In this document: one piece after another, positions 1 through 64,000 of the stretch
Layout of the letters: each line of letters begins with the position of its first letter
Position numbering within the stretch: the stretch's first letter is position 1
DNA from: Halobacteriovorax sp. HLS
GTDB taxonomy: Bacteria > Bdellovibrionota > Bacteriovoracia > Bacteriovoracales > Bacteriovoracaceae
Assembly (NCBI RefSeq): GCF_004006665.1
Contig: NZ_QOCL01000003.1
Coordinates: 372,001-436,000 of the forward strand
Length of the DNA: 64,000 bases
Reading direction: 5' to 3'
The notes under the pieces: generated by a model
Told to the model about the DNA's origin: nothing
The model's database searches: none
What the model saw: only the letters and a program-made list of their open reading frames with translations
Made by a program: the position numbers and the translations under genes

Positions 1-1
1 A

Positions 2-253
2 TTCGATGACACCGCAAGCTTTGATTACCTTGGTGGAACTGTAAGTGAATATATTAGATCAAAGTACAAAGGCGTTCTTATTGCTTCAGGTGGAAAAACG
101 AGTGAAGTTGCCGAACAAGATCTTCACTTAAATAAGTATGACTTAGTTGCCATTGGGAGGCCATTTATTGCAAACCCTGACTATGTAAGTCGTGTTAGGT
201 CTAATAGTTCTTTAGTGGACTATAATGAATCAATGTTAACTTCATTAGTGTAA
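2..253 (+). CDS. Old Yellow Enzyme family flavin oxidoreductase (C-terminal fragment, cut by the window edge)
   Basis: Only the last 83 residues are present; the reading frame is open from base 2 to a TAA at 251-253. The segment contains LIASGGKTSEVAEQ followed by VAIGRPFIANPDYVSRVR. That is the usual end of alkene reductases of the NemA/OYE type: a phosphate/FMN-binding strand, then the 'GRPFIANPDLV' signature. These enzymes use FMN and NAD(P)H to reduce activated C=C bonds or nitro-compounds in the cytoplasm. The substrate cannot be inferred. The active-site His/Asn pair and the start lie outside the window. Confidence 0.82.
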   Translation, partial: FDDTASFDYLGGTVSEYIRSKYKGVLIASGGKTSEVAEQDLHLNKYDLVAIGRPFIANPDYVSRVRSNSSLVDYNESMLTSLV

Positions 254-341
254 TAGTTAAGAGTTTTATACCGGAATATAGGGGTGCGCGTCTTTTAAAA
301 AAATGAGTTTGCTTTGATCCTTTAAAGAAGGAGCTTTATAA

Positions 342-899
342 ATGATCAAACTTTTTTTTGTAGGCCTACTATCTCTATATTCTATTAACTCTTATAGCTT
401 GGTTGGAGTAGGTGGTTATGTTCCTTTTGGTATGAGCACACAAAGTGAATCTGATGGATCAAGAAGAACCTTCTCTTTTGAGCCTTATGTCTATGCTAAT
501 ACAATCTTGTCAGCTCCCTATAATCATCTATTCTTACCTGAGGTTGGACTGGTTATTCATACAGCTGAGAAGTTTGACGACTATAGTAAGTCCACAATAT
601 TCTTGCTCTTAGATGTTGGGTACAAATTTACACCTGCATTGATTTTAAGGTATGGGCTAGGTTTGTTTAGAACTTCGATCAGCTCTGATGGTGGCGCTGT
701 TATATTAAATAATGGCTCTGGAACTTCAACATTTTATAAAGCGAGTGATTCTTCAACTAGTTATAATACAACTTGGAATCTAGGGCTTGAACATTCATTT
801 AACTCAAATTATTCTTTAAAGTTTCAGACATATCTGTTTGAACCAATTTCTTCTCAAAGAGATATTAGTTATTCTCTTTCAATTTCTTATTATAGGTAA
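342..899 (+). CDS. Small exported protein, probable outer-membrane beta-barrel
   Basis: 185 residues. The start follows a strong ribosome-binding site (AAGAAGGAG at 325-333). Residues 1-19 form a signal peptide (MIKLFFVGLLSLYSINSYS). The mature part has alternating hydrophobic strands rich in Tyr, Ser, Gly and Thr (for example YGLGLF, NTTWNLGLEH, SLKFQTYLF), ending SLSISYYR, which suits an 8-stranded barrel of about 165 residues. I recognise no specific family. The matrixin-like gene starts only 4 nt after its stop, so the two are probably co-transcribed. The barrel call rests on composition and pattern only. Confidence 0.7.
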   Translation: MIKLFFVGLLSLYSINSYSLVGVGGYVPFGMSTQSESDGSRRTFSFEPYVYANTILSAPYNHLFLPEVGLVIHTAEKFDDYSKSTIFLLLDVGYKFTPALILRYGLGLFRTSISSDGGAVILNNGSGTSTFYKASDSSTSYNTTWNLGLEHSFNSNYSLKFQTYLFEPISSQRDISYSLSISYYR

Positions 900-903
900 A
901 ATT

Positions 904-1671
904 ATGAAGGCCATTGCAGTATTTATTATTTGTATGAGTTGTTTTAATTCTAATGCATTTACTCTTGTCTCTAGTCCTCCTACAAAGTTTCCGGTGATGG
1001 AAGTAGTAGTTAATGTATCTAGTGACAGTTGTTCAGGAGCTGGTATTACGAATGAAGGTCTACTTGATTTAGTCGAAACAGCGGCCAATGATTTTTGGAA
1101 TAGTGTCACAACAAGTGCACTAGTTCTTAAAAGAGGTACTCTTGTGTCGACAACATTGAATGGAGTAACCTCTATAGGAGCTGCGGCCTCTCAGACTACA
1201 GCAAATACCATTATAGTTGGATGTTCTACAAATACGACTTTATTTCCAACTCCTGGGAGTGATAACACTCTTGGTGTAGGAGGAATTGGATCTTACTCAA
1301 GTGGAGTAAAGGGTGCCTTTCTCGTGAATGCTAATGGTAATTTTGTGAATCAAGGACAAACTGAGCGCTTAGCTGTCATCGCACATGAGCTTGGTCATGC
1401 TTTAGGTCTAGGTCATTCGTCTGACCCTATTGCTCTAATGTACTACTCTGTCAGTTCTAAAACACAAGAGAGATTAACTATGGATGATAAGGATGGCCTA
1501 ACTTATCTCTACCCGAACGAAGATGCTATTGCTGCTAGTTGTGGGAGTGTCTCATACAGTGGCGATAATGGAGGAGGCCCTAGCAGTTTATTGCTAACTC
1601 TTCTTGGATTTTTATTACTCATGAGATTCGCTCGTTTTGACAAAAAAAATGCCTCCATAATGGAGGCATAA
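904..1671 (+). CDS. Exported matrixin-like zinc metalloprotease with GlyGly-CTERM-like tail
   Basis: 255 residues from ATG 904; the frame is open further upstream to 838, but the 904 start gives a clean signal peptide (MKAIAVFIICMSCFNSNA) and lies 4 nt after the previous stop. The zinc site is HELGHALGLGH (His161, Glu162, His165, His171), the HExxHxxGxxH motif of metzincins, and Met179 in ALMYYS fits the Met-turn; matrixins (M10) are the closest match. There is no recognisable propeptide. The C-terminus has a Gly-rich stretch near residues 222-226, then a hydrophobic segment (SLLLTLLGFLLLM) and basic residues RFARFDKK, like GlyGly-CTERM proteins processed by rhombosortase. The last codons also encode a terminator for the opposing lysS gene. 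Confidence 0.85.
   Translation: MKAIAVFIICMSCFNSNAFTLVSSPPTKFPVMEVVVNVSSDSCSGAGITNEGLLDLVETAANDFWNSVTTSALVLKRGTLVSTTLNGVTSIGAAASQTTANTIIVGCSTNTTLFPTPGSDNTLGVGGIGSYSSGVKGAFLVNANGNFVNQGQTERLAVIAHELGHALGLGHSSDPIALMYYSVSSKTQERLTMDDKDGLTYLYPNEDAIAASCGSVSYSGDNGGGPSSLLLTLLGFLLLMRFARFDKKNASIMEA
1642..1669 (-). terminator. Rho-independent terminator of lysS, inside the matrixin coding sequence
   Basis: A perfect 10-bp stem (ATGCCTCCAT at 1649-1658, ATGGAGGCAT at 1660-1669) is followed on the minus strand by eight T residues (A8 at 1642-1649 on the plus strand). It lies just past the lysS stop at 1674 and is translated as the final residues of the convergent protease gene. On the plus strand there is no good T-tract, so it serves lysS mainly. 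Confidence 0.85.
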
Positions 1672-1673
1672 AA

Positions 1674-3260
1674 CTATTTAAATAGTTGTAGAACTCTGTC
1701 TTTACCAATGGTTCGAATGAAGCCTGCTAATTTAGGTCCTTTCTCTTTGCAGATTAACTTTTGGTACATAACAGGAAATACATCATTTGGCTGAACTTCA
1801 ACGGCATGAATGATTTCATACATCTTTTCATGAAGTTCTTTGTCTGTTGATATTGAATCCCAATCACTTTCCATAAAGCTAGTAAACTTATTCATAAATT
1901 CTTTTTGCTTATCATCAACAGAGTATTCTACTGCAGATTTATTAATCTGAAATTTAAACTCTTCTGGAGCATAGTTTTCAAGCCAAAATAGTGCACATGT
2001 ACTTCTTTCGTTAAAGCGCCTCTGATCACGTTGTGTTTTGATTTCATCTTTGTAATAGTTTCTTGCTTGATCAATATTTCCGTCATTAATTTGTAAGATA
2101 TTGCAAAGATGTCTAAAAGACGGCTGAAACGGACACTGCTCTGGTTGCTCGCTAATTTGAGAGAGTTCATAAACTCTCTTGGCCATATTTACTTTCTTTT
2201 CGTTACCGGCCTCTAGACCATATGCAAGTCTTTCTTGTCTGTCGAAGTCTTCGTAAGTTTTTAGTACATCTAGGTCAAAGCTAACAGCGAAGTCTACGTT
2301 AGACTTGTATGAAGCAAAAATCCATCTGACCATTTCTGGCTCATAGACTTTTAAAATATCATTTACAGTGATTAGATTTCCACTTGAAGAAGACATCTTC
2401 CCACCAGCGCCTTTAATAGATACGAAGTCATATTGTAGGTAGACTGGAGTCTCTCCACCAAATAACTTCACGATCTCTTTAGCTGTTGTATATGAACCAC
2501 CTTGCGAAGAGTGATCTTTACCACCTGGCTCAAAGTCTACGTTTTCATATACCCAACGCATAGGCCAATCAACTCGCCAAGGAAGCTTTACCTTGTCAGT
2601 TGTCATTAGGTCTATCTCGCCTGTGTAGTCATGTTTCTTATGCTTATATGTAATTTTACTAACACCATCCCAACCAGTTATTTCTGTTTCATCAGTCTTA
2701 TACTTTTCACAGTAAACACTGATCGGGTAGTATTCGTCTCCGTATGGTGTACTTCTATATTCATTTAAAATTTTTGCAATATCAGCTTTCATGTTAAGAG
2801 CTTTCTTGATTTCTTCTTTGTAATCACCTGCTCTATATTTCTTTGCTTGATAAATTGGTTGAACTTCAACTCCAACTTTTCCAAGTTGTGCTTCGAAGCT
2901 TTGTTCGTGGTGGGCCGCATAAGACTCAGCTTCATCAAAAGGATCTGGTGTATCAACGATGGGTTGAAATAAATATGCTTCTAGTTCATCTTGTTTTGGA
3001 AGATTTTTTGGAACCTTTCTAAAAGTGTCATAATCATCCCAGCTGAAAATAAATCTTACTTTTTTTCCTCTTGCTCTTAGAGCGCGAGCAACGAAATCAA
3101 CTGTGATTACTTCTCGGAAGTTTCCAAAGTGTACAACACCAGAAGGAGTGATTCCACTTGCTACTGTGTACTCTTCTTTGTCGCCTCTTTGTCTGATTAT
3201 TCTGTCTGCAGTAAAATCTGCCCAATGAACTAATGTATTTTGATTCTTGTCTTGACTCAT
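1674..3260 (-). CDS. lysS: Lysyl-tRNA synthetase, class I
   Basis: 528 residues, charging tRNA-Lys in the cytoplasm. This is the class I type (LysK of archaea, spirochaetes and some proteobacteria), not the usual bacterial class II enzyme. The Rossmann signature is GITPSGVVHFGNFREV, with HFGN (residues 44-47) in place of HIGH. The KMSKS loop is GGKMSSSSGN with Lys288. The sequence FSWDDYDTFRKVP and the long helical C-terminal anticodon-binding half (about 350-528) also fit the family and its length. The start ATG is preceded by AAAAAGGA at somewhat long spacing. It converges on the matrixin gene with 2 nt between stops, and its terminator lies within that gene. I see no class II lysS in the window. 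Confidence 0.95.
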   Translation of the reverse strand: MSQDKNQNTLVHWADFTADRIIRQRGDKEEYTVASGITPSGVVHFGNFREVITVDFVARALRARGKKVRFIFSWDDYDTFRKVPKNLPKQDELEAYLFQPIVDTPDPFDEAESYAAHHEQSFEAQLGKVGVEVQPIYQAKKYRAGDYKEEIKKALNMKADIAKILNEYRSTPYGDEYYPISVYCEKYKTDETEITGWDGVSKITYKHKKHDYTGEIDLMTTDKVKLPWRVDWPMRWVYENVDFEPGGKDHSSQGGSYTTAKEIVKLFGGETPVYLQYDFVSIKGAGGKMSSSSGNLITVNDILKVYEPEMVRWIFASYKSNVDFAVSFDLDVLKTYEDFDRQERLAYGLEAGNEKKVNMAKRVYELSQISEQPEQCPFQPSFRHLCNILQINDGNIDQARNYYKDEIKTQRDQRRFNERSTCALFWLENYAPEEFKFQINKSAVEYSVDDKQKEFMNKFTSFMESDWDSISTDKELHEKMYEIIHAVEVQPNDVFPVMYQKLICKEKGPKLAGFIRTIGKDRVLQLFK

Positions 3261-3386
3261 TTTGTCAAAATCCTTTTTCTACAAATTGTTAACTATTGCG
3301 AGCTAGATTAGCATTATCTCTTCAATGCGTTAAGTAAAATGTCTATAAATATGTGTGTTTAAAGGCCTAATTAGTGTTAACTCACA

Positions 3387-3415
3387 TTGACCTAATGGGT
3401 TAGATTTGCTTAAAT
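3387..3415 (+). promoter_or_regulatory. Sigma70-like promoter for the small membrane protein
   Basis: TTGACC (3387-3392), a 17-nt spacer, and TTAAAT (3410-3415) make a near-consensus -35/-10 pair. The predicted start, around 3421, leaves a leader of about 15 nt that holds the AAGGGGG ribosome-binding site (3423-3429). It faces away from lysS. Confidence 0.55.
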
Positions 3416-3436
3416 TCCTCTCAAGGGGGCCTGGCC

Positions 3437-3622
3437 ATGATTATACATTTTATATTAAGACTGATTTTTTTCTACTGTTTATTTGTAGTGATTAAAGCAA
3501 TTTTAAAGAAATTTATGGTAACTCAGGCACCTGCGCAAAAGAGTCATCACGCAAGGACATCTCAGGCTCGACCATCAGATGTATTTGAGGCCGAGTATAA
3601 AGTTGTTAATGAAGAGAAATAA
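3437..3622 (+). CDS. Small single-pass membrane protein
   Basis: 61 residues. A strong Shine-Dalgarno (AGGGGG at 3424-3429, spacing 7) and a good upstream promoter support it. Residues 4-24 (HFILRLIFFYCLFVVIKAILK) form one membrane helix, followed by a basic stretch and a charged tail ending DVFEAEYKVVNEEK. Tails of the form 'D-x-x-EAEYKVV' occur on many small uncharacterised membrane proteins. No function can be given. Its stop abuts the stop of the convergent 822-residue gene with no gap. Confidence 0.65.
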   Translation: MIIHFILRLIFFYCLFVVIKAILKKFMVTQAPAQKSHHARTSQARPSDVFEAEYKVVNEEK

Positions 3623-3640
3623 CTAGATTTTGTAATCTAG
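3623..3640. repeat. Small inverted repeat at a convergent gene junction
   Basis: CTAGATT (3623-3629) and AATCTAG (3634-3640) form a 7-bp stem with a 4-nt loop, right where two convergent genes end. It is AT-rich and has no T-tract, so it is at best a weak transcription barrier. Confidence 0.35.
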
Positions 3641-6091
3641 GATGATTCTTGCTACGGGGGTTATTCTTTCGTGGGAAATGAGATCTAGAACTAGCTTTCC
3701 ATTTTGTACTCGCAAAAACCATTGCTCAATTCCAATATTAGTATCATGCTGATTTAAGACCTCACCATTTGAGTTATAAAAAAGTGAGAATGTTGAGTGT
3801 TTATCTATCGGAGAGTCTTTGTAATAGCTACTTAAGTCAAAAGGTTCTATACCAACTAATTTGTAAACACCTTTTACATTGTCAGTTTGCCACGGTCTGA
3901 GGGTACTTTGGAATTTCTCTCTTTGAATTTTTGATCTAAGTTCACTTATAGAAATATTTCCTATGATTAAGTTGAAATCTTTTGAAGTAAGGTTAATAGT
4001 CAATTTGTCATCCTTTTCACTTTTAGCAATATTGGCCTTAGTAAAAGAATAGACATTTGAAAAGTCATACTTAACTCTATATTTTTCATTTTTTAATAAA
4101 GCTTGATCATACTCTGTAGTTTCAACAGGTGAGGACTTTCTATTTTGCCCAACGTAGACACCGTCCACCTCAAACTTGCTTAGATGAACCTGATACTTTA
4201 TCAAGTCTTCATAATAGAAAAAGTTAATAGGAACAATTGAACAGGTTTTCTTTTCCCAATATTTTAGACTATTGCTTAAGTAATGAGGCTTCGGTGGGAA
4301 GAAGTGTTTTGGAGGTCCTAACTTTTTAAGCTCTTTATCATTGCAAGGAGTTTTTACGTAAATAATAGGTGTTTTAAAACTATTGTACCCGGACTTCTTT
4401 CTGGTTTCTGATGGAAATTGATCATATTCAATACGGCCCAAGTCGTACTTAAATTTGACCTCTTTAAAGTTCACCTCTTTATCAAGATAATCGTTTTTGA
4501 TTTTTTCTATGGAACAATTGTCTGTAGCTTTTGAAAATGATCCAATAGATTTCCAGCTGTATTCATCTTCTTTAAAATTTGACCATAGTGAAACAGTGAA
4601 GTCTTTCAGGTTGAATCCAAAATTAGAGATTAGTTTTCCTTGATCGTAGAATTTAGACATTCTTTCTTCAGTGTAATATGGTGTTTGATCTAAAATAGAG
4701 TTTACAACACTGACTGGAACATGAAAGTTAGACTTTATTATACCTGGCCATTCAAATTCAAAGTTACCTGCACCTCTACAGTTGTTTGTGATGATAAACT
4801 CCTCAAGAGGGAATCTCCTATTATCCCTTTCAAAAAGAATCTTATCAACTTGTAACTCAGAGAAGTTATTTCTTTTAAAGACGAAAGATTTTCTTTCATA
4901 TTCACTAAGATGTCTTTTTACTCTTTGAGTGCAACTAGAAATATTTTTCTTTGATTTTTGCCAATATATAGATTTAAAGTTAAAAGGGCCTACCTTTATT
5001 AGCTTATCAAAGTCCATGGATTTGAAGTAGAAGAAGAACTGATTGGTCTCATTGATCTTGGTAAGCTCTACTTGTGTTAATACTTTCTTGTTAATATATT
5101 TATTGATTTTAATGGAGTCTTTGTCATCAGCTAGCTTAGAGTGGTCAATGTCCATATTAGCTAAAGAAACTTCATCTATACTGACTTGATCTACATAAGC
5201 GAGATTTCCTTTTTCTTCCTTTGCTCCCGAGAAATTAAAAGATGAAATAATGCTTTCTAGAACACTTTTGGAATGATTTTCTAAATTAAGTGATCTATCT
5301 AGTAGAACTTCGTATAGGTTATCTCTATTGAGATAATCTGAAAATTTTTCGATGATAGAAATGTCATTCTTCTTCTTTAATATAGATTCAATAATTAGAA
5401 CAGCAATACTATCTTTTAGAGCATCTAGCTCTTTTGGCCAATCCTTGGGAGAGTTGGTTAGGTCTACATAATTTCTTAGCGCAGGAATGTTTAATTTTCT
5501 ATCAGCTACCTTTTGGCACATTAAGGATTCATTTATAAAAGCACTATTTAAAACATATATTATTCTAGTTGGTATTAGAAATTTTTCACTATATTCAATA
5601 TAGTAGTTTGAACTATTTATTGCTTTAAGACTTTTAGGAAGTGTTTCACTCTTGTGTGCAAAGAGGTTATTATTTAGAAGTTCTATTGTGATATTTGGAA
5701 AAAAGGAATTCTTTGAATTTTTTAAAATCGGAGAAACTTCTAAGCGCTGTAAACTTTTGTGGTTATAACGAATCTGAAAATTTGGATCTTTTAGCTTAAG
5801 CTTATTACTTAGTTCTATTAAGTTAATTCTCTTTAGGCCAGTGCTCTCGTCGCTCCAGTACCAAGACCCTTTATTGAAAAATTTCTTGGAATTTTCGGTC
5901 TCTATATAGAAGGTGGATAAGTCCCTACCTTTATTTTTGATTACGTGTTGATTCTTGGAAAATGCACCTAACTCTCCATTTTTATTGAGAGTGTTCTCGC
6001 AAGTAAAGCTTTGAAGTGCGTAGATTCCTTTTGTGCTGATAATTAATAGTAACATGCTGATAATACGGCAATAGCCCATTCTTCTAGTCAC
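3623..6091 (-). CDS. Large exported protein of unknown function
   Basis: 822 residues. GTG start at 6091, chosen because AGGAG lies 6 nt upstream; an in-frame ATG four codons later is the alternative. The N-terminus is a signal peptide (about residues 1-25, ending near GIYALQS). The mature protein is rich in Lys, Asn, Ser and Tyr, has scattered cysteines (for example FTCENTLN, SLMCQK, NNCRGAG, KKTCSIVP), and shows no transmembrane helix, Walker motif or metal site that I can name. It looks like a multi-domain periplasmic or surface protein made mainly of beta strands. It has no operon partner and is divergent from the giant Cys-rich gene 162 nt away. I cannot assign a family. Confidence 0.8.
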   Translation of the reverse strand: MTRRMGYCRIISMLLLIISTKGIYALQSFTCENTLNKNGELGAFSKNQHVIKNKGRDLSTFYIETENSKKFFNKGSWYWSDESTGLKRINLIELSNKLKLKDPNFQIRYNHKSLQRLEVSPILKNSKNSFFPNITIELLNNNLFAHKSETLPKSLKAINSSNYYIEYSEKFLIPTRIIYVLNSAFINESLMCQKVADRKLNIPALRNYVDLTNSPKDWPKELDALKDSIAVLIIESILKKKNDISIIEKFSDYLNRDNLYEVLLDRSLNLENHSKSVLESIISSFNFSGAKEEKGNLAYVDQVSIDEVSLANMDIDHSKLADDKDSIKINKYINKKVLTQVELTKINETNQFFFYFKSMDFDKLIKVGPFNFKSIYWQKSKKNISSCTQRVKRHLSEYERKSFVFKRNNFSELQVDKILFERDNRRFPLEEFIITNNCRGAGNFEFEWPGIIKSNFHVPVSVVNSILDQTPYYTEERMSKFYDQGKLISNFGFNLKDFTVSLWSNFKEDEYSWKSIGSFSKATDNCSIEKIKNDYLDKEVNFKEVKFKYDLGRIEYDQFPSETRKKSGYNSFKTPIIYVKTPCNDKELKKLGPPKHFFPPKPHYLSNSLKYWEKKTCSIVPINFFYYEDLIKYQVHLSKFEVDGVYVGQNRKSSPVETTEYDQALLKNEKYRVKYDFSNVYSFTKANIAKSEKDDKLTINLTSKDFNLIIGNISISELRSKIQREKFQSTLRPWQTDNVKGVYKLVGIEPFDLSSYYKDSPIDKHSTFSLFYNSNGEVLNQHDTNIGIEQWFLRVQNGKLVLDLISHERITPVARIILDYKI

Positions 6092-6253
6092 TGTAATCTC
6101 CTATTAATTTTGTTTTCAATCAATAATAACTGTTCGTATTTAAACGAGAAAGGGGAAAAAAATAACCACCCGTATTAGGTTAGTATCGATAAATTTAATC
6201 TAATGTTAAAATTTTATCATATTTATATTGTACTAGAACGTAAGAGGGACGTA

Positions 6254-9200
6254 ATGAAAAATCTAATTAGCATATTGCTTCTTGTAATGCTTGGCCAATT
6301 CAGCTTCGCACAAGGAACATCTAACAGCACCAACACGGACTCAAGTGGTAATGTTATCGATCCTCTTGATAATTATATCGACCCTGCAACTCAGCTTGAT
6401 TATAAAGCTCAATTAGAAAAGCTAAATGATGATCAAAAAGAGGTTGTTTTTGAACGTTGTATGATGTTCACAATCCAAGCGGAAATGGGGCAATCTGGTG
6501 AGGACTCTATGAGTGCTGCAGATATTGAAGCCTATGAAAATCTAGTTGCTCAACAATGTAAGTGTGTTGCTGATGGTAGTACATGGGTAAAAGAGTCTAC
6601 TATGAAGGGTGAGTGTAAGGCCGACCAGCCAGCTGAAAAAGACTTACTTGTTCATACAATGGACCTATGTGTTGGGCAGATGCAATTAACAGACGATAAT
6701 TGTAAAAATAATATGACTGACTCTTGTGTTAATGATTTTAGGTATCAGTGTTATCAGTATATGACTCAGCCTCAAGAGTTTTCTGAAAAATCAAATCCTG
6801 TTCTTAATAAATGTGAGTATGATGATCAAACTAAGAATATTAAAATGGAATGTCGTTCATATTGTTACATAAGAAAAACATGTGAAGTTACGCAAGAGGA
6901 TTTTAAGAATAGAAAAATTGGAAATATTTATTTATTACAAAAGAAGAGTAGATCATCTTGTGTAAAGGGTTCTACCTATGGAATCGATAGCGATAATAAA
7001 ATGTGGGTTAATAACTCTTGTCATGGTGAATTCGCTATTCAGTATAAAGATCCAAAATGTGGTTTTAGACCAACATGTTCTCCTAAGCCTCATGAAACAG
7101 ATAATATCACTCAGTCAGGTACACAAACATTTGATATGGTTTGTGATGGTAAGATGGCCGAAGTTGAAGGTGGAAAATTCTTCTGTAAGGCACATGTAAA
7201 GAAAATTGGAACTGATGGAAAAATGACTGATGAGCCAGATTACGGAAAAGAAATTACTTATATCTCAGATGTTAAGTTAGGAAAGAAGATTGGTGCGGCC
7301 AAGTGTAACCAAGGTGGTAACGGAAGTGCGATTGATTTTAGTCCTAGAAATAAAGGTTCAAATGCTGAAGGCTGGGGGATTGAAGTCCAAAATAAGTGTC
7401 ATTCGACTTTTACAGTAACTGCAAAGTGGAAATTAAAGCTTTGTACTCTTGCAGGTCAAGAGACTACTTCTGGTGATACTTGTTGTGGAGGACTTTACTT
7501 TGATAATGTTACGAAAACATGTAATGTTCCGGCATTTAACCCAGGTCCAGTAGAAGAAGAAGCGGCACTTGCTCTTGATTATTCAAAAAATGCTTGTAGT
7601 CCTGAGATTCCAGCTGATGCTCAAGGTATTGTTGATAAATACTTTGTAGAGCTTGGTTACTATGAAAATATGTTTACTTTAATTGATGGTAGTTCTGATG
7701 GTATTAGCTCTATTGAAACACCTGTGGCCAGAGCTAAGAGACTTGCTGCTAATTCTGAATATGATGAATGGAAAGAAGCTGAAATGGCACGTCTAGATAA
7801 AGAAAAGGCTGAGTTTGAAAAGACTGCTGAAGCAATGTCTGATGCAGCAGCAAAAGAAGAATTTGTAAAAGCTCAAGAAACAGCTCATAGAGAGAAAGTA
7901 TTAGCACTTGAAGAAGAGATCACTAAGAGAAAGAATGCTCTTGCTGAACTTGAAATGGATGCTGATAAGACTGCTACCGAAATCCGTAAGTCTACTTATG
8001 ACTCTGTTAAGCTAGTTCATGACGCTGTCGTTAGATTTAGAGCTGAGTGGTCTGAGCAAACAGGTCAATTCAACGATGCTGAAAAGCATCTTAGAGAACA
8101 AGGTGAACAGTATACTGCATACTTGAAAAAGGTTGACTCTAAGAAGGTTGAAAAAGAAGATACTGAAGCGATTAAAGGTAATATTTTTATGGGAATGGAT
8201 ATTCAAGGGATGTCTCATGAAAGTCAAAAATTGGCCAAGCATATGCAGATCTCTTATATCATGTCGATTAAGAATGCTTTAGTGAAGTATGAAGCTGATT
8301 TAGAAAAGGCCGCTCATGCTGGTCAGAACCTTGCTTGGTACTGTGCTCATAATGAAAATTGTTCTGAATATAACTGGCTTATTAGAGATAGATCAAAAGA
8401 AGAAGTTGTAGACTTCCTTCATGATGCTCCTCACCCATTTAAATTGGTTCAGGCCAGAGGAAGAATGCTTCCAAAGATTTCTAAAGTTAACAAGTTACTT
8501 GTAGATACTGATGTTTACTCAAAGTTTGAGCAAAGTGAAGGATCGCAAAAAGGAATGGCGAATCTTGATATTATGAATCAGTTCTTTTCTTATCAAGCAC
8601 AAGATAAGGTACCATTTCCTAAGAATGAAGTTGAAGGAGATGCAGCAGCTTCAAAAGATGCTGATAAGATTTTAAATTTATTTAGACAGTATACTCAAGA
8701 GTTTCCACTTAGAGAGAATAGTCTTTTCAAAGATAATGAAATCTTAAAAAATTACCTAGCTGTGTCTAAAGAAGGTAAGAATAAAGATGGACTGCCGCTT
8801 TACTGTGAAAAGCAAGAAGATTACGATGTTAGAGTACCAATTGGTAAAGCTATTGAACCTTTAAGAATGTTACAAATGGTTAGAGTTGTTAAGAAGTTCT
8901 ATGACTTATACCTTGAAGCCTATTCTGCGAATGAGAAGTGTCTTATTGCTCTAGACGCTGATCGTGACCCTAATGCTGGTAGAGCAGATCTTGATCTTAG
9001 ATTAACTCAAAGAGCTGGTGGTGAACAAATTGTTCCTAAGGCCCAGAATCAGGACAGAAGTTTTGTGAATGGTTTTGCAGGAAATCTTAAGTCACTAATG
9101 GGAGGAACATTTGGTAGTGTTCCAGAAGGTTCTTTCTTTGATAACTTAAGTAATAGAGAGCCAGGAAGTTCTAACTTAGATGCTAAGGCCGAAAGTGAAT

Positions 9201-9754
9201 TAAGCGCTATTAAAAAGAAAGAAGCGGATAGAATTTCTAAACTTATTAAAAGAAGAATTAATCGTAAAAAGGATAAGGATTTAGATAATTATATTAAATC
9301 TCTAGGAAGTACTCTAGGTGCAACTCTTACTAAAAGAGATAGACAATTTGCTTCCCTTTCTCCTTCTGGAGCATCTGGACTAAGCGGTATTTCTGGTGTT
9401 AATGATCTAAATTCAGCTCTTAGTGGAAAAGACAGAGATGGTAGCAAGTCTTCTGGAGTTGGTAGCTGGAAAGGTTCAACTGGAGGAAGCGGATACACTG
9501 GTGGATCATCTCGTCCTAGATATGGAAGCTCTAGAGGAAATGGTTCAAACGGTGGAAGTAACTCTGGATCTTATGGAAGTAATGGTGGAAGTAACTCTGG
9601 TGCAAATTCTGCCAACGAAGAGATTCTTTCAAATGTTGATGATTCAAAATTTGATTCAAAAGAAAGTGATTCAATTTTTGAAAAGGTTACTAAGAGATAT
9701 ATAAGAACAGCTTATCCATTCTTACTAGAAACGAAGAAGAAAGAAGAGAAATAA
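6254..9754 (+). CDS. Giant exported Cys-rich/coiled-coil protein with a low-complexity Gly/Ser segment and conserved tail
   Basis: 1166 residues from ATG 6254 (AAGAGGG just upstream); the frame is open from 6203, but only the 6254 start opens directly on a signal peptide (MKNLISILLLVMLGQFSFAQ). Order of parts: a cysteine-rich region (about 60-420, many spaced Cys suggesting disulfides); a charged coiled coil (about 500-575, with runs such as RLDKEKAEFEKTAEA); a mixed helical region to about 960; a basic helix; then Gly/Ser repeats (GGSNSGSYGSN units, about 1070-1120); and a final tail SIFEKVTKRYIRTAYPFLL. The tail resembles that of the exported protein at 38801-40639. No family is recognised. 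A surface or periplasmic structural role is inference. A bidirectional terminator follows. Confidence 0.85.
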   Translation: MKNLISILLLVMLGQFSFAQGTSNSTNTDSSGNVIDPLDNYIDPATQLDYKAQLEKLNDDQKEVVFERCMMFTIQAEMGQSGEDSMSAADIEAYENLVAQQCKCVADGSTWVKESTMKGECKADQPAEKDLLVHTMDLCVGQMQLTDDNCKNNMTDSCVNDFRYQCYQYMTQPQEFSEKSNPVLNKCEYDDQTKNIKMECRSYCYIRKTCEVTQEDFKNRKIGNIYLLQKKSRSSCVKGSTYGIDSDNKMWVNNSCHGEFAIQYKDPKCGFRPTCSPKPHETDNITQSGTQTFDMVCDGKMAEVEGGKFFCKAHVKKIGTDGKMTDEPDYGKEITYISDVKLGKKIGAAKCNQGGNGSAIDFSPRNKGSNAEGWGIEVQNKCHSTFTVTAKWKLKLCTLAGQETTSGDTCCGGLYFDNVTKTCNVPAFNPGPVEEEAALALDYSKNACSPEIPADAQGIVDKYFVELGYYENMFTLIDGSSDGISSIETPVARAKRLAANSEYDEWKEAEMARLDKEKAEFEKTAEAMSDAAAKEEFVKAQETAHREKVLALEEEITKRKNALAELEMDADKTATEIRKSTYDSVKLVHDAVVRFRAEWSEQTGQFNDAEKHLREQGEQYTAYLKKVDSKKVEKEDTEAIKGNIFMGMDIQGMSHESQKLAKHMQISYIMSIKNALVKYEADLEKAAHAGQNLAWYCAHNENCSEYNWLIRDRSKEEVVDFLHDAPHPFKLVQARGRMLPKISKVNKLLVDTDVYSKFEQSEGSQKGMANLDIMNQFFSYQAQDKVPFPKNEVEGDAAASKDADKILNLFRQYTQEFPLRENSLFKDNEILKNYLAVSKEGKNKDGLPLYCEKQEDYDVRVPIGKAIEPLRMLQMVRVVKKFYDLYLEAYSANEKCLIALDADRDPNAGRADLDLRLTQRAGGEQIVPKAQNQDRSFVNGFAGNLKSLMGGTFGSVPEGSFFDNLSNREPGSSNLDAKAESELSAIKKKEADRISKLIKRRINRKKDKDLDNYIKSLGSTLGATLTKRDRQFASLSPSGASGLSGISGVNDLNSALSGKDRDGSKSSGVGSWKGSTGGSGYTGGSSRPRYGSSRGNGSNGGSNSGSYGSNGGSNSGANSANEEILSNVDDSKFDSKESDSIFEKVTKRYIRTAYPFLLETKKKEEK
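9551..9600 (+). repeat. Short tandem repeat coding Gly/Ser-rich units
   Basis: A 17-nt unit (GGTGGAAGTAACTCTGG) occurs at 9551-9567 and again at 9584-9600, a 33-nt period, encoding an 11-residue GGSNSGSYGSN-type repeat in the giant protein. Such in-frame repeats can change copy number by slippage without breaking the frame. Confidence 0.7.
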
Positions 9755-9763
9755 TCAATAATA

Positions 9764-9790
9764 AACGGCCACAATATTGTGGCCGTTTTT
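9764..9790. terminator. Bidirectional rho-independent terminator
   Basis: A perfect 24-bp palindrome (AACGGCCACAAT at 9764-9775 and its complement to 9787) is followed on the plus strand by a T-run, with a T-rich stretch on the minus strand as well. It sits between the stops of the giant exported gene and the convergent L,D-transpeptidase gene. Confidence 0.88.
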
Positions 9791-9793
9791 ATT

Positions 9794-10369
9794 TTAAGGA
9801 TAAATATTTATTGGAGTGTTCTTTTTTACTAACGAGAATATTTCATTCATCTCTTCATCACTTACTGCTACACAACCATTAGTCCAATCAAAGAAAGGGT
9901 AGAAGTAATCTCTGGCCCATCTATCAACCGTATCTTTTTCAATACCTAACTTTGCAGCAAAATTAATTACAGCTTGTGTTGGCCTATACGGATTTCCATG
10001 TATGAGGATCATTCCTCCTATTTGGTCTAATGGTATTCCTCGCACTCTTGCATTGTGCTTATCTTTCCAATTTGGGTAGCTAATAAGTAGAGATTTAGGA
10101 AATCTCGTATTTTGTCTTTTTTTAGAAATCTTGTAAAAGCCTACAGGTGTTTGATTATCACCTTCTCTTTCTTTGGCCTTCGCTCTAAATAGGGGGTTAT
10201 TATAAGAAATTGATAATTTTACATCATAGGTTTTAAATAATTTATCACCCTGCCATAGTTGCAGCTCTCTTTTGTCTTTCAAGACAATGATGTGAGAAAT
10301 ATCCTGGGCCCAACTCATGTTGGACAGTAGTGTAAATAGTAGAAATATTGTGAATAGTTTGATTTTCAT
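9794..10369 (-). CDS. Exported L,D-transpeptidase (YkuD fold, YafK-like)
   Basis: 191 residues with signal peptide MKIKLFTIFLLFTLLSNMSWA. The YkuD catalytic motif is present: His124 in ILIHGNP and the nucleophile Cys166 in WTNGCVAVSDEEM, 42 residues apart as in the family. These periplasmic enzymes make or cut 3-3 peptidoglycan crosslinks, or move lipoprotein onto the wall; the YafK/DpaA branch cuts lipoprotein from peptidoglycan. The short form without a LysM or binding domain, and the overall pattern (TPVGFYKISKK, SYPNWKDK), fit YafK-like members best, but the exact reaction is not settled by sequence. The signal peptide places it in the periplasm. It stands alone, convergent with the giant gene. 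Confidence 0.88.
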   Translation of the reverse strand: MKIKLFTIFLLFTLLSNMSWAQDISHIIVLKDKRELQLWQGDKLFKTYDVKLSISYNNPLFRAKAKEREGDNQTPVGFYKISKKRQNTRFPKSLLISYPNWKDKHNARVRGIPLDQIGGMILIHGNPYRPTQAVINFAAKLGIEKDTVDRWARDYFYPFFDWTNGCVAVSDEEMNEIFSLVKKNTPINIYP

Positions 10370-10471
10370 AAATCCCTTATGTAGCTATATTTGTGAAATT
10401 ATAGTGCAAATATAGCTACTAAGAGAGTATTTAAGAATTATTTACATAGGTATCAAAAGAATGAACACCTA

Positions 10472-11191
10472 TTAGTGACCTAGATAGGCCTTGCGAATTT
10501 CTTCGTTTGTAATTAGCTCGTTAGCTGGCCCTTCCATGAAGATCTCGCCTGTTGTAAGAACATAGCCTCTGTGGGCGATCTTTAATGAAGCATAGGCATT
10601 TTGCTCAACGAGTAAAATAGTCATTCCATGCTTATTTAGATCGACAATTGCTTCAAAAATGGCCTGCACGAGAATTGGAGCAATCCCTAAGGAAGGCTCG
10701 TCTAAGAGTAGTAATTCTGGCTTAGACATATACGCTCTAGCAATGGCAAGCATTTGCTGCTCTCCACCTGAAAGAGTTCCTGCAAGCTGAGAAGATCTTT
10801 CTTTTAGCTTTGGAAAAAGGTCATACATATACTGATAATCTTTTTCAATGCCGTCTTTGTCCGATCTAAGATAGGCTCCCATCTCTAGATTCTCTTTAAC
10901 TGTTAAGTCAGGAAAAACCATTCTTCCTTCAGGAGAGTGAGCTATTCCCATTCCCACGATCTTATTCGCAGCAACTGAGTCTATCTTTTGACCTTTGTAA
11001 AGAATTTCTCCTTGAGAAGGCTTAATCAGACCAGATATTGTATGTAAGCTGGTTGTTTTTCCGGCACCGTTGGATCCAAGTATAGTTACAATTTCTCCAC
11101 GCTTAACATGGAGATCAATTCCATGAATCGCATGAATTGCTCCATAGTGAACATGCATATTTTTTATTTCTAAAAGAATTTCTTCGCTCAT
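10472..11191 (-). CDS. livF: Branched-chain amino-acid ABC transporter ATP-binding protein LivF
   Basis: 239 residues. Walker A GSNGAGKT, signature LSGGEQQ, Walker B LLLLDEPSLG and the switch His region are all present, with the short C-terminus typical of LivF. It couples ATP hydrolysis to import through LivH/LivM at the inner membrane. It is the last gene of a five-gene minus-strand set, 9 nt after livG. Paralogues also import urea or other amides, so the substrate of this system (branched-chain amino acids by default) is assigned by family only. Confidence 0.93.
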   Translation of the reverse strand: MSEEILLEIKNMHVHYGAIHAIHGIDLHVKRGEIVTILGSNGAGKTTSLHTISGLIKPSQGEILYKGQKIDSVAANKIVGMGIAHSPEGRMVFPDLTVKENLEMGAYLRSDKDGIEKDYQYMYDLFPKLKERSSQLAGTLSGGEQQMLAIARAYMSKPELLLLDEPSLGIAPILVQAIFEAIVDLNKHGMTILLVEQNAYASLKIAHRGYVLTTGEIFMEGPANELITNEEIRKAYLGH

Positions 11192-11200
11192 ATTTTTTCC

Positions 11201-11974
11201 TTAAGGTTGATCTGTTCCAAGATAGGCTTCGATAACCTTTGGGTTGTTCTGAATTTCAGAAGGTTTACCATGTGCTATCTGCTCTCCATGATCTACAACA
11301 TAGATTCTTTCACAGACATCCATCACTAGTTTCATATCGTGCTCAATTAAAAGAATCGCAATTTGAAATTTATCACGAACCCATTTAATTAGCTTCGTTA
11401 GCTCTATAGTTTCATTTGGGTTCATACCCGCTGCAGGCTCATCAAGAAGAAGTACATCAGGCTTGGTTCCAAGTGCTCTGGCTATCTCTAATCTTCTTTG
11501 TTCGCCATAAGGAAGGTTCTTTGCGAGATGTTGTGCCTTCTTTTCTAGATTAAAAATCTTCAGAAGCTCCATCGCTTCATTCTTAAGTCTTTCTTCTTCT
11601 TGATGATATTTCTTTGTTCTAAAAATACTGGCAAGAAGGCCATACTTAACTCTAAAGTGACCGGCCAGGCGAATATTATCTAAAACAGTGAGATCTTTAA
11701 AGAGTCGAATGTTTTGAAAGGTCCTAGCAATACCCTGTTGAGTAATAAAAGCAGGTCTAAGTCCTACGATATTCTTTCCACCTAATTCTATTGAACCTTC
11801 AGTAGGTTCATAGATCCCTGTGATCATATTGAAGATTGTTGTTTTTCCAGCACCATTAGGACCGATAACTCCTACTAGGTCTGTCTTGCCTAACTCGAGA
11901 GAAAAGTTATCTACGGCAGTTAGTCCACCAAATCTCATTGTAATAGAGTTTGTTTTTAATACAGAAGTACTCAT
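11201..11974 (-). CDS. livG: Branched-chain amino-acid ABC transporter ATP-binding protein LivG
   Basis: 257 residues. Walker A GPNGAGKT, LivG-specific GIARTFQNIRLFKDLTVLDN, signature-region LPYGEQRRLEIARALG and Walker B LLLLDEPAAGMNP are clear. It is the second ATPase of the LIV importer and pairs with LivF. Its ATG overlaps the livM stop in an ATGA arrangement (11971-11974), so translation is probably coupled. Confidence 0.94.
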   Translation of the reverse strand: MSTSVLKTNSITMRFGGLTAVDNFSLELGKTDLVGVIGPNGAGKTTIFNMITGIYEPTEGSIELGGKNIVGLRPAFITQQGIARTFQNIRLFKDLTVLDNIRLAGHFRVKYGLLASIFRTKKYHQEEERLKNEAMELLKIFNLEKKAQHLAKNLPYGEQRRLEIARALGTKPDVLLLDEPAAGMNPNETIELTKLIKWVRDKFQIAILLIEHDMKLVMDVCERIYVVDHGEQIAHGKPSEIQNNPKVIEAYLGTDQP

Positions 11975-12855
11975 TTTTCACTCCCTTTTAATTTTCGCAA
12001 AAAGGCGAGTGGATTAAATTCATGCTTTCCAAAAATACCTTCAGGTCTAAGTAACATTAAAAGAATTAGTAATAGCGAGTAGATAACCATTCGCCACTGG
12101 CTAACAGTGTCTCCCATGAATCTTAAAAGCTCAGGTAAAACTGTTAGAATTATTGCACCAACAACAGCTCCAGTAATTGAACCAAGTCCGCCTAGGATAA
12201 TCATAAGTAAGATAATTACTGACCACATAAATGTGAATCCATTTGGATGGAGAAATTGAGTGTAGTGAGCGTATAGAGAACCGGCAATACCCGCAAATCC
12301 AGCACCGATGACAAAGGCCAATGTTTTATATTTAAAGGTGTATATTCCCATTGAATCAGCGGCAATTTCATCTTCACGAATACTAATAATGGCCCTACCG
12401 TGAGTACCTCTCATAATATTGGTGATAACTAAAATAGTTAGAAAAACGAATAGATAAATCCAGTAGACATTTGACCAACGAGGAATATCTGTAAAACCTC
12501 TAGGGCCTCCAATCGCATCAGTATTCATAATGATAATTCTTATGATCTCTCCAAAGCCTAGAGTTGCGATAGCAAGATAATCTCCTCTTAGTCTTAAACA
12601 CGGTACACCTATTAAGATTCCCGCAAGCGCTGCTGCACTAAATCCAATAGCACAAGAAATAAGAAGGTTTAGAGCATCAGGAATTGGCAGAGCACCATAG
12701 ACACCATAAGCGGCACCAGCATAAGCTCCTATGGCCCAAAAACCAGCGTGACCTAGACTAAACTGTCCACAGATACCATTTATCAAGTTCAGCGATACGG
12801 CCAAAATGATATAGATTCCTGAGAGTATTACAAGGTGAAGAATAATATCTGACAT
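11971..12855 (-). CDS. livM: Branched-chain amino-acid ABC transporter permease LivM
   Basis: 294 residues with about eight membrane helices. The family signature GICGQFSLGHAGFWAIGAYAG and the cytoplasmic coupling stretch LRGDYLAIATLGFGEIIRI are intact, so the permease looks functional. It is the partner of LivH in the inner membrane. Its ATG shares one base with the livH stop (12855, TAATG), and its own stop overlaps the livG start, a tightly coupled order. Confidence 0.94.
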   Translation of the reverse strand: MSDIILHLVILSGIYIILAVSLNLINGICGQFSLGHAGFWAIGAYAGAAYGVYGALPIPDALNLLISCAIGFSAAALAGILIGVPCLRLRGDYLAIATLGFGEIIRIIIMNTDAIGGPRGFTDIPRWSNVYWIYLFVFLTILVITNIMRGTHGRAIISIREDEIAADSMGIYTFKYKTLAFVIGAGFAGIAGSLYAHYTQFLHPNGFTFMWSVIILLMIILGGLGSITGAVVGAIILTVLPELLRFMGDTVSQWRMVIYSLLLILLMLLRPEGIFGKHEFNPLAFLRKLKGSEK

Positions 12856-13754
12856 TATACTTTCTCCTTTCTGTTCTTACCTAGAATGCCGGCTGGCTTA
12901 ATAAGTAGAATAATAATTAAAATCGCAAATGCAACTGCGTCTCTATAAGTAGACACCCAGAATCCAACGACTAAGTTTTCGGCCACTCCAAGAGTTAAGC
13001 CTCCAATCACTGCTCCTGGAATAATTCCTATACCACCCAGAACCGCTGCAATAAAGGCCTTTAGCCCTGGGATGAGACCCATCATTGGTTCAACTGTACT
13101 GTAGTACATTCCAACGAGAACCCCAGCAGCACCGGCCATGGCAGCACCAATGAAGAAAGTAAAAGAGATGATTTTATTTGTATCAATACCCATAAGCTCA
13201 GCAGCGTCATGACTGAAACTCGTCGCTCTCATGGCCTTACCAATCTTTGTGTGATTGACTAACCACCATAGAATCATCATAAGAATAAAAGTTGCAACAA
13301 GAATGATTAGCTGAATATTTGTAATCATTATTTCGCCGTACATATAGGTTTTTACCTCTATGGCCTGTGGAAATGCTTTTGGATCAGCTCCAAGAACCTG
13401 TTGACCTGAGTATTGGAAAAATAAAGAAATACCGAGTGCTGTAATCAACGCGGGAATTCTTCCGGCATGACGAATTGGTTTATACACAAGCCTCTCTACT
13501 ATCACTGCTATAAGACCAGAGCCTATCATTGCTACTGGTAGAGCTAGATAGAGTGGAAGTCCCGCAGAGATTGTGTAGAAGCCAATAAAGCCTCCGATCA
13601 TATAGAACTCACCGTGGGCAAAGTTGATTAGTTTAATAATTCCATAGACCATTGTATAGCCTAGGGCCACAAGGGCATAGATACTACCTTGGGTTAGACC
13701 GTTAATTAAGTATTGGCCTAGGTCCCAAAAAAAATACATTGTTTCTTCGCTCAT
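12855..13754 (-). CDS. livH: Branched-chain amino-acid ABC transporter permease LivH
   Basis: 299 residues, multi-pass. Diagnostic stretches are GLTQGSIYALVALGYTMVYG, INFAHGEFYMIGGF and VLGGIGIIPGAVIGGLTLG. The ATG at 13754 has AGGA about 6 nt upstream (in TATAGGATATAAATG); a second Met five residues in is possible. It follows the binding-protein gene after a 59-nt gap that contains a hairpin, so its expression is probably lower than that of the binding protein. Confidence 0.94.
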   Translation of the reverse strand: MSEETMYFFWDLGQYLINGLTQGSIYALVALGYTMVYGIIKLINFAHGEFYMIGGFIGFYTISAGLPLYLALPVAMIGSGLIAVIVERLVYKPIRHAGRIPALITALGISLFFQYSGQQVLGADPKAFPQAIEVKTYMYGEIMITNIQLIILVATFILMMILWWLVNHTKIGKAMRATSFSHDAAELMGIDTNKIISFTFFIGAAMAGAAGVLVGMYYSTVEPMMGLIPGLKAFIAAVLGGIGIIPGAVIGGLTLGVAENLVVGFWVSTYRDAVAFAILIIILLIKPAGILGKNRKEKV

Positions 13755-13773
13755 TTATATCCTATAAAAAGCA

Positions 13774-13795
13774 AAGGCCCAATCAATTGGGCCCT
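13774..13795 (-). terminator. Intercistronic hairpin between livJ and livH (partial terminator)
   Basis: GGCCCAAT (13776-13783) pairs with ATTGGGCC (13786-13793). On the minus strand the extended stem AAAGGGCCCAAT/ATTGGGCCTTT is followed by GCTTTTT. It fits an attenuating terminator after the binding-protein gene, the usual way that the binding protein is made in excess over the membrane parts; it may also protect the livJ mRNA end. Confidence 0.65.
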
Positions 13796-13813
13796 TTAGT
13801 AAAAAGTAATTTA

Positions 13814-14950
13814 TTATGGATTAACTTTAGTGTTGAAAATATTTCCGGCCGGAGTCGTCTCTAATACTACAGCACTCTTTTGTGCATTTCTATCTTTGTC
13901 GATTGTAATTGATCCAGTAACACCAACAAAGCCCTTTGTTGCTAATAAAGAAGCTTGAATATCCGAATTCTTTAAGCTCTTAGCTTTAGAGATTGCGTCT
14001 GCCATAACTAAAATACCATCATAACCTAAAGCTGCCATGGCACCCGGTTTTTGACCGTAAGCTGCGACATATTCCTTAACAAAGCTCTGTACCATTGGGT
14101 CTTTATCTTCAGCGGAAAAGTGAGAGCTAATATAGTTACCAGAGACCGCAGGTCCTGCCAGCTCTTGTAGCTTAGGAGAGTCCCAGCCGTCTCCACCAAG
14201 AAATGGAACATTTAAACCAAGTTGACGAGCTTGTTTAAGAATTAAACCAACTTCAGTATAATATCCAGGAAGGAAAACTACGTCTGGCTTAGTTCTTTTT
14301 ACTTTACGTAGTAAAGTTCTAAAGTCAGTATCTTTTTGAACATACGCAAAGTCTCTATCTGCCGCTAATTTTCCACCCATTGAAGTAAATTTCTCTTTGA
14401 AAATTTTTGATAGACCTTTTGAATAATCTGAAGAGTTATCAATAATTACCGCAACCTTCTTCTTTCCTAGGTTTTCGTAAGCAAACTTGGCCATCACAAC
14501 ACCTTGGAAAGCATCTGTAAAACAAGTTCTCGAGATATAGTCTCCAGTCTGAGTAACTTTCTCATTAGTAGAAGCAGGAGTCATAAGAGGAACTTTTGCA
14601 TTTTGAGCGATTGGCGCTCCCGCAAGAGTATTAGATGAAGCAACTGAACCAATGATAGCGTTAACTCTATCTCCAGAGATCAGTTTCTTTACTGCGTTTG
14701 CAGATTCTTGAGGCTCACCCTTGTTGTCTTCAACAATGAGTTTGATTTTGACTTTATTGTCCTTATTGATCTTCTTTAAGGCCAATTTAATTCCGTTTAC
14801 TGACTCTTGTCCATAAGTTGCAATAGGTCCAGTAAGAGGGAAAACAGCTCCAATCGTAACTTCTTTAGCAGCGAAAGTAGGGGCACTTAGTAATGTTGTC
14901 ATTATTAGAGTTGAAAAAACTCTTTTGATTTGAGAATAATTCACGTTCAT
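13814..14950 (-). CDS. livJ: Periplasmic branched-chain amino-acid binding protein (LivJ/LivK family)
   Basis: 378 residues, PBP1 fold. The signal peptide ends near TLLSAPTFAA, with no lipobox Cys, so it should be soluble in the periplasm. Family stretches are VTIGAVFPLTGPIATYGQES, INAIIGSVASSNTLA-like ligand-site sequence (NAIIGSVASSNTLAGAPIAQ) and PAVSGNYISSHFS. It captures the solute for LivHMGF. It is first in the five-gene set and 84 nt downstream of the DUF1343 gene on the same strand. The ligand is assigned by family and gene order only. Confidence 0.92.
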   Translation of the reverse strand: MNVNYSQIKRVFSTLIMTTLLSAPTFAAKEVTIGAVFPLTGPIATYGQESVNGIKLALKKINKDNKVKIKLIVEDNKGEPQESANAVKKLISGDRVNAIIGSVASSNTLAGAPIAQNAKVPLMTPASTNEKVTQTGDYISRTCFTDAFQGVVMAKFAYENLGKKKVAVIIDNSSDYSKGLSKIFKEKFTSMGGKLAADRDFAYVQKDTDFRTLLRKVKRTKPDVVFLPGYYTEVGLILKQARQLGLNVPFLGGDGWDSPKLQELAGPAVSGNYISSHFSAEDKDPMVQSFVKEYVAAYGQKPGAMAALGYDGILVMADAISKAKSLKNSDIQASLLATKGFVGVTGSITIDKDRNAQKSAVVLETTPAGNIFNTKVNP

Positions 14951-15002
14951 CTCTCCTTAATATCCGTGTGTCTGAACTATAAAGTTTAGCAAAAGGCTAT
15001 GA

Positions 15003-15037
15003 TAAGTAAAGAGAGTTTCATAAATATTCTTTACTTA
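15003..15037 (-). terminator. Inverted repeat after the DUF1343 gene (weak terminator or leader hairpin)
   Basis: TAAGTAAAGA (15003-15012) and TCTTTACTTA (15028-15037) are perfect 10-nt complements with a 15-nt loop. The outer arm includes the DUF1343 stop codon. It is AT-rich without a T-run, so termination would be inefficient; it may separate the muramidase gene from livJ. Confidence 0.4.
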
Positions 15038-16210
15038 GCAATATAGGAGCGCGTTATCTCTTCTAGAGAAATATAAGTCCATGCCGGTAGATTCAATTCT
15101 TTGTAAGTCATCAAGTGATCCGTTAGATTCAACCCAGTGTTTTACTTTTTCAGTACCGTTTATTAGGTCTATGGCCAATTTATCGTACTCATATTCATAT
15201 GCAGCATCTTGCCATTGAAATTCATCACCTAGATGAGCGTAGAACTCTCTACACAGCAATTGAGAAGCAGTCCAAGATTTAAATGTATTCCAGTTGGTAA
15301 CATGGATATGAACTCCGCCACAAGTTGTTCCGGCATGTTTTTGAAACATTGGGTGAAAGGTGCAAGGTCTAAAGATTGCTCCTTCAATTGGGCCTATATT
15401 CTTGTTAATTTTTTCCAAAAAAGAAAATGGCTCAATACTTGGATGTCCAACTACTTCAAGACTTCTAGTTGTTCCTCTGCCTTCAGAAAGTTTAGTTCCC
15501 TCAAAAAGAACAGTCCCAACAAAGGTTAATGCCCCTTCTGGAGTAGGTAAATTAGGAGAAGGATTAAGCCAAGGTAGCTTGCAATCATGCCAGTTCATAG
15601 AACGCTGCCAATGTTTCATTTCAATAACATCATAAGCAACATCAATATTAAAATTTTTCTTAGCAAAGTGACCAACTTCACCCATTGTCATTGCATGTCT
15701 TTGTGGCATCTCAAAGCGACCAACAAAGGACTTAAACTTTTCTTCTAATATTGTTCCTTCAATATTTAGTCCACCAACAGGGTTTGGCCTGTCCAGCACC
15801 ACTACCTTTACGCCCAGCTGTGCGCATTTCTCCATGGCCAAGGTTAGAGTAGATATATAGGTATAAACTCTTGTTCCGACATCTTGTAGGTCTACAACAA
15901 GTGTATCAATACCTTCTAGCATTTCATCAGTTGGAATTCGCGTTTCTCCATAAAGGCTGTGCACAGGAATTTTAAAATAAGGATGTATAAAGTCCTTAGT
16001 CTCAATCATATTATCTTGAACATCTGTAACAAAACCATGTTGTGGGCCAAAGATTTTCTTAAGTCTGTTTCCTATAAAAGAGTTCAGAATTTCTACACTA
16101 TGTTTGAAGTTTCGGTCTACAGATGCACTATGGCAGAGTAGGGCCACATTTCCTTCAATTTTGTCTAGTTGTGTTTGCTCGTCTAATCTTTCGATTCCAG
16201 TAATTGTCAT
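15035..16210 (-). CDS. DUF1343 protein, NamZ-like exo-beta-N-acetylmuramidase
   Basis: 391 residues with characteristic stretches of the family: GNVALLCHSASVDRNF, IFGPQHGFVTDVQDNM, DTLVVDLQDVGTRVYTYIST, VVLDRPNPVGG, MPQRHAMTMGEVG and LPWLNPSPNLPTPEGALTF followed by EGTKLSEGRGT. B. subtilis NamZ (YbbC), the characterised member, removes MurNAc from the non-reducing end of peptidoglycan fragments. There is no signal peptide, so this copy should act in the cytoplasm, which fits recycling of imported muropeptide pieces. It lies just upstream of, and co-oriented with, the LIV transporter. The family call is firm; substrate and location are inference. Confidence 0.85.
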   Translation of the reverse strand: MTITGIERLDEQTQLDKIEGNVALLCHSASVDRNFKHSVEILNSFIGNRLKKIFGPQHGFVTDVQDNMIETKDFIHPYFKIPVHSLYGETRIPTDEMLEGIDTLVVDLQDVGTRVYTYISTLTLAMEKCAQLGVKVVVLDRPNPVGGLNIEGTILEEKFKSFVGRFEMPQRHAMTMGEVGHFAKKNFNIDVAYDVIEMKHWQRSMNWHDCKLPWLNPSPNLPTPEGALTFVGTVLFEGTKLSEGRGTTRSLEVVGHPSIEPFSFLEKINKNIGPIEGAIFRPCTFHPMFQKHAGTTCGGVHIHVTNWNTFKSWTASQLLCREFYAHLGDEFQWQDAAYEYEYDKLAIDLINGTEKVKHWVESNGSLDDLQRIESTGMDLYFSRRDNALLYC

Positions 16211-16335
16211 GATAGTCTCCTGCTTAAATCTTAACGAAGTCCTATTTGAAATAAAAGAGTTATTTTCTTTCTATGAATTTTCACTAAATTCGCTATAATA
16301 TATATTTGTATTATAAATCGAAATGGAGAGAAGAA

Positions 16336-16740
16336 ATGAGCGTCGCACTAGGGGATAAGATTTTAGTCGTTGATGATATGTCTACGATAAGAGAAGAAGT
16401 GATCCGCTGTTTAACACAAATAGGTTATACAAATATCGAGCAGGCCGTTGATGGTCAAGATGCTTGGAATAAACTCAAGGCCGCAAGCGAAAGTGGCGCT
16501 GAATATAAGATGATTTTCTCTGATATTAATATGCCAAACTGTAATGGTATTGAACTACTTAAAGTTGTCAGAAAGTCTGAATCCTATGAGACAACTCCAA
16601 TAATAATGATTAGTACGGAAAATGAAAAAGATGTAATATTGACCTGTATACAAGAAGGTGCGAATAATTATATCTTGAAACCTTTTGATTCTGATACTGT
16701 TAAAGAAAAGATCGATCAAACTTTAGAGAGACTGAGTTAG
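16336..16740 (+). CDS. CheY-like single-domain response regulator
   Basis: 134 residues from ATG 16336 (GGAGAGAAGAA just upstream); the frame is open from 16306, but the longer version has no ribosome-binding site. All receiver residues are present: acidic pair Asp13/Asp14, phosphoacceptor Asp63 (FSDINMP), Thr94 (ISTE) and Lys115 (LKPF). There is no output domain, so it must act by binding a partner, as CheY does at flagellar motors. It is convergent with the CheA-like kinase gene, its most obvious possible partner. Confidence 0.9.
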   Translation: MSVALGDKILVVDDMSTIREEVIRCLTQIGYTNIEQAVDGQDAWNKLKAASESGAEYKMIFSDINMPNCNGIELLKVVRKSESYETTPIIMISTENEKDVILTCIQEGANNYILKPFDSDTVKEKIDQTLERLS

Positions 16741-16751
16741 AACAGTCTCTC
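16726..16751 (+). terminator. Terminator hairpin spanning the stop of the CheY-like gene
   Basis: GAGAGACTG (16726-16734) pairs with CAGTCTCTC (16743-16751), an 8-nt loop containing the TAG stop, followed by CTTGCTCTTTTATTC. The T-tract is broken, so strength is moderate. It lies at the junction with the convergent kinase gene. Confidence 0.6.
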
Positions 16752-16760
16752 CTTGCTCTT

Positions 16761-19214
16761 TTATTCTGGAACAGAGAAGATAAAGTGACTACCACTACCC
16801 ATTGTTGAAGTCACTTTCATTGAACCACGTTTTTTATCAATTACATCTTTTATCGCTGACATTCCAACTCCACGACCAGAAAGTTCCGAAACAACCTCCG
16901 TCGTCGTAAATGTCGGCTCAAAGATCTTATATATAATCTCTTCATCGCTAATTTGATCAAAGTTTTCAGTTGGGTGTAGTTCATTTAGTTTGGCCCGTAT
17001 TCTGGCCGGGTCAATTCCTGCGCCATCATCACTAACATGAATGCTTAGCCAAGGTTTACCTTTAGACTTTATTCTTTTGAATTCAACTTCAATTTTTCCT
17101 TGTTGCTCTTTGGCGCAGTCAATCCTTTTTTGAGGAGATTCTATACCGTGATCAACACAATTTCTAAATAAGTGAACCATGACACTGAAAAGCTCTTCGT
17201 GCTCTTGTGGGTTTATCCTAAGTTGTCCACCACGAATTTCTAGAGGAGCAATATCTTTTCCAACTTTTGAAGCGCTATCTTGAATGAGTTCATCATATCC
17301 TTTAAAGAACTCATCGATAGGAGTTTTAGTGAATTGCTCATTAAAGTAATCCTTTAGTGAATCACTATTTGAGTTTTGAATAAGGTCTTCAAGCTTTTGT
17401 ATTTGCTCTTTAGTAAGAACTGTTTTTTCTTGTTCATTTTTCCAAGAAGTTCCAAAGAATAATTGCGTACTTTCTAGATATTTATCTAAGTTCATTTGAA
17501 AATTAGTTAGTTGAGCTTTTAGCTGTTCTTTTATATTTGAAGGTGGCTCGAGTTTAAAACTAACTAGTTTAGATTCATTTTCTCTGGCCTGTTGTTGAAG
17601 ATCAGAAATTTTAAAAATTCCCATTCCACCATTAAGGCTGTGCCAGTTCATAAGAATATACTCAATATTAGGAGTATTTTCATTTATAGCTAAAGAGATA
17701 TTATCTAAAGTCGCTTGGACTTCCTTGATAAAAGAGAAGAATTGAACTTTGTTGTTAATGATCTTAAGTACCATTGCTACGTAGGCCTCTTTTTGCTCAA
17801 ATGCTTTCTGCGACTTTACTTGCTTAGTTATATCTGTTGCTACAGAGACGATATTTGCAAGTTTATTTTCGGTGTCTTTTAGAGGATAGTAGCTTAAGTC
17901 AACATGTTTAAAATCTGAAGAATCAATTGAGTCTCCTTTGATTACCTGCTGTGGCCCTAGAGCAGCACTACTTTCAAAAGGAAGTAGCTCTTGGAATAGT
18001 ACATCTTTCCAACTGATAAAGTTCTTAGTTTCTTTATCATCCAAACCAAGAACCTCCGAAAAGGGTAGGTTTGCTGGTTTTTTATCAAATATTTTTTCAC
18101 ATGCGTTGGTGTAAATATCGTTACAAATACCATCTTTATTAAAAACGAGTAGGCCTTGGTCTAATGAGTTGACCATCGCCTTTATAAATTCATTGGCCTC
18201 GCTTAGTTCTTTTGTTCTTTGCTCAACCATGCTTTCTAAGTTCTTATTATACTCTTCTAAGGTAGAAATTAGTTGGTATATCTTACTACTCATTGAATTA
18301 AAACTAGATGAAAGAACCCCGAATTCATCATTACTTTTAACTGATATTTCCTTATTATAGATACCTTGTGCAACATTCTTAGTACCTTTAAGGAGTTCTT
18401 CAATTGGCTTTGTTAATGTGACACTAAAGAAAGTACCGATAACAATGAAAAGAAAAAGAAGGCTTAATCCAAAATAGGTAGACTTCTTCTTTAACATTTG
18501 AGTGGCAATAAATGCTTTGTTCTTAGGTATGGTTACTAATGTAACAATGCCATTTTTACTCTTAACAAAAGAGTAAAGAATCTCATTTTGATTAATAGAC
18601 TCTTCTTTTGTACCTTTTGTCAGTTCAGATGTATTGACGTTATTTAGAAGCTCTGGGGAGGCTTCAGCTGATTTAAACATTCTAGTTGTTTTATTGTAAT
18701 AAATGGAGATTTGAAATGCTTTATTTCGATTAATCGTACTTAGAAGAGAAGAGTAGTCAAAGATAATGACTTTGTCTTTTCTTTTTACGGATAGAAGTGG
18801 AGCGTTTACGTGATCGTGGTGATCATTTAATTTATTCTCAATATTAAGCGTGTCTAGAGTGTTTCTTTGAATATTCATCTGCTTTAGCTTATTCATATTA
18901 TAAAGAAAAGACTTTCCGACTTTGATACCCACTAGTACATCACTCGAGTTAATCTGCTTAAGTGCTAGAGGTCTAGAGAGTTTGAACAGCTCTGTAATGA
19001 TAGCGGCTTCTTTGGTGCCTTTGACTAATAAATCCTCGAGCTGCTCTGAGAGCTGCTCACTGGTTGTAAGTGCATTTTCAAAAATATAACTCTTTTTGTC
19101 TTCTTCAAAAATATCGATTGAGAACTTTAGGGTAGAAACAAGTGACAGCGCCAAGAGTATGATTATGGAAACTATGATTTTAATCTTAAGTGAAATCTGT
19201 ATGGGCGAAGCCAT
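16761..19214 (-). CDS. Membrane-bound CheA-like sensor histidine kinase (HAMP, PAS, HPt, HATPase)
   Basis: 817 residues; ATG with GGAG 5 nt upstream. Parts in order: membrane helix (about 10-30), periplasmic sensor region, second helix (about 245-265), HAMP (TLTKPIEELLKGTKNVAQG), a coiled coil ending in QRTKELSEANEF, and a PAS domain (about 340-460). An HPt-type helix carries the probable phospho-His in MNWHSLNGGMGIF. A CheA-like ATPase follows: N box VHLFRNCVDHGIE, G1 DDGAGID, G2 GRGVGMSAI. Unlike CheA, it has no CheW-binding C-terminal domain and the HPt is internal. It probably phosphorylates a single-domain regulator, plausibly the convergent CheY-like product. Confidence 0.88.
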   Translation of the reverse strand: MASPIQISLKIKIIVSIIILLALSLVSTLKFSIDIFEEDKKSYIFENALTTSEQLSEQLEDLLVKGTKEAAIITELFKLSRPLALKQINSSDVLVGIKVGKSFLYNMNKLKQMNIQRNTLDTLNIENKLNDHHDHVNAPLLSVKRKDKVIIFDYSSLLSTINRNKAFQISIYYNKTTRMFKSAEASPELLNNVNTSELTKGTKEESINQNEILYSFVKSKNGIVTLVTIPKNKAFIATQMLKKKSTYFGLSLLFLFIVIGTFFSVTLTKPIEELLKGTKNVAQGIYNKEISVKSNDEFGVLSSSFNSMSSKIYQLISTLEEYNKNLESMVEQRTKELSEANEFIKAMVNSLDQGLLVFNKDGICNDIYTNACEKIFDKKPANLPFSEVLGLDDKETKNFISWKDVLFQELLPFESSAALGPQQVIKGDSIDSSDFKHVDLSYYPLKDTENKLANIVSVATDITKQVKSQKAFEQKEAYVAMVLKIINNKVQFFSFIKEVQATLDNISLAINENTPNIEYILMNWHSLNGGMGIFKISDLQQQARENESKLVSFKLEPPSNIKEQLKAQLTNFQMNLDKYLESTQLFFGTSWKNEQEKTVLTKEQIQKLEDLIQNSNSDSLKDYFNEQFTKTPIDEFFKGYDELIQDSASKVGKDIAPLEIRGGQLRINPQEHEELFSVMVHLFRNCVDHGIESPQKRIDCAKEQQGKIEVEFKRIKSKGKPWLSIHVSDDGAGIDPARIRAKLNELHPTENFDQISDEEIIYKIFEPTFTTTEVVSELSGRGVGMSAIKDVIDKKRGSMKVTSTMGSGSHFIFSVPE

Positions 19215-19311
19215 TATATCTCCAATAAATAAGTTGCATGTTAAATAAATTCAATTAATAATATATAAGATTACTTTGCTTTAGAATATTATTACAAGAG
19301 AAATTTCCTGA

Positions 19312-22300
19312 ATGTTGCAAAAGAATGACAAAATTATAGTTTTATCTAGTGCTGTGCTTTGCATATTTTTTGCGTATAAATTTTTAACTTTTGATTCATC
19401 TTTAACTTCTAATACTGACTCAGAGAAAATAGCCGTCGTTTCAAATCTAACTTCAAGCGTGAAGCGAAAGAATGAAGGTTCACTTAATTGGGCCAAACTT
19501 AAGTCACAAGAAGATATTTATAATGGAGATCAAGTTTTTACAGACACATCTTCAGAAGTTACCATTGTATTTGATGATTCAAGCTCCATTGATATTCCTC
19601 AAAATACGTTAATTAAAATTGAAAAGAGAGAGTCTAATATAGAGATTGACCTACAAAAAGGTTTGGTTGATTTAGATCTTTCGAAGTTTAAGAAATCTAA
19701 GGTCTTTTTCAAAATTGGCAAAAAAGTTGTAACTTTTAATAAAAGTGATTCAATTGTTAAAATTCAAAACAATGATAATGTAATCAAGCTTTCTTCTTCT
19801 AAAGGAGATGTGATAGTTACAGAGGTCGCTGACAAAACGAAATTACCTACGAATAACTCTATTACCATAAAGAAAGATCAGAACATCGAGTTCTCTAACT
19901 CAGAAGATAAGAAGTGGAAAAGGGAGCTGTCAAAAGTAGGAAAGAGAGTTGACAGGAGACTTGTTGAATCTCAAGTGAAGAAAATAGAAATTATTTTAAA
20001 AGATGAACTAGTAAAGAAATCTAATAATGAGAAAACTTACAATACTCTCACTGAAAATCTTTACAGTAAATCTATTGAATTAGATATCTCTCCTAAAGAA
20101 ATTATTCTTACGGAACTTAGTATTTTGAAAAAAGAAAGTAGTAGGCCATCTACTTTGGGAAGAAGTACTAAGAGAATTCGCACAATTCGAGATCTTCAAA
20201 CTTTACAATCATCGGTCATTAAATATATTGACTCTCGCTTTGGTGGTGATGAGGTACTCGTTCAGATCGCTAAGGAAAAAGTTAGCTTGGCCCGTAGAGA
20301 TAAGGCCATAGTGTCTAATGAACAGTTAATGGCAAAAATAGGTGAGGACTTCGACTCTTTGGGCGTAAAGGACGAGCGAAGAAGTATTGGTCAAATGCAG
20401 CTTCGTTCTGTGATAGCTGATTTTGGACAGCAGATGAATCGTAAGTTGGCTTTTCGTCAGTACCAGGAAATTAATAGAGTAAGTGGTGATTCTGCAATAA
20501 AAAAACTTAGTATGCAAAGTATGTCAAAAGTCTATGCCGATGGTAAGGGTAGTTCTCCATTAAATGAGGTACAAAGAATTGATAACTCTTTTTCTGAAAT
20601 ACTTAACTCTAAGCAACGATCTAAGGAAGTTAATAAAGAAATTATTCAGAAGCTAGGGCCTATATTGAAAACTAGAGTTAGCGCCACTGACTTGAAAGCA
20701 ATTAAAAAAGATATTCAGAGGACAACATTTTCGCAAAAGGGCCTAAGTGTTGAAGAACAGCTTTTATCCTTAGATTCCATTAAAAAAGTTCTATCAACTT
20801 CTCCTAAAAAGGGCTGGACAGTTGCACTTAAACCTATTAGCTCTGAAGTTTCAAAAATTTCTCCACAAACGACTGCTATAGTTGAACCAAAAGAATTAGT
20901 TCTCAGTAGTATAAAAAGAGAGTTTCTATTGTCTGAGATTAGTGAAATTTCACCAATTAAGAAAGCTCTAGAAGAAATAGATCTCACTGAGACAAGTAGT
21001 TCGAATAAGGTATTTCAAAAAGCAGCAAAGAGTTTAGATGATTTGGGTGTTTCTCTGCCTATTAGAGCTGATAAAGACTCTTGGACATCTAAGCTAGCTA
21101 AAATTGGAGAAGACAAGGATCTCGAATATTCTAAGCTGCAGCTTGAACAGTTAGAAAGTTATGCTCCTGAAATTTCTAAAGTTATAAAAGTTGACAAGCA
21201 TATATTAGTTAATACTCCAAAAGAAATAGTTAAGAAAAAGTTGGTCTCAAGGACAAATGTTTTTTCAACACAACAAACTAGAGATTTAAAAAAGGCCGTT
21301 TCATTAACCAACGATATTGAAGTTAATAAGCAAGAACTTTTCGAAACAATACAAGCTGAACTCGGATTGACAGTAGATGGTGAAGCTACAAAAGTTGTCC
21401 AACAACACTTACAAGAATCAACTTTCTCTGGGAATAAACTGGAATTGCGCGACTCTTTAACAAGTTTAGGAAAGAAGTTGGATAAACTTGGTATTAATCG
21501 TCCATTTTTAAAAGTCCCTAAGGGCCCTTCTTTTTTAAATAAGGAAATTACTATATCTAGCCCACTTATAAAGAAGCCTCTTTCTAACTCTGTTGTTGCA
21601 GGTCAGAGAGAGTCTATTATCATATCTAAGTCTGCTCATGATAAAGGCAACTATGAGCTAGAGTTTTCTAAATCAAAAGACTTTAAAGAAATCTCTTATG
21701 CTAAGAGGATTGAAAACAAAGTTGGCAATATTAGTTTTTCTAAAAGTGGGGACTATTACTATCGTGTTTCCAAAACGGCAAGTACATCTGAAGCGGATAG
21801 CTTTAGAATTAAACATACAGATGCTCCAAAAATTTATTCTAAAGTAAAGAAGATCTCTGTTGTTGCTCCTGCAGCACCGACTCTTAAACCTACAAGCACA
21901 GGTCTTGTTGAGATGAGTAAATTTTCTTCTTTCCCTATAGAGTGGACAGGACCTAAGAGTGCGATTTATGAAGTCGAAGTAAGCCAAAAAGGTAGCTCAC
22001 CAGACAAAGCAATCACTTCTAGAGTTTTTAAAGTTTCTGGTAATGGCACAAAGCTTGATCTATCTAAAATGAATGTAAAACTTGACCCTGTGGCAAGTAC
22101 TATTACACCAGAAGATCTATCTTATCGTGTTCGAATAGCTTCTCCTGCTATATCTGCTTGGAGTGAGCCTATGTCTCCAAAGGTAAGTGTTGAAGCTGCT
22201 GTCATTCCTAAGCAAGAAAAGAGTCTACAAGTTAAGAGGCGTTTTCAGAAAAAGGCCAAGTTAAATTTTGAATGGAACTCAACTCTACCTGATCAAGAGC

Positions 22301-23100
22301 ATACATTGAGCGTTGCTAGAGATAGAGAATTCAAAAGCCTCATAGTGAAGAAAGATGTTAGAGGAAATTCAGCAACAGTCTCATCCACATATGAAGGTCC
22401 ACTATTTTGGAAAGTCGTTCCTAAGAGATTAGCATCTGCTCAAGCTCCTGTACTACAAAGAGAGGTCCTATCTTCAACAATTAGAATTGATAAGAAAGTT
22501 GTGAAAAAAGTGATTCCTAAATCCGTTAATTCTCCTGTTACAAAAGTTGACCTTGGCTGGAGATATACTAGAAAAACTAAGACAGCACAGAAGAAAGTCG
22601 AGCTCGCAACTGACCCACAATTTAAGAATATAATTGATGAGAAAGTTCTTGATACTAGTGTTTTGAAAACTCAATTTGATCTAAAATCTAATGGCCAGTA
22701 CTATTGGCGAGTTAAGGATATTGGAAAGGGAGCCGCTAATATTAGTGGTGTAAATTCTTTTGAAGTTGTGACTGGTGTTGATCTTCCTGTTCCTAAGGTC
22801 TTAGCGAAGCAGATTATTCACTTTAGAGTAGTCAATGATCTTCCTGCTTACGAGATTATCCTGCCTAAGACTGATCAGGCCGTGATGATTGAACTTGAAG
22901 TTTATTCTGATGAGGACCTTAGTAAGCTTATTTTCAAAAAGAAATTTAAAAACTCTAAAGCTCTATGGGTGACTAATCGGTCGGGTAAATTCTACTATCG
23001 AGCAAGAGGTATAGATAAGATTGGAAGATATAGTAAATTTTCTAAACCAGGGAAGTTAATTTTTCCGATTTCCCCTTTAATTAATTCGGACTTAGAATAA
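19312..23100 (+). CDS. Large FecR-domain protein with N-terminal anchor and FN3-like repeats
   Basis: 1262 residues. One membrane helix (about 6-25) is followed by a FecR domain (about 40-150: NGDQVFTDTSSEVTIVFDDS, IDIPQNTLIKIEK), then a long Lys/Ser-rich helical region to about 750. The C-terminal 500 residues hold about five modules of roughly 100 residues, each ending in an aromatic-R motif: YYYRV (about 812), LSYRV (935), LFWKV (1030), YYWRV (1128), FYYRA (1226). No FecA/FecI partners are near, so iron signalling is unlikely. The next gene starts 4 nt later, and a LysM lipoprotein follows it. An envelope scaffold role is inference. The ribosome-binding site is weak. Confidence 0.82.
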   Translation: MLQKNDKIIVLSSAVLCIFFAYKFLTFDSSLTSNTDSEKIAVVSNLTSSVKRKNEGSLNWAKLKSQEDIYNGDQVFTDTSSEVTIVFDDSSSIDIPQNTLIKIEKRESNIEIDLQKGLVDLDLSKFKKSKVFFKIGKKVVTFNKSDSIVKIQNNDNVIKLSSSKGDVIVTEVADKTKLPTNNSITIKKDQNIEFSNSEDKKWKRELSKVGKRVDRRLVESQVKKIEIILKDELVKKSNNEKTYNTLTENLYSKSIELDISPKEIILTELSILKKESSRPSTLGRSTKRIRTIRDLQTLQSSVIKYIDSRFGGDEVLVQIAKEKVSLARRDKAIVSNEQLMAKIGEDFDSLGVKDERRSIGQMQLRSVIADFGQQMNRKLAFRQYQEINRVSGDSAIKKLSMQSMSKVYADGKGSSPLNEVQRIDNSFSEILNSKQRSKEVNKEIIQKLGPILKTRVSATDLKAIKKDIQRTTFSQKGLSVEEQLLSLDSIKKVLSTSPKKGWTVALKPISSEVSKISPQTTAIVEPKELVLSSIKREFLLSEISEISPIKKALEEIDLTETSSSNKVFQKAAKSLDDLGVSLPIRADKDSWTSKLAKIGEDKDLEYSKLQLEQLESYAPEISKVIKVDKHILVNTPKEIVKKKLVSRTNVFSTQQTRDLKKAVSLTNDIEVNKQELFETIQAELGLTVDGEATKVVQQHLQESTFSGNKLELRDSLTSLGKKLDKLGINRPFLKVPKGPSFLNKEITISSPLIKKPLSNSVVAGQRESIIISKSAHDKGNYELEFSKSKDFKEISYAKRIENKVGNISFSKSGDYYYRVSKTASTSEADSFRIKHTDAPKIYSKVKKISVVAPAAPTLKPTSTGLVEMSKFSSFPIEWTGPKSAIYEVEVSQKGSSPDKAITSRVFKVSGNGTKLDLSKMNVKLDPVASTITPEDLSYRVRIASPAISAWSEPMSPKVSVEAAVIPKQEKSLQVKRRFQKKAKLNFEWNSTLPDQEHTLSVARDREFKSLIVKKDVRGNSATVSSTYEGPLFWKVVPKRLASAQAPVLQREVLSSTIRIDKKVVKKVIPKSVNSPVTKVDLGWRYTRKTKTAQKKVELATDPQFKNIIDEKVLDTSVLKTQFDLKSNGQYYWRVKDIGKGAANISGVNSFEVVTGVDLPVPKVLAKQIIHFRVVNDLPAYEIILPKTDQAVMIELEVYSDEDLSKLIFKKKFKNSKALWVTNRSGKFYYRARGIDKIGRYSKFSKPGKLIFPISPLINSDLE

Positions 23101-23104
23101 AGTA

Positions 23105-24130
23105 ATGCAAAAAACACTGATACTATTTTTTCTTACTTTTCTTTCGTTCACTGGTCCTGTGTTTGCTGCCAAATATTACCGTTTAACATATATCACAAGA
23201 ACTGGTGATAGTTTTGCAGGTATTTTTAAAAGGTTTGTAAGGCCTGGATCAATTGTTCATGCGCAAACACAAATGACCCAAAAAACTAAGAATGCCAATC
23301 CTCATGTTGATAATTGGGCAAAACTTGAGCCCGGAACTTCTCTTACTCTCTATATATCGGCAGATTTAATGGATCTTAAGCGTTATAAGAAATATGAGAA
23401 AAAAGTTAAAAAGAAGCTCTCTAAGATTAAAGATGTAAAGAAAGAAACTCTCAGTAAGTCAAAGTCAGGCGCTAGTGGTTTGAAGTTATCGGCCTTCTAT
23501 ATGGGCTCCCTTGGAAAGTTTTCACAGGTTAATAATATAGGTACCACGATTAATTTCTTTCAAAATTCACCTGTTTCAGTAGGTATCGCAAGCTCCTATT
23601 ATCCCGATGGCAAATTATATTCCTATGCAGGTAGTATTTATTATTCGACCTTAAAGGCAGCGGTAAGCAATGTGGGAAGTGGAGAGATTGCTGTTCCGGC
23701 AGAAGTTGGTGCCAATCTTTATTATGAATATAGACTTAAACGCTACAATCTCACTGTCTATGGTGGAGTAGATTACGAGACTTTTTCTACTTTTAATATG
23801 GGAGCTGTTAACAATAGTGCTAAGCTACTTGTCGATGAAAATAGTATAATTTATGCAACTGTTGGTGTTTCCAAACTTCTAAAGGTTAGAAGTTATAAAT
23901 TGTTTACCAAATTTAGTATTTCAAAGTCTATTAGCTCCTCGCAGACGATTGCTGCTGGAGGAGTTGATACTGGGACAAGTTATGATGGCCTTAAATATAT
24001 GGTCTATCTTAATTATAAGATATCTAAGAAGTTCTATCTCCATTCACTATTCAAAATGCATACTATGTCTGGGCCAGACGAGCTGACAACCACAAGGATT
24101 GGCCTTGGATTTGGCTATATTTTCAATTAA
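23105..24130 (+). CDS. Exported protein with LysM-like N-terminus and probable outer-membrane barrel
   Basis: 341 residues with signal peptide MQKTLILFFLTFLSFTGPVFAA. Residues about 25-95 (TRTGDSFAGIFKRFV, NWAKLEPGTSLTLYIS) have the shape of a LysM peptidoglycan-binding fold. A basic linker of about 35 residues rich in Lys follows. From about 125 on, repeated amphipathic strands (INFFQNSPVSVGIASSYY, LYYEYRLKRYNLTVYGGVDY) end in LGFGYIFN, consistent with a barrel. A protein that spans the outer membrane and grips the wall would fit. It starts 4 nt after the FecR gene and is probably translated with it. The barrel and LysM calls rest on pattern. Confidence 0.75.
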   Translation: MQKTLILFFLTFLSFTGPVFAAKYYRLTYITRTGDSFAGIFKRFVRPGSIVHAQTQMTQKTKNANPHVDNWAKLEPGTSLTLYISADLMDLKRYKKYEKKVKKKLSKIKDVKKETLSKSKSGASGLKLSAFYMGSLGKFSQVNNIGTTINFFQNSPVSVGIASSYYPDGKLYSYAGSIYYSTLKAAVSNVGSGEIAVPAEVGANLYYEYRLKRYNLTVYGGVDYETFSTFNMGAVNNSAKLLVDENSIIYATVGVSKLLKVRSYKLFTKFSISKSISSSQTIAAGGVDTGTSYDGLKYMVYLNYKISKKFYLHSLFKMHTMSGPDELTTTRIGLGFGYIFN

Positions 24131-24157
24131 TTAGGAGACTAAAGTATTTTTGTCAAC

Positions 24158-24196
24158 TATCCGATAGGTTACATAGTAAACCTTAAATGTCGGATA
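24158..24196 (+). promoter_or_regulatory. Leader hairpin just before the LysM lipoprotein start
   Basis: TATCCGA (24158-24164) pairs with TCGGATA (24190-24196), and AGGTT (166-170 of the same block) with AACCT (24179-24183) inside. The distal arm contains the only Shine-Dalgarno-like bases (GGA at 24192-24194), 6 nt before the ATG at 24201. Folding would hide the ribosome-binding site, or the element may end upstream transcripts. Confidence 0.45.
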
Positions 24197-24200
24197 TTAT

Positions 24201-24992
24201 ATGTTAAGAAATACTTTATTATTATCAACTCTGCTTATTCTTGCTTCTTGCTCGATGGGTTCTTCTGATAATAGTGATAAGCAGCGCTCTGTTGCATCAA
24301 GCTCTGCTTCTCAAGACGTAAGTCTAGTCATAAATAGTGATGATGAGATCGTTGTTCTGGATACAGACTTACAAAATGAAATCGCTTCTGTTCAAGGAAA
24401 TGAAGTCATCGTAGAAGAAGATAATATTTTTCACAATGCTGATGACTTTAAAGAAATCAACAGATCAATAGCTTCAGCAACTAACTCAATCTATCAGATA
24501 GAATATGAAACTTATGAAGTGGTTAAAGGTGATACCTTAATGCTTATTTCATTTAAAGTTTACGGAGATGTATCTAAATGGAGAACTATTTCCATATTAA
24601 ATGAAGATCAACTAGTAAATGATAATATCGAAGTTGGAATGAAGCTACGCTACGAGAAGCCAGATGACGAATTTGTATGGAAGCCTATGGGGACTCCATA
24701 TATGGTTAAAGAAGATGATTCACTCTCTATTATTTCAGCAACTGTTTATAACTCGACTAAGCATTGGCAATATATATGGGATAATAATAGACCCCTAGTT
24801 AAGAATCCAAACCTAATTTTTGCTGGCTTTACTCTTTATTATTTACCAATCGAAGAAAAGAAACATTATCAGAAAGTTCTTGAGGCGCGCTATAAGAGAA
24901 TGGAAGAAGCATTAAAAGTAACAAAAATTAAAGAAAAATCTAAATCAAAATTGAATCTAGTAAAATTAGATACGAGTAAAAAAACTTTATAG
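24201..24992 (+). CDS. Lipoprotein with two LysM domains
   Basis: 263 residues. The lipobox LASC places the lipidated Cys at residue 17 (LLILASCSMGSS). Two LysM domains are visible: YEVVKGDTLMLISFKVYGD (about 112-155) and YMVKEDDSLSIISATVYN (about 172-215), the second ending FAGFTLYYLP. LysM binds N-acetylglucosamine-containing glycan, so the protein should tether the outer (or inner) membrane to peptidoglycan. The C-terminus is a basic helix. It is the third gene after the FecR and barrel genes, separated by a 70-nt leader hairpin region, and followed by a strong terminator. Confidence 0.85.
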   Translation: MLRNTLLLSTLLILASCSMGSSDNSDKQRSVASSSASQDVSLVINSDDEIVVLDTDLQNEIASVQGNEVIVEEDNIFHNADDFKEINRSIASATNSIYQIEYETYEVVKGDTLMLISFKVYGDVSKWRTISILNEDQLVNDNIEVGMKLRYEKPDDEFVWKPMGTPYMVKEDDSLSIISATVYNSTKHWQYIWDNNRPLVKNPNLIFAGFTLYYLPIEEKKHYQKVLEARYKRMEEALKVTKIKEKSKSKLNLVKLDTSKKTL

Positions 24993-25010
24993 TGTCTAAA
25001 TTTTATTTGC

Positions 25011-25055
25011 AAAAGGCCCTGTTGCTGAGTTTTCTCCGACAGGGCCTTTTTGCGT
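25011..25055 (+). terminator. Rho-independent terminator after the LysM lipoprotein gene
   Basis: AAAAGGCCCTGT (25011-25022) pairs with ACAGGGCCTTTT (25039-25050), with a small inner GAG/CTC stem, followed by a T. A strong GC-core hairpin with T-tract, ending the FecR/barrel/LysM transcript. Confidence 0.9.
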
Positions 25056-25152
25056 TGTGTAATTTACTTATATTATCTAACTTTGTACGCGTCGAATATG
25101 GCCAATACAACTTCATTGTTAGAAAATAAAATACACACAATTTGGAGAGCGA

Positions 25153-25947
25153 ATGAAGCAATATTTAGACTTAATGAAACATGTTTTAGAAAATGGAGTA
25201 GAGAAATCTGATAGAACGGGAACGGGAACACTTTCTTGTTTTGGTTATCAATCTCGTTATGATCTCTCAGATGGATTTCCCTTAGTCACAACAAAGAAGT
25301 GTCACTTGAGATCTATAATTCATGAGCTACTATGGTTTTTGAAGGGTGAGACTAATATAGGATATTTAAAAGAAAATAAAGTTACAATTTGGGACGAATG
25401 GGCCGATGCTGATGGGAACCTTGGTCCTGTTTATGGGTCACAATGGAGAAAATGGCAAAGACCTGACGGTAGTCACGTAGATCAAATTGCTAATCTAGTG
25501 GATCAAATTAAAAATAACCCTGATTCGAGAAGACTTATCGTTTCGGCATGGAATCCTGGTGAAGTTGATAAGATGGCCCTACCTCCTTGTCACGCTTTCT
25601 TTCAGTTCTTCGTAGCTAATGGAAAACTTTCATGTCAGCTCTATCAACGTTCGGCAGATATATTCTTAGGTGTACCTTTTAATATTGCTAGCTATGCTCT
25701 ATTGACTATGATGATGGCGCAAGTTACTGGTCTTGAGCCTGGAGAGTTTATTCATACATTAGGCGATGCTCACCTATACTCAAATCATATTGACCAAACT
25801 AAATTACAACTCTCAAGAGAGCCAAGAAGTTTACCAACGATGAAAATTAACCCACTAGTTAAAGACATTTTTGAATTTAAGTTTGAAGATTTTGAACTGG
25901 TTGGGTATGAGCCACATCCACATATTAAAGCACCTGTGGCCGTATAG
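25153..25947 (+). CDS. thyA: Thymidylate synthase
   Basis: 264 residues, the same length as E. coli ThyA. The catalytic Cys146 is in [32 protein letters not shown] and the dUMP-binding [13 protein letters not shown] are intact. It converts dUMP to dTMP with methylene-tetrahydrofolate, producing dihydrofolate in the cytoplasm. GGAGAG precedes the ATG. folA overlaps its stop by one base, so the enzyme that regenerates its cofactor is translationally linked. Confidence 0.97.
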
Positions 25948-26438
25948 TGAAGTATATCATTGTTGCTGGAATTGGTAATGAAGGTGAATTAGGACTTGAG
26001 AATAAGTTATTATGGAGACTCCCTGAGGATCTTAAAAACTTCAAGTCCCTTACAATCAATAAGACGATGGTCATGGGAAGAAAAACCTTTGAGTCTATTG
26101 GTAAAGCGTTACCAAATAGGGAAACAATAATTCTTACTAGGGATAAGAGCTTTAAGGCCAGTGGCTGTAAAGTCTTTCATCATCAAGATGATATCGACTC
26201 TTATGCAAAAGAAAACCATATTGAGGAGTTGATGATTGTTGGTGGCGGGGAAATATATAATTTATATCTTCCAAGGGTATGCACAATGTATATTAGTCAT
26301 GTTGATTATAGTGGAGCGAGTGATACTCGCTTTCCGCTCTTTGACTCAGCAGACTGGTCAGTAGAACAATTAGCTGAATATGGTGCTACCCCTAAAACTC
26401 TTGCATGGAAACTGTGTAAGTATTCTAGAAAACTTTAA
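25947..26438 (+). CDS. folA: Dihydrofolate reductase
   Basis: 163 residues. The GTG start shares its G with the thyA stop (TAGTG), indicating coupled translation. The active-site stretch LLWRLPEDLKNFK has Asp28 at the position of E. coli Asp27; the NADPH-binding MVMGRKTFESIGKALPNRETIILTR-type region (MGRKTFESIG, LPNRETIILTRD) and VVGGG-like IVGGGEIYNLYLP are present. It reduces dihydrofolate formed by ThyA. Its 3' end overlaps the convergent maf gene by 14 nt. Confidence 0.95.
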   Translation: MKYIIVAGIGNEGELGLENKLLWRLPEDLKNFKSLTINKTMVMGRKTFESIGKALPNRETIILTRDKSFKASGCKVFHHQDDIDSYAKENHIEELMIVGGGEIYNLYLPRVCTMYISHVDYSGASDTRFPLFDSADWSVEQLAEYGATPKTLAWKLCKYSRKL

Positions 26439-27000
26439 AACCATACTTTAAAAGGATATTGGCCGTGCTCATCAGTGGCAGGCCAATTATTGAAGTGTAG
26501 TCTTTACAGTCAATCTCTTCAAAGAGGCCAATTCCAGAATTTTCAAGCATATAGGACCCACAACAATTTAATGGCATATCTCGATTGATGTAATTTTCAA
26601 TTTGCTCGTCAGTTAGATTTCTCATTTTCATCTTGGCAATGACTTGTGTCTCTATTACTTCTTCTTTTACGATATAGGTAGTAGCTGTAATGAGTTCATG
26701 CGTTTTTCCGCTGAGTTCTCTAAGCTGAGATATGGCATTTTCTTTAGTTATAGGCTTTGAAAAAATCTTACCCTCGAAAGACAGCACTTGGTCACCTCCG
26801 ATAATGAGGTCGCTAGGGTGGGCCTTCTGAACATCCAGTGCTTTAAGTGTTGCAAGTTTTGTGGCCAATATTGATGGCGAAATATCATCAGATTTATACT
26901 TATCTTCATCAATACTAGGTGAAGACATTTGAAATGATTTCGTAATTCTAGAGAGTTGTTCGCTTCTATATTTAGAAGTGGATGCGAGTATTATTTTCAT
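26425..27000 (-). CDS. maf: Maf family nucleoside-triphosphate pyrophosphatase
   Basis: 191 residues. The N-terminal ILASTSKYRSEQL, the LIIGGDQVLSFEG catalytic region with its Asp, SKPITKENAISQL and the C-terminal CGSYMLENSGIGLFEEIDCKD with IIGLPLMS are all Maf signatures. Maf proteins hydrolyse non-canonical or modified NTPs; the pattern here is closer to the YceF branch (m7GTP) than to the dTTP/UTP branch, but this is a judgement by eye. It overlaps folA by 14 nt tail to tail. The older name refers to septum inhibition on overexpression. Confidence 0.9.
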   Translation of the reverse strand: MKIILASTSKYRSEQLSRITKSFQMSSPSIDEDKYKSDDISPSILATKLATLKALDVQKAHPSDLIIGGDQVLSFEGKIFSKPITKENAISQLRELSGKTHELITATTYIVKEEVIETQVIAKMKMRNLTDEQIENYINRDMPLNCCGSYMLENSGIGLFEEIDCKDYTSIIGLPLMSTANILLKYGFKVF

Positions 27001-27080
27001 AAGCTAATTATTAATAGAAATTAATCTTTCCAAGATTATTACAGAGTATTTCTTTGTTAGCCTATTACCAGGAGGTTAAT

Positions 27081-27242
27081 ATGAATCAAGAGGTAGTAGG
27101 CGAGATACTGCTTTATACAATTCTCTCAATACCTATAGTATTTGTTATAGGTTTGATAAGACAATCTCTTCATGAGGAGAGTGTTCATCCAGAAGACTTT
27201 TCATCTTCAATTGAACACTCTGATCATGATAAAGCTGCTTAG
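27081..27242 (+). CDS. Small single-pass membrane protein
   Basis: 53 residues from ATG 27081, which has a strong GGAGG at 27071-27075; the frame is open from 27054 but that start lacks a ribosome-binding site. One membrane helix (about residues 10-27: LLYTILSIPIVFVIGLI) is followed by an acidic, His-containing tail (HEESVHPEDF, EHSDHDKAA). No family is recognised. The stop overlaps the convergent gene's stop by 4 nt (TTAG). Confidence 0.65.
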   Translation: MNQEVVGEILLYTILSIPIVFVIGLIRQSLHEESVHPEDFSSSIEHSDHDKAA

Positions 27243-27685
27243 TAGCAACGGGCCAAGTTCTTAGTCGCAATCATCTTCCAGTTCACTTTCCAGCTTTTAC
27301 CAAGTTTATTAACTCTGTATCCACCAATAAGCTTTTCTTCTCCTGGAAGAACTAGCGTCTTACCGCCATTTTTAAATGTATTAATTGCGTTTTGTTGATC
27401 ATTTAATGATGAAAGAAGACAATATGGAGTTTCCGATACGTTAGTAACTTTTTGAGTTACAGCTACAACTGTGTTCGAAGACTGTAGTTTCTTCTCTTGA
27501 ATTTTAAGTGCTACAACTCTTCCTGCACTTATATTTGTAAAATCTTGCCAGTCTGTAATTTGTGATTCTTCATTGTAGATCCATGGTGAAACATCTACAT
27601 TTGCTTCTTCAAAACTGTCCCATGCATTTACTTCAAATGCCATCATCATTACAACGAACATACTTAAATAAATTAGTGCTCTCAT
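27239..27685 (-). CDS. Small exported protein of unknown function
   Basis: 148 residues with a signal peptide (MRALIYLSMFVVMMMAFEVNA). The mature 127 residues contain two Cys (SETPYCLLSS near the middle and the penultimate residue, LARCY), which could form a disulfide. Strand-like pattern, one Trp-rich motif (SWKVNWKMIATKN). It is divergent from the FecR-like gene 116 nt away. No family recognised. Confidence 0.7.
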   Translation of the reverse strand: MRALIYLSMFVVMMMAFEVNAWDSFEEANVDVSPWIYNEESQITDWQDFTNISAGRVVALKIQEKKLQSSNTVVAVTQKVTNVSETPYCLLSSLNDQQNAINTFKNGGKTLVLPGEEKLIGGYRVNKLGKSWKVNWKMIATKNLARCY

Positions 27686-27801
27686 TATTTTGTCTCCTAA
27701 ATTGTGTGTTATTTAATTTTCTAACTAGAGTTTTTATACGTCAAATAAATGTTTCATAAAATTTGTTTTTGAAGGATAATATTTGCTAATAGGAGATAAT
27801 T

Positions 27802-28389
27802 ATGAAATTTGTTGCTATGAGTCTATTTTTCTTTTTGAGTTTTAACTGTTTTTCCTTGCCAACTGCAGAAGTTTCAAAACTTAGAGGGGATGTTTTCTTT
27901 AATGGTAAGAAGCTATCTATCAGTGATGAAATAACTACAAATGGTGTTCTTAAGACAGGAAAGAAGAGCTTTGTTAAAATTACAATCAAGGATTGGAATT
28001 CCTCAATCGTTCTTGGCCCAAAAGGAGTGATGGAAGTAGACCTTTCGTCAAAAGAAGTGAAGAAGAAATATACATTCTTAAGTGGTACTTGTCGTTGGGT
28101 TACAGCGCTAAATAAGAAGGCCAAGGGAGCTGTTTTTACAAAGAACGCTTCGGTAGGAGTAAGAGGTACAGATTATATTTTAAAGGTGACTAAGCTTTTA
28201 GGTGAATCTGAAATTGTAGTTATTGATGGTGAGGTTGAATTTAAAAATATTAATAATCCAAGTGATACGGCCATCGTAGGAAAAGGTCAGTGGGGTGGTC
28301 TTGGTGGACGTTACGGTAGTACTATCGGTGATATCTTGAGCTTGCCTAAGAATGTTGTTGAAGCATTTGATAAACAATTAAAACTCTAG
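27802..28389 (+). CDS. Small periplasmic FecR-domain protein
   Basis: 195 residues; AGGAG 6 nt before the ATG. The signal peptide is MKFVAMSLFFFLSFNCFS. The FecR domain covers most of the rest: VSKLRGDVFFNGKKL, LKTGKKSFVKITIKDWNSSI, VFTKNASVGVRGTDYILKV and VIDGEVEFKNI, the last two being the FecR repeat 'GVRGT...V..G.V'. There is no anti-sigma N-terminal domain, so it is not a FecR regulator in the iron-signalling sense. It resembles stand-alone exported FecR proteins common in Bdellovibrio relatives. Its TAG stop overlaps the convergent kinase stop within one CTAG. Confidence 0.82.
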   Translation: MKFVAMSLFFFLSFNCFSLPTAEVSKLRGDVFFNGKKLSISDEITTNGVLKTGKKSFVKITIKDWNSSIVLGPKGVMEVDLSSKEVKKKYTFLSGTCRWVTALNKKAKGAVFTKNASVGVRGTDYILKVTKLLGESEIVVIDGEVEFKNINNPSDTAIVGKGQWGGLGGRYGSTIGDILSLPKNVVEAFDKQLKL

Positions 28390-29531
28390 CTACATTTTGG
28401 GAGCAATATTTCAAATGTTGTTCCCAAGTTTGGACTAGAGTGTACATCTATTTTTCCATGATTTAGTTCAATGAACTCCTTTGTGAGTAAAAGTCCAAGT
28501 CCAGTTCCTGGTTCTCCATTTGTTCCTTTTCTTGAATTCTTAGAGCCAATATTGAAGAGATTATCTTTTATTTCATTAGACATTCCTATCCCACTATCAA
28601 TAACTTCAATTTTTACATTTTCATTTTGTAGGGAAGACTTTAATTTGATAATTCCTTTTTCAGGTGTGAACTTAATAGCATTTGTTAGTAAGTTATATAT
28701 TGCCGTTTTGATCATGAAGTAGTCTCCATGTAAGGTAAGTTCCTTTGTCGGCTCAAGTGCAATTTCTATATTCTTTACTTGTGCATTTAGGCCTATGGCC
28801 TCTTTAACTTCTTTAAAAATTTTTTCAACTTTTATACGACTCTTTTGCGCCTGAGAGTTTTTGTTTTGAAGTTGCGCCCAGCTTAGTAAGTTTTCCATTA
28901 ATTGATAGAGCCCTTTGGAAGCCGTGTGAATACTCTGAAGGGCCTCACATATTTCTTCTTTTGAAACACTTTCTTTATCATCAATGATTAGCTCTATATA
29001 TTTTGTGATACCAGAGAATGGTCCTCTTAGATCGTGAGCAATAATTGAAAAGAATTTATCTTTCATTTTATTGATATTTTCTAACTCAGTATTTACTTTA
29101 GTCAGTTCAAATGTCTTCTCATGTATTCCTTGTTTTAGTGCCTCATTGTAGTCAAACATAATTGTCTCAGCTTTTTTTTGTACTGTTATATCTGTCATGA
29201 CTCCATATATTGATTTTATCTCACCATTTATGTCTAGAATTGGTGTCATATTATCTTGAACCCATTTCTTTTTTCCATTTAGAAGATTTATTGCGTAGGC
29301 CAAGTTACGACTTTTCTTCGTCTTCTTCATGAGTTCGAACTCTTGCAAGTATTCTTCTTTAGAATCGTCGTCTACCAAATCAAAGATATTAATATCTTGC
29401 TCTGATTCTAATGATAAGAAATCCTTCATATAGGTATTGCTAGAAAGAACTTTTCTTTCTGTCGTAATAGAGCACTCATATACAGATATGGATAGATTTT
29501 CTAAAAGTTCATTTAGACTATTTTCATTCAT
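28386..29531 (-). CDS. Soluble PAS-domain sensor histidine kinase
   Basis: 381 residues, no membrane segment. A PAS/PAC domain (about 15-120, ending IKSIYGVMTDITVQKKAE), a linker coiled coil, the HisKA box with the phospho-His in FSIIAHDLRGPFSGI, N box YNLLTNAIKFTPEKG, G1 VIDSGIGMS, and G2 GEPGTGLGLLLTKEF. A complete classical cytoplasmic histidine kinase. No cognate response regulator adjoins it. The signal sensed by the PAS domain is unknown. It ends convergently with the FecR gene and shares 4 nt with it. Confidence 0.92.
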   Translation of the reverse strand: MNENSLNELLENLSISVYECSITTERKVLSSNTYMKDFLSLESEQDINIFDLVDDDSKEEYLQEFELMKKTKKSRNLAYAINLLNGKKKWVQDNMTPILDINGEIKSIYGVMTDITVQKKAETIMFDYNEALKQGIHEKTFELTKVNTELENINKMKDKFFSIIAHDLRGPFSGITKYIELIIDDKESVSKEEICEALQSIHTASKGLYQLMENLLSWAQLQNKNSQAQKSRIKVEKIFKEVKEAIGLNAQVKNIEIALEPTKELTLHGDYFMIKTAIYNLLTNAIKFTPEKGIIKLKSSLQNENVKIEVIDSGIGMSNEIKDNLFNIGSKNSRKGTNGEPGTGLGLLLTKEFIELNHGKIDVHSSPNLGTTFEILLPKCS

Positions 29532-29606
29532 GTCTAACTTTCGACAAAAGTTATTTTAAGCTAAAACAGAAGTGTGAATATTGTGGAAATCTATAGGTAG
29601 AATAAA

Positions 29607-29631
29607 AAGGGCCCAGCTAAACTGGACCCTT
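29607..29631 (-). terminator. Rho-independent terminator of nrdBA
   Basis: On the minus strand AAGGGTCCAG, a 5-nt loop, CTGGGCCCTT (one G-T wobble) and TTTTTATT follow each other. It lies 153 nt after the nrdA stop, beyond the structured repeat region at 29698-29804, so that region is transcribed as a 3' UTR. Confidence 0.88.
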
Positions 29632-29697
29632 CACTTGTAAACTATTCCATTGGCTCGCACACCAATTGAAGTTGATTAAAGTATTTTTGTGCGTCTC

Positions 29698-29804
29698 TTA
29701 AGATCCACACATTACGCAGTTGCCGCAGGAGAAGAGTTTAGTACTCTTCGACCAGGCAACCGATTGTGTAATTGTGGAGCTTTTTAAGATCCACACATTA
29801 CGCA
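29698..29804 (-). repeat. 21-nt direct repeat duplicating the nrdA C-terminal codons, with internal hairpins
   Basis: The 21 nt that encode the nrdA ending CVMCGS plus stop (29784-29804) recur exactly at 29698-29718, offset 86. The second copy is in the -1 frame relative to nrdA, in an open stretch ending SCGNCVMCGS and stop. Between them lies a hairpin with a perfect 7-bp stem (GAAGAGT 29731-29737, ACTCTTC 29743-29749) and an outer GTTGCC/GGCAAC stem (29719-29724, 29755-29760). The nrdA stop region can also pair with 29766-29778. Confidence 0.75.
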
Positions 29805-32141
29805 ATCATCCGGATTCTCAATCGAGCAGATCATTGCTTCTTGCGCCTGTTCCTTACTTACAGCAGGAGTATCGTTTTTTACTGTGAATTGAACTGCATT
29901 TACTGCTGCTCTTGTTCTCAAGTAGTACATCCCTGTCTTTAATCCAGCCTTCCAAGCGTAGAAATGCATTGAACTTAGCTTACCGAAGTTTGGCTCTTGC
30001 ATGTGTACGTTTAGTGATTGACCTTGATCAATATAAGGAGCACGTCCTGCTGACATATCAATAACAGTCTTTTGCTTGATTTCCCAAACAGTCTTGTATA
30101 GCTCTTTGATCTCTTCAGGAATTCTTTCAATAGATTGAACTGAACCATTATTTGCAATGATCTCGTTTCTCATCTTATCATCCCATAGACCAGCTGCAAT
30201 CAGATCATTAACTAGGAACTTATTAACAACAGCAAATTCTCCAGAAAGAACACGTCTAACATAGATATTTGAAGTTATTGGCTCAAAACACTCATTATTA
30301 CCAAGAATCTGAGATGTTGAAGCTGTAGGCATTGGAGCTACCAATAGAGAGTTTCTTACTCCATATTCAGCAACACTTGCTTTAAGTTTTGCCCAGTCCC
30401 AGTATTTTCCAGATGGCTTAACATTCCATAAGTCAAATTGGAATTGTCCTTGAGAAATTGGAGACCCTTCGTAACTTTGATAAGGACCATTTACTTTTGC
30501 TTGATCATTTGAAGCTGTTAATGCCGCAAAGTAGATAGTTTCAAATATCTGGTTATTCAGCTCTAATGCTTCTTTACTTTCAAATGGAAGACGTAGCTTG
30601 AAGAAAGTATCTGCCAGACCCTGAACACCTAGACCAATTGGTCTATGTCTCATATTTGAATTCTCGGCTTCGATTACAGGGTAGTAGTTAATATCAATAA
30701 TTCTATTGAGGTTAACTGTTGCTCTGTAAACAACATCAAATAGTTTCTTATGGTCATATTCATTAGTTTCTTCATTTACAAACATATTAAGTGCAATTGA
30801 AGCAAGGTTACAAACCGCTACTTCATCAGGAGCTGTGTACTCCATGATTTCTGTACAAAGGTTTGAAGACTTAATTGTTCCAAGATTCTTTTGATTTGAT
30901 TTCTCATTAATAGAATCTTTATAAAGCATATATGGTGAACCTGACTCAATTTGAGATTCAAGAATTGCAAACCAAAGATCTTGTGCTCTAACAACTTTCT
31001 TTGCCTTTCCTTCTTTTTCATATCTCGTGTATAGAGCTTCAAACTCGGCCCCATAAACTTCTGCCATACCTGGACATTCGTGCGGACAGAAAAGTGACCA
31101 CATACCATCTGATTCAACTCTTTGCATGAATAAGTCAGAGATCCATAATGCATAGAAGAGATCTCTCGCTCTACTCTCATCTTTACCTGTGTTCTTCTTC
31201 ATTTCTAAAAAGTCAAAAACATCAGCGTGCCATGGCTCTAGATAGATTGCAAATGCACCTTTTCTCTTCCCACCACCTTGATCAACATATCTTGCAGTGT
31301 CGTTAAATACTTTAAGCATTGGAACGATACCATTTGAAGTACCATTAGTTCCTTTGATAAAAGAACCTTTCGCTCTTACATTGTGAATTGAAAGTCCAAT
31401 TCCTCCTGCAGATTGAGAGATAAGCGCACATTGCTTTAATGTATCGTAAATTCCATCGATACTGTCATCTTTCATTGTTAAAAGAAAGCAACTTGATAGT
31501 TGAGGCTTAGATGTTCCTGAGTTGAATAGGGTAGGTGAAGCGTGTGTGAAATACTTTTCACTCATTAAGTTATATGTTTCAATTGCCGCTTCGATATCAT
31601 TCATGTGAATACCTACAGAAACTCTCATGAGCATCTGACCTGGTCTTTCAACAATCTTTCCATCCATCTTTAAAAGATATGATCTCTCAAGAGTTTTAAA
31701 TCCGAAGTAATCGTAGTTAAAGTCTCTCTTGTCATCAATGGCCTTGTCTAATAGTTCAGCATTTTCCATTACTGTTTCATATAACTCTTTTGAGATTAAA
31801 GGAGCATGTTCTCCAGTCGCTGAATTAACAAAGTTATACATCTCTTTAATATTTTCTGAGAAGCACCCTCTTGTTTCTTTATGTAGGTTAGAAACAGCGA
31901 TTCTTCCTGCAAGTGCAGAGTAACCAGGGTTTTGAGTAGATAGGTAGGCTGCAGTTTCAGCAGCAAGTTGATCTAGCTCTTTAGTGCTTATTCCATCGAA
32001 AATACCTTCAATTACTTTACTTGTAATTAAAGATGCATCGATATTATTTTGATCTAAACCGAATGTTAAAGTATCGATTCTTTCCGTGATCTTGTCGAAT
32101 TTTATCGGCTCTCTCTCGCCACTTCTTGTGATGACATACAT
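29784..32141 (-). CDS. nrdA: Ribonucleoside-diphosphate reductase class Ia, alpha subunit
   Basis: 785 residues. The ATP-cone is N-terminal (about 1-90), followed by the barrel with radical-site sequences: [19 protein letters not shown] holding the first active-site Cys, [20 protein letters not shown] holding the other, and the tyrosine pair near the end (MYYLRTRAA). The C-terminal redox pair is CVMC in DDCVMCGS. It reduces NDPs to dNDPs with NrdB. The start is 2 nt after the nrdB stop, so they form one operon. The form resembles eukaryotic R1 more than E. coli NrdA. The tail is duplicated downstream. Confidence 0.96.
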
Positions 32142-32143
32142 TA

Positions 32144-33112
32144 TTAAAACTCCGCGTCTAGTGTGAATGTGTTCTGTGTTCTATCTCCAAGAACACCTGA
32201 TTTTTGATATTCAGAAACTCTTTTTTCAAAGAAGTTTGTCTTTCCTTCTAGAGAGATAAGTTCCATCCAGTCAAATGGGTTCTCTGTGTTGTAAACTTTC
32301 TTACAACCTAATCTATCAAGCCAGAAGTCAGCAACGTATTCAATATATCGTTTCATCATATCTGCATTCATTCCAATAAGAGATACTGGAATTGCTTCAG
32401 TGATGAATTCTTTTTCGATTTCAACTGCTTCAGTTATGATGCTCGTGATTGTTTCGTGATTGATTTTTTCTTCGTCTGAAAGTAAATCATGCATTAGACA
32501 CGCAAACTCACAGTGAAGACCTTCATCACGGCTAATAAATTCGTTAGAAGTACACAGTCCTGGCATTAGACCTCTTTTCTTAAGCCAGTATATAGAACAG
32601 AAAGATCCAGAGAAGAAGATTCCTTCAATTGCAGCAAATGCAATTAATCTCTCTGCAAATGATCTCTTTGATTGCATCCACTTCATGGCCCAAGCTGCTT
32701 TCTTTTCAACAAATGGGAAATGATTTACTGCATGGAAGAGTTCATCCTTTTCAGTAGGGTCTTTTACATATGTATCAATTAGAAGTGAGTAAGTTTCTGA
32801 GTGGATATTTTCCATTGCGATTTGGAATCCGTAGAAACATCTAGCTTCAGGTATTTGAACATCATTATAAAATCTTAGTGCAAGGTTCTCATTAACGATA
32901 CCATCACTTGCTGCAAAGAATGCAAGCACGTGCTTAATGAAGTGTTGCTCATCTTTATTTAGTTTTTCCCAGTCTGCTAAATCAGCCCCTAGGTCAATTT
33001 CTTCAGCAGTCCAGAAAACTGCCATATGGTTTTTGTACATTTCAAATACCGATTGATATTTGATTGGGAAAAGAACGAACCGGTCTTCGTTTGGTGCGAG
33101 AATAGGATCCAC
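32144..33112 (-). CDS. nrdB: Ribonucleoside-diphosphate reductase class Ia, beta subunit
   Basis: 322 residues. GTG start at 33112 with GGAGG just upstream (spacing 4); an overlapping ATG two bases earlier is out of frame. The di-iron/tyrosyl-radical site is visible in [30 protein letters not shown] (Glu, His and the radical Tyr) and [16 protein letters not shown]. The N-terminus [12 protein letters not shown]...FWTAEEIDL is the eukaryote/Bacteroidetes-like form. It generates the radical used by NrdA. It is first in the operon, downstream of an NrdR-like operator. Confidence 0.96.
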
Positions 33113-33173
33113 ATTGCCTCCATAATAGTTTGTGTGTGTGGTTTACAAGTTTATTTTTTGCCAAAATTCTTTG

Positions 33174-33189
33174 GACTATATATTGTGCT
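33174..33189 (-). promoter_or_regulatory. NrdR-like operator upstream of nrdBA
   Basis: The core CTATATATTGTG (33176-33187) matches the NrdR box consensus CwAtATaTwGtg at every position. On the minus strand it overlaps a -10-like TATATA/TATAGT about 65 nt before the nrdB GTG. NrdR represses nrd operons when dATP/ATP is high, so this site should block initiation. The inverted repeat GTGCT/AGCAC (33185-33197) partly overlaps. A tandem second box at the usual three-turn spacing is not evident. Confidence 0.7.
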
Positions 33190-33564
33190 ACAAGCACAAC
33201 TGAAACATAAAAAATAAGCACAGAAATTCGCTATAGTATTTATCATACTAGACTCGTCTGTTGCCTAAACATACCATTATTAAAGGGGTTGTGTGTGTCC
33301 TTGAATTTCTGATATTACATTTTGTCTCTTATAAAAGATTATCAAGACTTTCTAAATATACAAGCCTAAAATTGCTAGTTATTGTGTCAAAAAGTTAATT
33401 TTTTTTATAATTAACACTAGACGAATTGTTACATCCTTTAACAATCGCATGGTTGGGCCTTGTCAAACCCTCTGCAGCAACGCTCTTTTTTTTCTAAAAG
33501 TTTCTTACATTGATTTTACTGCATAGTGCTTATATTAAATTTATGTGAATAACACATTGTGTTG

Positions 33565-33580
33565 GCACTATATGTAGTGG
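33565..33580. promoter_or_regulatory. Distal NrdR-like dyad
   Basis: CTATATGTAGTG (33568-33579) matches the NrdR core at 11 of 12 positions and lies within the dyad CACTATATGTAGTG. Next to it is a second palindrome AACACATTGTGTT (33551-33563). It is about 390 bp from the first box and about 160 bp upstream of the response regulator gene. It may act on a promoter in the gap, loop to the proximal box, or be chance. Confidence 0.45.
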
Positions 33581-33669
33581 TTTGCCAACTTAAAATGTCT
33601 CTATATTGTCTTTTTGGGATGTTTTTTTTGTAGACAAATATAACTAAAACCTTGTGAGAATCTTAATTT

Positions 33670-33696
33670 TTGGCATTTCTCTAATGCAGTTATAAT
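33670..33696 (+). promoter_or_regulatory. Promoter of the receiver-only response regulator
   Basis: TATAAT (33691-33696) is a perfect -10. TTGGCA (33670-33675) is a possible -35 with a short 15-nt spacer. Transcription from about 33703 would give a leader of some 35 nt containing AAAGGA (33726-33731) before the ATG at 33738. Confidence 0.6.
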
Positions 33697-33737
33697 GATT
33701 TCCGATATGAAATTTAAGTCACTTTAAAGGAATAGTT

Positions 33738-34136
33738 ATGTCCAAACAACACGTAGATTTGGTTATCGTAGATGATGATCCGATTATTGGAAAAGTCTTA
33801 ATGAGAATGCTTGAAGGTTTTGATCTCAATATTCATTTCTATGAAGATTCAACAGAGGCCCTAAGTCGCATTGTAGAGGATAGACCACGTCTAGTTGTTT
33901 TAGATTATAATATGCCTGGTCTCGATGGACATCAGCTTATTGTTAAGTTTAGCGAAAGACTAATATTTCAAACGACTTCGGTAATGTTATTTACAGCAGA
34001 AAAACTTAGTGAAATGGATAAAATTAAATTAATGACTTTAGGTTTTGAAAAAATCATAGCAAAACCTATTGAGAAAGAAGATTTCATAGATATCATCCAA
34101 GAGAATCTAGGGAAGCTTTCGCTTAAGAGTGCTTAA
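33738..34136 (+). CDS. Receiver-only response regulator
   Basis: 132 residues. Receiver motifs: acidic residues in VIVDDDP, phosphoacceptor Asp in VVLDYNMPG, Thr in LFTAE and Lys in IAKPI. No output domain. Upstream it has a good promoter and AAAGGA ribosome-binding site. The upstream neighbour is nrdB, divergent, and the downstream neighbour is a recombinase, convergent with a 4-nt stop overlap (TTAA). No kinase lies beside it. Confidence 0.9.
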   Translation: MSKQHVDLVIVDDDPIIGKVLMRMLEGFDLNIHFYEDSTEALSRIVEDRPRLVVLDYNMPGLDGHQLIVKFSERLIFQTTSVMLFTAEKLSEMDKIKLMTLGFEKIIAKPIEKEDFIDIIQENLGKLSLKSA

Positions 34137-35089
34137 TAGTTTAATTTAAAGACTGGACTATCACTTAGTTTCTTTCTTCTTTTATCATATTCTTGAGTTG
34201 TTTTAACTGAAGAGTGATTAACTTCCCTGGCCACAGTGTAAATATCAACACCTAGTTCAAGAAGCTCTCCAATAAATGTCGCACGCGCAGAATGGGGTGA
34301 AATCTTAAAGTTAAGACCGATCTTCTTAGCATAGTAATTAATAATTTCATTAATAGACTTAGGATTAAGTGGCTTGTTTAAGTTAGTGGGATCAGTAGGA
34401 TTGTGAGCAGGCTGAAATAGCCAATCTTCAGTATTATGCTCTCTGCCTAAAGAGCGCATATGTTCTAGATATATTTCTAGAGTTTCAATATTTGTTGGAT
34501 GTAGAACTTTTTGTCCAATCTTGCCACCCTTACCAATGAATTCGATAACCTTGTATTCGTTGATTTCTCGGTAGTCCTTAAATTTCATGTTAAGGATCTC
34601 ACTCTTTCGCAGTCCTGTTGTAAAGAACATGATAATGAGTGCTCGATGTAAAATACCAGAGGAAGTTTCACCTGGAATGGCCTCTAGGAGTTGTTTTACT
34701 TGGTCACCACTTAAGGCGTTAGTAGGGGAGACAACGTCCCGTCGAGGTCTTTTAACAGATGTTACAGGGTTGAACTCCAATAGTCCTTTTTCAACAAGGT
34801 AATCGCTGTAGCTCGAAAGCGCGGCCAATTTTCTTGCTACTGTTTTTGGAGCACACGGATTGCCATGACGTCCACCGGCCTCTTGTAGCCAGTTTCTATA
34901 AGTAATGATGTGACTCCTTTCTAGTTCTGCGTAGGAGCTAATTTGAAACTCCTCAAAGACCCAACAAAAGAAGTGTTTAATGTCGATTGAATAACTCTTG
35001 CGAGTATGAACAGAGTTGAAGTTATAAAAGAACTCATCTTGAATTAAGAATGGTTGAGAGCTTTCATCAATCTTTTTTGCATTATCCAT
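34133..35089 (-). CDS. Tyrosine recombinase/integrase (XerC/D-like)
   Basis: 318 residues. N-terminal SAM-like core-binding domain (about 20-110, SYSIDIKHFFCWVFEEFQI) and a C-terminal catalytic domain with the tyrosine-recombinase residues: Arg in TTGLRKSEIL, Lys in FIGKGGKIG, His-x-x-Arg in SPHSARATF, His in VNHSSVKTT and the nucleophile Tyr in QEYDKRRKK. The usual LGH is replaced by VNH. It catalyses strand exchange at specific sites. The neighbours are ordinary chromosomal genes, and no attachment-site repeats are evident. Whether it is a chromosome dimer resolvase or something else is open. Confidence 0.85.
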   Translation of the reverse strand: MDNAKKIDESSQPFLIQDEFFYNFNSVHTRKSYSIDIKHFFCWVFEEFQISSYAELERSHIITYRNWLQEAGGRHGNPCAPKTVARKLAALSSYSDYLVEKGLLEFNPVTSVKRPRRDVVSPTNALSGDQVKQLLEAIPGETSSGILHRALIIMFFTTGLRKSEILNMKFKDYREINEYKVIEFIGKGGKIGQKVLHPTNIETLEIYLEHMRSLGREHNTEDWLFQPAHNPTDPTNLNKPLNPKSINEIINYYAKKIGLNFKISPHSARATFIGELLELGVDIYTVAREVNHSSVKTTQEYDKRRKKLSDSPVFKLNY

Positions 35090-35233
35090 AATTCATTATA
35101 GGCCGATTTTGAATTTAATCCGAGCTTTCAGAAATTACCACAAGTTACGCAGATTCATAACGGCAATACTTTCTCAAAATTACAAATATTATAAATTTCT
35201 AAGCAAAGAGCTAGTTTCAATCGATAAATTGGT

Positions 35234-35773
35234 ATGAATCTAATGGCCAGAACAAAGAATATTCTAAATTTCAATCAACTAAGAGAGTTATCAAAGCAAA
35301 CTTCACTAATAAATATGGACGGACCATTTCTAGTGAAAAGAACTCCATACTTAAGTCAAATTATTAGAAATTCAAGCGTTGAGGAAGTTAATCTCTTCAA
35401 AAGAAGTAAGAAGTTTATACTCTTTAAAGAACATGTTCTTATAAGAGCGATCACGCGCCAGGGAATTAAGTTTGACTCCCGAATTCTTAAAGGAAGCTTT
35501 GATAAGTTCGCCAACTTGAAACAGTTAGAAAAGGAATTTAAAGAACTTGATTTTCTAGTTCGTAAAAATGGACTTGATCTTAAAAGTTTTGAGATTATTC
35601 ATACTCACCCGACAGGTTGTTATATTGAAAAAAGTGATGGTCATCATGTCCTGAGCATGGGTGGTATTAGCGAAGCTGACTTAGATGTGTCTAACTACTT
35701 CAATGACCTTTTTAATGTACGAGTTGACTTACGTGCAATATGTCCTGGTAATATTACTTTCTGTTCGGCCTAA
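35234..35773 (+). CDS. Unknown protein with a JAMM/MPN-like HTHP motif
   Basis: 179 residues (ATG 35234; a second ATG at 35243 is equally possible; neither has a good Shine-Dalgarno). No signal peptide. The C-terminal half has FEIIHTHPTGC and later GISEADLDVSNYF, which together resemble the JAMM metalloprotease motif HxHP...SxxD, but the spacing between them (about 19 residues) is longer than usual, so there is an insertion or the resemblance is partial. The N-terminal part is helical and basic. If it is a JAMM protein it would be a zinc isopeptidase or RadC-like. Convergent with the acylase gene, sharing 4 nt. Confidence 0.6.
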   Translation: MNLMARTKNILNFNQLRELSKQTSLINMDGPFLVKRTPYLSQIIRNSSVEEVNLFKRSKKFILFKEHVLIRAITRQGIKFDSRILKGSFDKFANLKQLEKEFKELDFLVRKNGLDLKSFEIIHTHPTGCYIEKSDGHHVLSMGGISEADLDVSNYFNDLFNVRVDLRAICPGNITFCSA

Positions 35774-37983
35774 TTAAGTTCCACTGATTTGTATTTATAG
35801 TTCAGCCACATTTCGACCTCACTAGTATAGAGCTTAGAAAACCTTCTATCACTTACACCACCAGCTAGAACTGTATAACTCTTAGTGTCGCCTAGATCAC
35901 AAACAAATCGCATGGATGGACAGAAAGTAGAGATTCTTCCATGAGCTTCATATAGGGCCCCTTGAACAATTGTTGCTCGACTGCCTTCAATGGTTATTGG
36001 TCCATAATCAAAGCCAAGAAAGTTTGGTAATTTCCCATCAAAGAGAATATTTTTCATTGGAGTACGTCTTATGTCTTTTAACTTTGGGACACCCGAGCGG
36101 AAATTCTTTTTCGTATTTTCTAAGGCCCGTTGTATAAAGTCTTCTTTAGATGAATGGGCAAACCACAGTGGAGATTTTCCTTCTAGTAGTATTGTGTCGA
36201 AGAAATAATAAAAATCTACAAGAATTGATGATTTATTCGCGATGTAGTCCCATGCATCTGTTCCTGCTAAATCTTTTGCAAAGACAAGTCTTAAAAGTTC
36301 AAAGTAATAATGCTCAAAAACAATTGCCCCTTGCGACTCTCTGTCATAATTGAAGTTCCACGTTTTTAAAATACTTGAAATTGAGTCATCGCCTAAGTAA
36401 GGGGAAAGTTCTTGCATAAATAATTCTGCCTGTAGGCTATATAGGTCAGACTGCATTTTCTTTAGTTGTTCAATGTCGAACTTTTCTTGAGATTCTAAAA
36501 GATTCTTTATTCGTTGATATCGATATGGCCCCATAGGTAGATTTATAGAAAGAGGAGAGTCTGCACTCAAATAATCAGCAAGATCATTATTTGCAGTGGC
36601 CAAGAAGCCACATTCAGGGTTTAAAACACTTAAGAGATCACTCTTAGGCCGCATTCCATTCCAAAGGTTTTTACTATCTGATGCCTTCAGTGGATAAAGT
36701 CCAGTAGATTTTCTATTAGGAAATTGTCCTGATTGTTGATAGGCAATATTGCCGTGAATATCTCCTAACAACCAATTACATGAAATTGTTATGTGTGAAA
36801 GAACTTCTTTTAAAGAATGAACGTCCTTGCATTTGTAGAGTTCATACAGAGATTTTGCCGAAGCTGCTGCACCATTATTACGACATGACCAAGCAAGGTT
36901 TAAGAACTTTCCATTAGGAAGTTCTTCTAAGTCCGTTTCGGCCTCAACAGTTCCACAGGAGTTTTCAAAGAAGTTACATCTGATTTCGCCCCCGCCTTTT
37001 TTCTTAATCACTTCTTTTCTGATATTGAACTCTTCCCATTGTGAGTCTCTGAGAAACTTTCCTTCTTTTATATCCTCGATAAAGTAGTCCACCATATCCA
37101 TGAAGCCATAAGTGAAGCCAAAGCTGATATTCTCACTACGGCCCATAATAATTCCAGGAATACCTGGCATAGTCATTCCATGAAAGTTTCCTTCTTGAGT
37201 ATGAATGATTTGTTCATACCAAATTGCCGGAAGACGGTTAACTTCTAAATGAGGATCATTACATTGTATAACATTGCCAGAGTTTGTTTTCTTTCCTGAA
37301 AGAATCCAGTTATTTGATGCCATAAATTTAGGCAATTCATTTAAGAACTTAACTTCTTCAGGAATAAGAGCTTCAAAGAATTTCAATTTTTTTAAGTCTT
37401 CAATAGTCTCTAAATTAAGAGTATCTAAATGGGGGGAAAAGAGACTTTTAATCTTTTTTAGATCTACATTATTTCGTACTAATTGAATAATTAGCTTTTG
37501 AGCATCTTGTTGTGTCTGAGCAAGTCCAATATATGACATAATCTTAATGATCATCAAAGAGTCTTCAATATTCCACTTCTCAGGTTTTACTTTTAGTAGC
37601 TTAAACTCCCAAACCGTTCCGTGTTCTTTGAGGTAATCATTAATTCCATCACAGTAGCTTTGAAAGAAAGCTCTCGCGCAGGGATCAAGTTGACTTAATT
37701 CTTGTTTAGATGAGCCATAGAAGTTCATCTTCCTCATAAACTTATCAATTTCATTTGTTTCTGTACTATCGTTAAGTAGCTCGCTGATACGACCTTGACC
37801 TATAATTCTAAGAAGAAAGATTTGTACAAAGCGATCATTACAATGAGTCATTGCTTGTGCGTAGGCAGATGTATTTAAGGACTGAGTTGAAATTTCTGTA
37901 ATGCCACTAGATCTTCGATTGAGTGTATAGCTTTCTTTTTTATTATCCAAAAACTCTTTCTTGTTCTCATCTAGTTTTATCAC
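35770..37983 (-). CDS. Penicillin acylase-family Ntn hydrolase
   Basis: 737 residues. GTG start with GGAAAG upstream. The nucleophile is the Ser of ASNNWILSGKKTNSG (about residue 223), where the precursor would be cut to expose the beta-chain N-terminus; the following NDPHLEVNRLPAIWYE and GMTMPGIPGIIMGRSENISFG match the family. Family members hydrolyse beta-lactam side chains or N-acyl homoserine lactones. Most are exported, but no signal peptide is visible here, so this one may be cytoplasmic. It follows plsC by 8 nt. The substrate is unknown. Confidence 0.87.
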   Translation of the reverse strand: MIKLDENKKEFLDNKKESYTLNRRSSGITEISTQSLNTSAYAQAMTHCNDRFVQIFLLRIIGQGRISELLNDSTETNEIDKFMRKMNFYGSSKQELSQLDPCARAFFQSYCDGINDYLKEHGTVWEFKLLKVKPEKWNIEDSLMIIKIMSYIGLAQTQQDAQKLIIQLVRNNVDLKKIKSLFSPHLDTLNLETIEDLKKLKFFEALIPEEVKFLNELPKFMASNNWILSGKKTNSGNVIQCNDPHLEVNRLPAIWYEQIIHTQEGNFHGMTMPGIPGIIMGRSENISFGFTYGFMDMVDYFIEDIKEGKFLRDSQWEEFNIRKEVIKKKGGGEIRCNFFENSCGTVEAETDLEELPNGKFLNLAWSCRNNGAAASAKSLYELYKCKDVHSLKEVLSHITISCNWLLGDIHGNIAYQQSGQFPNRKSTGLYPLKASDSKNLWNGMRPKSDLLSVLNPECGFLATANNDLADYLSADSPLSINLPMGPYRYQRIKNLLESQEKFDIEQLKKMQSDLYSLQAELFMQELSPYLGDDSISSILKTWNFNYDRESQGAIVFEHYYFELLRLVFAKDLAGTDAWDYIANKSSILVDFYYFFDTILLEGKSPLWFAHSSKEDFIQRALENTKKNFRSGVPKLKDIRRTPMKNILFDGKLPNFLGFDYGPITIEGSRATIVQGALYEAHGRISTFCPSMRFVCDLGDTKSYTVLAGGVSDRRFSKLYTSEVEMWLNYKYKSVELN

Positions 37984-37991
37984 AATCTTTC

Positions 37992-38717
37992 CTATGTCAT
38001 AGACGCTATTTCAGCATCTAGTTTCTTTACTTGTTCTTTGACCATTGTGTGGCAATCTTGCGTTAGCTGAGCGACATCTCTTTTAGTAAGGCCTGCTGTT
38101 GAAACTGCCGGTAACGCTTGAATAATAACTGTTCCACTTCTTAGCTTTGTGAAGTCAAGATTTCCATCTAGGGAACTAATACAGATTGGCATAATATCAA
38201 CCTGCGCATTTATGGCCGTAAAGAATGCACCTTTTTTGAAAGGTAGAACACCTCGTCCATGGCTTCTGGTACCTTCTGGCATCATCCAAATGGAAGTATT
38301 CTTTTCTTTTATAGCAACGGCAACTTGGTCCATTGTTCCGTGAGCGCTTCTTTTATTATTTCTATCAATAAGAACATTTCCACTAAGCCAGTAAAATTGT
38401 CCAAATAGGGGAATCCACTTTAAGCTCTTCTTGCCAAGAGAAACTGTTCTATGAGGAAGAATATGTGAGGCTAAAAAGATATCAATATTGTGTTGATGAT
38501 TAGATATGAAAAGTCCTGGATGATGTTCATGCATCATTTCTACATCACGAGTGATGACTTTGAACCCAAGAATGTAAGTACCAAGCTTCACCATCTTCGC
38601 CATAATAGTAACATTACCAGGATTGAAAGGACGCAATAGCCCTATGGCCGTTCCAATGATACCAACTATGGCCAAAAGTAGACCGCATAAAAGAAAACGT
38701 GTGTATTTAAGAATCAT
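37992..38717 (-). CDS. plsC: 1-acyl-sn-glycerol-3-phosphate acyltransferase
   Basis: 241 residues from ATG 38717; an upstream in-frame TTG (38729) is less likely. N-terminal membrane helix (FLLCGLLLAIVGIIGTAIGL). The catalytic NHxxxxD motif is NHQHNIDIF and the second block is PEGTRSHGRGVLPFKKGAF. It transfers a second acyl chain to lysophosphatidic acid to make phosphatidic acid at the inner membrane. Its leader contains a long hairpin (38722-38761), and the acylase gene follows 8 nt after its stop. Confidence 0.92.
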   Translation of the reverse strand: MILKYTRFLLCGLLLAIVGIIGTAIGLLRPFNPGNVTIMAKMVKLGTYILGFKVITRDVEMMHEHHPGLFISNHQHNIDIFLASHILPHRTVSLGKKSLKWIPLFGQFYWLSGNVLIDRNNKRSAHGTMDQVAVAIKEKNTSIWMMPEGTRSHGRGVLPFKKGAFFTAINAQVDIMPICISSLDGNLDFTKLRSGTVIIQALPAVSTAGLTKRDVAQLTQDCHTMVKEQVKKLDAEIASMT

Positions 38718-38721
38718 AAAC

Positions 38722-38761
38722 TCACTCAAAGTAATAAATAATCAATAGATTACTTGAGTGA
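38722..38761 (-). promoter_or_regulatory. Long leader hairpin before plsC
   Basis: TCACTCAAAGTAAT (38722-38735) pairs with ATTACTTGAGTGA (38749-38761), a 13-bp stem with one bulged A and a 13-nt loop. It lies between the exported-protein gene end and the plsC ATG at 38717. No T-run follows, so it may be a leader element. Confidence 0.5.
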
Positions 38762-38800
38762 TAGTTTCAAGGCAATAGAGGCGATGCGTAAAGTAGCTTA

Positions 38801-40639
38801 TTAATCTTTAAAAAGTCTTCTATATCCAGATTTATTATATCTATTAGTTAATATTCTAAATATAGACTCTTCTTTCTTATTATTTATGTCAGCGTCACCC
38901 GTATTGTAGGTTTTATCCATATAGTCCCCACCTTTAAAGGTTTGAACATTTGAGCCCCCTGAATTATCCATATTAAAACTTACATTAAAGTCATCAGATT
39001 TTTTCTTCTTCTTTTTACCCATTCCTTTGCCGCCTTCCATTACCAGGCCATCGACTTTATTTGGTGATTTCGCAATAATTTCCTGTAACGATTTTTCTGC
39101 TTCAGCAAGAGGTGAGCCTATGTCAGACTTAGGTCCTCCTGAAGCTGCAATACTTTGTGCCTGTTTAGAAAGATTTCCTTCAACTTTTTTGAAGTCTTCT
39201 AGAGTCATCGGTCTTTGTTTTCCATTCTTGTCTGTCACTTTTAACTTTGAAATTACTTGCTTCTTTACTGCATCACCAATAGCAGTTAATTGATTTGAAG
39301 ATAGATTTAGTTTTCCTGGAGCATCAATACCTGAAGTTATATTATTCATATCTTCTTCAAGTTTTTTTATATCTAACATTTTATCAAAACCTCCAAGGTT
39401 TACCGTAGAGAAGTTGGCCTTTCTACATGCATTATTACCTTGTTGGTCTTTAAATTTTCTACACTCACAATTTGGGTCAAACTGTCCATTAACTTTAATA
39501 CAGCCAATTCTTTCTTTTACTGGGGAACCACGTTGTTTATCTCTTGATTTGGCATATAGTTGTCTATCATTAGAATTCCACAAGGCCTTACATTTGGCCG
39601 AATTAGTTCTATTCGATTTCTTCTTTCCATCTTCATAACAATAACAAGTGAGATCAGATTTATCATCGTGACCCTTAGGACAATATTGTCCCATTCCATC
39701 AACGAATTGATTTTTAGCTACGTCAATTTTTTCGGCTAACAATTTTGCTTTGTCAGCTTCTTCACCAGAAACATCTGCAAGTTTAATTTGATAGCCGAAG
39801 TTTACTGTATTTATTGCGGCAATACCCCATGGAGTAGATGTGAATTTCATCATTGCACCAACATATGGTATTGAAGCTGCTGCACCATCAAAGTTTTTCA
39901 TAAATCCATCAAAACCTTTTTGTCCTGAACCCATTGTTTCTTTATCAAGCTCTTCTCCTTCTCCATCATGGGTTTGATCAACACAGCTCATCTGGCCATA
40001 TGTGGCTTCTGTAACTGCAACAGCAACTGTTGCCATATAACAAGCTGCAGTTATTTTATGGGCCTTCTCTTTCATTTCATAAAATTTCGCTATATTATTC
40101 AATTGATCAATCTGCGCTTGATAAGCAATCACTTGAGTGTCGAAGTTTTCTTGATCTTTGGCCCTGCTAAGAAAATCATCTTTTATACTATTAGTTGCCT
40201 TACGTCCCTTGCTTCTTATGACGAAATTTTTAACTACAGCGGCTGCGCCACATAATGAAGACAACTTTAAAGAAGTACATGAAGTATACTTCTTACTTGT
40301 GCCCACATACCACATATTTACCCCTGAGAGTAAAAAAGAAAGTGAGTTTAGAATTAACTCATTATTATCATCAAAATCATCAAGGCTTGCATCACCAGAA
40401 ACTTCCTTAGCAAGCTTGAACATACAATCGTCTCTTAATTCTTTAGTCTCTAAATTTGTACATGATCGATAATTCTTTAAACTATCTTTGAATTCTGTTT
40501 TTAAGATACATCTGTTCAATTGTAGTGACCATGTTCTGGCGGCATCTTCACGACAAGCAATTTTCTTATCTTCAAACTCATCTGCGTGAGTCGAAAATAT
40601 AGAAATGGCGATGAATATAGAAAAAATCAATGCTTTCAT
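38801..40639 (-). CDS. Exported Cys-containing protein sharing a C-terminal tail with the giant protein
   Basis: 612 residues with signal peptide MKALIFSIFIAISIFSTHA. Early Cys pairs (KKIACRED, LNRCILK, YRSCTNLETKELRDDCMF) and a Cys-rich stretch near 330-400 (CPKGHDD, LTCYCYED, GCIKVNG, PNCECRKF) suggest disulfides. Two hydrophobic stretches (around 85-105 and 195-215) could be buried helices. A Lys6 run precedes the tail, which is ESIFRILTNRYNKSGYRRLF. The giant protein ends SIFEKVTKRYIRTAYPFLL, similar at about 10 of 23 positions. No family is recognised. plsC follows after 83 nt. Confidence 0.8.
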   Translation of the reverse strand: MKALIFSIFIAISIFSTHADEFEDKKIACREDAARTWSLQLNRCILKTEFKDSLKNYRSCTNLETKELRDDCMFKLAKEVSGDASLDDFDDNNELILNSLSFLLSGVNMWYVGTSKKYTSCTSLKLSSLCGAAAVVKNFVIRSKGRKATNSIKDDFLSRAKDQENFDTQVIAYQAQIDQLNNIAKFYEMKEKAHKITAACYMATVAVAVTEATYGQMSCVDQTHDGEGEELDKETMGSGQKGFDGFMKNFDGAAASIPYVGAMMKFTSTPWGIAAINTVNFGYQIKLADVSGEEADKAKLLAEKIDVAKNQFVDGMGQYCPKGHDDKSDLTCYCYEDGKKKSNRTNSAKCKALWNSNDRQLYAKSRDKQRGSPVKERIGCIKVNGQFDPNCECRKFKDQQGNNACRKANFSTVNLGGFDKMLDIKKLEEDMNNITSGIDAPGKLNLSSNQLTAIGDAVKKQVISKLKVTDKNGKQRPMTLEDFKKVEGNLSKQAQSIAASGGPKSDIGSPLAEAEKSLQEIIAKSPNKVDGLVMEGGKGMGKKKKKKSDDFNVSFNMDNSGGSNVQTFKGGDYMDKTYNTGDADINNKKEESIFRILTNRYNKSGYRRLFKD

Positions 40640-40766
40640 AATATCTATTATATCCTTAGACTAGTGATAGGCCCATTCATTAGCTATATTGATCAATTTT
40701 AAGGCCAAGTTTCTGTTTTTACTAAGGTACTCATCGGTTAATAGATGCCAATAAGTTGAGTCTATT

Positions 40767-41729
40767 CTACAGGATTGGACCTTTTTTCCGCTCTATATAT
40801 GTTTGGGTTACCTTAGCGTCATGATGGCCAAGGTAGTCTCGTACCAGTAAAAGGTCTTTCGTTTTATCATACAGATTAGTGGCACATGCTTTTCTAAAAC
40901 TGTGAGGAGTTAATTGAGCATCATTAGCGACTCTACTAATAAGTTTCTTTATAAGGTTATACATACTTCTAGTAGAGAGACATTTTCCTTCACTATTTGT
41001 GAAAATAAATTCACCCCCATGAGGATCGTTGTCTTTTAAAAAACGAATATTTTTAAAAATTTCTTCCTCGTTTTGAATACGAAACTCGTGAATATAGCCA
41101 CCCTTTCTGTGCAAAGATAGCTCTCTTTTCGAAAAGTCAAAATGACTATATTTTAATTGAGTTAACTCGCTTAATCTAAGACCTCCCCAATAAAGCAATT
41201 GAAGAATTACTCGCTCTTTAGTTCGGTAAGTGCTCTCAATAAGTTCTCTCCAGACTTCTTTTGGAAGGATTTTAGTATTGTTGACATCTATTTCTTTGAC
41301 TTTAATTTTGTGAATCTTGTCCTTGACCGGATTTGTCGAAAATTTCTTAGAAAATCCATCATGGGTTTGCCTTAGAAATTCATAGAGACTTTTAATGCTA
41401 CTGATGTGTCTTTTCGCTGAATTATTAGATAAGGCCTTAGAGGTAATAGAGTGATTAATAATTAAGATATTTCTAAGAATAAATAGTGAGAAAAACCAAG
41501 TCAATAAGTTGGTCTTTTTAGAGATACTGCCTCCATTTAAGAGAAATGATTTGTATTGTTCTATACAGTTTTTTTGAGGAATATCTATTGCTGTTAAATA
41601 TGTTGCTTCATACCAAAGTATATATTTCTCAAGATCACATTTGTAATTTCTAATTGTATGTTCACTCTTATTGAGCTCTTCGCAATTTTTTAGAAAGCTA
41701 TCTAGCCATATCTGATTTTTCTTATTCAC
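40767..41729 (-). CDS. Tyrosine recombinase/integrase (XerC/D-like)
   Basis: 320 residues. N-terminal core-binding domain (HTIRNYKCDLEKYILWYE) and catalytic residues: Arg in YWGGLRLSELTQLKY, Lys in LHRKGGYIHE, His-x-x-Arg in TPHSFRKACATNLYD, LGHHDAKVTQ and the nucleophile Tyr in QTYIERK. Length and motif order fit XerC/XerD-type enzymes. It and the 34133-35089 gene are two different recombinases only about 6 kb apart; I cannot tell whether they form a pair. Codon use resembles that of the neighbours. Confidence 0.85.
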   Translation of the reverse strand: MNKKNQIWLDSFLKNCEELNKSEHTIRNYKCDLEKYILWYEATYLTAIDIPQKNCIEQYKSFLLNGGSISKKTNLLTWFFSLFILRNILIINHSITSKALSNNSAKRHISSIKSLYEFLRQTHDGFSKKFSTNPVKDKIHKIKVKEIDVNNTKILPKEVWRELIESTYRTKERVILQLLYWGGLRLSELTQLKYSHFDFSKRELSLHRKGGYIHEFRIQNEEEIFKNIRFLKDNDPHGGEFIFTNSEGKCLSTRSMYNLIKKLISRVANDAQLTPHSFRKACATNLYDKTKDLLLVRDYLGHHDAKVTQTYIERKKGPIL

Positions 41730-41847
41730 TTGTAATGACTCGCAGTGTGTAAACTAAAATACCTCAAGTTTCTTCATATAATCATTGTTATATGAAGTTT
41801 TGCACTTGTAAAGTATTGTTTTTAAGAAAAAACGCTTTTAAGCATAG

Positions 41848-41869
41848 TAGGTAGGGTTAACCCTACCTA
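41848..41869. terminator. Palindrome at the end of the small membrane protein gene
   Basis: TAGGTAGGGTT (41848-41858) is followed directly by its complement AACCCTACCTA (41859-41869), a perfect 22-bp dyad that includes the stop codon. No T-run follows directly; a T-rich stretch (CGTTTTTTC on the minus strand) comes 15-20 nt later. Weak to moderate terminator. Confidence 0.5.
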
Positions 41870-42103
41870 AAAATCAATTTTCAGACTTCTAAGAGTGTCT
41901 CTCCCATAGCTTGTGTAGCTATAGATAAGAAAAGATAGTGAGAGAATAAATGTGATGGCCATGGAGGCGATTACGAGTTTACCAAACCAGCTGATCTCAG
42001 CGTTCATGTAGTTGCTGCCAGAATCTTGATACTGTTGCGCGGAAGTAGTCTCTCTTTGAGTTTCTAGTTCTTCATACTGGAGTTTTTCGTTTTTATTTTC
42101 CAC
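41867..42103 (-). CDS. Small single-pass membrane protein
   Basis: 78 residues, GTG start at 42103 without a clear Shine-Dalgarno. A charged, Glu/Gln-rich N-terminal 35 residues precede one membrane helix (about 40-65: LVIASMAITFILSLSFLIYSY) and a short basic C-terminus. No family is recognised. It is divergent from the YiiX-like lipoprotein gene. Real status depends on conservation. Confidence 0.5.
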   Translation of the reverse strand: MENKNEKLQYEELETQRETTSAQQYQDSGSNYMNAEISWFGKLVIASMAITFILSLSFLIYSYTSYGRDTLRSLKIDF

Positions 42104-42242
42104 TGGATTATTCTCGCCTTGATAGTAAAATATTTCGGCAAAGATTGTTTAAAAACTGAGTAAATTCTTAAATTGTACGCAAATTCCTTTAATTTTCAGT
42201 TAATTGACCGAAAAGTATTAAGAACTTATTTAGGTGAATTAT

Positions 42243-43805
42243 ATGAAAACGATCTTAGTATCATTAATTTTTTTAGCGCTAACAGGGTGTTCACATAGTG
42301 TCGATTTTAAATCGAGTCGTAGACCGGCCTCTACTAAAATTGAGTTGCAGGACTTGTTAGATAGTTTCTCTTCTAAGTTATCGGCCAAGAATTCTTTGAA
42401 CTTTCTTTGTTCAGATAATTTAACTAATTATTATCAAAATCTTTTGAATGTTCGTGGTGATGACATAGATATGGAAAGCATGGATGAAGACGCTATGAGA
42501 GATATTGTAAAAAGCTCATTCGCTACTAGGCTTGAGTTGAAAAAGAAAATTTCTTCTTTCAATAAGGAATTATTAAAAGATGAAGGCTGTTTAAACTCTA
42601 TAAAAGATATGGTTAGAGCACTTAGATATGTCGAGGATTACATGATTGAAAGAGAGTACACTAAACTGTCTTATATTGATAAGATGGAGTTTGTAACACT
42701 GTCTGGAGAGGGCACTCTTTTTCTAAAAAATCCTAAGTATCGATTCAATGGTATTCAAGATCTTAAATCTGGAGATGTTATTCTCTCTAGGGGGAATGCA
42801 TACACTAGTGCAGCGATAGCTCGTATTGGAAATACAGACACTCAATTTTCTCACTTATCTCTCGTGTATGAACATACGGATGGACAGTTATATACAATTG
42901 AAGCACATATTGAAATTGGTAGTGTTGTTAAGAAAATCCAAGTTAATGTAGACCAACAAAATGCGCGTTCAGTAGTCTTTAGACATCATGATAGTAAGCT
43001 AGCTCACGAAGCAGCTAAGATTATGTTTCATAAAGTTAAAAAAGAACAAGATAAGAAGAAGAATATTCAATATGACTTCGCGATGGATTACAAAAATGGA
43101 AAGAGGATCTTTTGTTCTGAAGTTGTTTCTCATGGATTTGATCTTGCTTCCAAGAAGTTGTATGGAAAAAGTCTTGATCTTCCACTTCATAAAACTAAAT
43201 TCAATAAAGGCCTAATTCCGTTTTTACAAACCTTAGGTATTCAGATCAATGAATCGAATGTAGATAGCTTTGATACTTTTGGACCTGGGGATATTCAGTT
43301 TGAACCTAGTTTTGATATGGTCGCAGAGTGGAGAAATCCTAAGAAAATGAAAGATAATAGATTCAAGGATGCTATTTTAACAAAAATGTTTCAGTGGATG
43401 GAAAATGAAAAATATGAATTGCATCCTCCTGCAGGTATTGAAGTTAAGAGTCGCTTTTCGTGGCTAATGCGTAGGACTCCTTTTGTAAAAAAAATGCTTG
43501 AAGAGAAATTTCCACTAAATATGAATAGTTCTCAACTTAGGTTATTTCTGGTCCTCGATCTTGTTGGAGAGAAGTTCTATGATGTTATTTCTGATCAGCA
43601 GGTCGCAAGGGGAAGAGTTTTGAGTCCTATTGAAATTTACGACGTTCTCGATCAATTTAAAACAAATGATTATCAAAGATATATGAAATATAAGCAGCTT
43701 GTAAAAAAATCGCGAACATATAGATCTCGCAGAGAAGTACCTCTGAAAGTAAAGAGAGAAATCAAGGAAACTAGGCCAGTCTTTCATCGATATTTTCATA
43801 ATTAG
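42243..43805 (+). CDS. Lipoprotein with YiiX/NlpC-like papain-fold amidase domain
   Basis: 520 residues from ATG 42243 (AGGTG at 42232-42236); an in-frame GTG at 42234 is less likely. Lipobox LTGC puts the lipid on Cys17 or so (LIFLALTGCSHSV). The middle domain has the YiiX-type permuted papain features: DLKSGDVILSRGNAY, His204 in QFSHLSLVYEH, acid residues in TIEAHIEIGSV, and Cys291 in RIFCSEVVSHGFDLA. These domains cut amide bonds in peptidoglycan or lipid-linked substrates. The C-terminal 150 residues are helical and unassigned. The lipoprotein may be located at the outer membrane. The cysteine and histidine pairing is by eye. Confidence 0.8.
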   Translation: MKTILVSLIFLALTGCSHSVDFKSSRRPASTKIELQDLLDSFSSKLSAKNSLNFLCSDNLTNYYQNLLNVRGDDIDMESMDEDAMRDIVKSSFATRLELKKKISSFNKELLKDEGCLNSIKDMVRALRYVEDYMIEREYTKLSYIDKMEFVTLSGEGTLFLKNPKYRFNGIQDLKSGDVILSRGNAYTSAAIARIGNTDTQFSHLSLVYEHTDGQLYTIEAHIEIGSVVKKIQVNVDQQNARSVVFRHHDSKLAHEAAKIMFHKVKKEQDKKKNIQYDFAMDYKNGKRIFCSEVVSHGFDLASKKLYGKSLDLPLHKTKFNKGLIPFLQTLGIQINESNVDSFDTFGPGDIQFEPSFDMVAEWRNPKKMKDNRFKDAILTKMFQWMENEKYELHPPAGIEVKSRFSWLMRRTPFVKKMLEEKFPLNMNSSQLRLFLVLDLVGEKFYDVISDQQVARGRVLSPIEIYDVLDQFKTNDYQRYMKYKQLVKKSRTYRSRREVPLKVKREIKETRPVFHRYFHN

Positions 43806-43840
43806 AGATGTAAGCTTTTCCTTGTAATATGTTTTAAATC

Positions 43841-43866
43841 GAATTCAGCTAGGTTTAGTTGAATTC
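43841..43866 (+). terminator. Terminator hairpin after the YiiX-like gene
   Basis: GAATTCAGCTA (43841-43851) pairs with TAGTTGAATTC (43856-43866) with one G-T wobble and a 4-nt loop, then TTTG. It lies 35 nt after the stop at 43805. T-tract is short, so moderate. Confidence 0.6.
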
Positions 43867-43961
43867 TTTGTATGTAAGGACTTATTGCACAAGGTTTTAA
43901 GTATTTACAGTATGTTAGATTTAAGGATAATGACCATAAAAATATTAGCAAAAGGGCGTTT

Positions 43962-45296
43962 ATGAGCGTAATTGATCACTCCAAGATTAGAGAGTTAGAA
44001 CATCGTAACTTTAGAAATGATGACTTCTGGAAAGAGATTCCGGGATGGAGTTCAGTAACAAGAGGTGAGTTTGCAGACCATAAGTGGCAGATGAAAAACT
44101 CTATTCGTAAAGTTGAACAGGTCGAAAAAATCCTTGGGCCGAAATTAGCAAAAGAACATTATCAAGATATTCTTGCGGGACAAAAAATCACGCCGATGAA
44201 TATTAGAATAACTCCGTATATTTTTGCATTAATAGACTGGAGTGATCCTTTAAATGATCCGCTTAGAAAGCAATTCTTACCAATGGGAAGTCAGTTTATA
44301 AAAGACCATCCTTATTATAAGTCTGATTCTCTTTCAGAGGATGAGGATAGTCCAGTGCCTATGCTTACGCATAGATATCCAGATAAAGCTCTCTTTCTAC
44401 CTACAACAATCTGTCCAGTTTACTGTTCGTACTGTACTAGATCGAGAATTATTGGAGGATCTACTGAATCTATTGAAAAAGAAACTTACGGTGCAAACCA
44501 AAAGAAATGGGATGATGTATTCGCTTACCTTCAAACAAAACCGATGATTGAAGATATTGTTATATCTGGTGGTGATGCTTATATGCTTACTCCTAAGCAG
44601 ATCTTATATATTGGACAGAATCTCTTGAAGATACCTCACATTCGTAGAATTCGTTTGGCGACTAAAGGGATTGCTATTTTCCCTCAAAAAATTCTAACTG
44701 ATGATGATTGGTTTGGTGCAGTTAAAGAAATTCATAAGCTTGGAAAAGCATTTGGTAAGCAAGTCGTGATCCATACTCACTTTTCTTCTCCAAGAGAGAT
44801 TACAAAATGGTCTCAGATGGCCATGGATAGAATTTTTCAATCTGGCATAATAGTAAGAAATCAAGCCGTTCTACAGAGTGGTGTAAATAATCATGTTGAT
44901 GAGATGGTACTCTTAACTAGACAAGTCGGCTTTATGAATGTGCAGCCATACTATGTTTACTTACACGATATGGTTCCTGGATGTGAACACTTTAGAACAA
45001 CGCTTAGAGAAGGTGTAGAACTAGAGAAGGCCGTAAGAGGAACAACTGCAGGATTTAACACTCCTACTTTTGTTTGTGATCTTCCTGGCGGTGGTGGAAA
45101 AAGACATGTTGCCTCATATGAATATTACGATGAAGAAAATGGTATCTCTGTGTGGAAAGCTCCACATGTTAAACCTGGAGAGTTCTTTACTTATTTCGAC
45201 CCGATTCATAAGTTATCACCAGATGCTCAAGAAAGATGGAAGGACGCTGCCACTCAAAAAGCAATGATTGATGAAGCCCTTAAAAAAGTTAAGTAA
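43962..45296 (+). CDS. kamA: Lysine 2,3-aminomutase-type radical SAM enzyme
   Basis: 444 residues. AAAGGG upstream of the ATG. The 4Fe-4S radical SAM motif is CPVYCSYC (Cys151, Cys155, Cys158), and the PLP lysine is Lys380 in DLPGGGGKRHV. The length and C-terminal extension fit KamA (L-lysine to beta-lysine) more than the shorter EpmB, but a related substrate such as glutamate is possible. It needs S-adenosylmethionine and PLP. It stands alone; the neighbour is convergent with no gap between stops. A role in an osmolyte or in lysine fermentation cannot be decided from the window. Confidence 0.88.
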   Translation: MSVIDHSKIRELEHRNFRNDDFWKEIPGWSSVTRGEFADHKWQMKNSIRKVEQVEKILGPKLAKEHYQDILAGQKITPMNIRITPYIFALIDWSDPLNDPLRKQFLPMGSQFIKDHPYYKSDSLSEDEDSPVPMLTHRYPDKALFLPTTICPVYCSYCTRSRIIGGSTESIEKETYGANQKKWDDVFAYLQTKPMIEDIVISGGDAYMLTPKQILYIGQNLLKIPHIRRIRLATKGIAIFPQKILTDDDWFGAVKEIHKLGKAFGKQVVIHTHFSSPREITKWSQMAMDRIFQSGIIVRNQAVLQSGVNNHVDEMVLLTRQVGFMNVQPYYVYLHDMVPGCEHFRTTLREGVELEKAVRGTTAGFNTPTFVCDLPGGGGKRHVASYEYYDEENGISVWKAPHVKPGEFFTYFDPIHKLSPDAQERWKDAATQKAMIDEALKKVK

Positions 45297-46310
45297 TTAA
45301 TTATTACAAATAGCTTCACAAGTCCCATACTTTGACCCAGGAATTTCTTGGGTCAAAGACCAATGGCCATCTTCCGACCTGGTAAGTTTACATTGACCTA
45401 GAACAGAGTCTCTTGTACGAAGCCTACACGTTTTATATTTTGCGTGAGAATTCGCAATCTTAAGGGGGAGGGCAACTCTTAGAACTTTATAACGAGATAT
45501 ATTTAGTGAATTTTTATCAATATCAATCCACTTTCTACTTGCGCCTGAACATTTTTCGAAGCGATTACTTTTAGAGTTGTATTTTACAGAATGGTTCTTT
45601 TCTAAGGTACATGGAGAGTTATCATCTATAAGTTTGAAACCTCCTGCAATGGTTAGTTCGGCTTTTGCTTTTTGGACTCCAATTAATAGTTTATTATTTT
45701 GAATGAAGTGTCCACTTTGATCAGACTTTCTAATCCACTGTGATTCTTCTTGTGTGATCTTCTTGCCAAGTCCAAGCCCTCTTAGTGAGTAGCATGAAGT
45801 TATCTTCTCATTCTCATCAATTGCAACAAATAACTTAATCTTTCTTTCGATAATCTTTACTCTATTATTACGATTATTAATGAATTCAATATTAAAATGA
45901 AGCCCGGTTGAACCAGCAGCAACTCTCACCTCGTCATCATGTTGAAGAAGATATATATCCTTTATTTTTAAAGAGTAGTTCTTGGTTTCTTTGAAGAATT
46001 GTTCTTTTTCAAAAATAGGGAATGTGTATTCGCTTCCATTCTTTTCTGTTAAATGTTGTAGAATCTTTCTTGTCGTTCTATCACTTCTTGCTGTCTTGCC
46101 TGCGAAGGTGGCCTTGCAAGCGTCTGGGTTAGAAAGTACATTTCGTACTTCGTTAATAAAATAAACCGTCTCAAACTCCTCGGTAGTCTTCACTGAAAGA
46201 TTGTCTTGCATTTGCAATAATCTTAAAATTGAGGCTATGACACCTCCGAAAATGGCCATCGCTATAAGTGATTGTAGTATGAGAGAGCCCTTTTGGTTGT
46301 TAATAATCAT
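45297..46310 (-). CDS. Pseudopilin-like protein C of a three-gene set
   Basis: 337 residues from ATG 46310 (overlapping the preceding stop as ATGA), which places the prepilin signal NNQKGSLILQSLIAMAIFGG directly at the start; the frame is open 12 codons further. A short leader ending KG, then a hydrophobic helix (about 15-33), is the type IV pilin/pseudopilin form, cleaved by prepilin peptidase. The C-terminal half carries the module shared with its two neighbours: IAGGFKLI, then Cys, VKYNSKSNRFEKC and KWIDID, followed by TCRLRTRDSV and GTCEAICNN. Probably a minor pilin in a pilus or type II-like machine. Confidence 0.82.
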   Translation of the reverse strand: MIINNQKGSLILQSLIAMAIFGGVIASILRLLQMQDNLSVKTTEEFETVYFINEVRNVLSNPDACKATFAGKTARSDRTTRKILQHLTEKNGSEYTFPIFEKEQFFKETKNYSLKIKDIYLLQHDDEVRVAAGSTGLHFNIEFINNRNNRVKIIERKIKLFVAIDENEKITSCYSLRGLGLGKKITQEESQWIRKSDQSGHFIQNNKLLIGVQKAKAELTIAGGFKLIDDNSPCTLEKNHSVKYNSKSNRFEKCSGASRKWIDIDKNSLNISRYKVLRVALPLKIANSHAKYKTCRLRTRDSVLGQCKLTRSEDGHWSLTQEIPGSKYGTCEAICNN

Positions 46311-47065
46311 TGGTGAATTTTCTCCCAGTTTGGAGGAGTCAAACAAGTTTCGAATTGTCTCATCTGAGAATTAAATTGAATCATACCTTTAGTTGAATCA
46401 TTACAGTTGGTATTTGAATTTCCGATAGACATTGTTCCTTTTATATTAACCACGGCCTTTGTTTCTTGCGTGTTTACACCGATTGAAGCTGTATCAATGA
46501 AGGTGTAGTTATCTTTGGCAACAATTAAATTATTCGTTTGCGGTAGACCGCCAAAAGCGCAACTAATAATCGTGTTATCTTCTGAAGTAACGTAGAGTCT
46601 AATGTTGTGATAAGTAATATTTTTAACTTTTGGATCTGTATTCTTATCTATCTTTATTACGAGAGTTGCGAGACCCAGGCCTGTGGTGTCTTGATCTTGT
46701 TCAGTTGCCTGAGTTGTTATTCTATACTCTAAAACTTTTAGTTTTTGTCCGCCAACTGTTTTTCCTGAAAGGGGATGGATTTCAAACTTTTCTAAGAAAT
46801 CGTCTTGTTCAAAAAAGATCATCTTTTCCACTGTTCCATCATTTAGCGATACCCCTGAAAATGTTTCAGTGCAGTTTAATGGAGCTGATAGTTGTTTCTT
46901 TAAATTATTGGTAAAATCTATGATCTCTGTTTCAGCAAGAATATTTTTTAAATTATCATTTTGTTTTTTTACTGTTCTCATGACAATGGCAACAACCAAT
47001 GCAAGGAACATAACACCAACTATGAGTGAAAAACTTGATAACCCTTTGTTATTTATTCGTAACAT
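46307..47065 (-). CDS. Pseudopilin-like protein B of a three-gene set
   Basis: 252 residues from ATG 47065, which puts the prepilin signal near the start (MLRINNKGLSSFSLIVGVMF); the frame opens 16 codons further but overlaps protein A's end. The first 13 nt overlap the preceding gene. KG is the expected prepilin peptidase site, followed by a hydrophobic helix to about residue 30. The end is a shortened copy of the shared module: VVNIKGTMSIGN, Cys, MIQFNSQMRQFETC and PNWEKIHQ. It lacks the second Cys-pair block of A and C. Probably a minor pilin. Confidence 0.8.
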   Translation of the reverse strand: MLRINNKGLSSFSLIVGVMFLALVVAIVMRTVKKQNDNLKNILAETEIIDFTNNLKKQLSAPLNCTETFSGVSLNDGTVEKMIFFEQDDFLEKFEIHPLSGKTVGGQKLKVLEYRITTQATEQDQDTTGLGLATLVIKIDKNTDPKVKNITYHNIRLYVTSEDNTIISCAFGGLPQTNNLIVAKDNYTFIDTASIGVNTQETKAVVNIKGTMSIGNSNTNCNDSTKGMIQFNSQMRQFETCLTPPNWEKIHQ

Positions 47066-48045
47066 GAGAAAACACAGCTCCCGGAAGAATTCATAGATTT
47101 TGCCAATACCCACTGAGAAGGCTCTTCAAAATTAGAGGGAGTATTCTTAATGGCACAGGCATCAACCTTAGCATTTTGAATTTCTGTTAAAGCACAGTAT
47201 TTGAATTCTCCAATAATTTGCTCTTGTCCTGTGTTAACAACTCTCTTTGTGTAGTTATTCCAGCTAATCTTATCTTTGCCCCATACTCTCCAAGGTGGAG
47301 TTCCAGTACAAAACTCATAAGTGCTATTGATCTCGTTAAAACGAATTTGAGAAGCTTGTTCTTGAGTACATTCTTCCAAAATAGGAGTTGTTATACTTAT
47401 ATTTCCATAAATATCTAAGCTAGAGGCCGGGGTCGTATCTCTACCAATTATCGCTGGCGAGTCGAGAGAAACATTTTCGAGTGGAAGCTCTTGTTGATCC
47501 TCATTTTCATCGTCAATATCTTTAATAGCTACAGCATTACAAGATTCAATCTTACCTTCAAAGTTGATGAAGCTTATCGGAACTATTTTCTTTATTTCTT
47601 GGGCACCAATAGTATTTTTGCCTCTATCAAAAGTTATAACCAGATTCATCATTGGCTCAAGCACAGAAGTTGCCTCTATTAATTCGTATTTCGCAATTTT
47701 TAGATTGCCTATTCCATAGAAATTAAAACCAGTGTCATAGGTCTTATAGATATTGAGTGATCTATAAAACTTTCCGTCTTTATAAGGGACGGCAATACTA
47801 TTTATTCCATCCTGGTTCCATTGATCGATGGATTTGTCTTTAAATGTTGTTTGGCAAGTTAGAGGGTTTTGAAGAACTTTCCAGATCTCTTCATAGATAT
47901 AAGCAATCTCATACTTTTGGTTCGTACTTTCCGCAACCTTCTGTTGATTGTTCATCATATTGATGCCAACGACGGCCGCCGCACCTAACATTCCCGAAGT
48001 GATGAGTATCTGAACTAATGAAAAGCCCTTATCATTTAATTTCAT
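47053..48045 (-). CDS. Pseudopilin-like protein A of a three-gene set
   Basis: 330 residues. Prepilin leader KLNDKGFSLVQILITSGM; the sequence G-F-S-L-V-Q after Lys-Gly is a textbook prepilin start, with Gln in place of Glu at position 5 of the mature form. Hydrophobic helix to about 30. The C-terminal half has the shared module (LDIYGNISI, Cys, QIRFNEINSTYEFC, WRVWG) plus the later block with EFKYCALTE, VDACAIK and GSCVFSCYE. First of the three genes, 38 nt after pmbA. A secretion or pilus function is inferred from the N-terminus only. Confidence 0.84.
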   Translation of the reverse strand: MKLNDKGFSLVQILITSGMLGAAAVVGINMMNNQQKVAESTNQKYEIAYIYEEIWKVLQNPLTCQTTFKDKSIDQWNQDGINSIAVPYKDGKFYRSLNIYKTYDTGFNFYGIGNLKIAKYELIEATSVLEPMMNLVITFDRGKNTIGAQEIKKIVPISFINFEGKIESCNAVAIKDIDDENEDQQELPLENVSLDSPAIIGRDTTPASSLDIYGNISITTPILEECTQEQASQIRFNEINSTYEFCTGTPPWRVWGKDKISWNNYTKRVVNTGQEQIIGEFKYCALTEIQNAKVDACAIKNTPSNFEEPSQWVLAKSMNSSGSCVFSCYE

Positions 48046-48083
48046 AGATAAATGATAAGGCCATATTCATTTAGCTTCAAGAG

Positions 48084-49421
48084 TTAATTACCAGCTACTG
48101 TAAGCCCTTTAAAGCGAATCTTTGGAGAGAAGAACGTAGCACTTGTGTTGGCATGAACCTCTGAGCCTATATTTGATATCTCTTTTAGGGCCTCATAGAA
48201 GTTTCCAGAGACAGTGACACCTTTAACAGGAGATATTCTGACTCCATCTTCAACTAGGTAGCCACTAGCAGCAAATGAAAAGTTTCCGCTGATATAGTCA
48301 GCACCGGAGTACATTCCCTGATCTGAGATAATTTCAAAGTAGCGACCTTTTTCGAAGCTTGAATCATCTTTTTCTACAGAGGCGATCATCTTATTAGTTC
48401 CGCCAACGCCTAGAGTTGACTTAGGTCCTCTTGTGGCGTTGAAATTATTGTCGTGTCCAAGCTTTTTGGCCGTGTACGAATTATGATAGAAATTCTTCAA
48501 TTCACCATTTTTGATGAGTTCAGTATCGCTCATTATATTTCCTTCACCATCAAATATGGAATACGAAAAACCTTTTTCTAAAAGTGGAGCATCTGTGATT
48601 GATAGCATAGGAGTGGCCACTTGTGTGCTCAACTTATCCTTAAATGGATTCATTCCATTAATTGCTGCCTTGGCAGAAAAAACAGCGCCAAACACGCTAA
48701 AGAATTGTGCCAGTTTGTCCGGTGAGAAGACAATATCATACTTACCTGTTTTTATCGGCTCTCCTAGGAGGAGTCCATTCGCGTGTAAATATGAGTTTTC
48801 AATACAACTTTGGTAATCAATTTGGTCGAACTTTCTAACAACAGATGATTGAACATGCATACTTTGCTTATCACCAGTATCGACTAGGGCAGTAGTATAG
48901 CAAGAGTAGGCCTTACTTCTTTCTACACACTTTGTGCCGAGATGATTTAGATACAAACGCTCGTCAATATATTCTCCAACTCCATTATAAGGAGGAGTTT
49001 TAAGTGACTTATCTTTTTTCATTAGCTCAGACTCTAGCTTAAGTGCAATTTCAATTAACTCTTCTGGCCTGGCCCTAGATTCGTCATAATTAAAACTCTT
49101 TGTACCATCAAGTGTTTCACTTCTTAGCACTTCAATTTTTTCTAGTTCTTCTACCTTAGAGTATTTTGCATTCTCTAAAGCTTGATCCACAAGGATTTGG
49201 ATTGTTTCTGGATCAGTTGTTTCGCAGTATGAACTACCAACTTTTCCATCTTTGATCACTCTAAGTCCTACAATATTTGTACTGGATACCTCATATGAAG
49301 AAATCTTCTGATCCTCTGCTTTAACTTGTAGAGACTCTCCCGAATCAACGACAATATCTGCCTGATCTGCACCAGATTTAAGAGCAACTTCTATGATATT
49401 TTCTAATTGACTCATTTCCAT
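48084..49421 (-). CDS. pmbA: Metalloprotease-like PmbA/TldE
   Basis: 445 residues, in the TldD/TldE (PmbA) family. Family stretches are SSTNIVGLRVIKDGKVGSSY, GATRGPKSTLGVGG-like NFNATRGPKSTLGVGGTNK and GNFYEALKEISNIGSE. TldE lacks the zinc motif that TldD carries and partners with it as a non-catalytic half. In E. coli the pair processes modified peptides and degrades unfolded small proteins. ATG 49421 shares one base with the tldD stop (TAATG), so they are co-translated; 38 nt later the pseudopilin set begins on the same strand. Confidence 0.92.
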   Translation of the reverse strand: MEMSQLENIIEVALKSGADQADIVVDSGESLQVKAEDQKISSYEVSSTNIVGLRVIKDGKVGSSYCETTDPETIQILVDQALENAKYSKVEELEKIEVLRSETLDGTKSFNYDESRARPEELIEIALKLESELMKKDKSLKTPPYNGVGEYIDERLYLNHLGTKCVERSKAYSCYTTALVDTGDKQSMHVQSSVVRKFDQIDYQSCIENSYLHANGLLLGEPIKTGKYDIVFSPDKLAQFFSVFGAVFSAKAAINGMNPFKDKLSTQVATPMLSITDAPLLEKGFSYSIFDGEGNIMSDTELIKNGELKNFYHNSYTAKKLGHDNNFNATRGPKSTLGVGGTNKMIASVEKDDSSFEKGRYFEIISDQGMYSGADYISGNFSFAASGYLVEDGVRISPVKGVTVSGNFYEALKEISNIGSEVHANTSATFFSPKIRFKGLTVAGN

Positions 49422-50809
49422 TACGCTTTTCCTCCTACAAGAATTTCATCTACTTTTACCGCTGGTTGTCCAACTGATGTTGGAATTGAACCAGAAACTG
49501 AACCACACATTCCTGCGGCCATTTCTAAGTTCTTTCCGACCATACTGATCTTCTGAAGTACTCCCGCTCCTGTTCCAATAAGAGTCGCTCCTTTAAGAGG
49601 TCTATCAATTTTTCCGTTCTTTATGATGTAGCTTTCTTGGGCCGAGAAGTTAAACTCTCCTGTGGCCGGAGTTACTGAACCTCCACCCATTTTCTTGCAG
49701 TAGATTCCATTATCAATTGTTTGAATAATTTCATCCAATGAGTAGTTACCCGCTTCAATATATGTATTTCTCATACGTGAAGCTGGCGCATACTTGTAAC
49801 TTTGCCTTCTACCTGAACCAGTTCTCTCGTAACCAGTTCTCATTGCACCAACCTTATCAACTAGAAAGCTCGTTAGCTTTCCGTCTTTTATAAGTTGCGT
49901 TTTTTGAGTAGGCATACCTTCATCGTCAATATTGATTGAACCCCAATAATTATTAATCGTTCCATCGTCTACAGCACTGACGGCACTATGAGCGATTTGT
50001 TCACCCATTTTGTCCCAAAAGACTGATGCTTTCTTTTGTACAGAAGTCGTCTCAAGGGAGTGACCACAGGCCTCGTGGAAGATAACCCCACCAAATCCAT
50101 TGTCTATTACAACAGGCATTTTTCCAGCAGGACAATCATCGGCGGTTAGCTTTACTAGGGCCTGCTTTGAAACTGCTTCTCCTAGTTGTGTTGGATTAAT
50201 TGAGTTTGTAAACTCCCACCCACTTAAAGCACCAGGAGCATCGTATCCTGTACTTTGTTCTGTACCATTAGTTGCAATTGCATTGGCCATAACTCGGGAG
50301 TAATTTCTCTCGTCAGTTACATGAAGGCCTTCTGAGTTAAAAATTTCAATATTCTGAAGTCTTTGTAATAGTCCTGCACTTACCTGTGAAATTTGTTCAG
50401 ATTGAGCTCTAGCGGCCTTATCAATTTTGAGAAGGTATTGAATTTTTTCTTCCGTTTGAACAGCAGTATTACTTAAGCCTTGAAGGGCCTGGTGCTTTTC
50501 TACGACCTTCATAAAATTAAGGGGAGTTGCTGTGATTAGGGCATCTCTTTTATCTTGAGCTGCAAGTGCTCTAGTGATTCGAAGAAGCTCATCTTTATGA
50601 GCAATATTTGTGTAGCCATAGAGAACTTTTGTTCCATAGATTAGTCTAATTCCAATCCCAAAATCAATTCCTGATTTTATCTCATGGACAGATGAATTTA
50701 GAATACTTAAATTTTTTGAGTTATGTTTTTCAACAAAAATTTCACAGAAGTCAGCTCCAAGCATAAGAGCGTAATCTATAACTTCTGAGGCAATGGTTTT
50801 ATCTAACAT
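49421..50809 (-). CDS. tldD: Metalloprotease TldD
   Basis: 462 residues. The zinc-binding motif is HEACGH (His245, Glu246, His249) in FGGVIFHEACGHSLETT; the flanking GGGSVTPATGEFNFSAQESY and GTGAGVLQKISMVGKN are typical of TldD. It forms the catalytic half of the TldD/TldE complex in the cytoplasm. The Shine-Dalgarno (AGGAG, 50816-50820) lies in the 3' arm of a perfect 10-bp hairpin, so translation may be controlled. pmbA follows with a 1-nt overlap. The upstream gene is the ion channel, 68 nt away. Confidence 0.94.
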   Translation of the reverse strand: MLDKTIASEVIDYALMLGADFCEIFVEKHNSKNLSILNSSVHEIKSGIDFGIGIRLIYGTKVLYGYTNIAHKDELLRITRALAAQDKRDALITATPLNFMKVVEKHQALQGLSNTAVQTEEKIQYLLKIDKAARAQSEQISQVSAGLLQRLQNIEIFNSEGLHVTDERNYSRVMANAIATNGTEQSTGYDAPGALSGWEFTNSINPTQLGEAVSKQALVKLTADDCPAGKMPVVIDNGFGGVIFHEACGHSLETTSVQKKASVFWDKMGEQIAHSAVSAVDDGTINNYWGSINIDDEGMPTQKTQLIKDGKLTSFLVDKVGAMRTGYERTGSGRRQSYKYAPASRMRNTYIEAGNYSLDEIIQTIDNGIYCKKMGGGSVTPATGEFNFSAQESYIIKNGKIDRPLKGATLIGTGAGVLQKISMVGKNLEMAAGMCGSVSGSIPTSVGQPAVKVDEILVGGKA

Positions 50810-50810
50810 T

Positions 50811-50836
50811 AATATCTCCTCGATTTAGGAGATATT
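50811..50836 (-). promoter_or_regulatory. Hairpin that covers the tldD ribosome-binding site
   Basis: On the minus strand AATATCTCCT, a 6-nt loop and AGGAGATATT form a perfect 10-bp stem, and the second arm is the tldD Shine-Dalgarno plus spacer right up to the ATG at 50809. When folded, initiation is blocked. Release could come from temperature, a ligand, or translation of the upstream gene. Confidence 0.6.
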
Positions 50837-50877
50837 TTAACCTGTGAGTAATGAGATTGTTAGAAAAAAAAGGTTTG

Positions 50878-52176
50878 TTAAGCGGCTTTTCTACGGTCAG
50901 TAGCACGTCTTGATGTGACGGCCTGCATATTTTCTAGAAGATCAGGGTGTTTTTTAATAATTTCAACAAAATCTTCCTTATTAAGAATGTAGAGATCACA
51001 GTAGTTCTGGGCCCTAACGTCAGCGTTTCTACTAGTTTCTCTAAGTAGGGCAGCTTCTCCGAAGATTTGACCTTCTTGGAGTGTGGCAACTACAGTTCCA
51101 TCTTTAAAAATAACTTCAACACTACCGTGTCCGATCATGAACATTTCATTACCGATTTCTCCAATTCTTATTATTGTCTGACCAGGAGAGTAAGACTTTT
51201 GTATAAGTGCGCCTGCTACATCTTTTAAACAGGAATTAGAACAATTTTTAAAGACAGGAACTGTTCTAATATGTTTCATATTCATATATGTTTGCAGTTC
51301 TTGCTGTAGTGCCAAAGGAAGATCAGAGATGATTGTTGTATCATTATCTGTAAATCTCTTATTAATAAGATGATTGTAATATCCAAATACCTGACCTTGT
51401 ACGCGCTCAGGTATTTTGTAGTACTTCATATAATTGGCAACATCATTAATTTTTTCTTTGGATCTTTCTTTATAGCGATCTGCCGTAGTAAAGAGTCTTG
51501 TAACATTAGCAATTACAAAACCATAAACACCAACACCTAAGATCATTATTGGCATTGTGTATATTCGTCCTATATTGGTCGTAGGAGTGATATCACCATA
51601 ACCAATGGTCGTTAAGGTAGTTATCGCCCAGTACAGTGATTTAATATAGTGAGTTGTAAGATCTTTTTCCATTACTGGGTGAATGATTGACCACCCACAC
51701 GCAATCCAGTGGATAACCATGATAGAGACGCAAAAAAGTGCACTTACTCTTAGAAAGTTTGGCACAAGAGCAAGGTTGCTCATCAGTGCGTAAAGTCTTG
51801 CGATACGAACAAGTCGTAATAGCCTGATTAATCCAAAGACATGATAGCCATGAAGGCCAAAGCTGTAACTAATGACGTCGTATGGAATAGATGCCATTAG
51901 ATCGACCGCAATCATCATCCACCAAATTGTATTATTGGATTTCTTGCTAGCATGGGTTGGATATTTTTTAAAAAACCTTTCTTTGAATTGTAAAACAACA
52001 TCGGTCATGAAAATGAGAGAAATAATAGCATCTGACCAGAGTTGCCATGTTTGGATATTAGTCTTATAAGTCAGACTAAAAGGGGCCTCAAGAGCAGTGA
52101 AGAAGACGGCAAGAAAGATCAAGGCATGCCAGCCAAGCTCTTTAGCAGTAAATTTAGATTTATGGATATGAATCAT
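50878..52176 (-). CDS. Cyclic-nucleotide-gated potassium channel
   Basis: 432 residues. Six membrane helices (about 15-225), S4 with regular Arg (IRLLRLVRIARLYAL) and the pore selectivity filter TTIGYGDIT (about residues 190-196). A cyclic-nucleotide-binding domain at the C-terminus (about 305-420) has the phosphate-binding cassette FGEAALLRETSRNADV, linked by a CNG-type C-linker. It should pass K+ across the inner membrane in response to cAMP or cGMP, though the ligand is not shown by sequence. It precedes tldD on the same strand, at 68 nt. Confidence 0.93.
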   Translation of the reverse strand: MIHIHKSKFTAKELGWHALIFLAVFFTALEAPFSLTYKTNIQTWQLWSDAIISLIFMTDVVLQFKERFFKKYPTHASKKSNNTIWWMMIAVDLMASIPYDVISYSFGLHGYHVFGLIRLLRLVRIARLYALMSNLALVPNFLRVSALFCVSIMVIHWIACGWSIIHPVMEKDLTTHYIKSLYWAITTLTTIGYGDITPTTNIGRIYTMPIMILGVGVYGFVIANVTRLFTTADRYKERSKEKINDVANYMKYYKIPERVQGQVFGYYNHLINKRFTDNDTTIISDLPLALQQELQTYMNMKHIRTVPVFKNCSNSCLKDVAGALIQKSYSPGQTIIRIGEIGNEMFMIGHGSVEVIFKDGTVVATLQEGQIFGEAALLRETSRNADVRAQNYCDLYILNKEDFVEIIKKHPDLLENMQAVTSRRATDRRKAA

Positions 52177-52354
52177 TTTCTTCTTATGCGAAAGGTTATT
52201 CTACCCAATAATTATCGGCTAATTTGCTTAAATCTTTATGGAAAACTTAGATTTTGGCCATGAAAAGTCAAGTTTGTGTAAACTCGTCGAGATAACCTTG
52301 ACATCGCCTAAATTGACAGCAAAATGTAGGTAGAACTTTTAAGGAGAATTTAAA

Positions 52355-53251
52355 GTGAAACGTATACTGTTATTTATTATGACAAATATTCTTGTAATGG
52401 CGATGGTGAGCATTATATTGAATGTTTTCAATGTTCAACCATATCTAACGAGCTCAGGTCTAAATACCCAGTCTCTACTTATATTTTGTTTAATTTGGGG
52501 GTCTGTTGGTTCCTTTATTTCACTAATGATGTCGAAATTTATGGCAAAGAGAGCTATGGGGGTTGAGATAGTTGATGGAAATCCTCAGTTTAGTGAGTTG
52601 GTTTCTACAGTTCATCATTTAGCTAAGAAAGCTGGATTGACTAAAATGCCTGAAGTAGGTGTTTATCAAAGTCCAGAGATTAATGCTTTTGCAACAGGAC
52701 CAAGTCGTAATAATTCTTTAGTGGCCGTATCGACGGGTCTATTAAATAGAATGAATAAAGATGAAGTTGAAGGTGTTTTGGCACATGAAATTGCTCACGT
52801 TGCCAATGGGGATATGATTACTATGGCCTTAGTTCAAGGTGTCGTGAACGCATTTGTTATGTTCTTCTCTCGTCTTGTCGCTTTTGCTATCGATAATGCG
52901 ATGAGGGATGAAAACGGTCGTGGTGGTTTAGGAATGTTCGCTCGTATGGGTGTAACTATAGTACTTGATATTGTTTTTGGTATCGCTGCTGCTCCTTTAG
53001 TTGCTTGGTTTTCAAGGTGGAGAGAGTTTAGAGCTGACGCTGGTGGAGCTCAATTAGCAGGGAGACATAAAATGGTTGCTGCCCTTCAAGGTCTTCAACG
53101 AACAATTGATGTAGTAGATCCTGAATTAGATGCGGGGAATGACAATTTTGCTGCACTCAAAATTTCAAGCCCTAAGTCCATTGCTTTTCTTTTTAGCACA
53201 CATCCTCCGCTTGAAAAGAGAATCTCTGCCTTACAACAAGGTAATTTCTAG
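52355..53251 (+). CDS. htpX: Membrane zinc protease HtpX
   Basis: 298 residues, GTG start with AAGGAG 8 nt upstream. The zinc site is HEIAH (His144, Glu145, His148) in VEGVLAHEIAHVANGD, with the third ligand Glu in FRADAGGAQLAG. Four membrane segments (about 5-24, 35-55, 160-180, 195-215). It clears misfolded inner-membrane proteins alongside FtsH in E. coli. The gene ends at a strong terminator within the convergent methyltransferase gene. Confidence 0.95.
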   Translation: MKRILLFIMTNILVMAMVSIILNVFNVQPYLTSSGLNTQSLLIFCLIWGSVGSFISLMMSKFMAKRAMGVEIVDGNPQFSELVSTVHHLAKKAGLTKMPEVGVYQSPEINAFATGPSRNNSLVAVSTGLLNRMNKDEVEGVLAHEIAHVANGDMITMALVQGVVNAFVMFFSRLVAFAIDNAMRDENGRGGLGMFARMGVTIVLDIVFGIAAAPLVAWFSRWREFRADAGGAQLAGRHKMVAALQGLQRTIDVVDPELDAGNDNFAALKISSPKSIAFLFSTHPPLEKRISALQQGNF

Positions 53252-53259
53252 GATATTAC

Positions 53260-53286
53260 AAGGTCGCTTAGGCGACCTTTTTTTTT
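53260..53286 (+). terminator. Rho-independent terminator of htpX, overlapping the convergent methyltransferase end
   Basis: AAGGTCGC (53260-53267), loop TTAG, GCGACCTT (53272-53279) and a T9 run. The minus-strand methyltransferase stop codon (53268-53270) lies in its loop, and the T-run encodes that protein's Lys-rich end. Confidence 0.92.
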
Positions 53287-54155
53287 GCACTAATAAAGCA
53301 GCCTGCCGTATTAATTAATCTACCAAGAGTCATCGCCAGTAAGTAATTAACGAAATTAAAAATAATTAATGTCGGTTTTCTCAGTGGTCCAAAGCTAAAG
53401 ATTGAAAAAATATAACCAAGAAGTAGAAAAGGGGAATTAACTTTCTTTAGGTGTTTGATATATCTTTCAGGGTAGAATGGGAATCTTATTGGATCAAAAC
53501 CATATGAGCTAACATTGATAAACTTCGCGCTCTTCATTAGATACTCAAGTTCTTTTTTAGGATAAAGGCTAATATGCTCTTCTTTTGATTCATCTAATTC
53601 AATCCCCCTGTTAGCGAGATAGTTTGCAATGAAAAGAAAGTTTCCAGTTGTTGTTTCACTGAATGAGTGAACTTCTCCTCCTGGAATGAGTATGTCGTTA
53701 AGTTCTATAAAAGCATTTGGAAGGTCCGGCACATGTCCAAAAACATCTGTCGATACAATGATATCAAATTTGAAGTCATTAAAAACTTCTCGAATATTAC
53801 AGGCCTCATCGAGGTGGAAATTAACTTCTTGAGAATAATCCTTAGCGTGATCACAGGCAATGGCATAGGCCTTTGGACTTACTTCGTATCCATGCATTTC
53901 TATTCTATCTTGAAAGTATTTTTTTATATCAATAGAAAGACCTCCATGACCACTTCCAAAATCTAGTACTCTTATAGACTTTTTGGAGGTTTCACTTAGA
54001 TACTTCTCAATTTTTCTGATTATATAAAATCTCTTAGTTTCATAAATCAGTCTGATTCTGTCTTTGAAGAGAAGATCTTTTCCTTTAGAAAATTTAGGGG
54101 AGTTACCCCACTTGTTAATAGCGAGCTCATTATTCTTTAAGATCTGGGACTTCAT
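53268..54155 (-). CDS. Class I SAM-dependent methyltransferase
   Basis: 295 residues. Motif I is VLDFGSGHGGLSIDI (about 60-75); FDIIVSTDVFGHVPD and LIPGGEVHSFSETTT follow, as in Methyltransf_11/23 proteins. The C-terminal 70 residues contain hydrophobic stretches (PFLLLGYIFSIF, IIFNFVNYLLAM), so it may associate with the membrane, perhaps modifying a lipid or quinone-like substrate. Its ATG overlaps the upstream gene's stop (ATGA), the last of a three-gene minus-strand operon. Substrate unknown. Confidence 0.82.
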   Translation of the reverse strand: MKSQILKNNELAINKWGNSPKFSKGKDLLFKDRIRLIYETKRFYIIRKIEKYLSETSKKSIRVLDFGSGHGGLSIDIKKYFQDRIEMHGYEVSPKAYAIACDHAKDYSQEVNFHLDEACNIREVFNDFKFDIIVSTDVFGHVPDLPNAFIELNDILIPGGEVHSFSETTTGNFLFIANYLANRGIELDESKEEHISLYPKKELEYLMKSAKFINVSSYGFDPIRFPFYPERYIKHLKKVNSPFLLLGYIFSIFSFGPLRKPTLIIFNFVNYLLAMTLGRLINTAGCFISAKKKVA

Positions 54156-55099
54156 AATTTTTTAATACTCTCTTTATATTCAATAATAAGTCTATCTACT
54201 AGTTCGGCTACAGTGGGAGAGTCTTCAATAAGAGCACTTACTTGTCCTATCTCAAGTTCTCCTTCGATGAGATCGCCTTCAAGCATTCCTTTTCTGGCCC
54301 TGCCTGTTCCAAGAAGCTCTTGTAGTTCTGATTTAGAAGCACAACTAGATTCAAGTTCTTGAACTCTCTCAAAAAAGGAGTTCTTTAAAAGTCTAACTGG
54401 AACGAGGGATTTCATAGACAATAAAGTGTCGCCACTTTTAGAGTTAATAATTGCTTCTTGAAAATTCTTATGAGCTGAGGATTCTTGGGTGCACACAAAG
54501 CGAGTTCCAATTTGAACACCATGAGCTCCAAGAGCAATACATGCTGCAATAGAGGCTCCAGATGAAATTCCACCGGCCGCAATAACTGGTATTCCTACTG
54601 CTTTAACTACTTGGGGGATGAGACTCATGGTCGTAATTTCATCCCTTCCATTGTGACCTCCGGCCTCAAATCCTTCGGCAACAATAGCGTCAACACCGGC
54701 CTGCTCACATTTGATCGCAAGTTCAGGTGAGCTGGTTACATGAACAACTATACATCCTCTTTCTTTGAGATAGCTCGTATACTTTTTTGGGCTACCTGCA
54801 CTTGTGAAGAAAATCTTTATTCCATGTTCCAGCGAAATTCTAATATGCTCTTCACTATATTTATAGAGAAGAGGTATATTTACGGCAACGGAGCCACTGG
54901 TAAGTTTCTTAAGTTTTATCAGATGTTGCTCTAATACATCGGGCCGCATACTCCCTGCTCCAATAATTCCTAAGCATCCAGCATTGGCAGCAGCGGCCGC
55001 CAGTTTTGCTCCTGATACGTAAACCATACCGGCCTGAATAATTGGATATTTAATATTAAATAGATCTGTTATTGTTTTATCTTTAAACGGTGTAATCAC
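54152..55099 (-). CDS. Nitronate monooxygenase / FabK-like flavin oxidoreductase
   Basis: 315 residues, GTG start overlapping the preceding stop (GTGA). The N-terminal YPIIQAGMVYVSGAKLAAA, the EGFEAGGHNGRDEITTMSL stretch, PVIAAGGISSGASIAA and GVQIGTRFVCTQES are shared by nitronate monooxygenases and FabK enoyl-ACP reductases; both bind FMN in a TIM barrel. Sequence alone does not separate them here. Being in an operon with a methyltransferase and a degenerate HD-GYP protein gives no strong hint. If fabI is absent from the genome, FabK would be the better guess. Confidence 0.82.
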   Translation of the reverse strand: MITPFKDKTITDLFNIKYPIIQAGMVYVSGAKLAAAAANAGCLGIIGAGSMRPDVLEQHLIKLKKLTSGSVAVNIPLLYKYSEEHIRISLEHGIKIFFTSAGSPKKYTSYLKERGCIVVHVTSSPELAIKCEQAGVDAIVAEGFEAGGHNGRDEITTMSLIPQVVKAVGIPVIAAGGISSGASIAACIALGAHGVQIGTRFVCTQESSAHKNFQEAIINSKSGDTLLSMKSLVPVRLLKNSFFERVQELESSCASKSELQELLGTGRARKGMLEGDLIEGELEIGQVSALIEDSPTVAELVDRLIIEYKESIKKL

Positions 55100-56451
55100 T
55101 TTTTAGGGGCCTTCTTTCTGAGTGTTTTTTCTAATGCCTTAATGATTAGGAGCATATCTGGTGTAGAGTATTTCTTATATAACTCTTCTACTATCGGCGC
55201 CGGTTTTCCCCCACGTTCTTTAAAGCTCATAAGCTCTTTTACAAACTCAGCTGCAATGACGAAGACTTTCGCTATTTCTGGTATCTTGGAAACATTCAAG
55301 GTTGAAAAGCCCTTACCATTTTGAGAACCGTGATGATACTTAATAAGTGTATCAACATCTAGTGGACACTCTGGGTGCTTGCGAATAAGTAAGGCTGCAT
55401 CTAGAGGATGATTGAAAACGAGGTCCCAATCTTCATCTGATAGACCCGCTAACTCTAACTCTTCAAAGGTTGTAATTTTAGCGAGGTCTTCATTTTCTAA
55501 AAAAGAGATATCTTTGAAAAAACTTGCATAGGCAATTTGTTGAAAAGTTGATTCTTTCACTATTCCAAGGTTCTTTGCAATCTCGCAGGCGACAACTGAG
55601 CACATGTGTCCGTGCTGATATAGGTACCCACTTTTAGAATTGATTATTTTATGTAAGACATTATTTACTTCTGGCGTCTTCTTTGTCGCTGAAATCATAC
55701 TGTTGACTATACTGTCAGTAAGCTGAATCGTGGCACTGTTAAAACCAAGCTTCTTTATTTCTTTGAGTGCTATATCATAACTTTGAGAAATCAATTCAAT
55801 CTGCTCATCTAAAGTTTCATAGGCTTCGTCATCTAACTTTTGACAAAGATGATCTGAAATATAATTTGTAAAATTTTGTTGATACTCCTTAGGAATATAA
55901 AAGAACTTCAGCCCCTGTTCGATATATTTTAATATGAGTGCATTAGAGTAAACATCTCCAGCATGAATCCTCTTTATATACTGATGTTCTGTGGCCGACT
56001 TCTTTATTCGTATAAACACGTCACAACAACTAGTATCTAGAGGAAGAAAATAATGAGGCTCAATAGGGATGTACTCCGGCAGAACTTTTTTTTCTAAAAT
56101 TTCTGGAGTAACTCCTAAGATAGTCGCGGAAGTTGAGATCACTTCTTCCCAGTTCTTATCATTGTCAATAACAACAAGATGATCATGGGTTTGTGAAAAC
56201 TCTCCGTTTACTATAAGAGCAACTTCTAAATTATTTTCAACGATGAAATCAAAAATGATTTTTGCTGTTTGCTCTTCTTTGGTAAAAGCATGAGTAATAA
56301 TTAAGTCGACATTAGGAAGTATATTAAGTAGATCTATAACCTCAGAGGCATTATTTCGAGGTATGACTTCGCTTCCAACATAAGTTTTTAGGTTAATAGA
56401 GAGAAGATCTCTTAAATTTCCGTTTTCCTCAACGAGAATAACCTGAGACAC
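55096..56451 (-). CDS. Degenerate receiver / HD-GYP-like protein
   Basis: 451 residues, GTG start with AGGAG 6 nt upstream (an overlapping ATG is out of frame). The N-terminal 110 residues resemble a receiver (VILVEENGNLRDLL, NVDLIITHAF), but the phosphoacceptor is His rather than Asp, so it is probably not phosphorylated. The C-terminal HD domain has the order of HD-GYP (HGHMCSVVA, FFKDISF, FNHPLDAALLIR, KYHHGSQNGKGF), but HD is KD, the GYP block is altered, and the final acidic site is lost. It may sense or bind rather than cleave cyclic-di-GMP. First gene of the three-gene operon. Confidence 0.8.
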   Translation of the reverse strand: MSQVILVEENGNLRDLLSINLKTYVGSEVIPRNNASEVIDLLNILPNVDLIITHAFTKEEQTAKIIFDFIVENNLEVALIVNGEFSQTHDHLVVIDNDKNWEEVISTSATILGVTPEILEKKVLPEYIPIEPHYFLPLDTSCCDVFIRIKKSATEHQYIKRIHAGDVYSNALILKYIEQGLKFFYIPKEYQQNFTNYISDHLCQKLDDEAYETLDEQIELISQSYDIALKEIKKLGFNSATIQLTDSIVNSMISATKKTPEVNNVLHKIINSKSGYLYQHGHMCSVVACEIAKNLGIVKESTFQQIAYASFFKDISFLENEDLAKITTFEELELAGLSDEDWDLVFNHPLDAALLIRKHPECPLDVDTLIKYHHGSQNGKGFSTLNVSKIPEIAKVFVIAAEFVKELMSFKERGGKPAPIVEELYKKYSTPDMLLIIKALEKTLRKKAPKK

Positions 56452-56533
56452 ATTTTGCTCCTTTATGAACTTATTAATATGTTACAGGTAAATGGATTTT
56501 ATATCTACTGAGAAATAACTGATTAGCTTGGTA

Positions 56534-57295
56534 TTAGTCTCTTAATAATTCATCTGGTGCCGTTGTTATATTGCGCTCAATATCCTGATTCATCTGGCCG
56601 TGAAGTTTAGCTATAGTCATCGATCTCTTTACTCCAAAACCATCTCTTTTAAAAACCTTCCAACCAGCGTGGAACATAGATTTTCTGACACTGATATGTC
56701 CTGAGTAGGTGGCCATGATAACTGAGTCGTGAGCAACTTCCTTTAATAGTGAAAACCATTCACAAGTCCAAAGAGTAGGATTTTTCTTGTGTGAGAATGG
56801 ATCTTGAAAAATGGACAGAACATCTTTTAGTAGGCCTTCTTTTGCGGCCAAAGGAGTTGTCTGTCTAGCATCTCCAAGTAAAATATAGAACTCAAAATTA
56901 TTATTTTTAGAATAGTAATAGGTAAGATCATTCAGTTTTATCTTCTCTAGGTTCTTAAAGATAGGACAATCAATATTATCAGATACCCAGTGAATTAAAC
57001 CTTCATCAATTTCGGTACTAATAAATTTAATTTCTACGTTTTGACTCTCTAAATTTTCGTAGCTTAGTTTTGGACCAAGTCCTAGGCCTAAACCTACTTC
57101 AAATATTGTGAATGGGTTCGCAATTTTTGATTGGGAGAGAATTTCACATCCTAAGATGTAGTTATATTCAGTTTCTTCAACAGCTCCAGAAGTAGAGTGA
57201 CAATTTTCATCAAAGTAGGAGCTATAGAGTGTGAAGCTTGAGTCTTCGGTCTCTACTAGTTTGTAACTACCCAATTTTCCGTCAAAGTCTTTCAT
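56534..57295 (-). CDS. MnmC-like (DUF752) tRNA-modifying methyltransferase
   Basis: 253 residues. The order of motifs fits the methyltransferase half of MnmC: SSYFDENCHSTSGAVEETEYNYILG, SAM-binding FEVGLGLGLGPKLS, ISTEIDEGLIHWV, DPFSHKKNPTLWTCEWF and the final KRDGFGVKRSMTIAKL. MnmC finishes 5-methylaminomethyl-2-thiouridine at position 34 of tRNAs. The protein is a stand-alone domain without the FAD oxidoreductase half (the MnmD type). It stands alone, 83 nt upstream of the HD-GYP gene. Confidence 0.84.
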   Translation of the reverse strand: MKDFDGKLGSYKLVETEDSSFTLYSSYFDENCHSTSGAVEETEYNYILGCEILSQSKIANPFTIFEVGLGLGLGPKLSYENLESQNVEIKFISTEIDEGLIHWVSDNIDCPIFKNLEKIKLNDLTYYYSKNNNFEFYILLGDARQTTPLAAKEGLLKDVLSIFQDPFSHKKNPTLWTCEWFSLLKEVAHDSVIMATYSGHISVRKSMFHAGWKVFKRDGFGVKRSMTIAKLHGQMNQDIERNITTAPDELLRD

Positions 57296-57420
57296 GATAC
57301 TGCTTCACTTAAGGAGTTCTTTCAATACTTCAGTATCGAAACCTCTAGAATTACTTAATTTTATTATTATTCTTAATACTTAACTTAATTAATTCGGAAT
57401 TGTTACCGAAAAGTAGGGTA

Positions 57421-58155
57421 ATGAGTTTAAAATATAAAGTATTATTCATTTCTACCCTTACTGTACTTGCCTCTTGTGGTGATCAGCATAAGGGAAAAAG
57501 TAGGGCTCCAGCTGCTACAGGGCAATCATTTACTTCTGAGATTAAAACACTTGATGCCAATTCTCTAAGTATTGCTTATAGAGTTTGTAATTCTTTTCGC
57601 TCTAAGCGTAACTATTGGCATATGAATTCGATAATTGGAAAGAAGGCCAATTTAAGCGTTACTTCGAAGCAGTGTGGAACAACTATTTCTAATTCAAATT
57701 CTTTAGAGACGGTTATCTCCGCTTCAAATCTATCTGCTCAAATTATCTTTGCTAGCCTCAGCTCACTAGATTATAAAAAAGATGTAGAGACAGATCAGCA
57801 TGGACTTATTGCACAATCTTGTAAGACAGTACTGTCTGGAAATAATACTATCAACTTCTACAGTTATCAAAAAACTCAAAGAGTCTATACTGAATTCTTA
57901 CAAATTGCTGATCACGTAGACAGAGTAGATATAAAGTTCGCGGCACCTGAATTTGATGATAAAAATGAGCTTACAGGGTATACCTCCTATAAAGTTGTGT
58001 CGTTTGAGGTTAAAACATCTGAAGATCCGAATGACGCAATTGATGCTTCTCAAGAAGAAATATATTTGGGAACTGTTACCAAAGCTACTGAAGTTGAAGA
58101 TTGTGAAAGCGGTGGAAATTCAAGCTTTGTTCAAACTCTAGATTCAATTCTATAA
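57421..58155 (+). CDS. Lipoprotein of unknown function
   Basis: 244 residues from ATG 57421 (AGGG just upstream); an in-frame extension to 57400 lacks a ribosome-binding site. Lipobox LASC with lipidated Cys17 (TLTVLASCGDQ). The mature part has four Cys at spaced positions (YRVCNSF, SKQCGTT, AQSCKTVL, VEDCESGG), likely two disulfides. The mainly beta-type pattern is not recognised. The next gene starts 65 nt later and could be in the same transcript. Confidence 0.75.
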   Translation: MSLKYKVLFISTLTVLASCGDQHKGKSRAPAATGQSFTSEIKTLDANSLSIAYRVCNSFRSKRNYWHMNSIIGKKANLSVTSKQCGTTISNSNSLETVISASNLSAQIIFASLSSLDYKKDVETDQHGLIAQSCKTVLSGNNTINFYSYQKTQRVYTEFLQIADHVDRVDIKFAAPEFDDKNELTGYTSYKVVSFEVKTSEDPNDAIDASQEEIYLGTVTKATEVEDCESGGNSSFVQTLDSIL

Positions 58156-58220
58156 TATTCTTACATTCCTTTACTCTTTGTTATAAATAGATCTTAATTA
58201 GATAAATCTAAGGAGGATCT

Positions 58221-58838
58221 ATGAAATCATTAATCGTGCTATGTGCACTCCTATTGCCATCAGTTACCTTTGCAAACCCAAGAGGCCAAATAAAAGATAA
58301 TATCTCGAGACTAGCAAGAAGAGTTGAAATAGATGTTATCGACAGTGAAATTTCTAATGAAGAATTAAGGAAAGTTCAGATGCAATTAACTCAAGCGCTG
58401 CGAGCTCTATCTGGACAGGATGGGAGTGATTATGGACAGTGTTTAGACTTTGTTCTTCCGATCTATCAAGCAAGATATGGTTCAAATACTGCTATTGAAA
58501 AATCTAAGGAATTATGTAGAAGTGTTTCTGATACTAGGGTTCTTGAGTTTATCTATAATCAATTAAAATCAACAAATACAACAACTACAGCTCTTTCTAG
58601 AGCGGCCGAGTATAGTGATGATTCTGTTTTAGGGAAAGTTCGCATTATTGAATTTGCTTTTGATAAGCATAGTTCACAATATACGACAACAAGTGCGATC
58701 AGAAAGTCAGTCGAAAATGCAAGAGAGTTAGAGGTTGGGTCTATGAGTTGCATTAGAAGATTCTACTCAACACACGCTAGTAGATACAGTGCTTCTACTG
58801 CAATGAATAAGACTGTTGAGACATGTAAAGAAAATTAA
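58221..58838 (+). CDS. Exported protein made of four short repeats
   Basis: 205 residues with AAGGAGG before the ATG and signal peptide MKSLIVLCALLLPSVTFA. After a helical lead-in (about 19-72), four units of about 33-38 residues follow, starting at CLDFVLPIY, VLEFIYNQL, IIEFAFDKH and CIRRFYSTH. Each has an S/T-rich turn (RYGSNTAIEKS, TNTTTTALSRA, QYTTTSAIRKS, RYSASTAMNKT) and then a helix. Cys occur in the first and last units. A helical-repeat scaffold is likely, but I recognise no family. Confidence 0.76.
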   Translation: MKSLIVLCALLLPSVTFANPRGQIKDNISRLARRVEIDVIDSEISNEELRKVQMQLTQALRALSGQDGSDYGQCLDFVLPIYQARYGSNTAIEKSKELCRSVSDTRVLEFIYNQLKSTNTTTTALSRAAEYSDDSVLGKVRIIEFAFDKHSSQYTTTSAIRKSVENARELEVGSMSCIRRFYSTHASRYSASTAMNKTVETCKEN

Positions 58839-58850
58839 AACTAAGATATG

Positions 58851-58880
58851 ACAGGCCAGAATTGTTCTGGCCTGTATTTT
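58851..58880 (+). terminator. Rho-independent terminator after the repeat protein gene
   Basis: ACAGGCCAGAA (58851-58861) pairs with TTCTGGCCTGT (58865-58875) over a 3-nt loop, then ATTTT. An 11-bp GC-rich stem, strong on the plus strand; the opposite strand has fewer T. Confidence 0.88.
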
Positions 58881-58885
58881 CGATT

Positions 58886-60643
58886 CTATCTAATTGACCA
58901 ATCAGAGTAAATTGCCTCAAGCCTAGGCGTAATTAAAACAACGTAACGATCAAATAAGTCTTTTCTAGATTGGTCTTTATTAGCATGCTCGCAAAGAACT
59001 CTTAATGTTTCCATGTAGCTTAGTGCCTGACAAAGAGTCTCAGCATGTTCCATTAATTCAGATACATTTTCATCACTTGCCCAAGACTTAGGGTCAAATA
59101 ACTTTCCGATCTCAGGGCGCAGGCACTTCATTAGAAGACCTAACATTTTCTTTTTAAATCTATAGTGAGTTGATTTAAAAGTCTTGCTCCAATCATTTGA
59201 ACCATTCAAAAGATCTGCAGTAGGGTGTTTAAAAAGAACATTACTAAAGAATCTCTTAGGGTCTTTCATAGCGTATTTCATTATATCTTTTAACGCCATT
59301 AGAGCTTGAATTTGAGATGTTCCTTCGTAGAGTAGAGGCCCATAGCTATCTCTGTGATAGCGTTCAACTGGATACTCTTGCATAAATCCATATCCTCCAA
59401 GAACTTGTATCGCTCTTTGGGAGAGTAGAGTTGCTGCTTCACAAGCATAGTATTTAACTAGAGGAGTTCTCTTTCTTGTCCAAAGAGTAGCGTCTTGGAA
59501 GAGGACTTCTTCATCTTTAGTTAAGTCATTTGTTGTGTTTTTCTTGTAATCTAATCTTTGGAAAATATCAAAATGAGAAATCGTATCCATCAGAAGGGCC
59601 CTGATCGCGTCTCTCTCAGTCGTGTAGTCGCTAAGATTTCTCTTCATTAGTGGAAGCTCACTTAGAGGCTTTCCAAATTGTTCTCTTTCTTGTGCGTATT
59701 TAACTGCATACCCTAGAGAACCTTCAATCGTTCCAAGGGCCTGCATACCTACAGCAATTCTTGCTTCGTTCATAAGGTGAAGCATATATTTAAAGCCTTG
59801 TCCGGCCTCTCCTACAAGAGTTGCTTCTGAGTTTTCATAAACAACTTCACAAGTAAATGAGCCGTGCATTCCCATTTTTTCTTCATTCTTAGCTACGATA
59901 TAATTGAGTCCTTCTTTTCCTTCAATTTCTTGCTCTGCTAAGAACATTGAAATCCCTTCAAGACCTTCTTTATCACCTTTGATTCTTGCAAGTACAAAAC
60001 CAAGTCCACCACCACCATTAGTGATAAATATCTTTGAACCATTTAAAAGATACTTTCCATCTTCTGTTGGTGTTGCTGAAGTTTTAATCATTCCTAGGTC
60101 TGACCCACATCCTGGTTCAGTTAAACACATCGAACCTGAAATTTCTCCTCTGGCAATTTTAGGAACAAGTCTATGTGCTGTATCATGATCACAGAATCTA
60201 TGAATCATCTCTCCAATAGAAGTAAAGAAGGCCAATTGAGTAGAACTTCCTAAACAGGCCCTAGAGAGTTGTGCCAAGACAATTAATAGTAGGGAAGTCG
60301 GTGCACCCATTCCTCCAAGCTCTTGTGGAAATGGAAGTCCAATCATTTCAAGCTCTATTGCTTCTTTATAGAGTGCTTGCAAGTGTTCTCCTGGAATTGT
60401 TCTTCCATCGACTACAGTACCTGCTCCATCACGATCTAATGCGGCAGCTCTATCTGTAACGGAAGTTCCCGTCCACGCTCCAGTATTAATTAGAATTTCT
60501 TCAAGAAAATCTATGACTTCTTCTTTGTTATTAAAGCCATCTTCGGTAGGAAAACTAGGGTAGTAGAGAGGGAGAATTTTATCCCAGTCCATTGCATTAC
60601 GAAATAACCATTGCCAGTCTTTTTCATCGCTATAGTAGTTCAC
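58886..60643 (-). CDS. Acyl-CoA dehydrogenase
   Basis: 585 residues, GTG start with AGGA upstream. FAD/substrate sequences SMCLTEPGCGSDLGMIKTSA, NGSKIFITNGGGG, GSLGYAVKYAQEREQFGKPL and LYEGTSQIQALMALKD with the probable catalytic Glu are visible. The extra C-terminal 130 residues fit long-chain members of the family (DmdC- or FadE-like in length). It performs the first oxidation step of fatty-acid beta-oxidation, passing electrons to ETF. No other beta-oxidation gene is nearby. Confidence 0.92.
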   Translation of the reverse strand: MNYYSDEKDWQWLFRNAMDWDKILPLYYPSFPTEDGFNNKEEVIDFLEEILINTGAWTGTSVTDRAAALDRDGAGTVVDGRTIPGEHLQALYKEAIELEMIGLPFPQELGGMGAPTSLLLIVLAQLSRACLGSSTQLAFFTSIGEMIHRFCDHDTAHRLVPKIARGEISGSMCLTEPGCGSDLGMIKTSATPTEDGKYLLNGSKIFITNGGGGLGFVLARIKGDKEGLEGISMFLAEQEIEGKEGLNYIVAKNEEKMGMHGSFTCEVVYENSEATLVGEAGQGFKYMLHLMNEARIAVGMQALGTIEGSLGYAVKYAQEREQFGKPLSELPLMKRNLSDYTTERDAIRALLMDTISHFDIFQRLDYKKNTTNDLTKDEEVLFQDATLWTRKRTPLVKYYACEAATLLSQRAIQVLGGYGFMQEYPVERYHRDSYGPLLYEGTSQIQALMALKDIMKYAMKDPKRFFSNVLFKHPTADLLNGSNDWSKTFKSTHYRFKKKMLGLLMKCLRPEIGKLFDPKSWASDENVSELMEHAETLCQALSYMETLRVLCEHANKDQSRKDLFDRYVVLITPRLEAIYSDWSIR

Positions 60644-60721
60644 AATAAATCCTTTTATTTACAGGGTATTAAAGTCAAAATTGTAGCTTAAAAAGAATTA
60701 AAATCCAACAATAGAAAGTGA

Positions 60722-62632
60722 TTATGGAGTATTTGTATCAAAGTCATAGTTTAAGATATCATCATTGATTTTCTTGATACCAATAGTTGTACTTGACTCT
60801 TCAGAACTAGAAGAGCTTCCTTCTAGATTGATATTAGCTTTTTGAATTGATTCATCCAGGGCCTGGGCCTTACCAGTATAGGCCGCCTCATTTTTAACTG
60901 AGATTGCTTGAATATTCTTCTCGGAAAAAGCATTCCCACCAAGCTCTTTTTGAATAGAAGATGTATTTCGTCCTACGACTTTTCCATCACTATCTTTAAT
61001 TTCTAAAAATCCTGTTACAATATTATTGTAATGAATGAGTTGGGCATAGTTCTCTGTCTTAGCTGAAAGCTCTGAATGAATTTTCTTTAATTTCTCTAAA
61101 TCCGTATTTCCAGATTGATCTGAAATATTTATGACACCTTCTTTTTGAGAAGTCTGTGCATCTAGCTTGTCATTAAGACTTTCGATGAGTTGCTCTTTTT
61201 CCGCTTCATATCTTCGAGTAATCTGTTCTTTTAGTGCATCGATATCTGTCGTTTGCAATTGCTTTTGAATCTCTTCCTCACTACGACCTTGATCAATAAG
61301 AAACTCTTTTATATCCTCTTCATTATTGCTGTTTTTTAATTTATTGACCTTACTTATTAAACTCTTTTGTCTAAGGGCATGTTCTTCTTTAAGCTTTTCA
61401 ACTTCCGCTTTATTGGTATTTAAGTACTTCTTACAAGTTTCTTGTGCTCCTGGAGAGAAGGCATATTTTACATTTCCAGTATCTGGGTCAACAGTTTTTA
61501 CAAGACACTTTTCAAACTCGGCCAAGTCTGCACTTACTTCCTTTGAGAATCCTGACTCAGCGGCAAACTCATTTGATGAAGTCGTTGTAATATTCTCTAG
61601 TTTTTCTTTATTAAGAATGACTTTTTCTACTATAGTATTTTTCTTAGCATCAGTTCCTTGAACACTATATGATCCATCTTTTGCAAGGGCTTCATATCCT
61701 TCACTTATTTTTCCTGCTGCTTTTAAATTCTGCTTTGCCACCTTTAAGTAATTTGTCACTTCACAGGCACGTTTGGACGAGTGCTCGATATCCTCTTTCG
61801 TATACTTAGGCATTTTAGGTATTCTACTGTCTGTATTTTCTAGTTCTTTCTTTAAAAGACCCCCTCGTGTTGCCTTTTTAGTGACGGGATCAATTTCTCT
61901 ATATTCGTCATGACAAACATGTTGCAGATTCTTTAGACAGATGGACCAACTCTTTGATTGTATTTCGGCCTCTGTTAGTGGATTTCCATCAGCATCTGTT
62001 TGCAGTTGAGTATTGGAGAGCGCATCTAGATTATACTTTCTAACCTTTTCAACTTCTTTTTTGTCTTTGTAAATGAGAGGATAATTCTTTATATTTTCTG
62101 CATCTATACAATAAGAGCTTACGGCAGAGAGAATATTTTTAGTGATTTGATTCTCATACATTTTATTAAATTTTGAGTGATCGAGAATTTTAACTTTACC
62201 GTTAGCACTTGGATCATCTCCAAAGATCTCTTTACTTATTTTCTTTGCATAGAACTCTTCAAGAGCTTTTAGTGATTTTGTTTGTTTTGTTTTTAGAGCA
62301 ATTGGTGTCACTGATTCATACTGATTAATACCATCAACCTGATTTAGGGTGGCATCCATTTCGGCCTGGACTTTATTTTTAATGGCCTCATCGGCCTCAA
62401 CTTTTTCCCAGATACATTCAGAAATATCTGTTCTAGATGATGATTCACAGCTTTCTTTAATTTTTGCTACTTCAGGAATTTCTAAGAGTTTTGCGAGTTG
62501 ATCAACCTCTTCATTATGAACTTGGTAATTACCTATATCTTCTGTGTCCGTCTCAGGTTGTTCATTGGCGATAACACTGATTTGCAGTGGTGCAAGAAGT
62601 AGAAAAATAGAGGTCGTAATCAAGCGTAACAT
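60722..62632 (-). CDS. Exported coiled-coil protein of unknown function
   Basis: 636 residues, signal peptide MLRLITTSIFLLLAPLQISVIA. An early Cys pair (KESCESSSRTDISECIWEK) and later Cys (VSSYCIDAEN, WSICLKNLQHVCHDEY, RACEVTNY, EKCLVKT, ETCKKYL) suggest disulfides; the central and C-terminal part (about 380-560) is heavily charged helix (KLKEEHALRQK, RRYEAEKEQLIESLND). The early Cys pattern resembles that of the 38801-40639 exported protein, but the shared tail is missing. No family. Divergent-free, lies between acyl-CoA dehydrogenase and the C/H/D protein, all minus strand. Confidence 0.78.
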   Translation of the reverse strand: MLRLITTSIFLLLAPLQISVIANEQPETDTEDIGNYQVHNEEVDQLAKLLEIPEVAKIKESCESSSRTDISECIWEKVEADEAIKNKVQAEMDATLNQVDGINQYESVTPIALKTKQTKSLKALEEFYAKKISKEIFGDDPSANGKVKILDHSKFNKMYENQITKNILSAVSSYCIDAENIKNYPLIYKDKKEVEKVRKYNLDALSNTQLQTDADGNPLTEAEIQSKSWSICLKNLQHVCHDEYREIDPVTKKATRGGLLKKELENTDSRIPKMPKYTKEDIEHSSKRACEVTNYLKVAKQNLKAAGKISEGYEALAKDGSYSVQGTDAKKNTIVEKVILNKEKLENITTTSSNEFAAESGFSKEVSADLAEFEKCLVKTVDPDTGNVKYAFSPGAQETCKKYLNTNKAEVEKLKEEHALRQKSLISKVNKLKNSNNEEDIKEFLIDQGRSEEEIQKQLQTTDIDALKEQITRRYEAEKEQLIESLNDKLDAQTSQKEGVINISDQSGNTDLEKLKKIHSELSAKTENYAQLIHYNNIVTGFLEIKDSDGKVVGRNTSSIQKELGGNAFSEKNIQAISVKNEAAYTGKAQALDESIQKANINLEGSSSSSEESSTTIGIKKINDDILNYDFDTNTP

Positions 62633-62700
62633 AACTCTATTATCGTCTAAAAATGGTATTTTCTTGAGTAAAAAAGGCGGTTTAGGGCAGGAGAGATTAA

Positions 62701-62732
62701 TTTCAGCTACTTATAGTCTTAAGTAGCTGAAA
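62701..62732 (-). terminator. Hairpin after the last minus-strand gene
   Basis: TTTCAGCTACTTA (62701-62713) and TAAGTAGCTGAAA (62720-62732) form a perfect 13-bp stem with a 6-nt loop, 22 nt past the stop of the 62755-63984 gene. T-tract is absent, so it may be a terminator helped by other factors or an mRNA end protector. Confidence 0.55.
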
Positions 62733-62754
62733 AGATGTTCTTTTACTGCCTACT

Positions 62755-63984
62755 TTAGTACCAGGTTTTGCACTTGGTACGATCAGTAGACTCACCCCAG
62801 CGAGCACTTAGAGAATCATTCGGGTGAGATGACATAACTCCCTTTTTAATTTTATTCCAAATTTGTCCTAGATTGAAAGTATATGAACTAGAAACAACTA
62901 GCGGACAATAGGAGTTAAGTTCAGAACTTTCTAGGTTAAAGACAATTGCTCTGGCAAGATGCTCAACTTCTGGGTCTTCAATTTGATTCTCATACTTATT
63001 AAAATTGTAAATAAGTAGTTCATATGAAGCTTTTAAGGCCTTATCTCTTGCTGGTGTTGAGTATGTATCGTACTCAGTATAATTCATGCAACGTCCATTG
63101 ATTTGATTATTGTATTCATAACCTTGGGCCACATTTACTATTCTTGCACTCGCTTCTTGGCAAATATTATCAATAGACCTTTCAATAATTTGACTAACAG
63201 ATTCTTCAGATGTTCTTAGAAGTGACTTTACTCTTTCGAAAAATTCATTAGAGTTCATCGACGAGGCCAAGCTAAATTGTTCTGTACTATAGTTATAGTG
63301 CTCAGGATAGCGACTAGGATTTATTCCCAAGTGCTGTGGCCAAATAAATCTCTTAAATCCCCAAACGTCATGAGGCAGATCGACTAACTCTTTGGCCTTT
63401 CTATAATTCATTGGTAGTTTACTCTTTTTTATGGCCTGAGTTGAATAAATGAGATCAAAATTTCCATTAGATTGAATATCTTTGATCGTATAGACGTGAC
63501 GAATTGATCTACCAAAACGTCCTTTAATTTTATAAGTAAATAAGCTTGCAGGTTTAATTGAATTTAAAGCTACAGAGTAGGTATCTAATCTAGATAGATT
63601 CTCCGAACCAACACTGTCACCAATATAGTTTATAAACTCAACGAATCTTCTATCAAGATCGTTATACTTATCAAAAGCGTTAGTCTTATTTGAAATAGCG
63701 TTGTTACGATCACGAGAACCAGATGGGTTAGTAATCGCAAATGGAAGTGAGTTCTCTCTAGCAAAGATTGCTCGCAGAGCATAGGCAGCATCAGCACAAT
63801 CAGCACTTATACCGTAGTACTTTGACTCTTTAGAAACAAACATATCGGCCTTAACCGCATGAGTTGTCATCCACTGTTGATATTCATTTTCAAAAGATTC
63901 ATCCCATTCGTTAGTGGCATCCCATACACTTGCATATGAACTTAGGGTTAATAAACTAATAAATATAAGAAATAAATTTTTCAT
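62755..63984 (-). CDS. Exported protein with transglutaminase-like C/H/D features
   Basis: 409 residues from ATG 63984 (AGGAG 5 nt upstream); the preceding TTG is in frame but not needed. Signal peptide MKNLFLIFISLLTLSSYA. The region 55-190 has the order of a papain/transglutaminase-like site: Cys in YYGISADCADAAYALRAIF, His in RSIRHVYTIKDI and Asp in NGNFDLIYSTQ. The second half (about 240-400) contains helices and further Cys. It may cut or crosslink periplasmic proteins, but the fold call is by eye and no named family is recognised. The gene's leader runs out of the window. Confidence 0.72.
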   Translation of the reverse strand: MKNLFLIFISLLTLSSYASVWDATNEWDESFENEYQQWMTTHAVKADMFVSKESKYYGISADCADAAYALRAIFARENSLPFAITNPSGSRDRNNAISNKTNAFDKYNDLDRRFVEFINYIGDSVGSENLSRLDTYSVALNSIKPASLFTYKIKGRFGRSIRHVYTIKDIQSNGNFDLIYSTQAIKKSKLPMNYRKAKELVDLPHDVWGFKRFIWPQHLGINPSRYPEHYNYSTEQFSLASSMNSNEFFERVKSLLRTSEESVSQIIERSIDNICQEASARIVNVAQGYEYNNQINGRCMNYTEYDTYSTPARDKALKASYELLIYNFNKYENQIEDPEVEHLARAIVFNLESSELNSYCPLVVSSSYTFNLGQIWNKIKKGVMSSHPNDSLSARWGESTDRTKCKTWY

Positions 63985-64000
63985 CAAAACTCCTACAGTG

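Follow-up and report, generated by a model that had tools for sequence, protein, structure and literature searches.

Why do two large exported proteins encoded in the window, the whole 64,000-nucleotide stretch of Halobacteriovorax sp. HLS analysed here, share a short C-terminal tail, and could that tail act in sorting or anchoring, as the initial annotation supposed? Translation of the ORFs recovered the described pattern at both ends: P0001 (ORF 6254-9754, plus strand) terminates in ...KESDSIFEKVTKRYIRTAYPFLLETKKKEEK and P0002 in ...NKKEESIFRILTNRYNKSGYRRLFKD, the latter read from the minus strand of 38801-40639, the plus strand of which is full of stops. The two proteins have the following features.

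6254..9754, plus strand: P0001, a 1166-residue exported protein with orthologues in genomes G001-G004
6845..7066, plus strand: DUF3011-like Cys segment of P0001 (residues 198-271; E=8.9e-6, 26.2 bits, cut-off 25)
9356..9664, plus strand: Gly/Ser-rich linker of P0001, 103 residues (28 Ser, 24 Gly)
9656..9733, plus strand: tail of P0001, SKESDSIFEKVTKRYIRTAYPFLLET; own-genome profile match at G000:C3:381656-381733, E=6e-10
38801..40639, minus strand: P0002, a 612-residue exported protein of a family-wide group
38804..38881, minus strand: tail of P0002, NKKEESIFRILTNRYNKSGYRRLFKD; profile match E=7e-12, with an isolated helix at residues 593-603
38888..39163, minus strand: disordered linker of P0002, residues 493-584, pLDDT about 29-50

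P0001 runs from a signal-like N-terminus through about 29 cysteines, the DUF3011-like segment and a coiled-coil-like middle to the Gly/Ser linker and the tail, and P0002 consists of a signal-peptide-like start, a Cys-rich part, a long helical hairpin, the disordered linker and the tail. The signal-peptide-like segment at each N-terminus agrees with the export assigned to both proteins earlier, and the linkers are of low complexity as described. Ser and Gly are abundant in the 103 residues of the P0001 linker, as are Gly, Lys, Ser, Asp and Asn in the 95 residues of that of P0002. A small exported YkuD-like ORF (9794-10369, minus strand; L,D-transpeptidase-like as judged by eye) adjoins the P0001 gene. 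The window also encodes an exported metalloprotease-like protein (838-1671, plus strand) that weakly matches a myxosortase-dependent metalloprotease model and has an end, CGSVSYSGDNGGGPSSLLLTLLGFLLLMRFARF, of MYXO-CTERM-type likeness, with Cys-Gly, a hydrophobic helix and Arg in this order. A further large exported protein, of 636 residues and without known domains (60722-62632, minus strand), lacks the tail, so the tail does not sit on every large exported protein of such kind.

Pairwise BLASTP found 11 of 33 residues identical between the two tails. It also weakly aligned residues 811-1011 of P0001 with residues 116-314 of P0002 (E=6e-4); a longer domain common to both proteins was rejected, as this alignment is absent among their orthologues. 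Homology outside the tail was not detected, profile-profile comparison giving a probability of 3.9% for the whole proteins and 0.2% for the aligned region, which upholds the earlier description of the two proteins as different along their length.

The tail is kept in all four same-genus orthologues of P0001, which are full-length in the genus's four other genomes, and likewise in 4/4 of those of P0002. Relatives of P0002 were found in 24 of 39 near genomes, with alignments that reach the last residues in almost all; those with names belong to Bacteriovoracaceae/Halobacteriovorax, to related Bdellovibrionota bins, or to bins titled 'bacterium', 'Deltaproteobacteria' or 'Epsilonproteobacteria'. 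Among P0001 orthologues, conservation amounts to 0.92 in the tail, 0.74 in the body and 0.59 in the linker; the P0002 family gives 0.75, 0.35 and 0.40, respectively, and three further groups have tail values of 0.62-0.65 and body values of 0.30-0.38. In the alignments of five groups, no stretch, or hardly any, is better conserved than the tail.

A chance origin of the tail was ruled out by a reversed-HMM control, a position test and codon variety. The set of tail proteins was assembled from profile searches and from the sequence surrounding their matches. On the ORFs fetched in this way, the tail HMM produced 199 matches (E<0.01), and the reversed HMM gave no match below 0.1. The core [IL][FW]xx[ILV][ST]xRY occurs 142 times within the last 40 residues of these ORFs and 0 times in their 309,228 other residues. 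All six Arg codons are in use for the invariant Arg across carriers, hence the tail is conserved as protein and not as DNA. Since the fetched loci had been chosen for the tail, the profile search of the window's own genome serves as the unbiased check of C-terminal position: it returned seven strong matches, all C-terminal in large ORFs with export-like N-termini. A search with the pattern at the DNA level was too strict and recovered the two known sites plus noise only.

Whole-genome searches, with a profile of 33 tails first and of 49 tails next, confirmed the observation and extended it from two proteins to a family-wide signature. In Bacteriovoracaceae, 75 of 80 genomes have a tail match at E<=0.01, usually 3-9 per genome, and the tail is lost or nearly lost in the genus g45, in G006 and in the incomplete G244. 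Searching related genomes with a tail profile was the check put forward together with the original claim, and its outcome speaks against confinement of the tail to two proteins within a longer domain: further protein groups carry it, and orthologues keep it. Therefore, these exported proteins do end in a conserved tail that follows a flexible linker with hardly any Cys. Beyond the family, matches to the core profile are weaker and for the most part C-terminal; at E<=0.02 they occur in 55 of 161 genomes, a figure for which about 3 are expected by chance and which takes in 14 genomes that supplied training sequences as well as matches of E 0.001-0.02 not individually read. The matches read are exported-looking proteins of roughly 290-810 residues with ends such as SIFKVVSKRYVKE or NIFEMVHRRYQQK, and shorter variants of the tail terminate exported proteins elsewhere in the phylum, outside the Bacteriovoracaceae. 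At two loci (L280:1034-2728, plus strand; L281:1523-3367, minus strand), a Cys-/Gly-rich exported protein adjoining a tail gene bears the C-terminal variant DN[IL]WRRVS[NA]KYQQLCQRGELYGCQ.

Comparison of 155 distinct carriers defined the core as [IL][FW]xx[IVL][ST]xRY, usually with S or N before it; in Bacteriovoracaceae it usually continues as xx[ST][GA]xxR[LF][FL] (109 of the 155 carriers). From the core to the protein end there are 15 residues in the median, and often 10-39. A hydrophobic segment is present at the N-terminus of 133 of 136 full-length carriers versus 64% of 99 control ORFs, as scored by a hydropathy rule and not by a signal-peptide predictor. The composition of the linker is disorder-like (0.70 versus 0.59 internally), and the 60 residues preceding the tail contain three Cys in total over the 155 carriers; group medians of whole-protein Cys range from 4 to 38. 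AF2 models of P0002 and of one group D protein both show a helical body, a disordered segment of ~100 and ~180 residues, respectively, and a lone short tail helix of 11-14 residues; confidence at the tail ranges from low to moderate, with pLDDT values of 35-48 in one model and about 60 in the other. A simple amphipathic helix was rejected, as the helical moment of the tail over all its 18 residues does not exceed that of shuffles; the first 13 residues alone are only mildly amphipathic.

Is the tail a portable tag, or the end of one superfamily? BLAST sorted the tail-trimmed carriers into as few as 14 or as many as 33 clusters, according to the threshold. Profile comparison of the tail-trimmed groups with HHalign, which covered all but the last pairs, placed groups A, B, C, G, I, N and O, and in part H and P, in a single superfamily of remote relationship that includes P0002; the probabilities were 95-99.8% against group A or its relatives, and the homology spans as many as about 400 residues. 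It detected no homology to this superfamily outside the tail for groups D, E, F (that of P0001), J and M (A-F 3.9%, A-D 1.6%, A-E 2.2%, A-M 7%), and found a weak link of 46 residues between groups E and F. Two types of gene bear on how the tail is distributed among proteins. In the first, a group D protein with the tail carries an N-terminal L,D-transpeptidase domain (E=1e-46), and in a homologue from another genus the transpeptidase domain, the C-terminal half and the motif are all preserved.

L102:6931-9279, minus strand: L,D-transpeptidase (YkuD_2) and group D-like body, tail at the very end
G003:C1:66286-68628: the same arrangement
G010:C5:105218-107677: the same arrangement

In the second, two adjacent genes of freshwater Bacteriovorax correspond to the halves of a split P0002-type gene. 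Their products both have export-like N-termini of their own; only the downstream, C-terminal product bears the tail.

L110, L111, L113, L114, L115, L117, L118, L124, L126: split P0002-type gene

Tail genes of the P0002 type and of group D lie close together at L105, L106, L111, L113-L117, L119, L121, L125, L134 and L138, but far apart in the window's genome.

Given that remote homology, over stretches of up to about 400 residues, unites most carriers (groups A, B, C, G, I, N, O), the tail might simply be what stays conserved at the C-terminus of one ancient and rapidly diverging superfamily of all carriers, with an intramolecular role in folding or oligomerisation instead of a portable one. 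The AF2 models of groups A and D also arrange their long helices in a similar order, although sequence comparison finds nothing, so the bodies of these two groups may have a deep common ancestry. However, P0001 and groups D, E, J and M have no homology to the superfamily outside the tail, the tail lies away from the body behind 100-180 predicted disordered residues, and the core also ends an L,D-transpeptidase protein and ~300-residue proteins of other families. We thus regard a single superfamily as a rather unlikely explanation. Judged from sequence, the same tail appears on several protein groups without detectable homology elsewhere, and by hydropathy its carriers seem to possess N-terminal export signals, both of which are expected of a targeting tag.

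We propose that the tail is a C-terminal helical docking or retention tag read after export by a conserved envelope receptor, and assign this reading a probability of roughly one half. The carriers would leave the cytoplasm via an N-terminal signal peptide, and the body with its many cysteines would fold after export. The flexible, nearly Cys-free linker would then present the short helix [SN]-[IL]-[FW]-x-x-[IV]-[ST]-x-R-Y, which continues with lineage-specific residues such as x-x-[ST]-[GA]-x-x-R-L-F, to a conserved receptor in the cell envelope. By binding this helix, the putative receptor may retain, anchor or hand on several different large exported proteins per cell. Our data establish a tag at the C-terminus of several unrelated-looking groups, set behind a linker, predicted to be helical and associated with export-like N-termini; the sorting or anchoring role suggested for it initially is plausible. 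For a conserved C-terminus as short as this one, roles in oligomerisation, chaperone binding or stability are conceivable as well. The analysis turned up neither a receptor nor a processing enzyme; in the window's family, no conserved gene neighbour qualifies as the receptor, and the tail genes there stand among unrelated neighbours.

The combination of an N-terminal signal segment and a C-terminal tail on large Cys-rich proteins is also the two-signal layout of a secretion substrate. Following Sec-dependent transport across the inner membrane, the tail might direct passage through the outer membrane via an undescribed or repurposed machine, in the manner of T9SS cargo. Members of this phylum are known as predators with a large number of exported proteins, which would suit such a role. 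Nevertheless, we consider it unlikely: the tail is a helix of ~20 residues and not a β-sandwich domain, a dedicated machine was not identified, and the T9SS translocon SprA/Sov (PF14349) has no match in five genomes, a search that gave no positive in the control genomes either.

Being large and Cys-rich, the carriers might profit from help in the periplasm, and flexible C-terminal peptides are classic recognition sites of chaperones and tail-specific proteases. The tail could accordingly be a chaperone-binding or turnover element that steers the folding or degradation of these proteins. We find this very improbable, as the motif often lies 10-39 residues short of the end, unlike exact-end degrons, and as the conservation of R-Y and I-F/W is more specific than that of typical chaperone sites.

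If the tail docks exported proteins as we propose, the receptor might be part of a Tad/Kil-type apparatus with a TadG-like tip pilin, which related predators use against prey. In other families, three loci (L273, L275 and L307) have a Tad-family (PF13400) gene either directly next to a tail gene or one to two genes away from it. Of 27 genomes tested, 26 contain a TadG-like gene; the exception is G006, from which the tail is missing too. In addition, Kil/Tad tips are known to mediate prey killing by Myxococcus, and Kil-like genes matter in Bdellovibrio invasion (PMC12075869, PMC8460266). By contrast, the TadG-like gene is near no tail gene in the window's family, and the genus g45 retains TadG with the tail nearly lost. 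A receptor linked to the Tad/Kil apparatus is therefore possible but weakly supported, and docking to this apparatus as the function of the tail is, in our estimate, very improbable. The three loci combine the tail gene and the TadG-like gene with an unknown exported protein, and often have neighbours of peptidoglycan-recycling type (NagZ-, MurU- and AmgK-like, by eye). Nearly every genome tested encodes a single TadG-like protein of ~890 residues (G000:C4:175824-175964 and equivalents), which is absent from G006. On a broader scale, Bdellovibrionota may possess a special route of envelope docking or secretion, with a C-terminal helical tag that occurs throughout Bacteriovoracaceae and, in shorter variants, in other families; by this route, a set of large uncharacterised exported proteins, an L,D-transpeptidase included, would be brought to one machine, possibly of Tad/Kil type. 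We hold this wider scheme to be unlikely.

The tail is a short sequence that marks about 3-9 large exported proteins per Bacteriovoracaceae genome, most of them without a known domain. Bacteriovoracaceae are relatives of the predator Bdellovibrio, and Bdellovibrionota hold many predators of bacteria. If the tail is an address tag, it would group function-unassigned envelope proteins of predatory bacteria into one pathway, and the ~20-residue peptide would provide a handle to pull out the receptor. The discoveries of PEP-CTERM, GlyGly-CTERM and MYXO-CTERM each led to a new processing enzyme.

The initial annotation knew of no signal with this pattern, and our searches concur. The tail belongs to no family in Pfam, NCBIfam, PHROGs or PDB sequence searches, and the carrier bodies to almost none; P0001 and P0002 had only unrelated weak matches in NCBIfam at E<=1, and a fold search of the P0002 model against PDB gave nothing below E=0.4. 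No description of the tail was found in the literature searched, subscription journals and preprints being outside its scope. Membership of the tail among lipoprotein, CTERM and T9SS signals was rejected in each case. The likeness to CTERM and T9SS sorting signals, which the annotation had pointed out, holds for the C-terminal position; it does not extend to a membrane helix plus basic end or to a large β-domain.

Similar to the tail, the CTERM signals (GlyGly-CTERM/rhombosortase, PEP-CTERM/exosortase and MYXO-CTERM/myxosortase) are short homologous C-termini that follow a linker on otherwise different exported proteins, occur many times per genome and are restricted to lineages. They combine a signature with a membrane helix and end in basic residues (PMC6219818, PMC11980579). 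In contrast, the tail has an invariant R-Y, usually with charged residues after it, and no membrane helix, the highest 17-residue Kyte-Doolittle mean of the tail region being 1.13 and the average 0.11 over 155 tails; therefore it is no CTERM signal. Curated NCBIfam CTERM models gave no match at E<=0.001 among 57 carriers.

The T9SS CTD is a β-sandwich of ~70-80 residues found in Bacteroidota. In its TIGR04183 type, it resembles the tail as a C-terminal region on Sec-exported proteins with varied bodies, whereas the tail is a predicted helix of ~20 residues; lacking a β-domain, it is no T9SS CTD. Encapsulin cargo peptides also end a disordered linker with a short helix or peptide that brings different proteins to one receptor, but such peptides act in the cytoplasm and the tail proteins are exported. 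The tip minor pilins of Kil/Tad systems share with the tail proteins their occurrence in predatory bacteria, and in some families tail genes lie near TadG-like genes; compared to these pilins, the tail proteins are several per genome and have no Tad or pilin Pfam domain. Altogether, the tail looks like a C-terminal signature not previously described; its occurrence on several large exported proteins in almost all Bacteriovoracaceae genomes examined gives it the appearance of a new address or docking tag of cell-envelope proteins.
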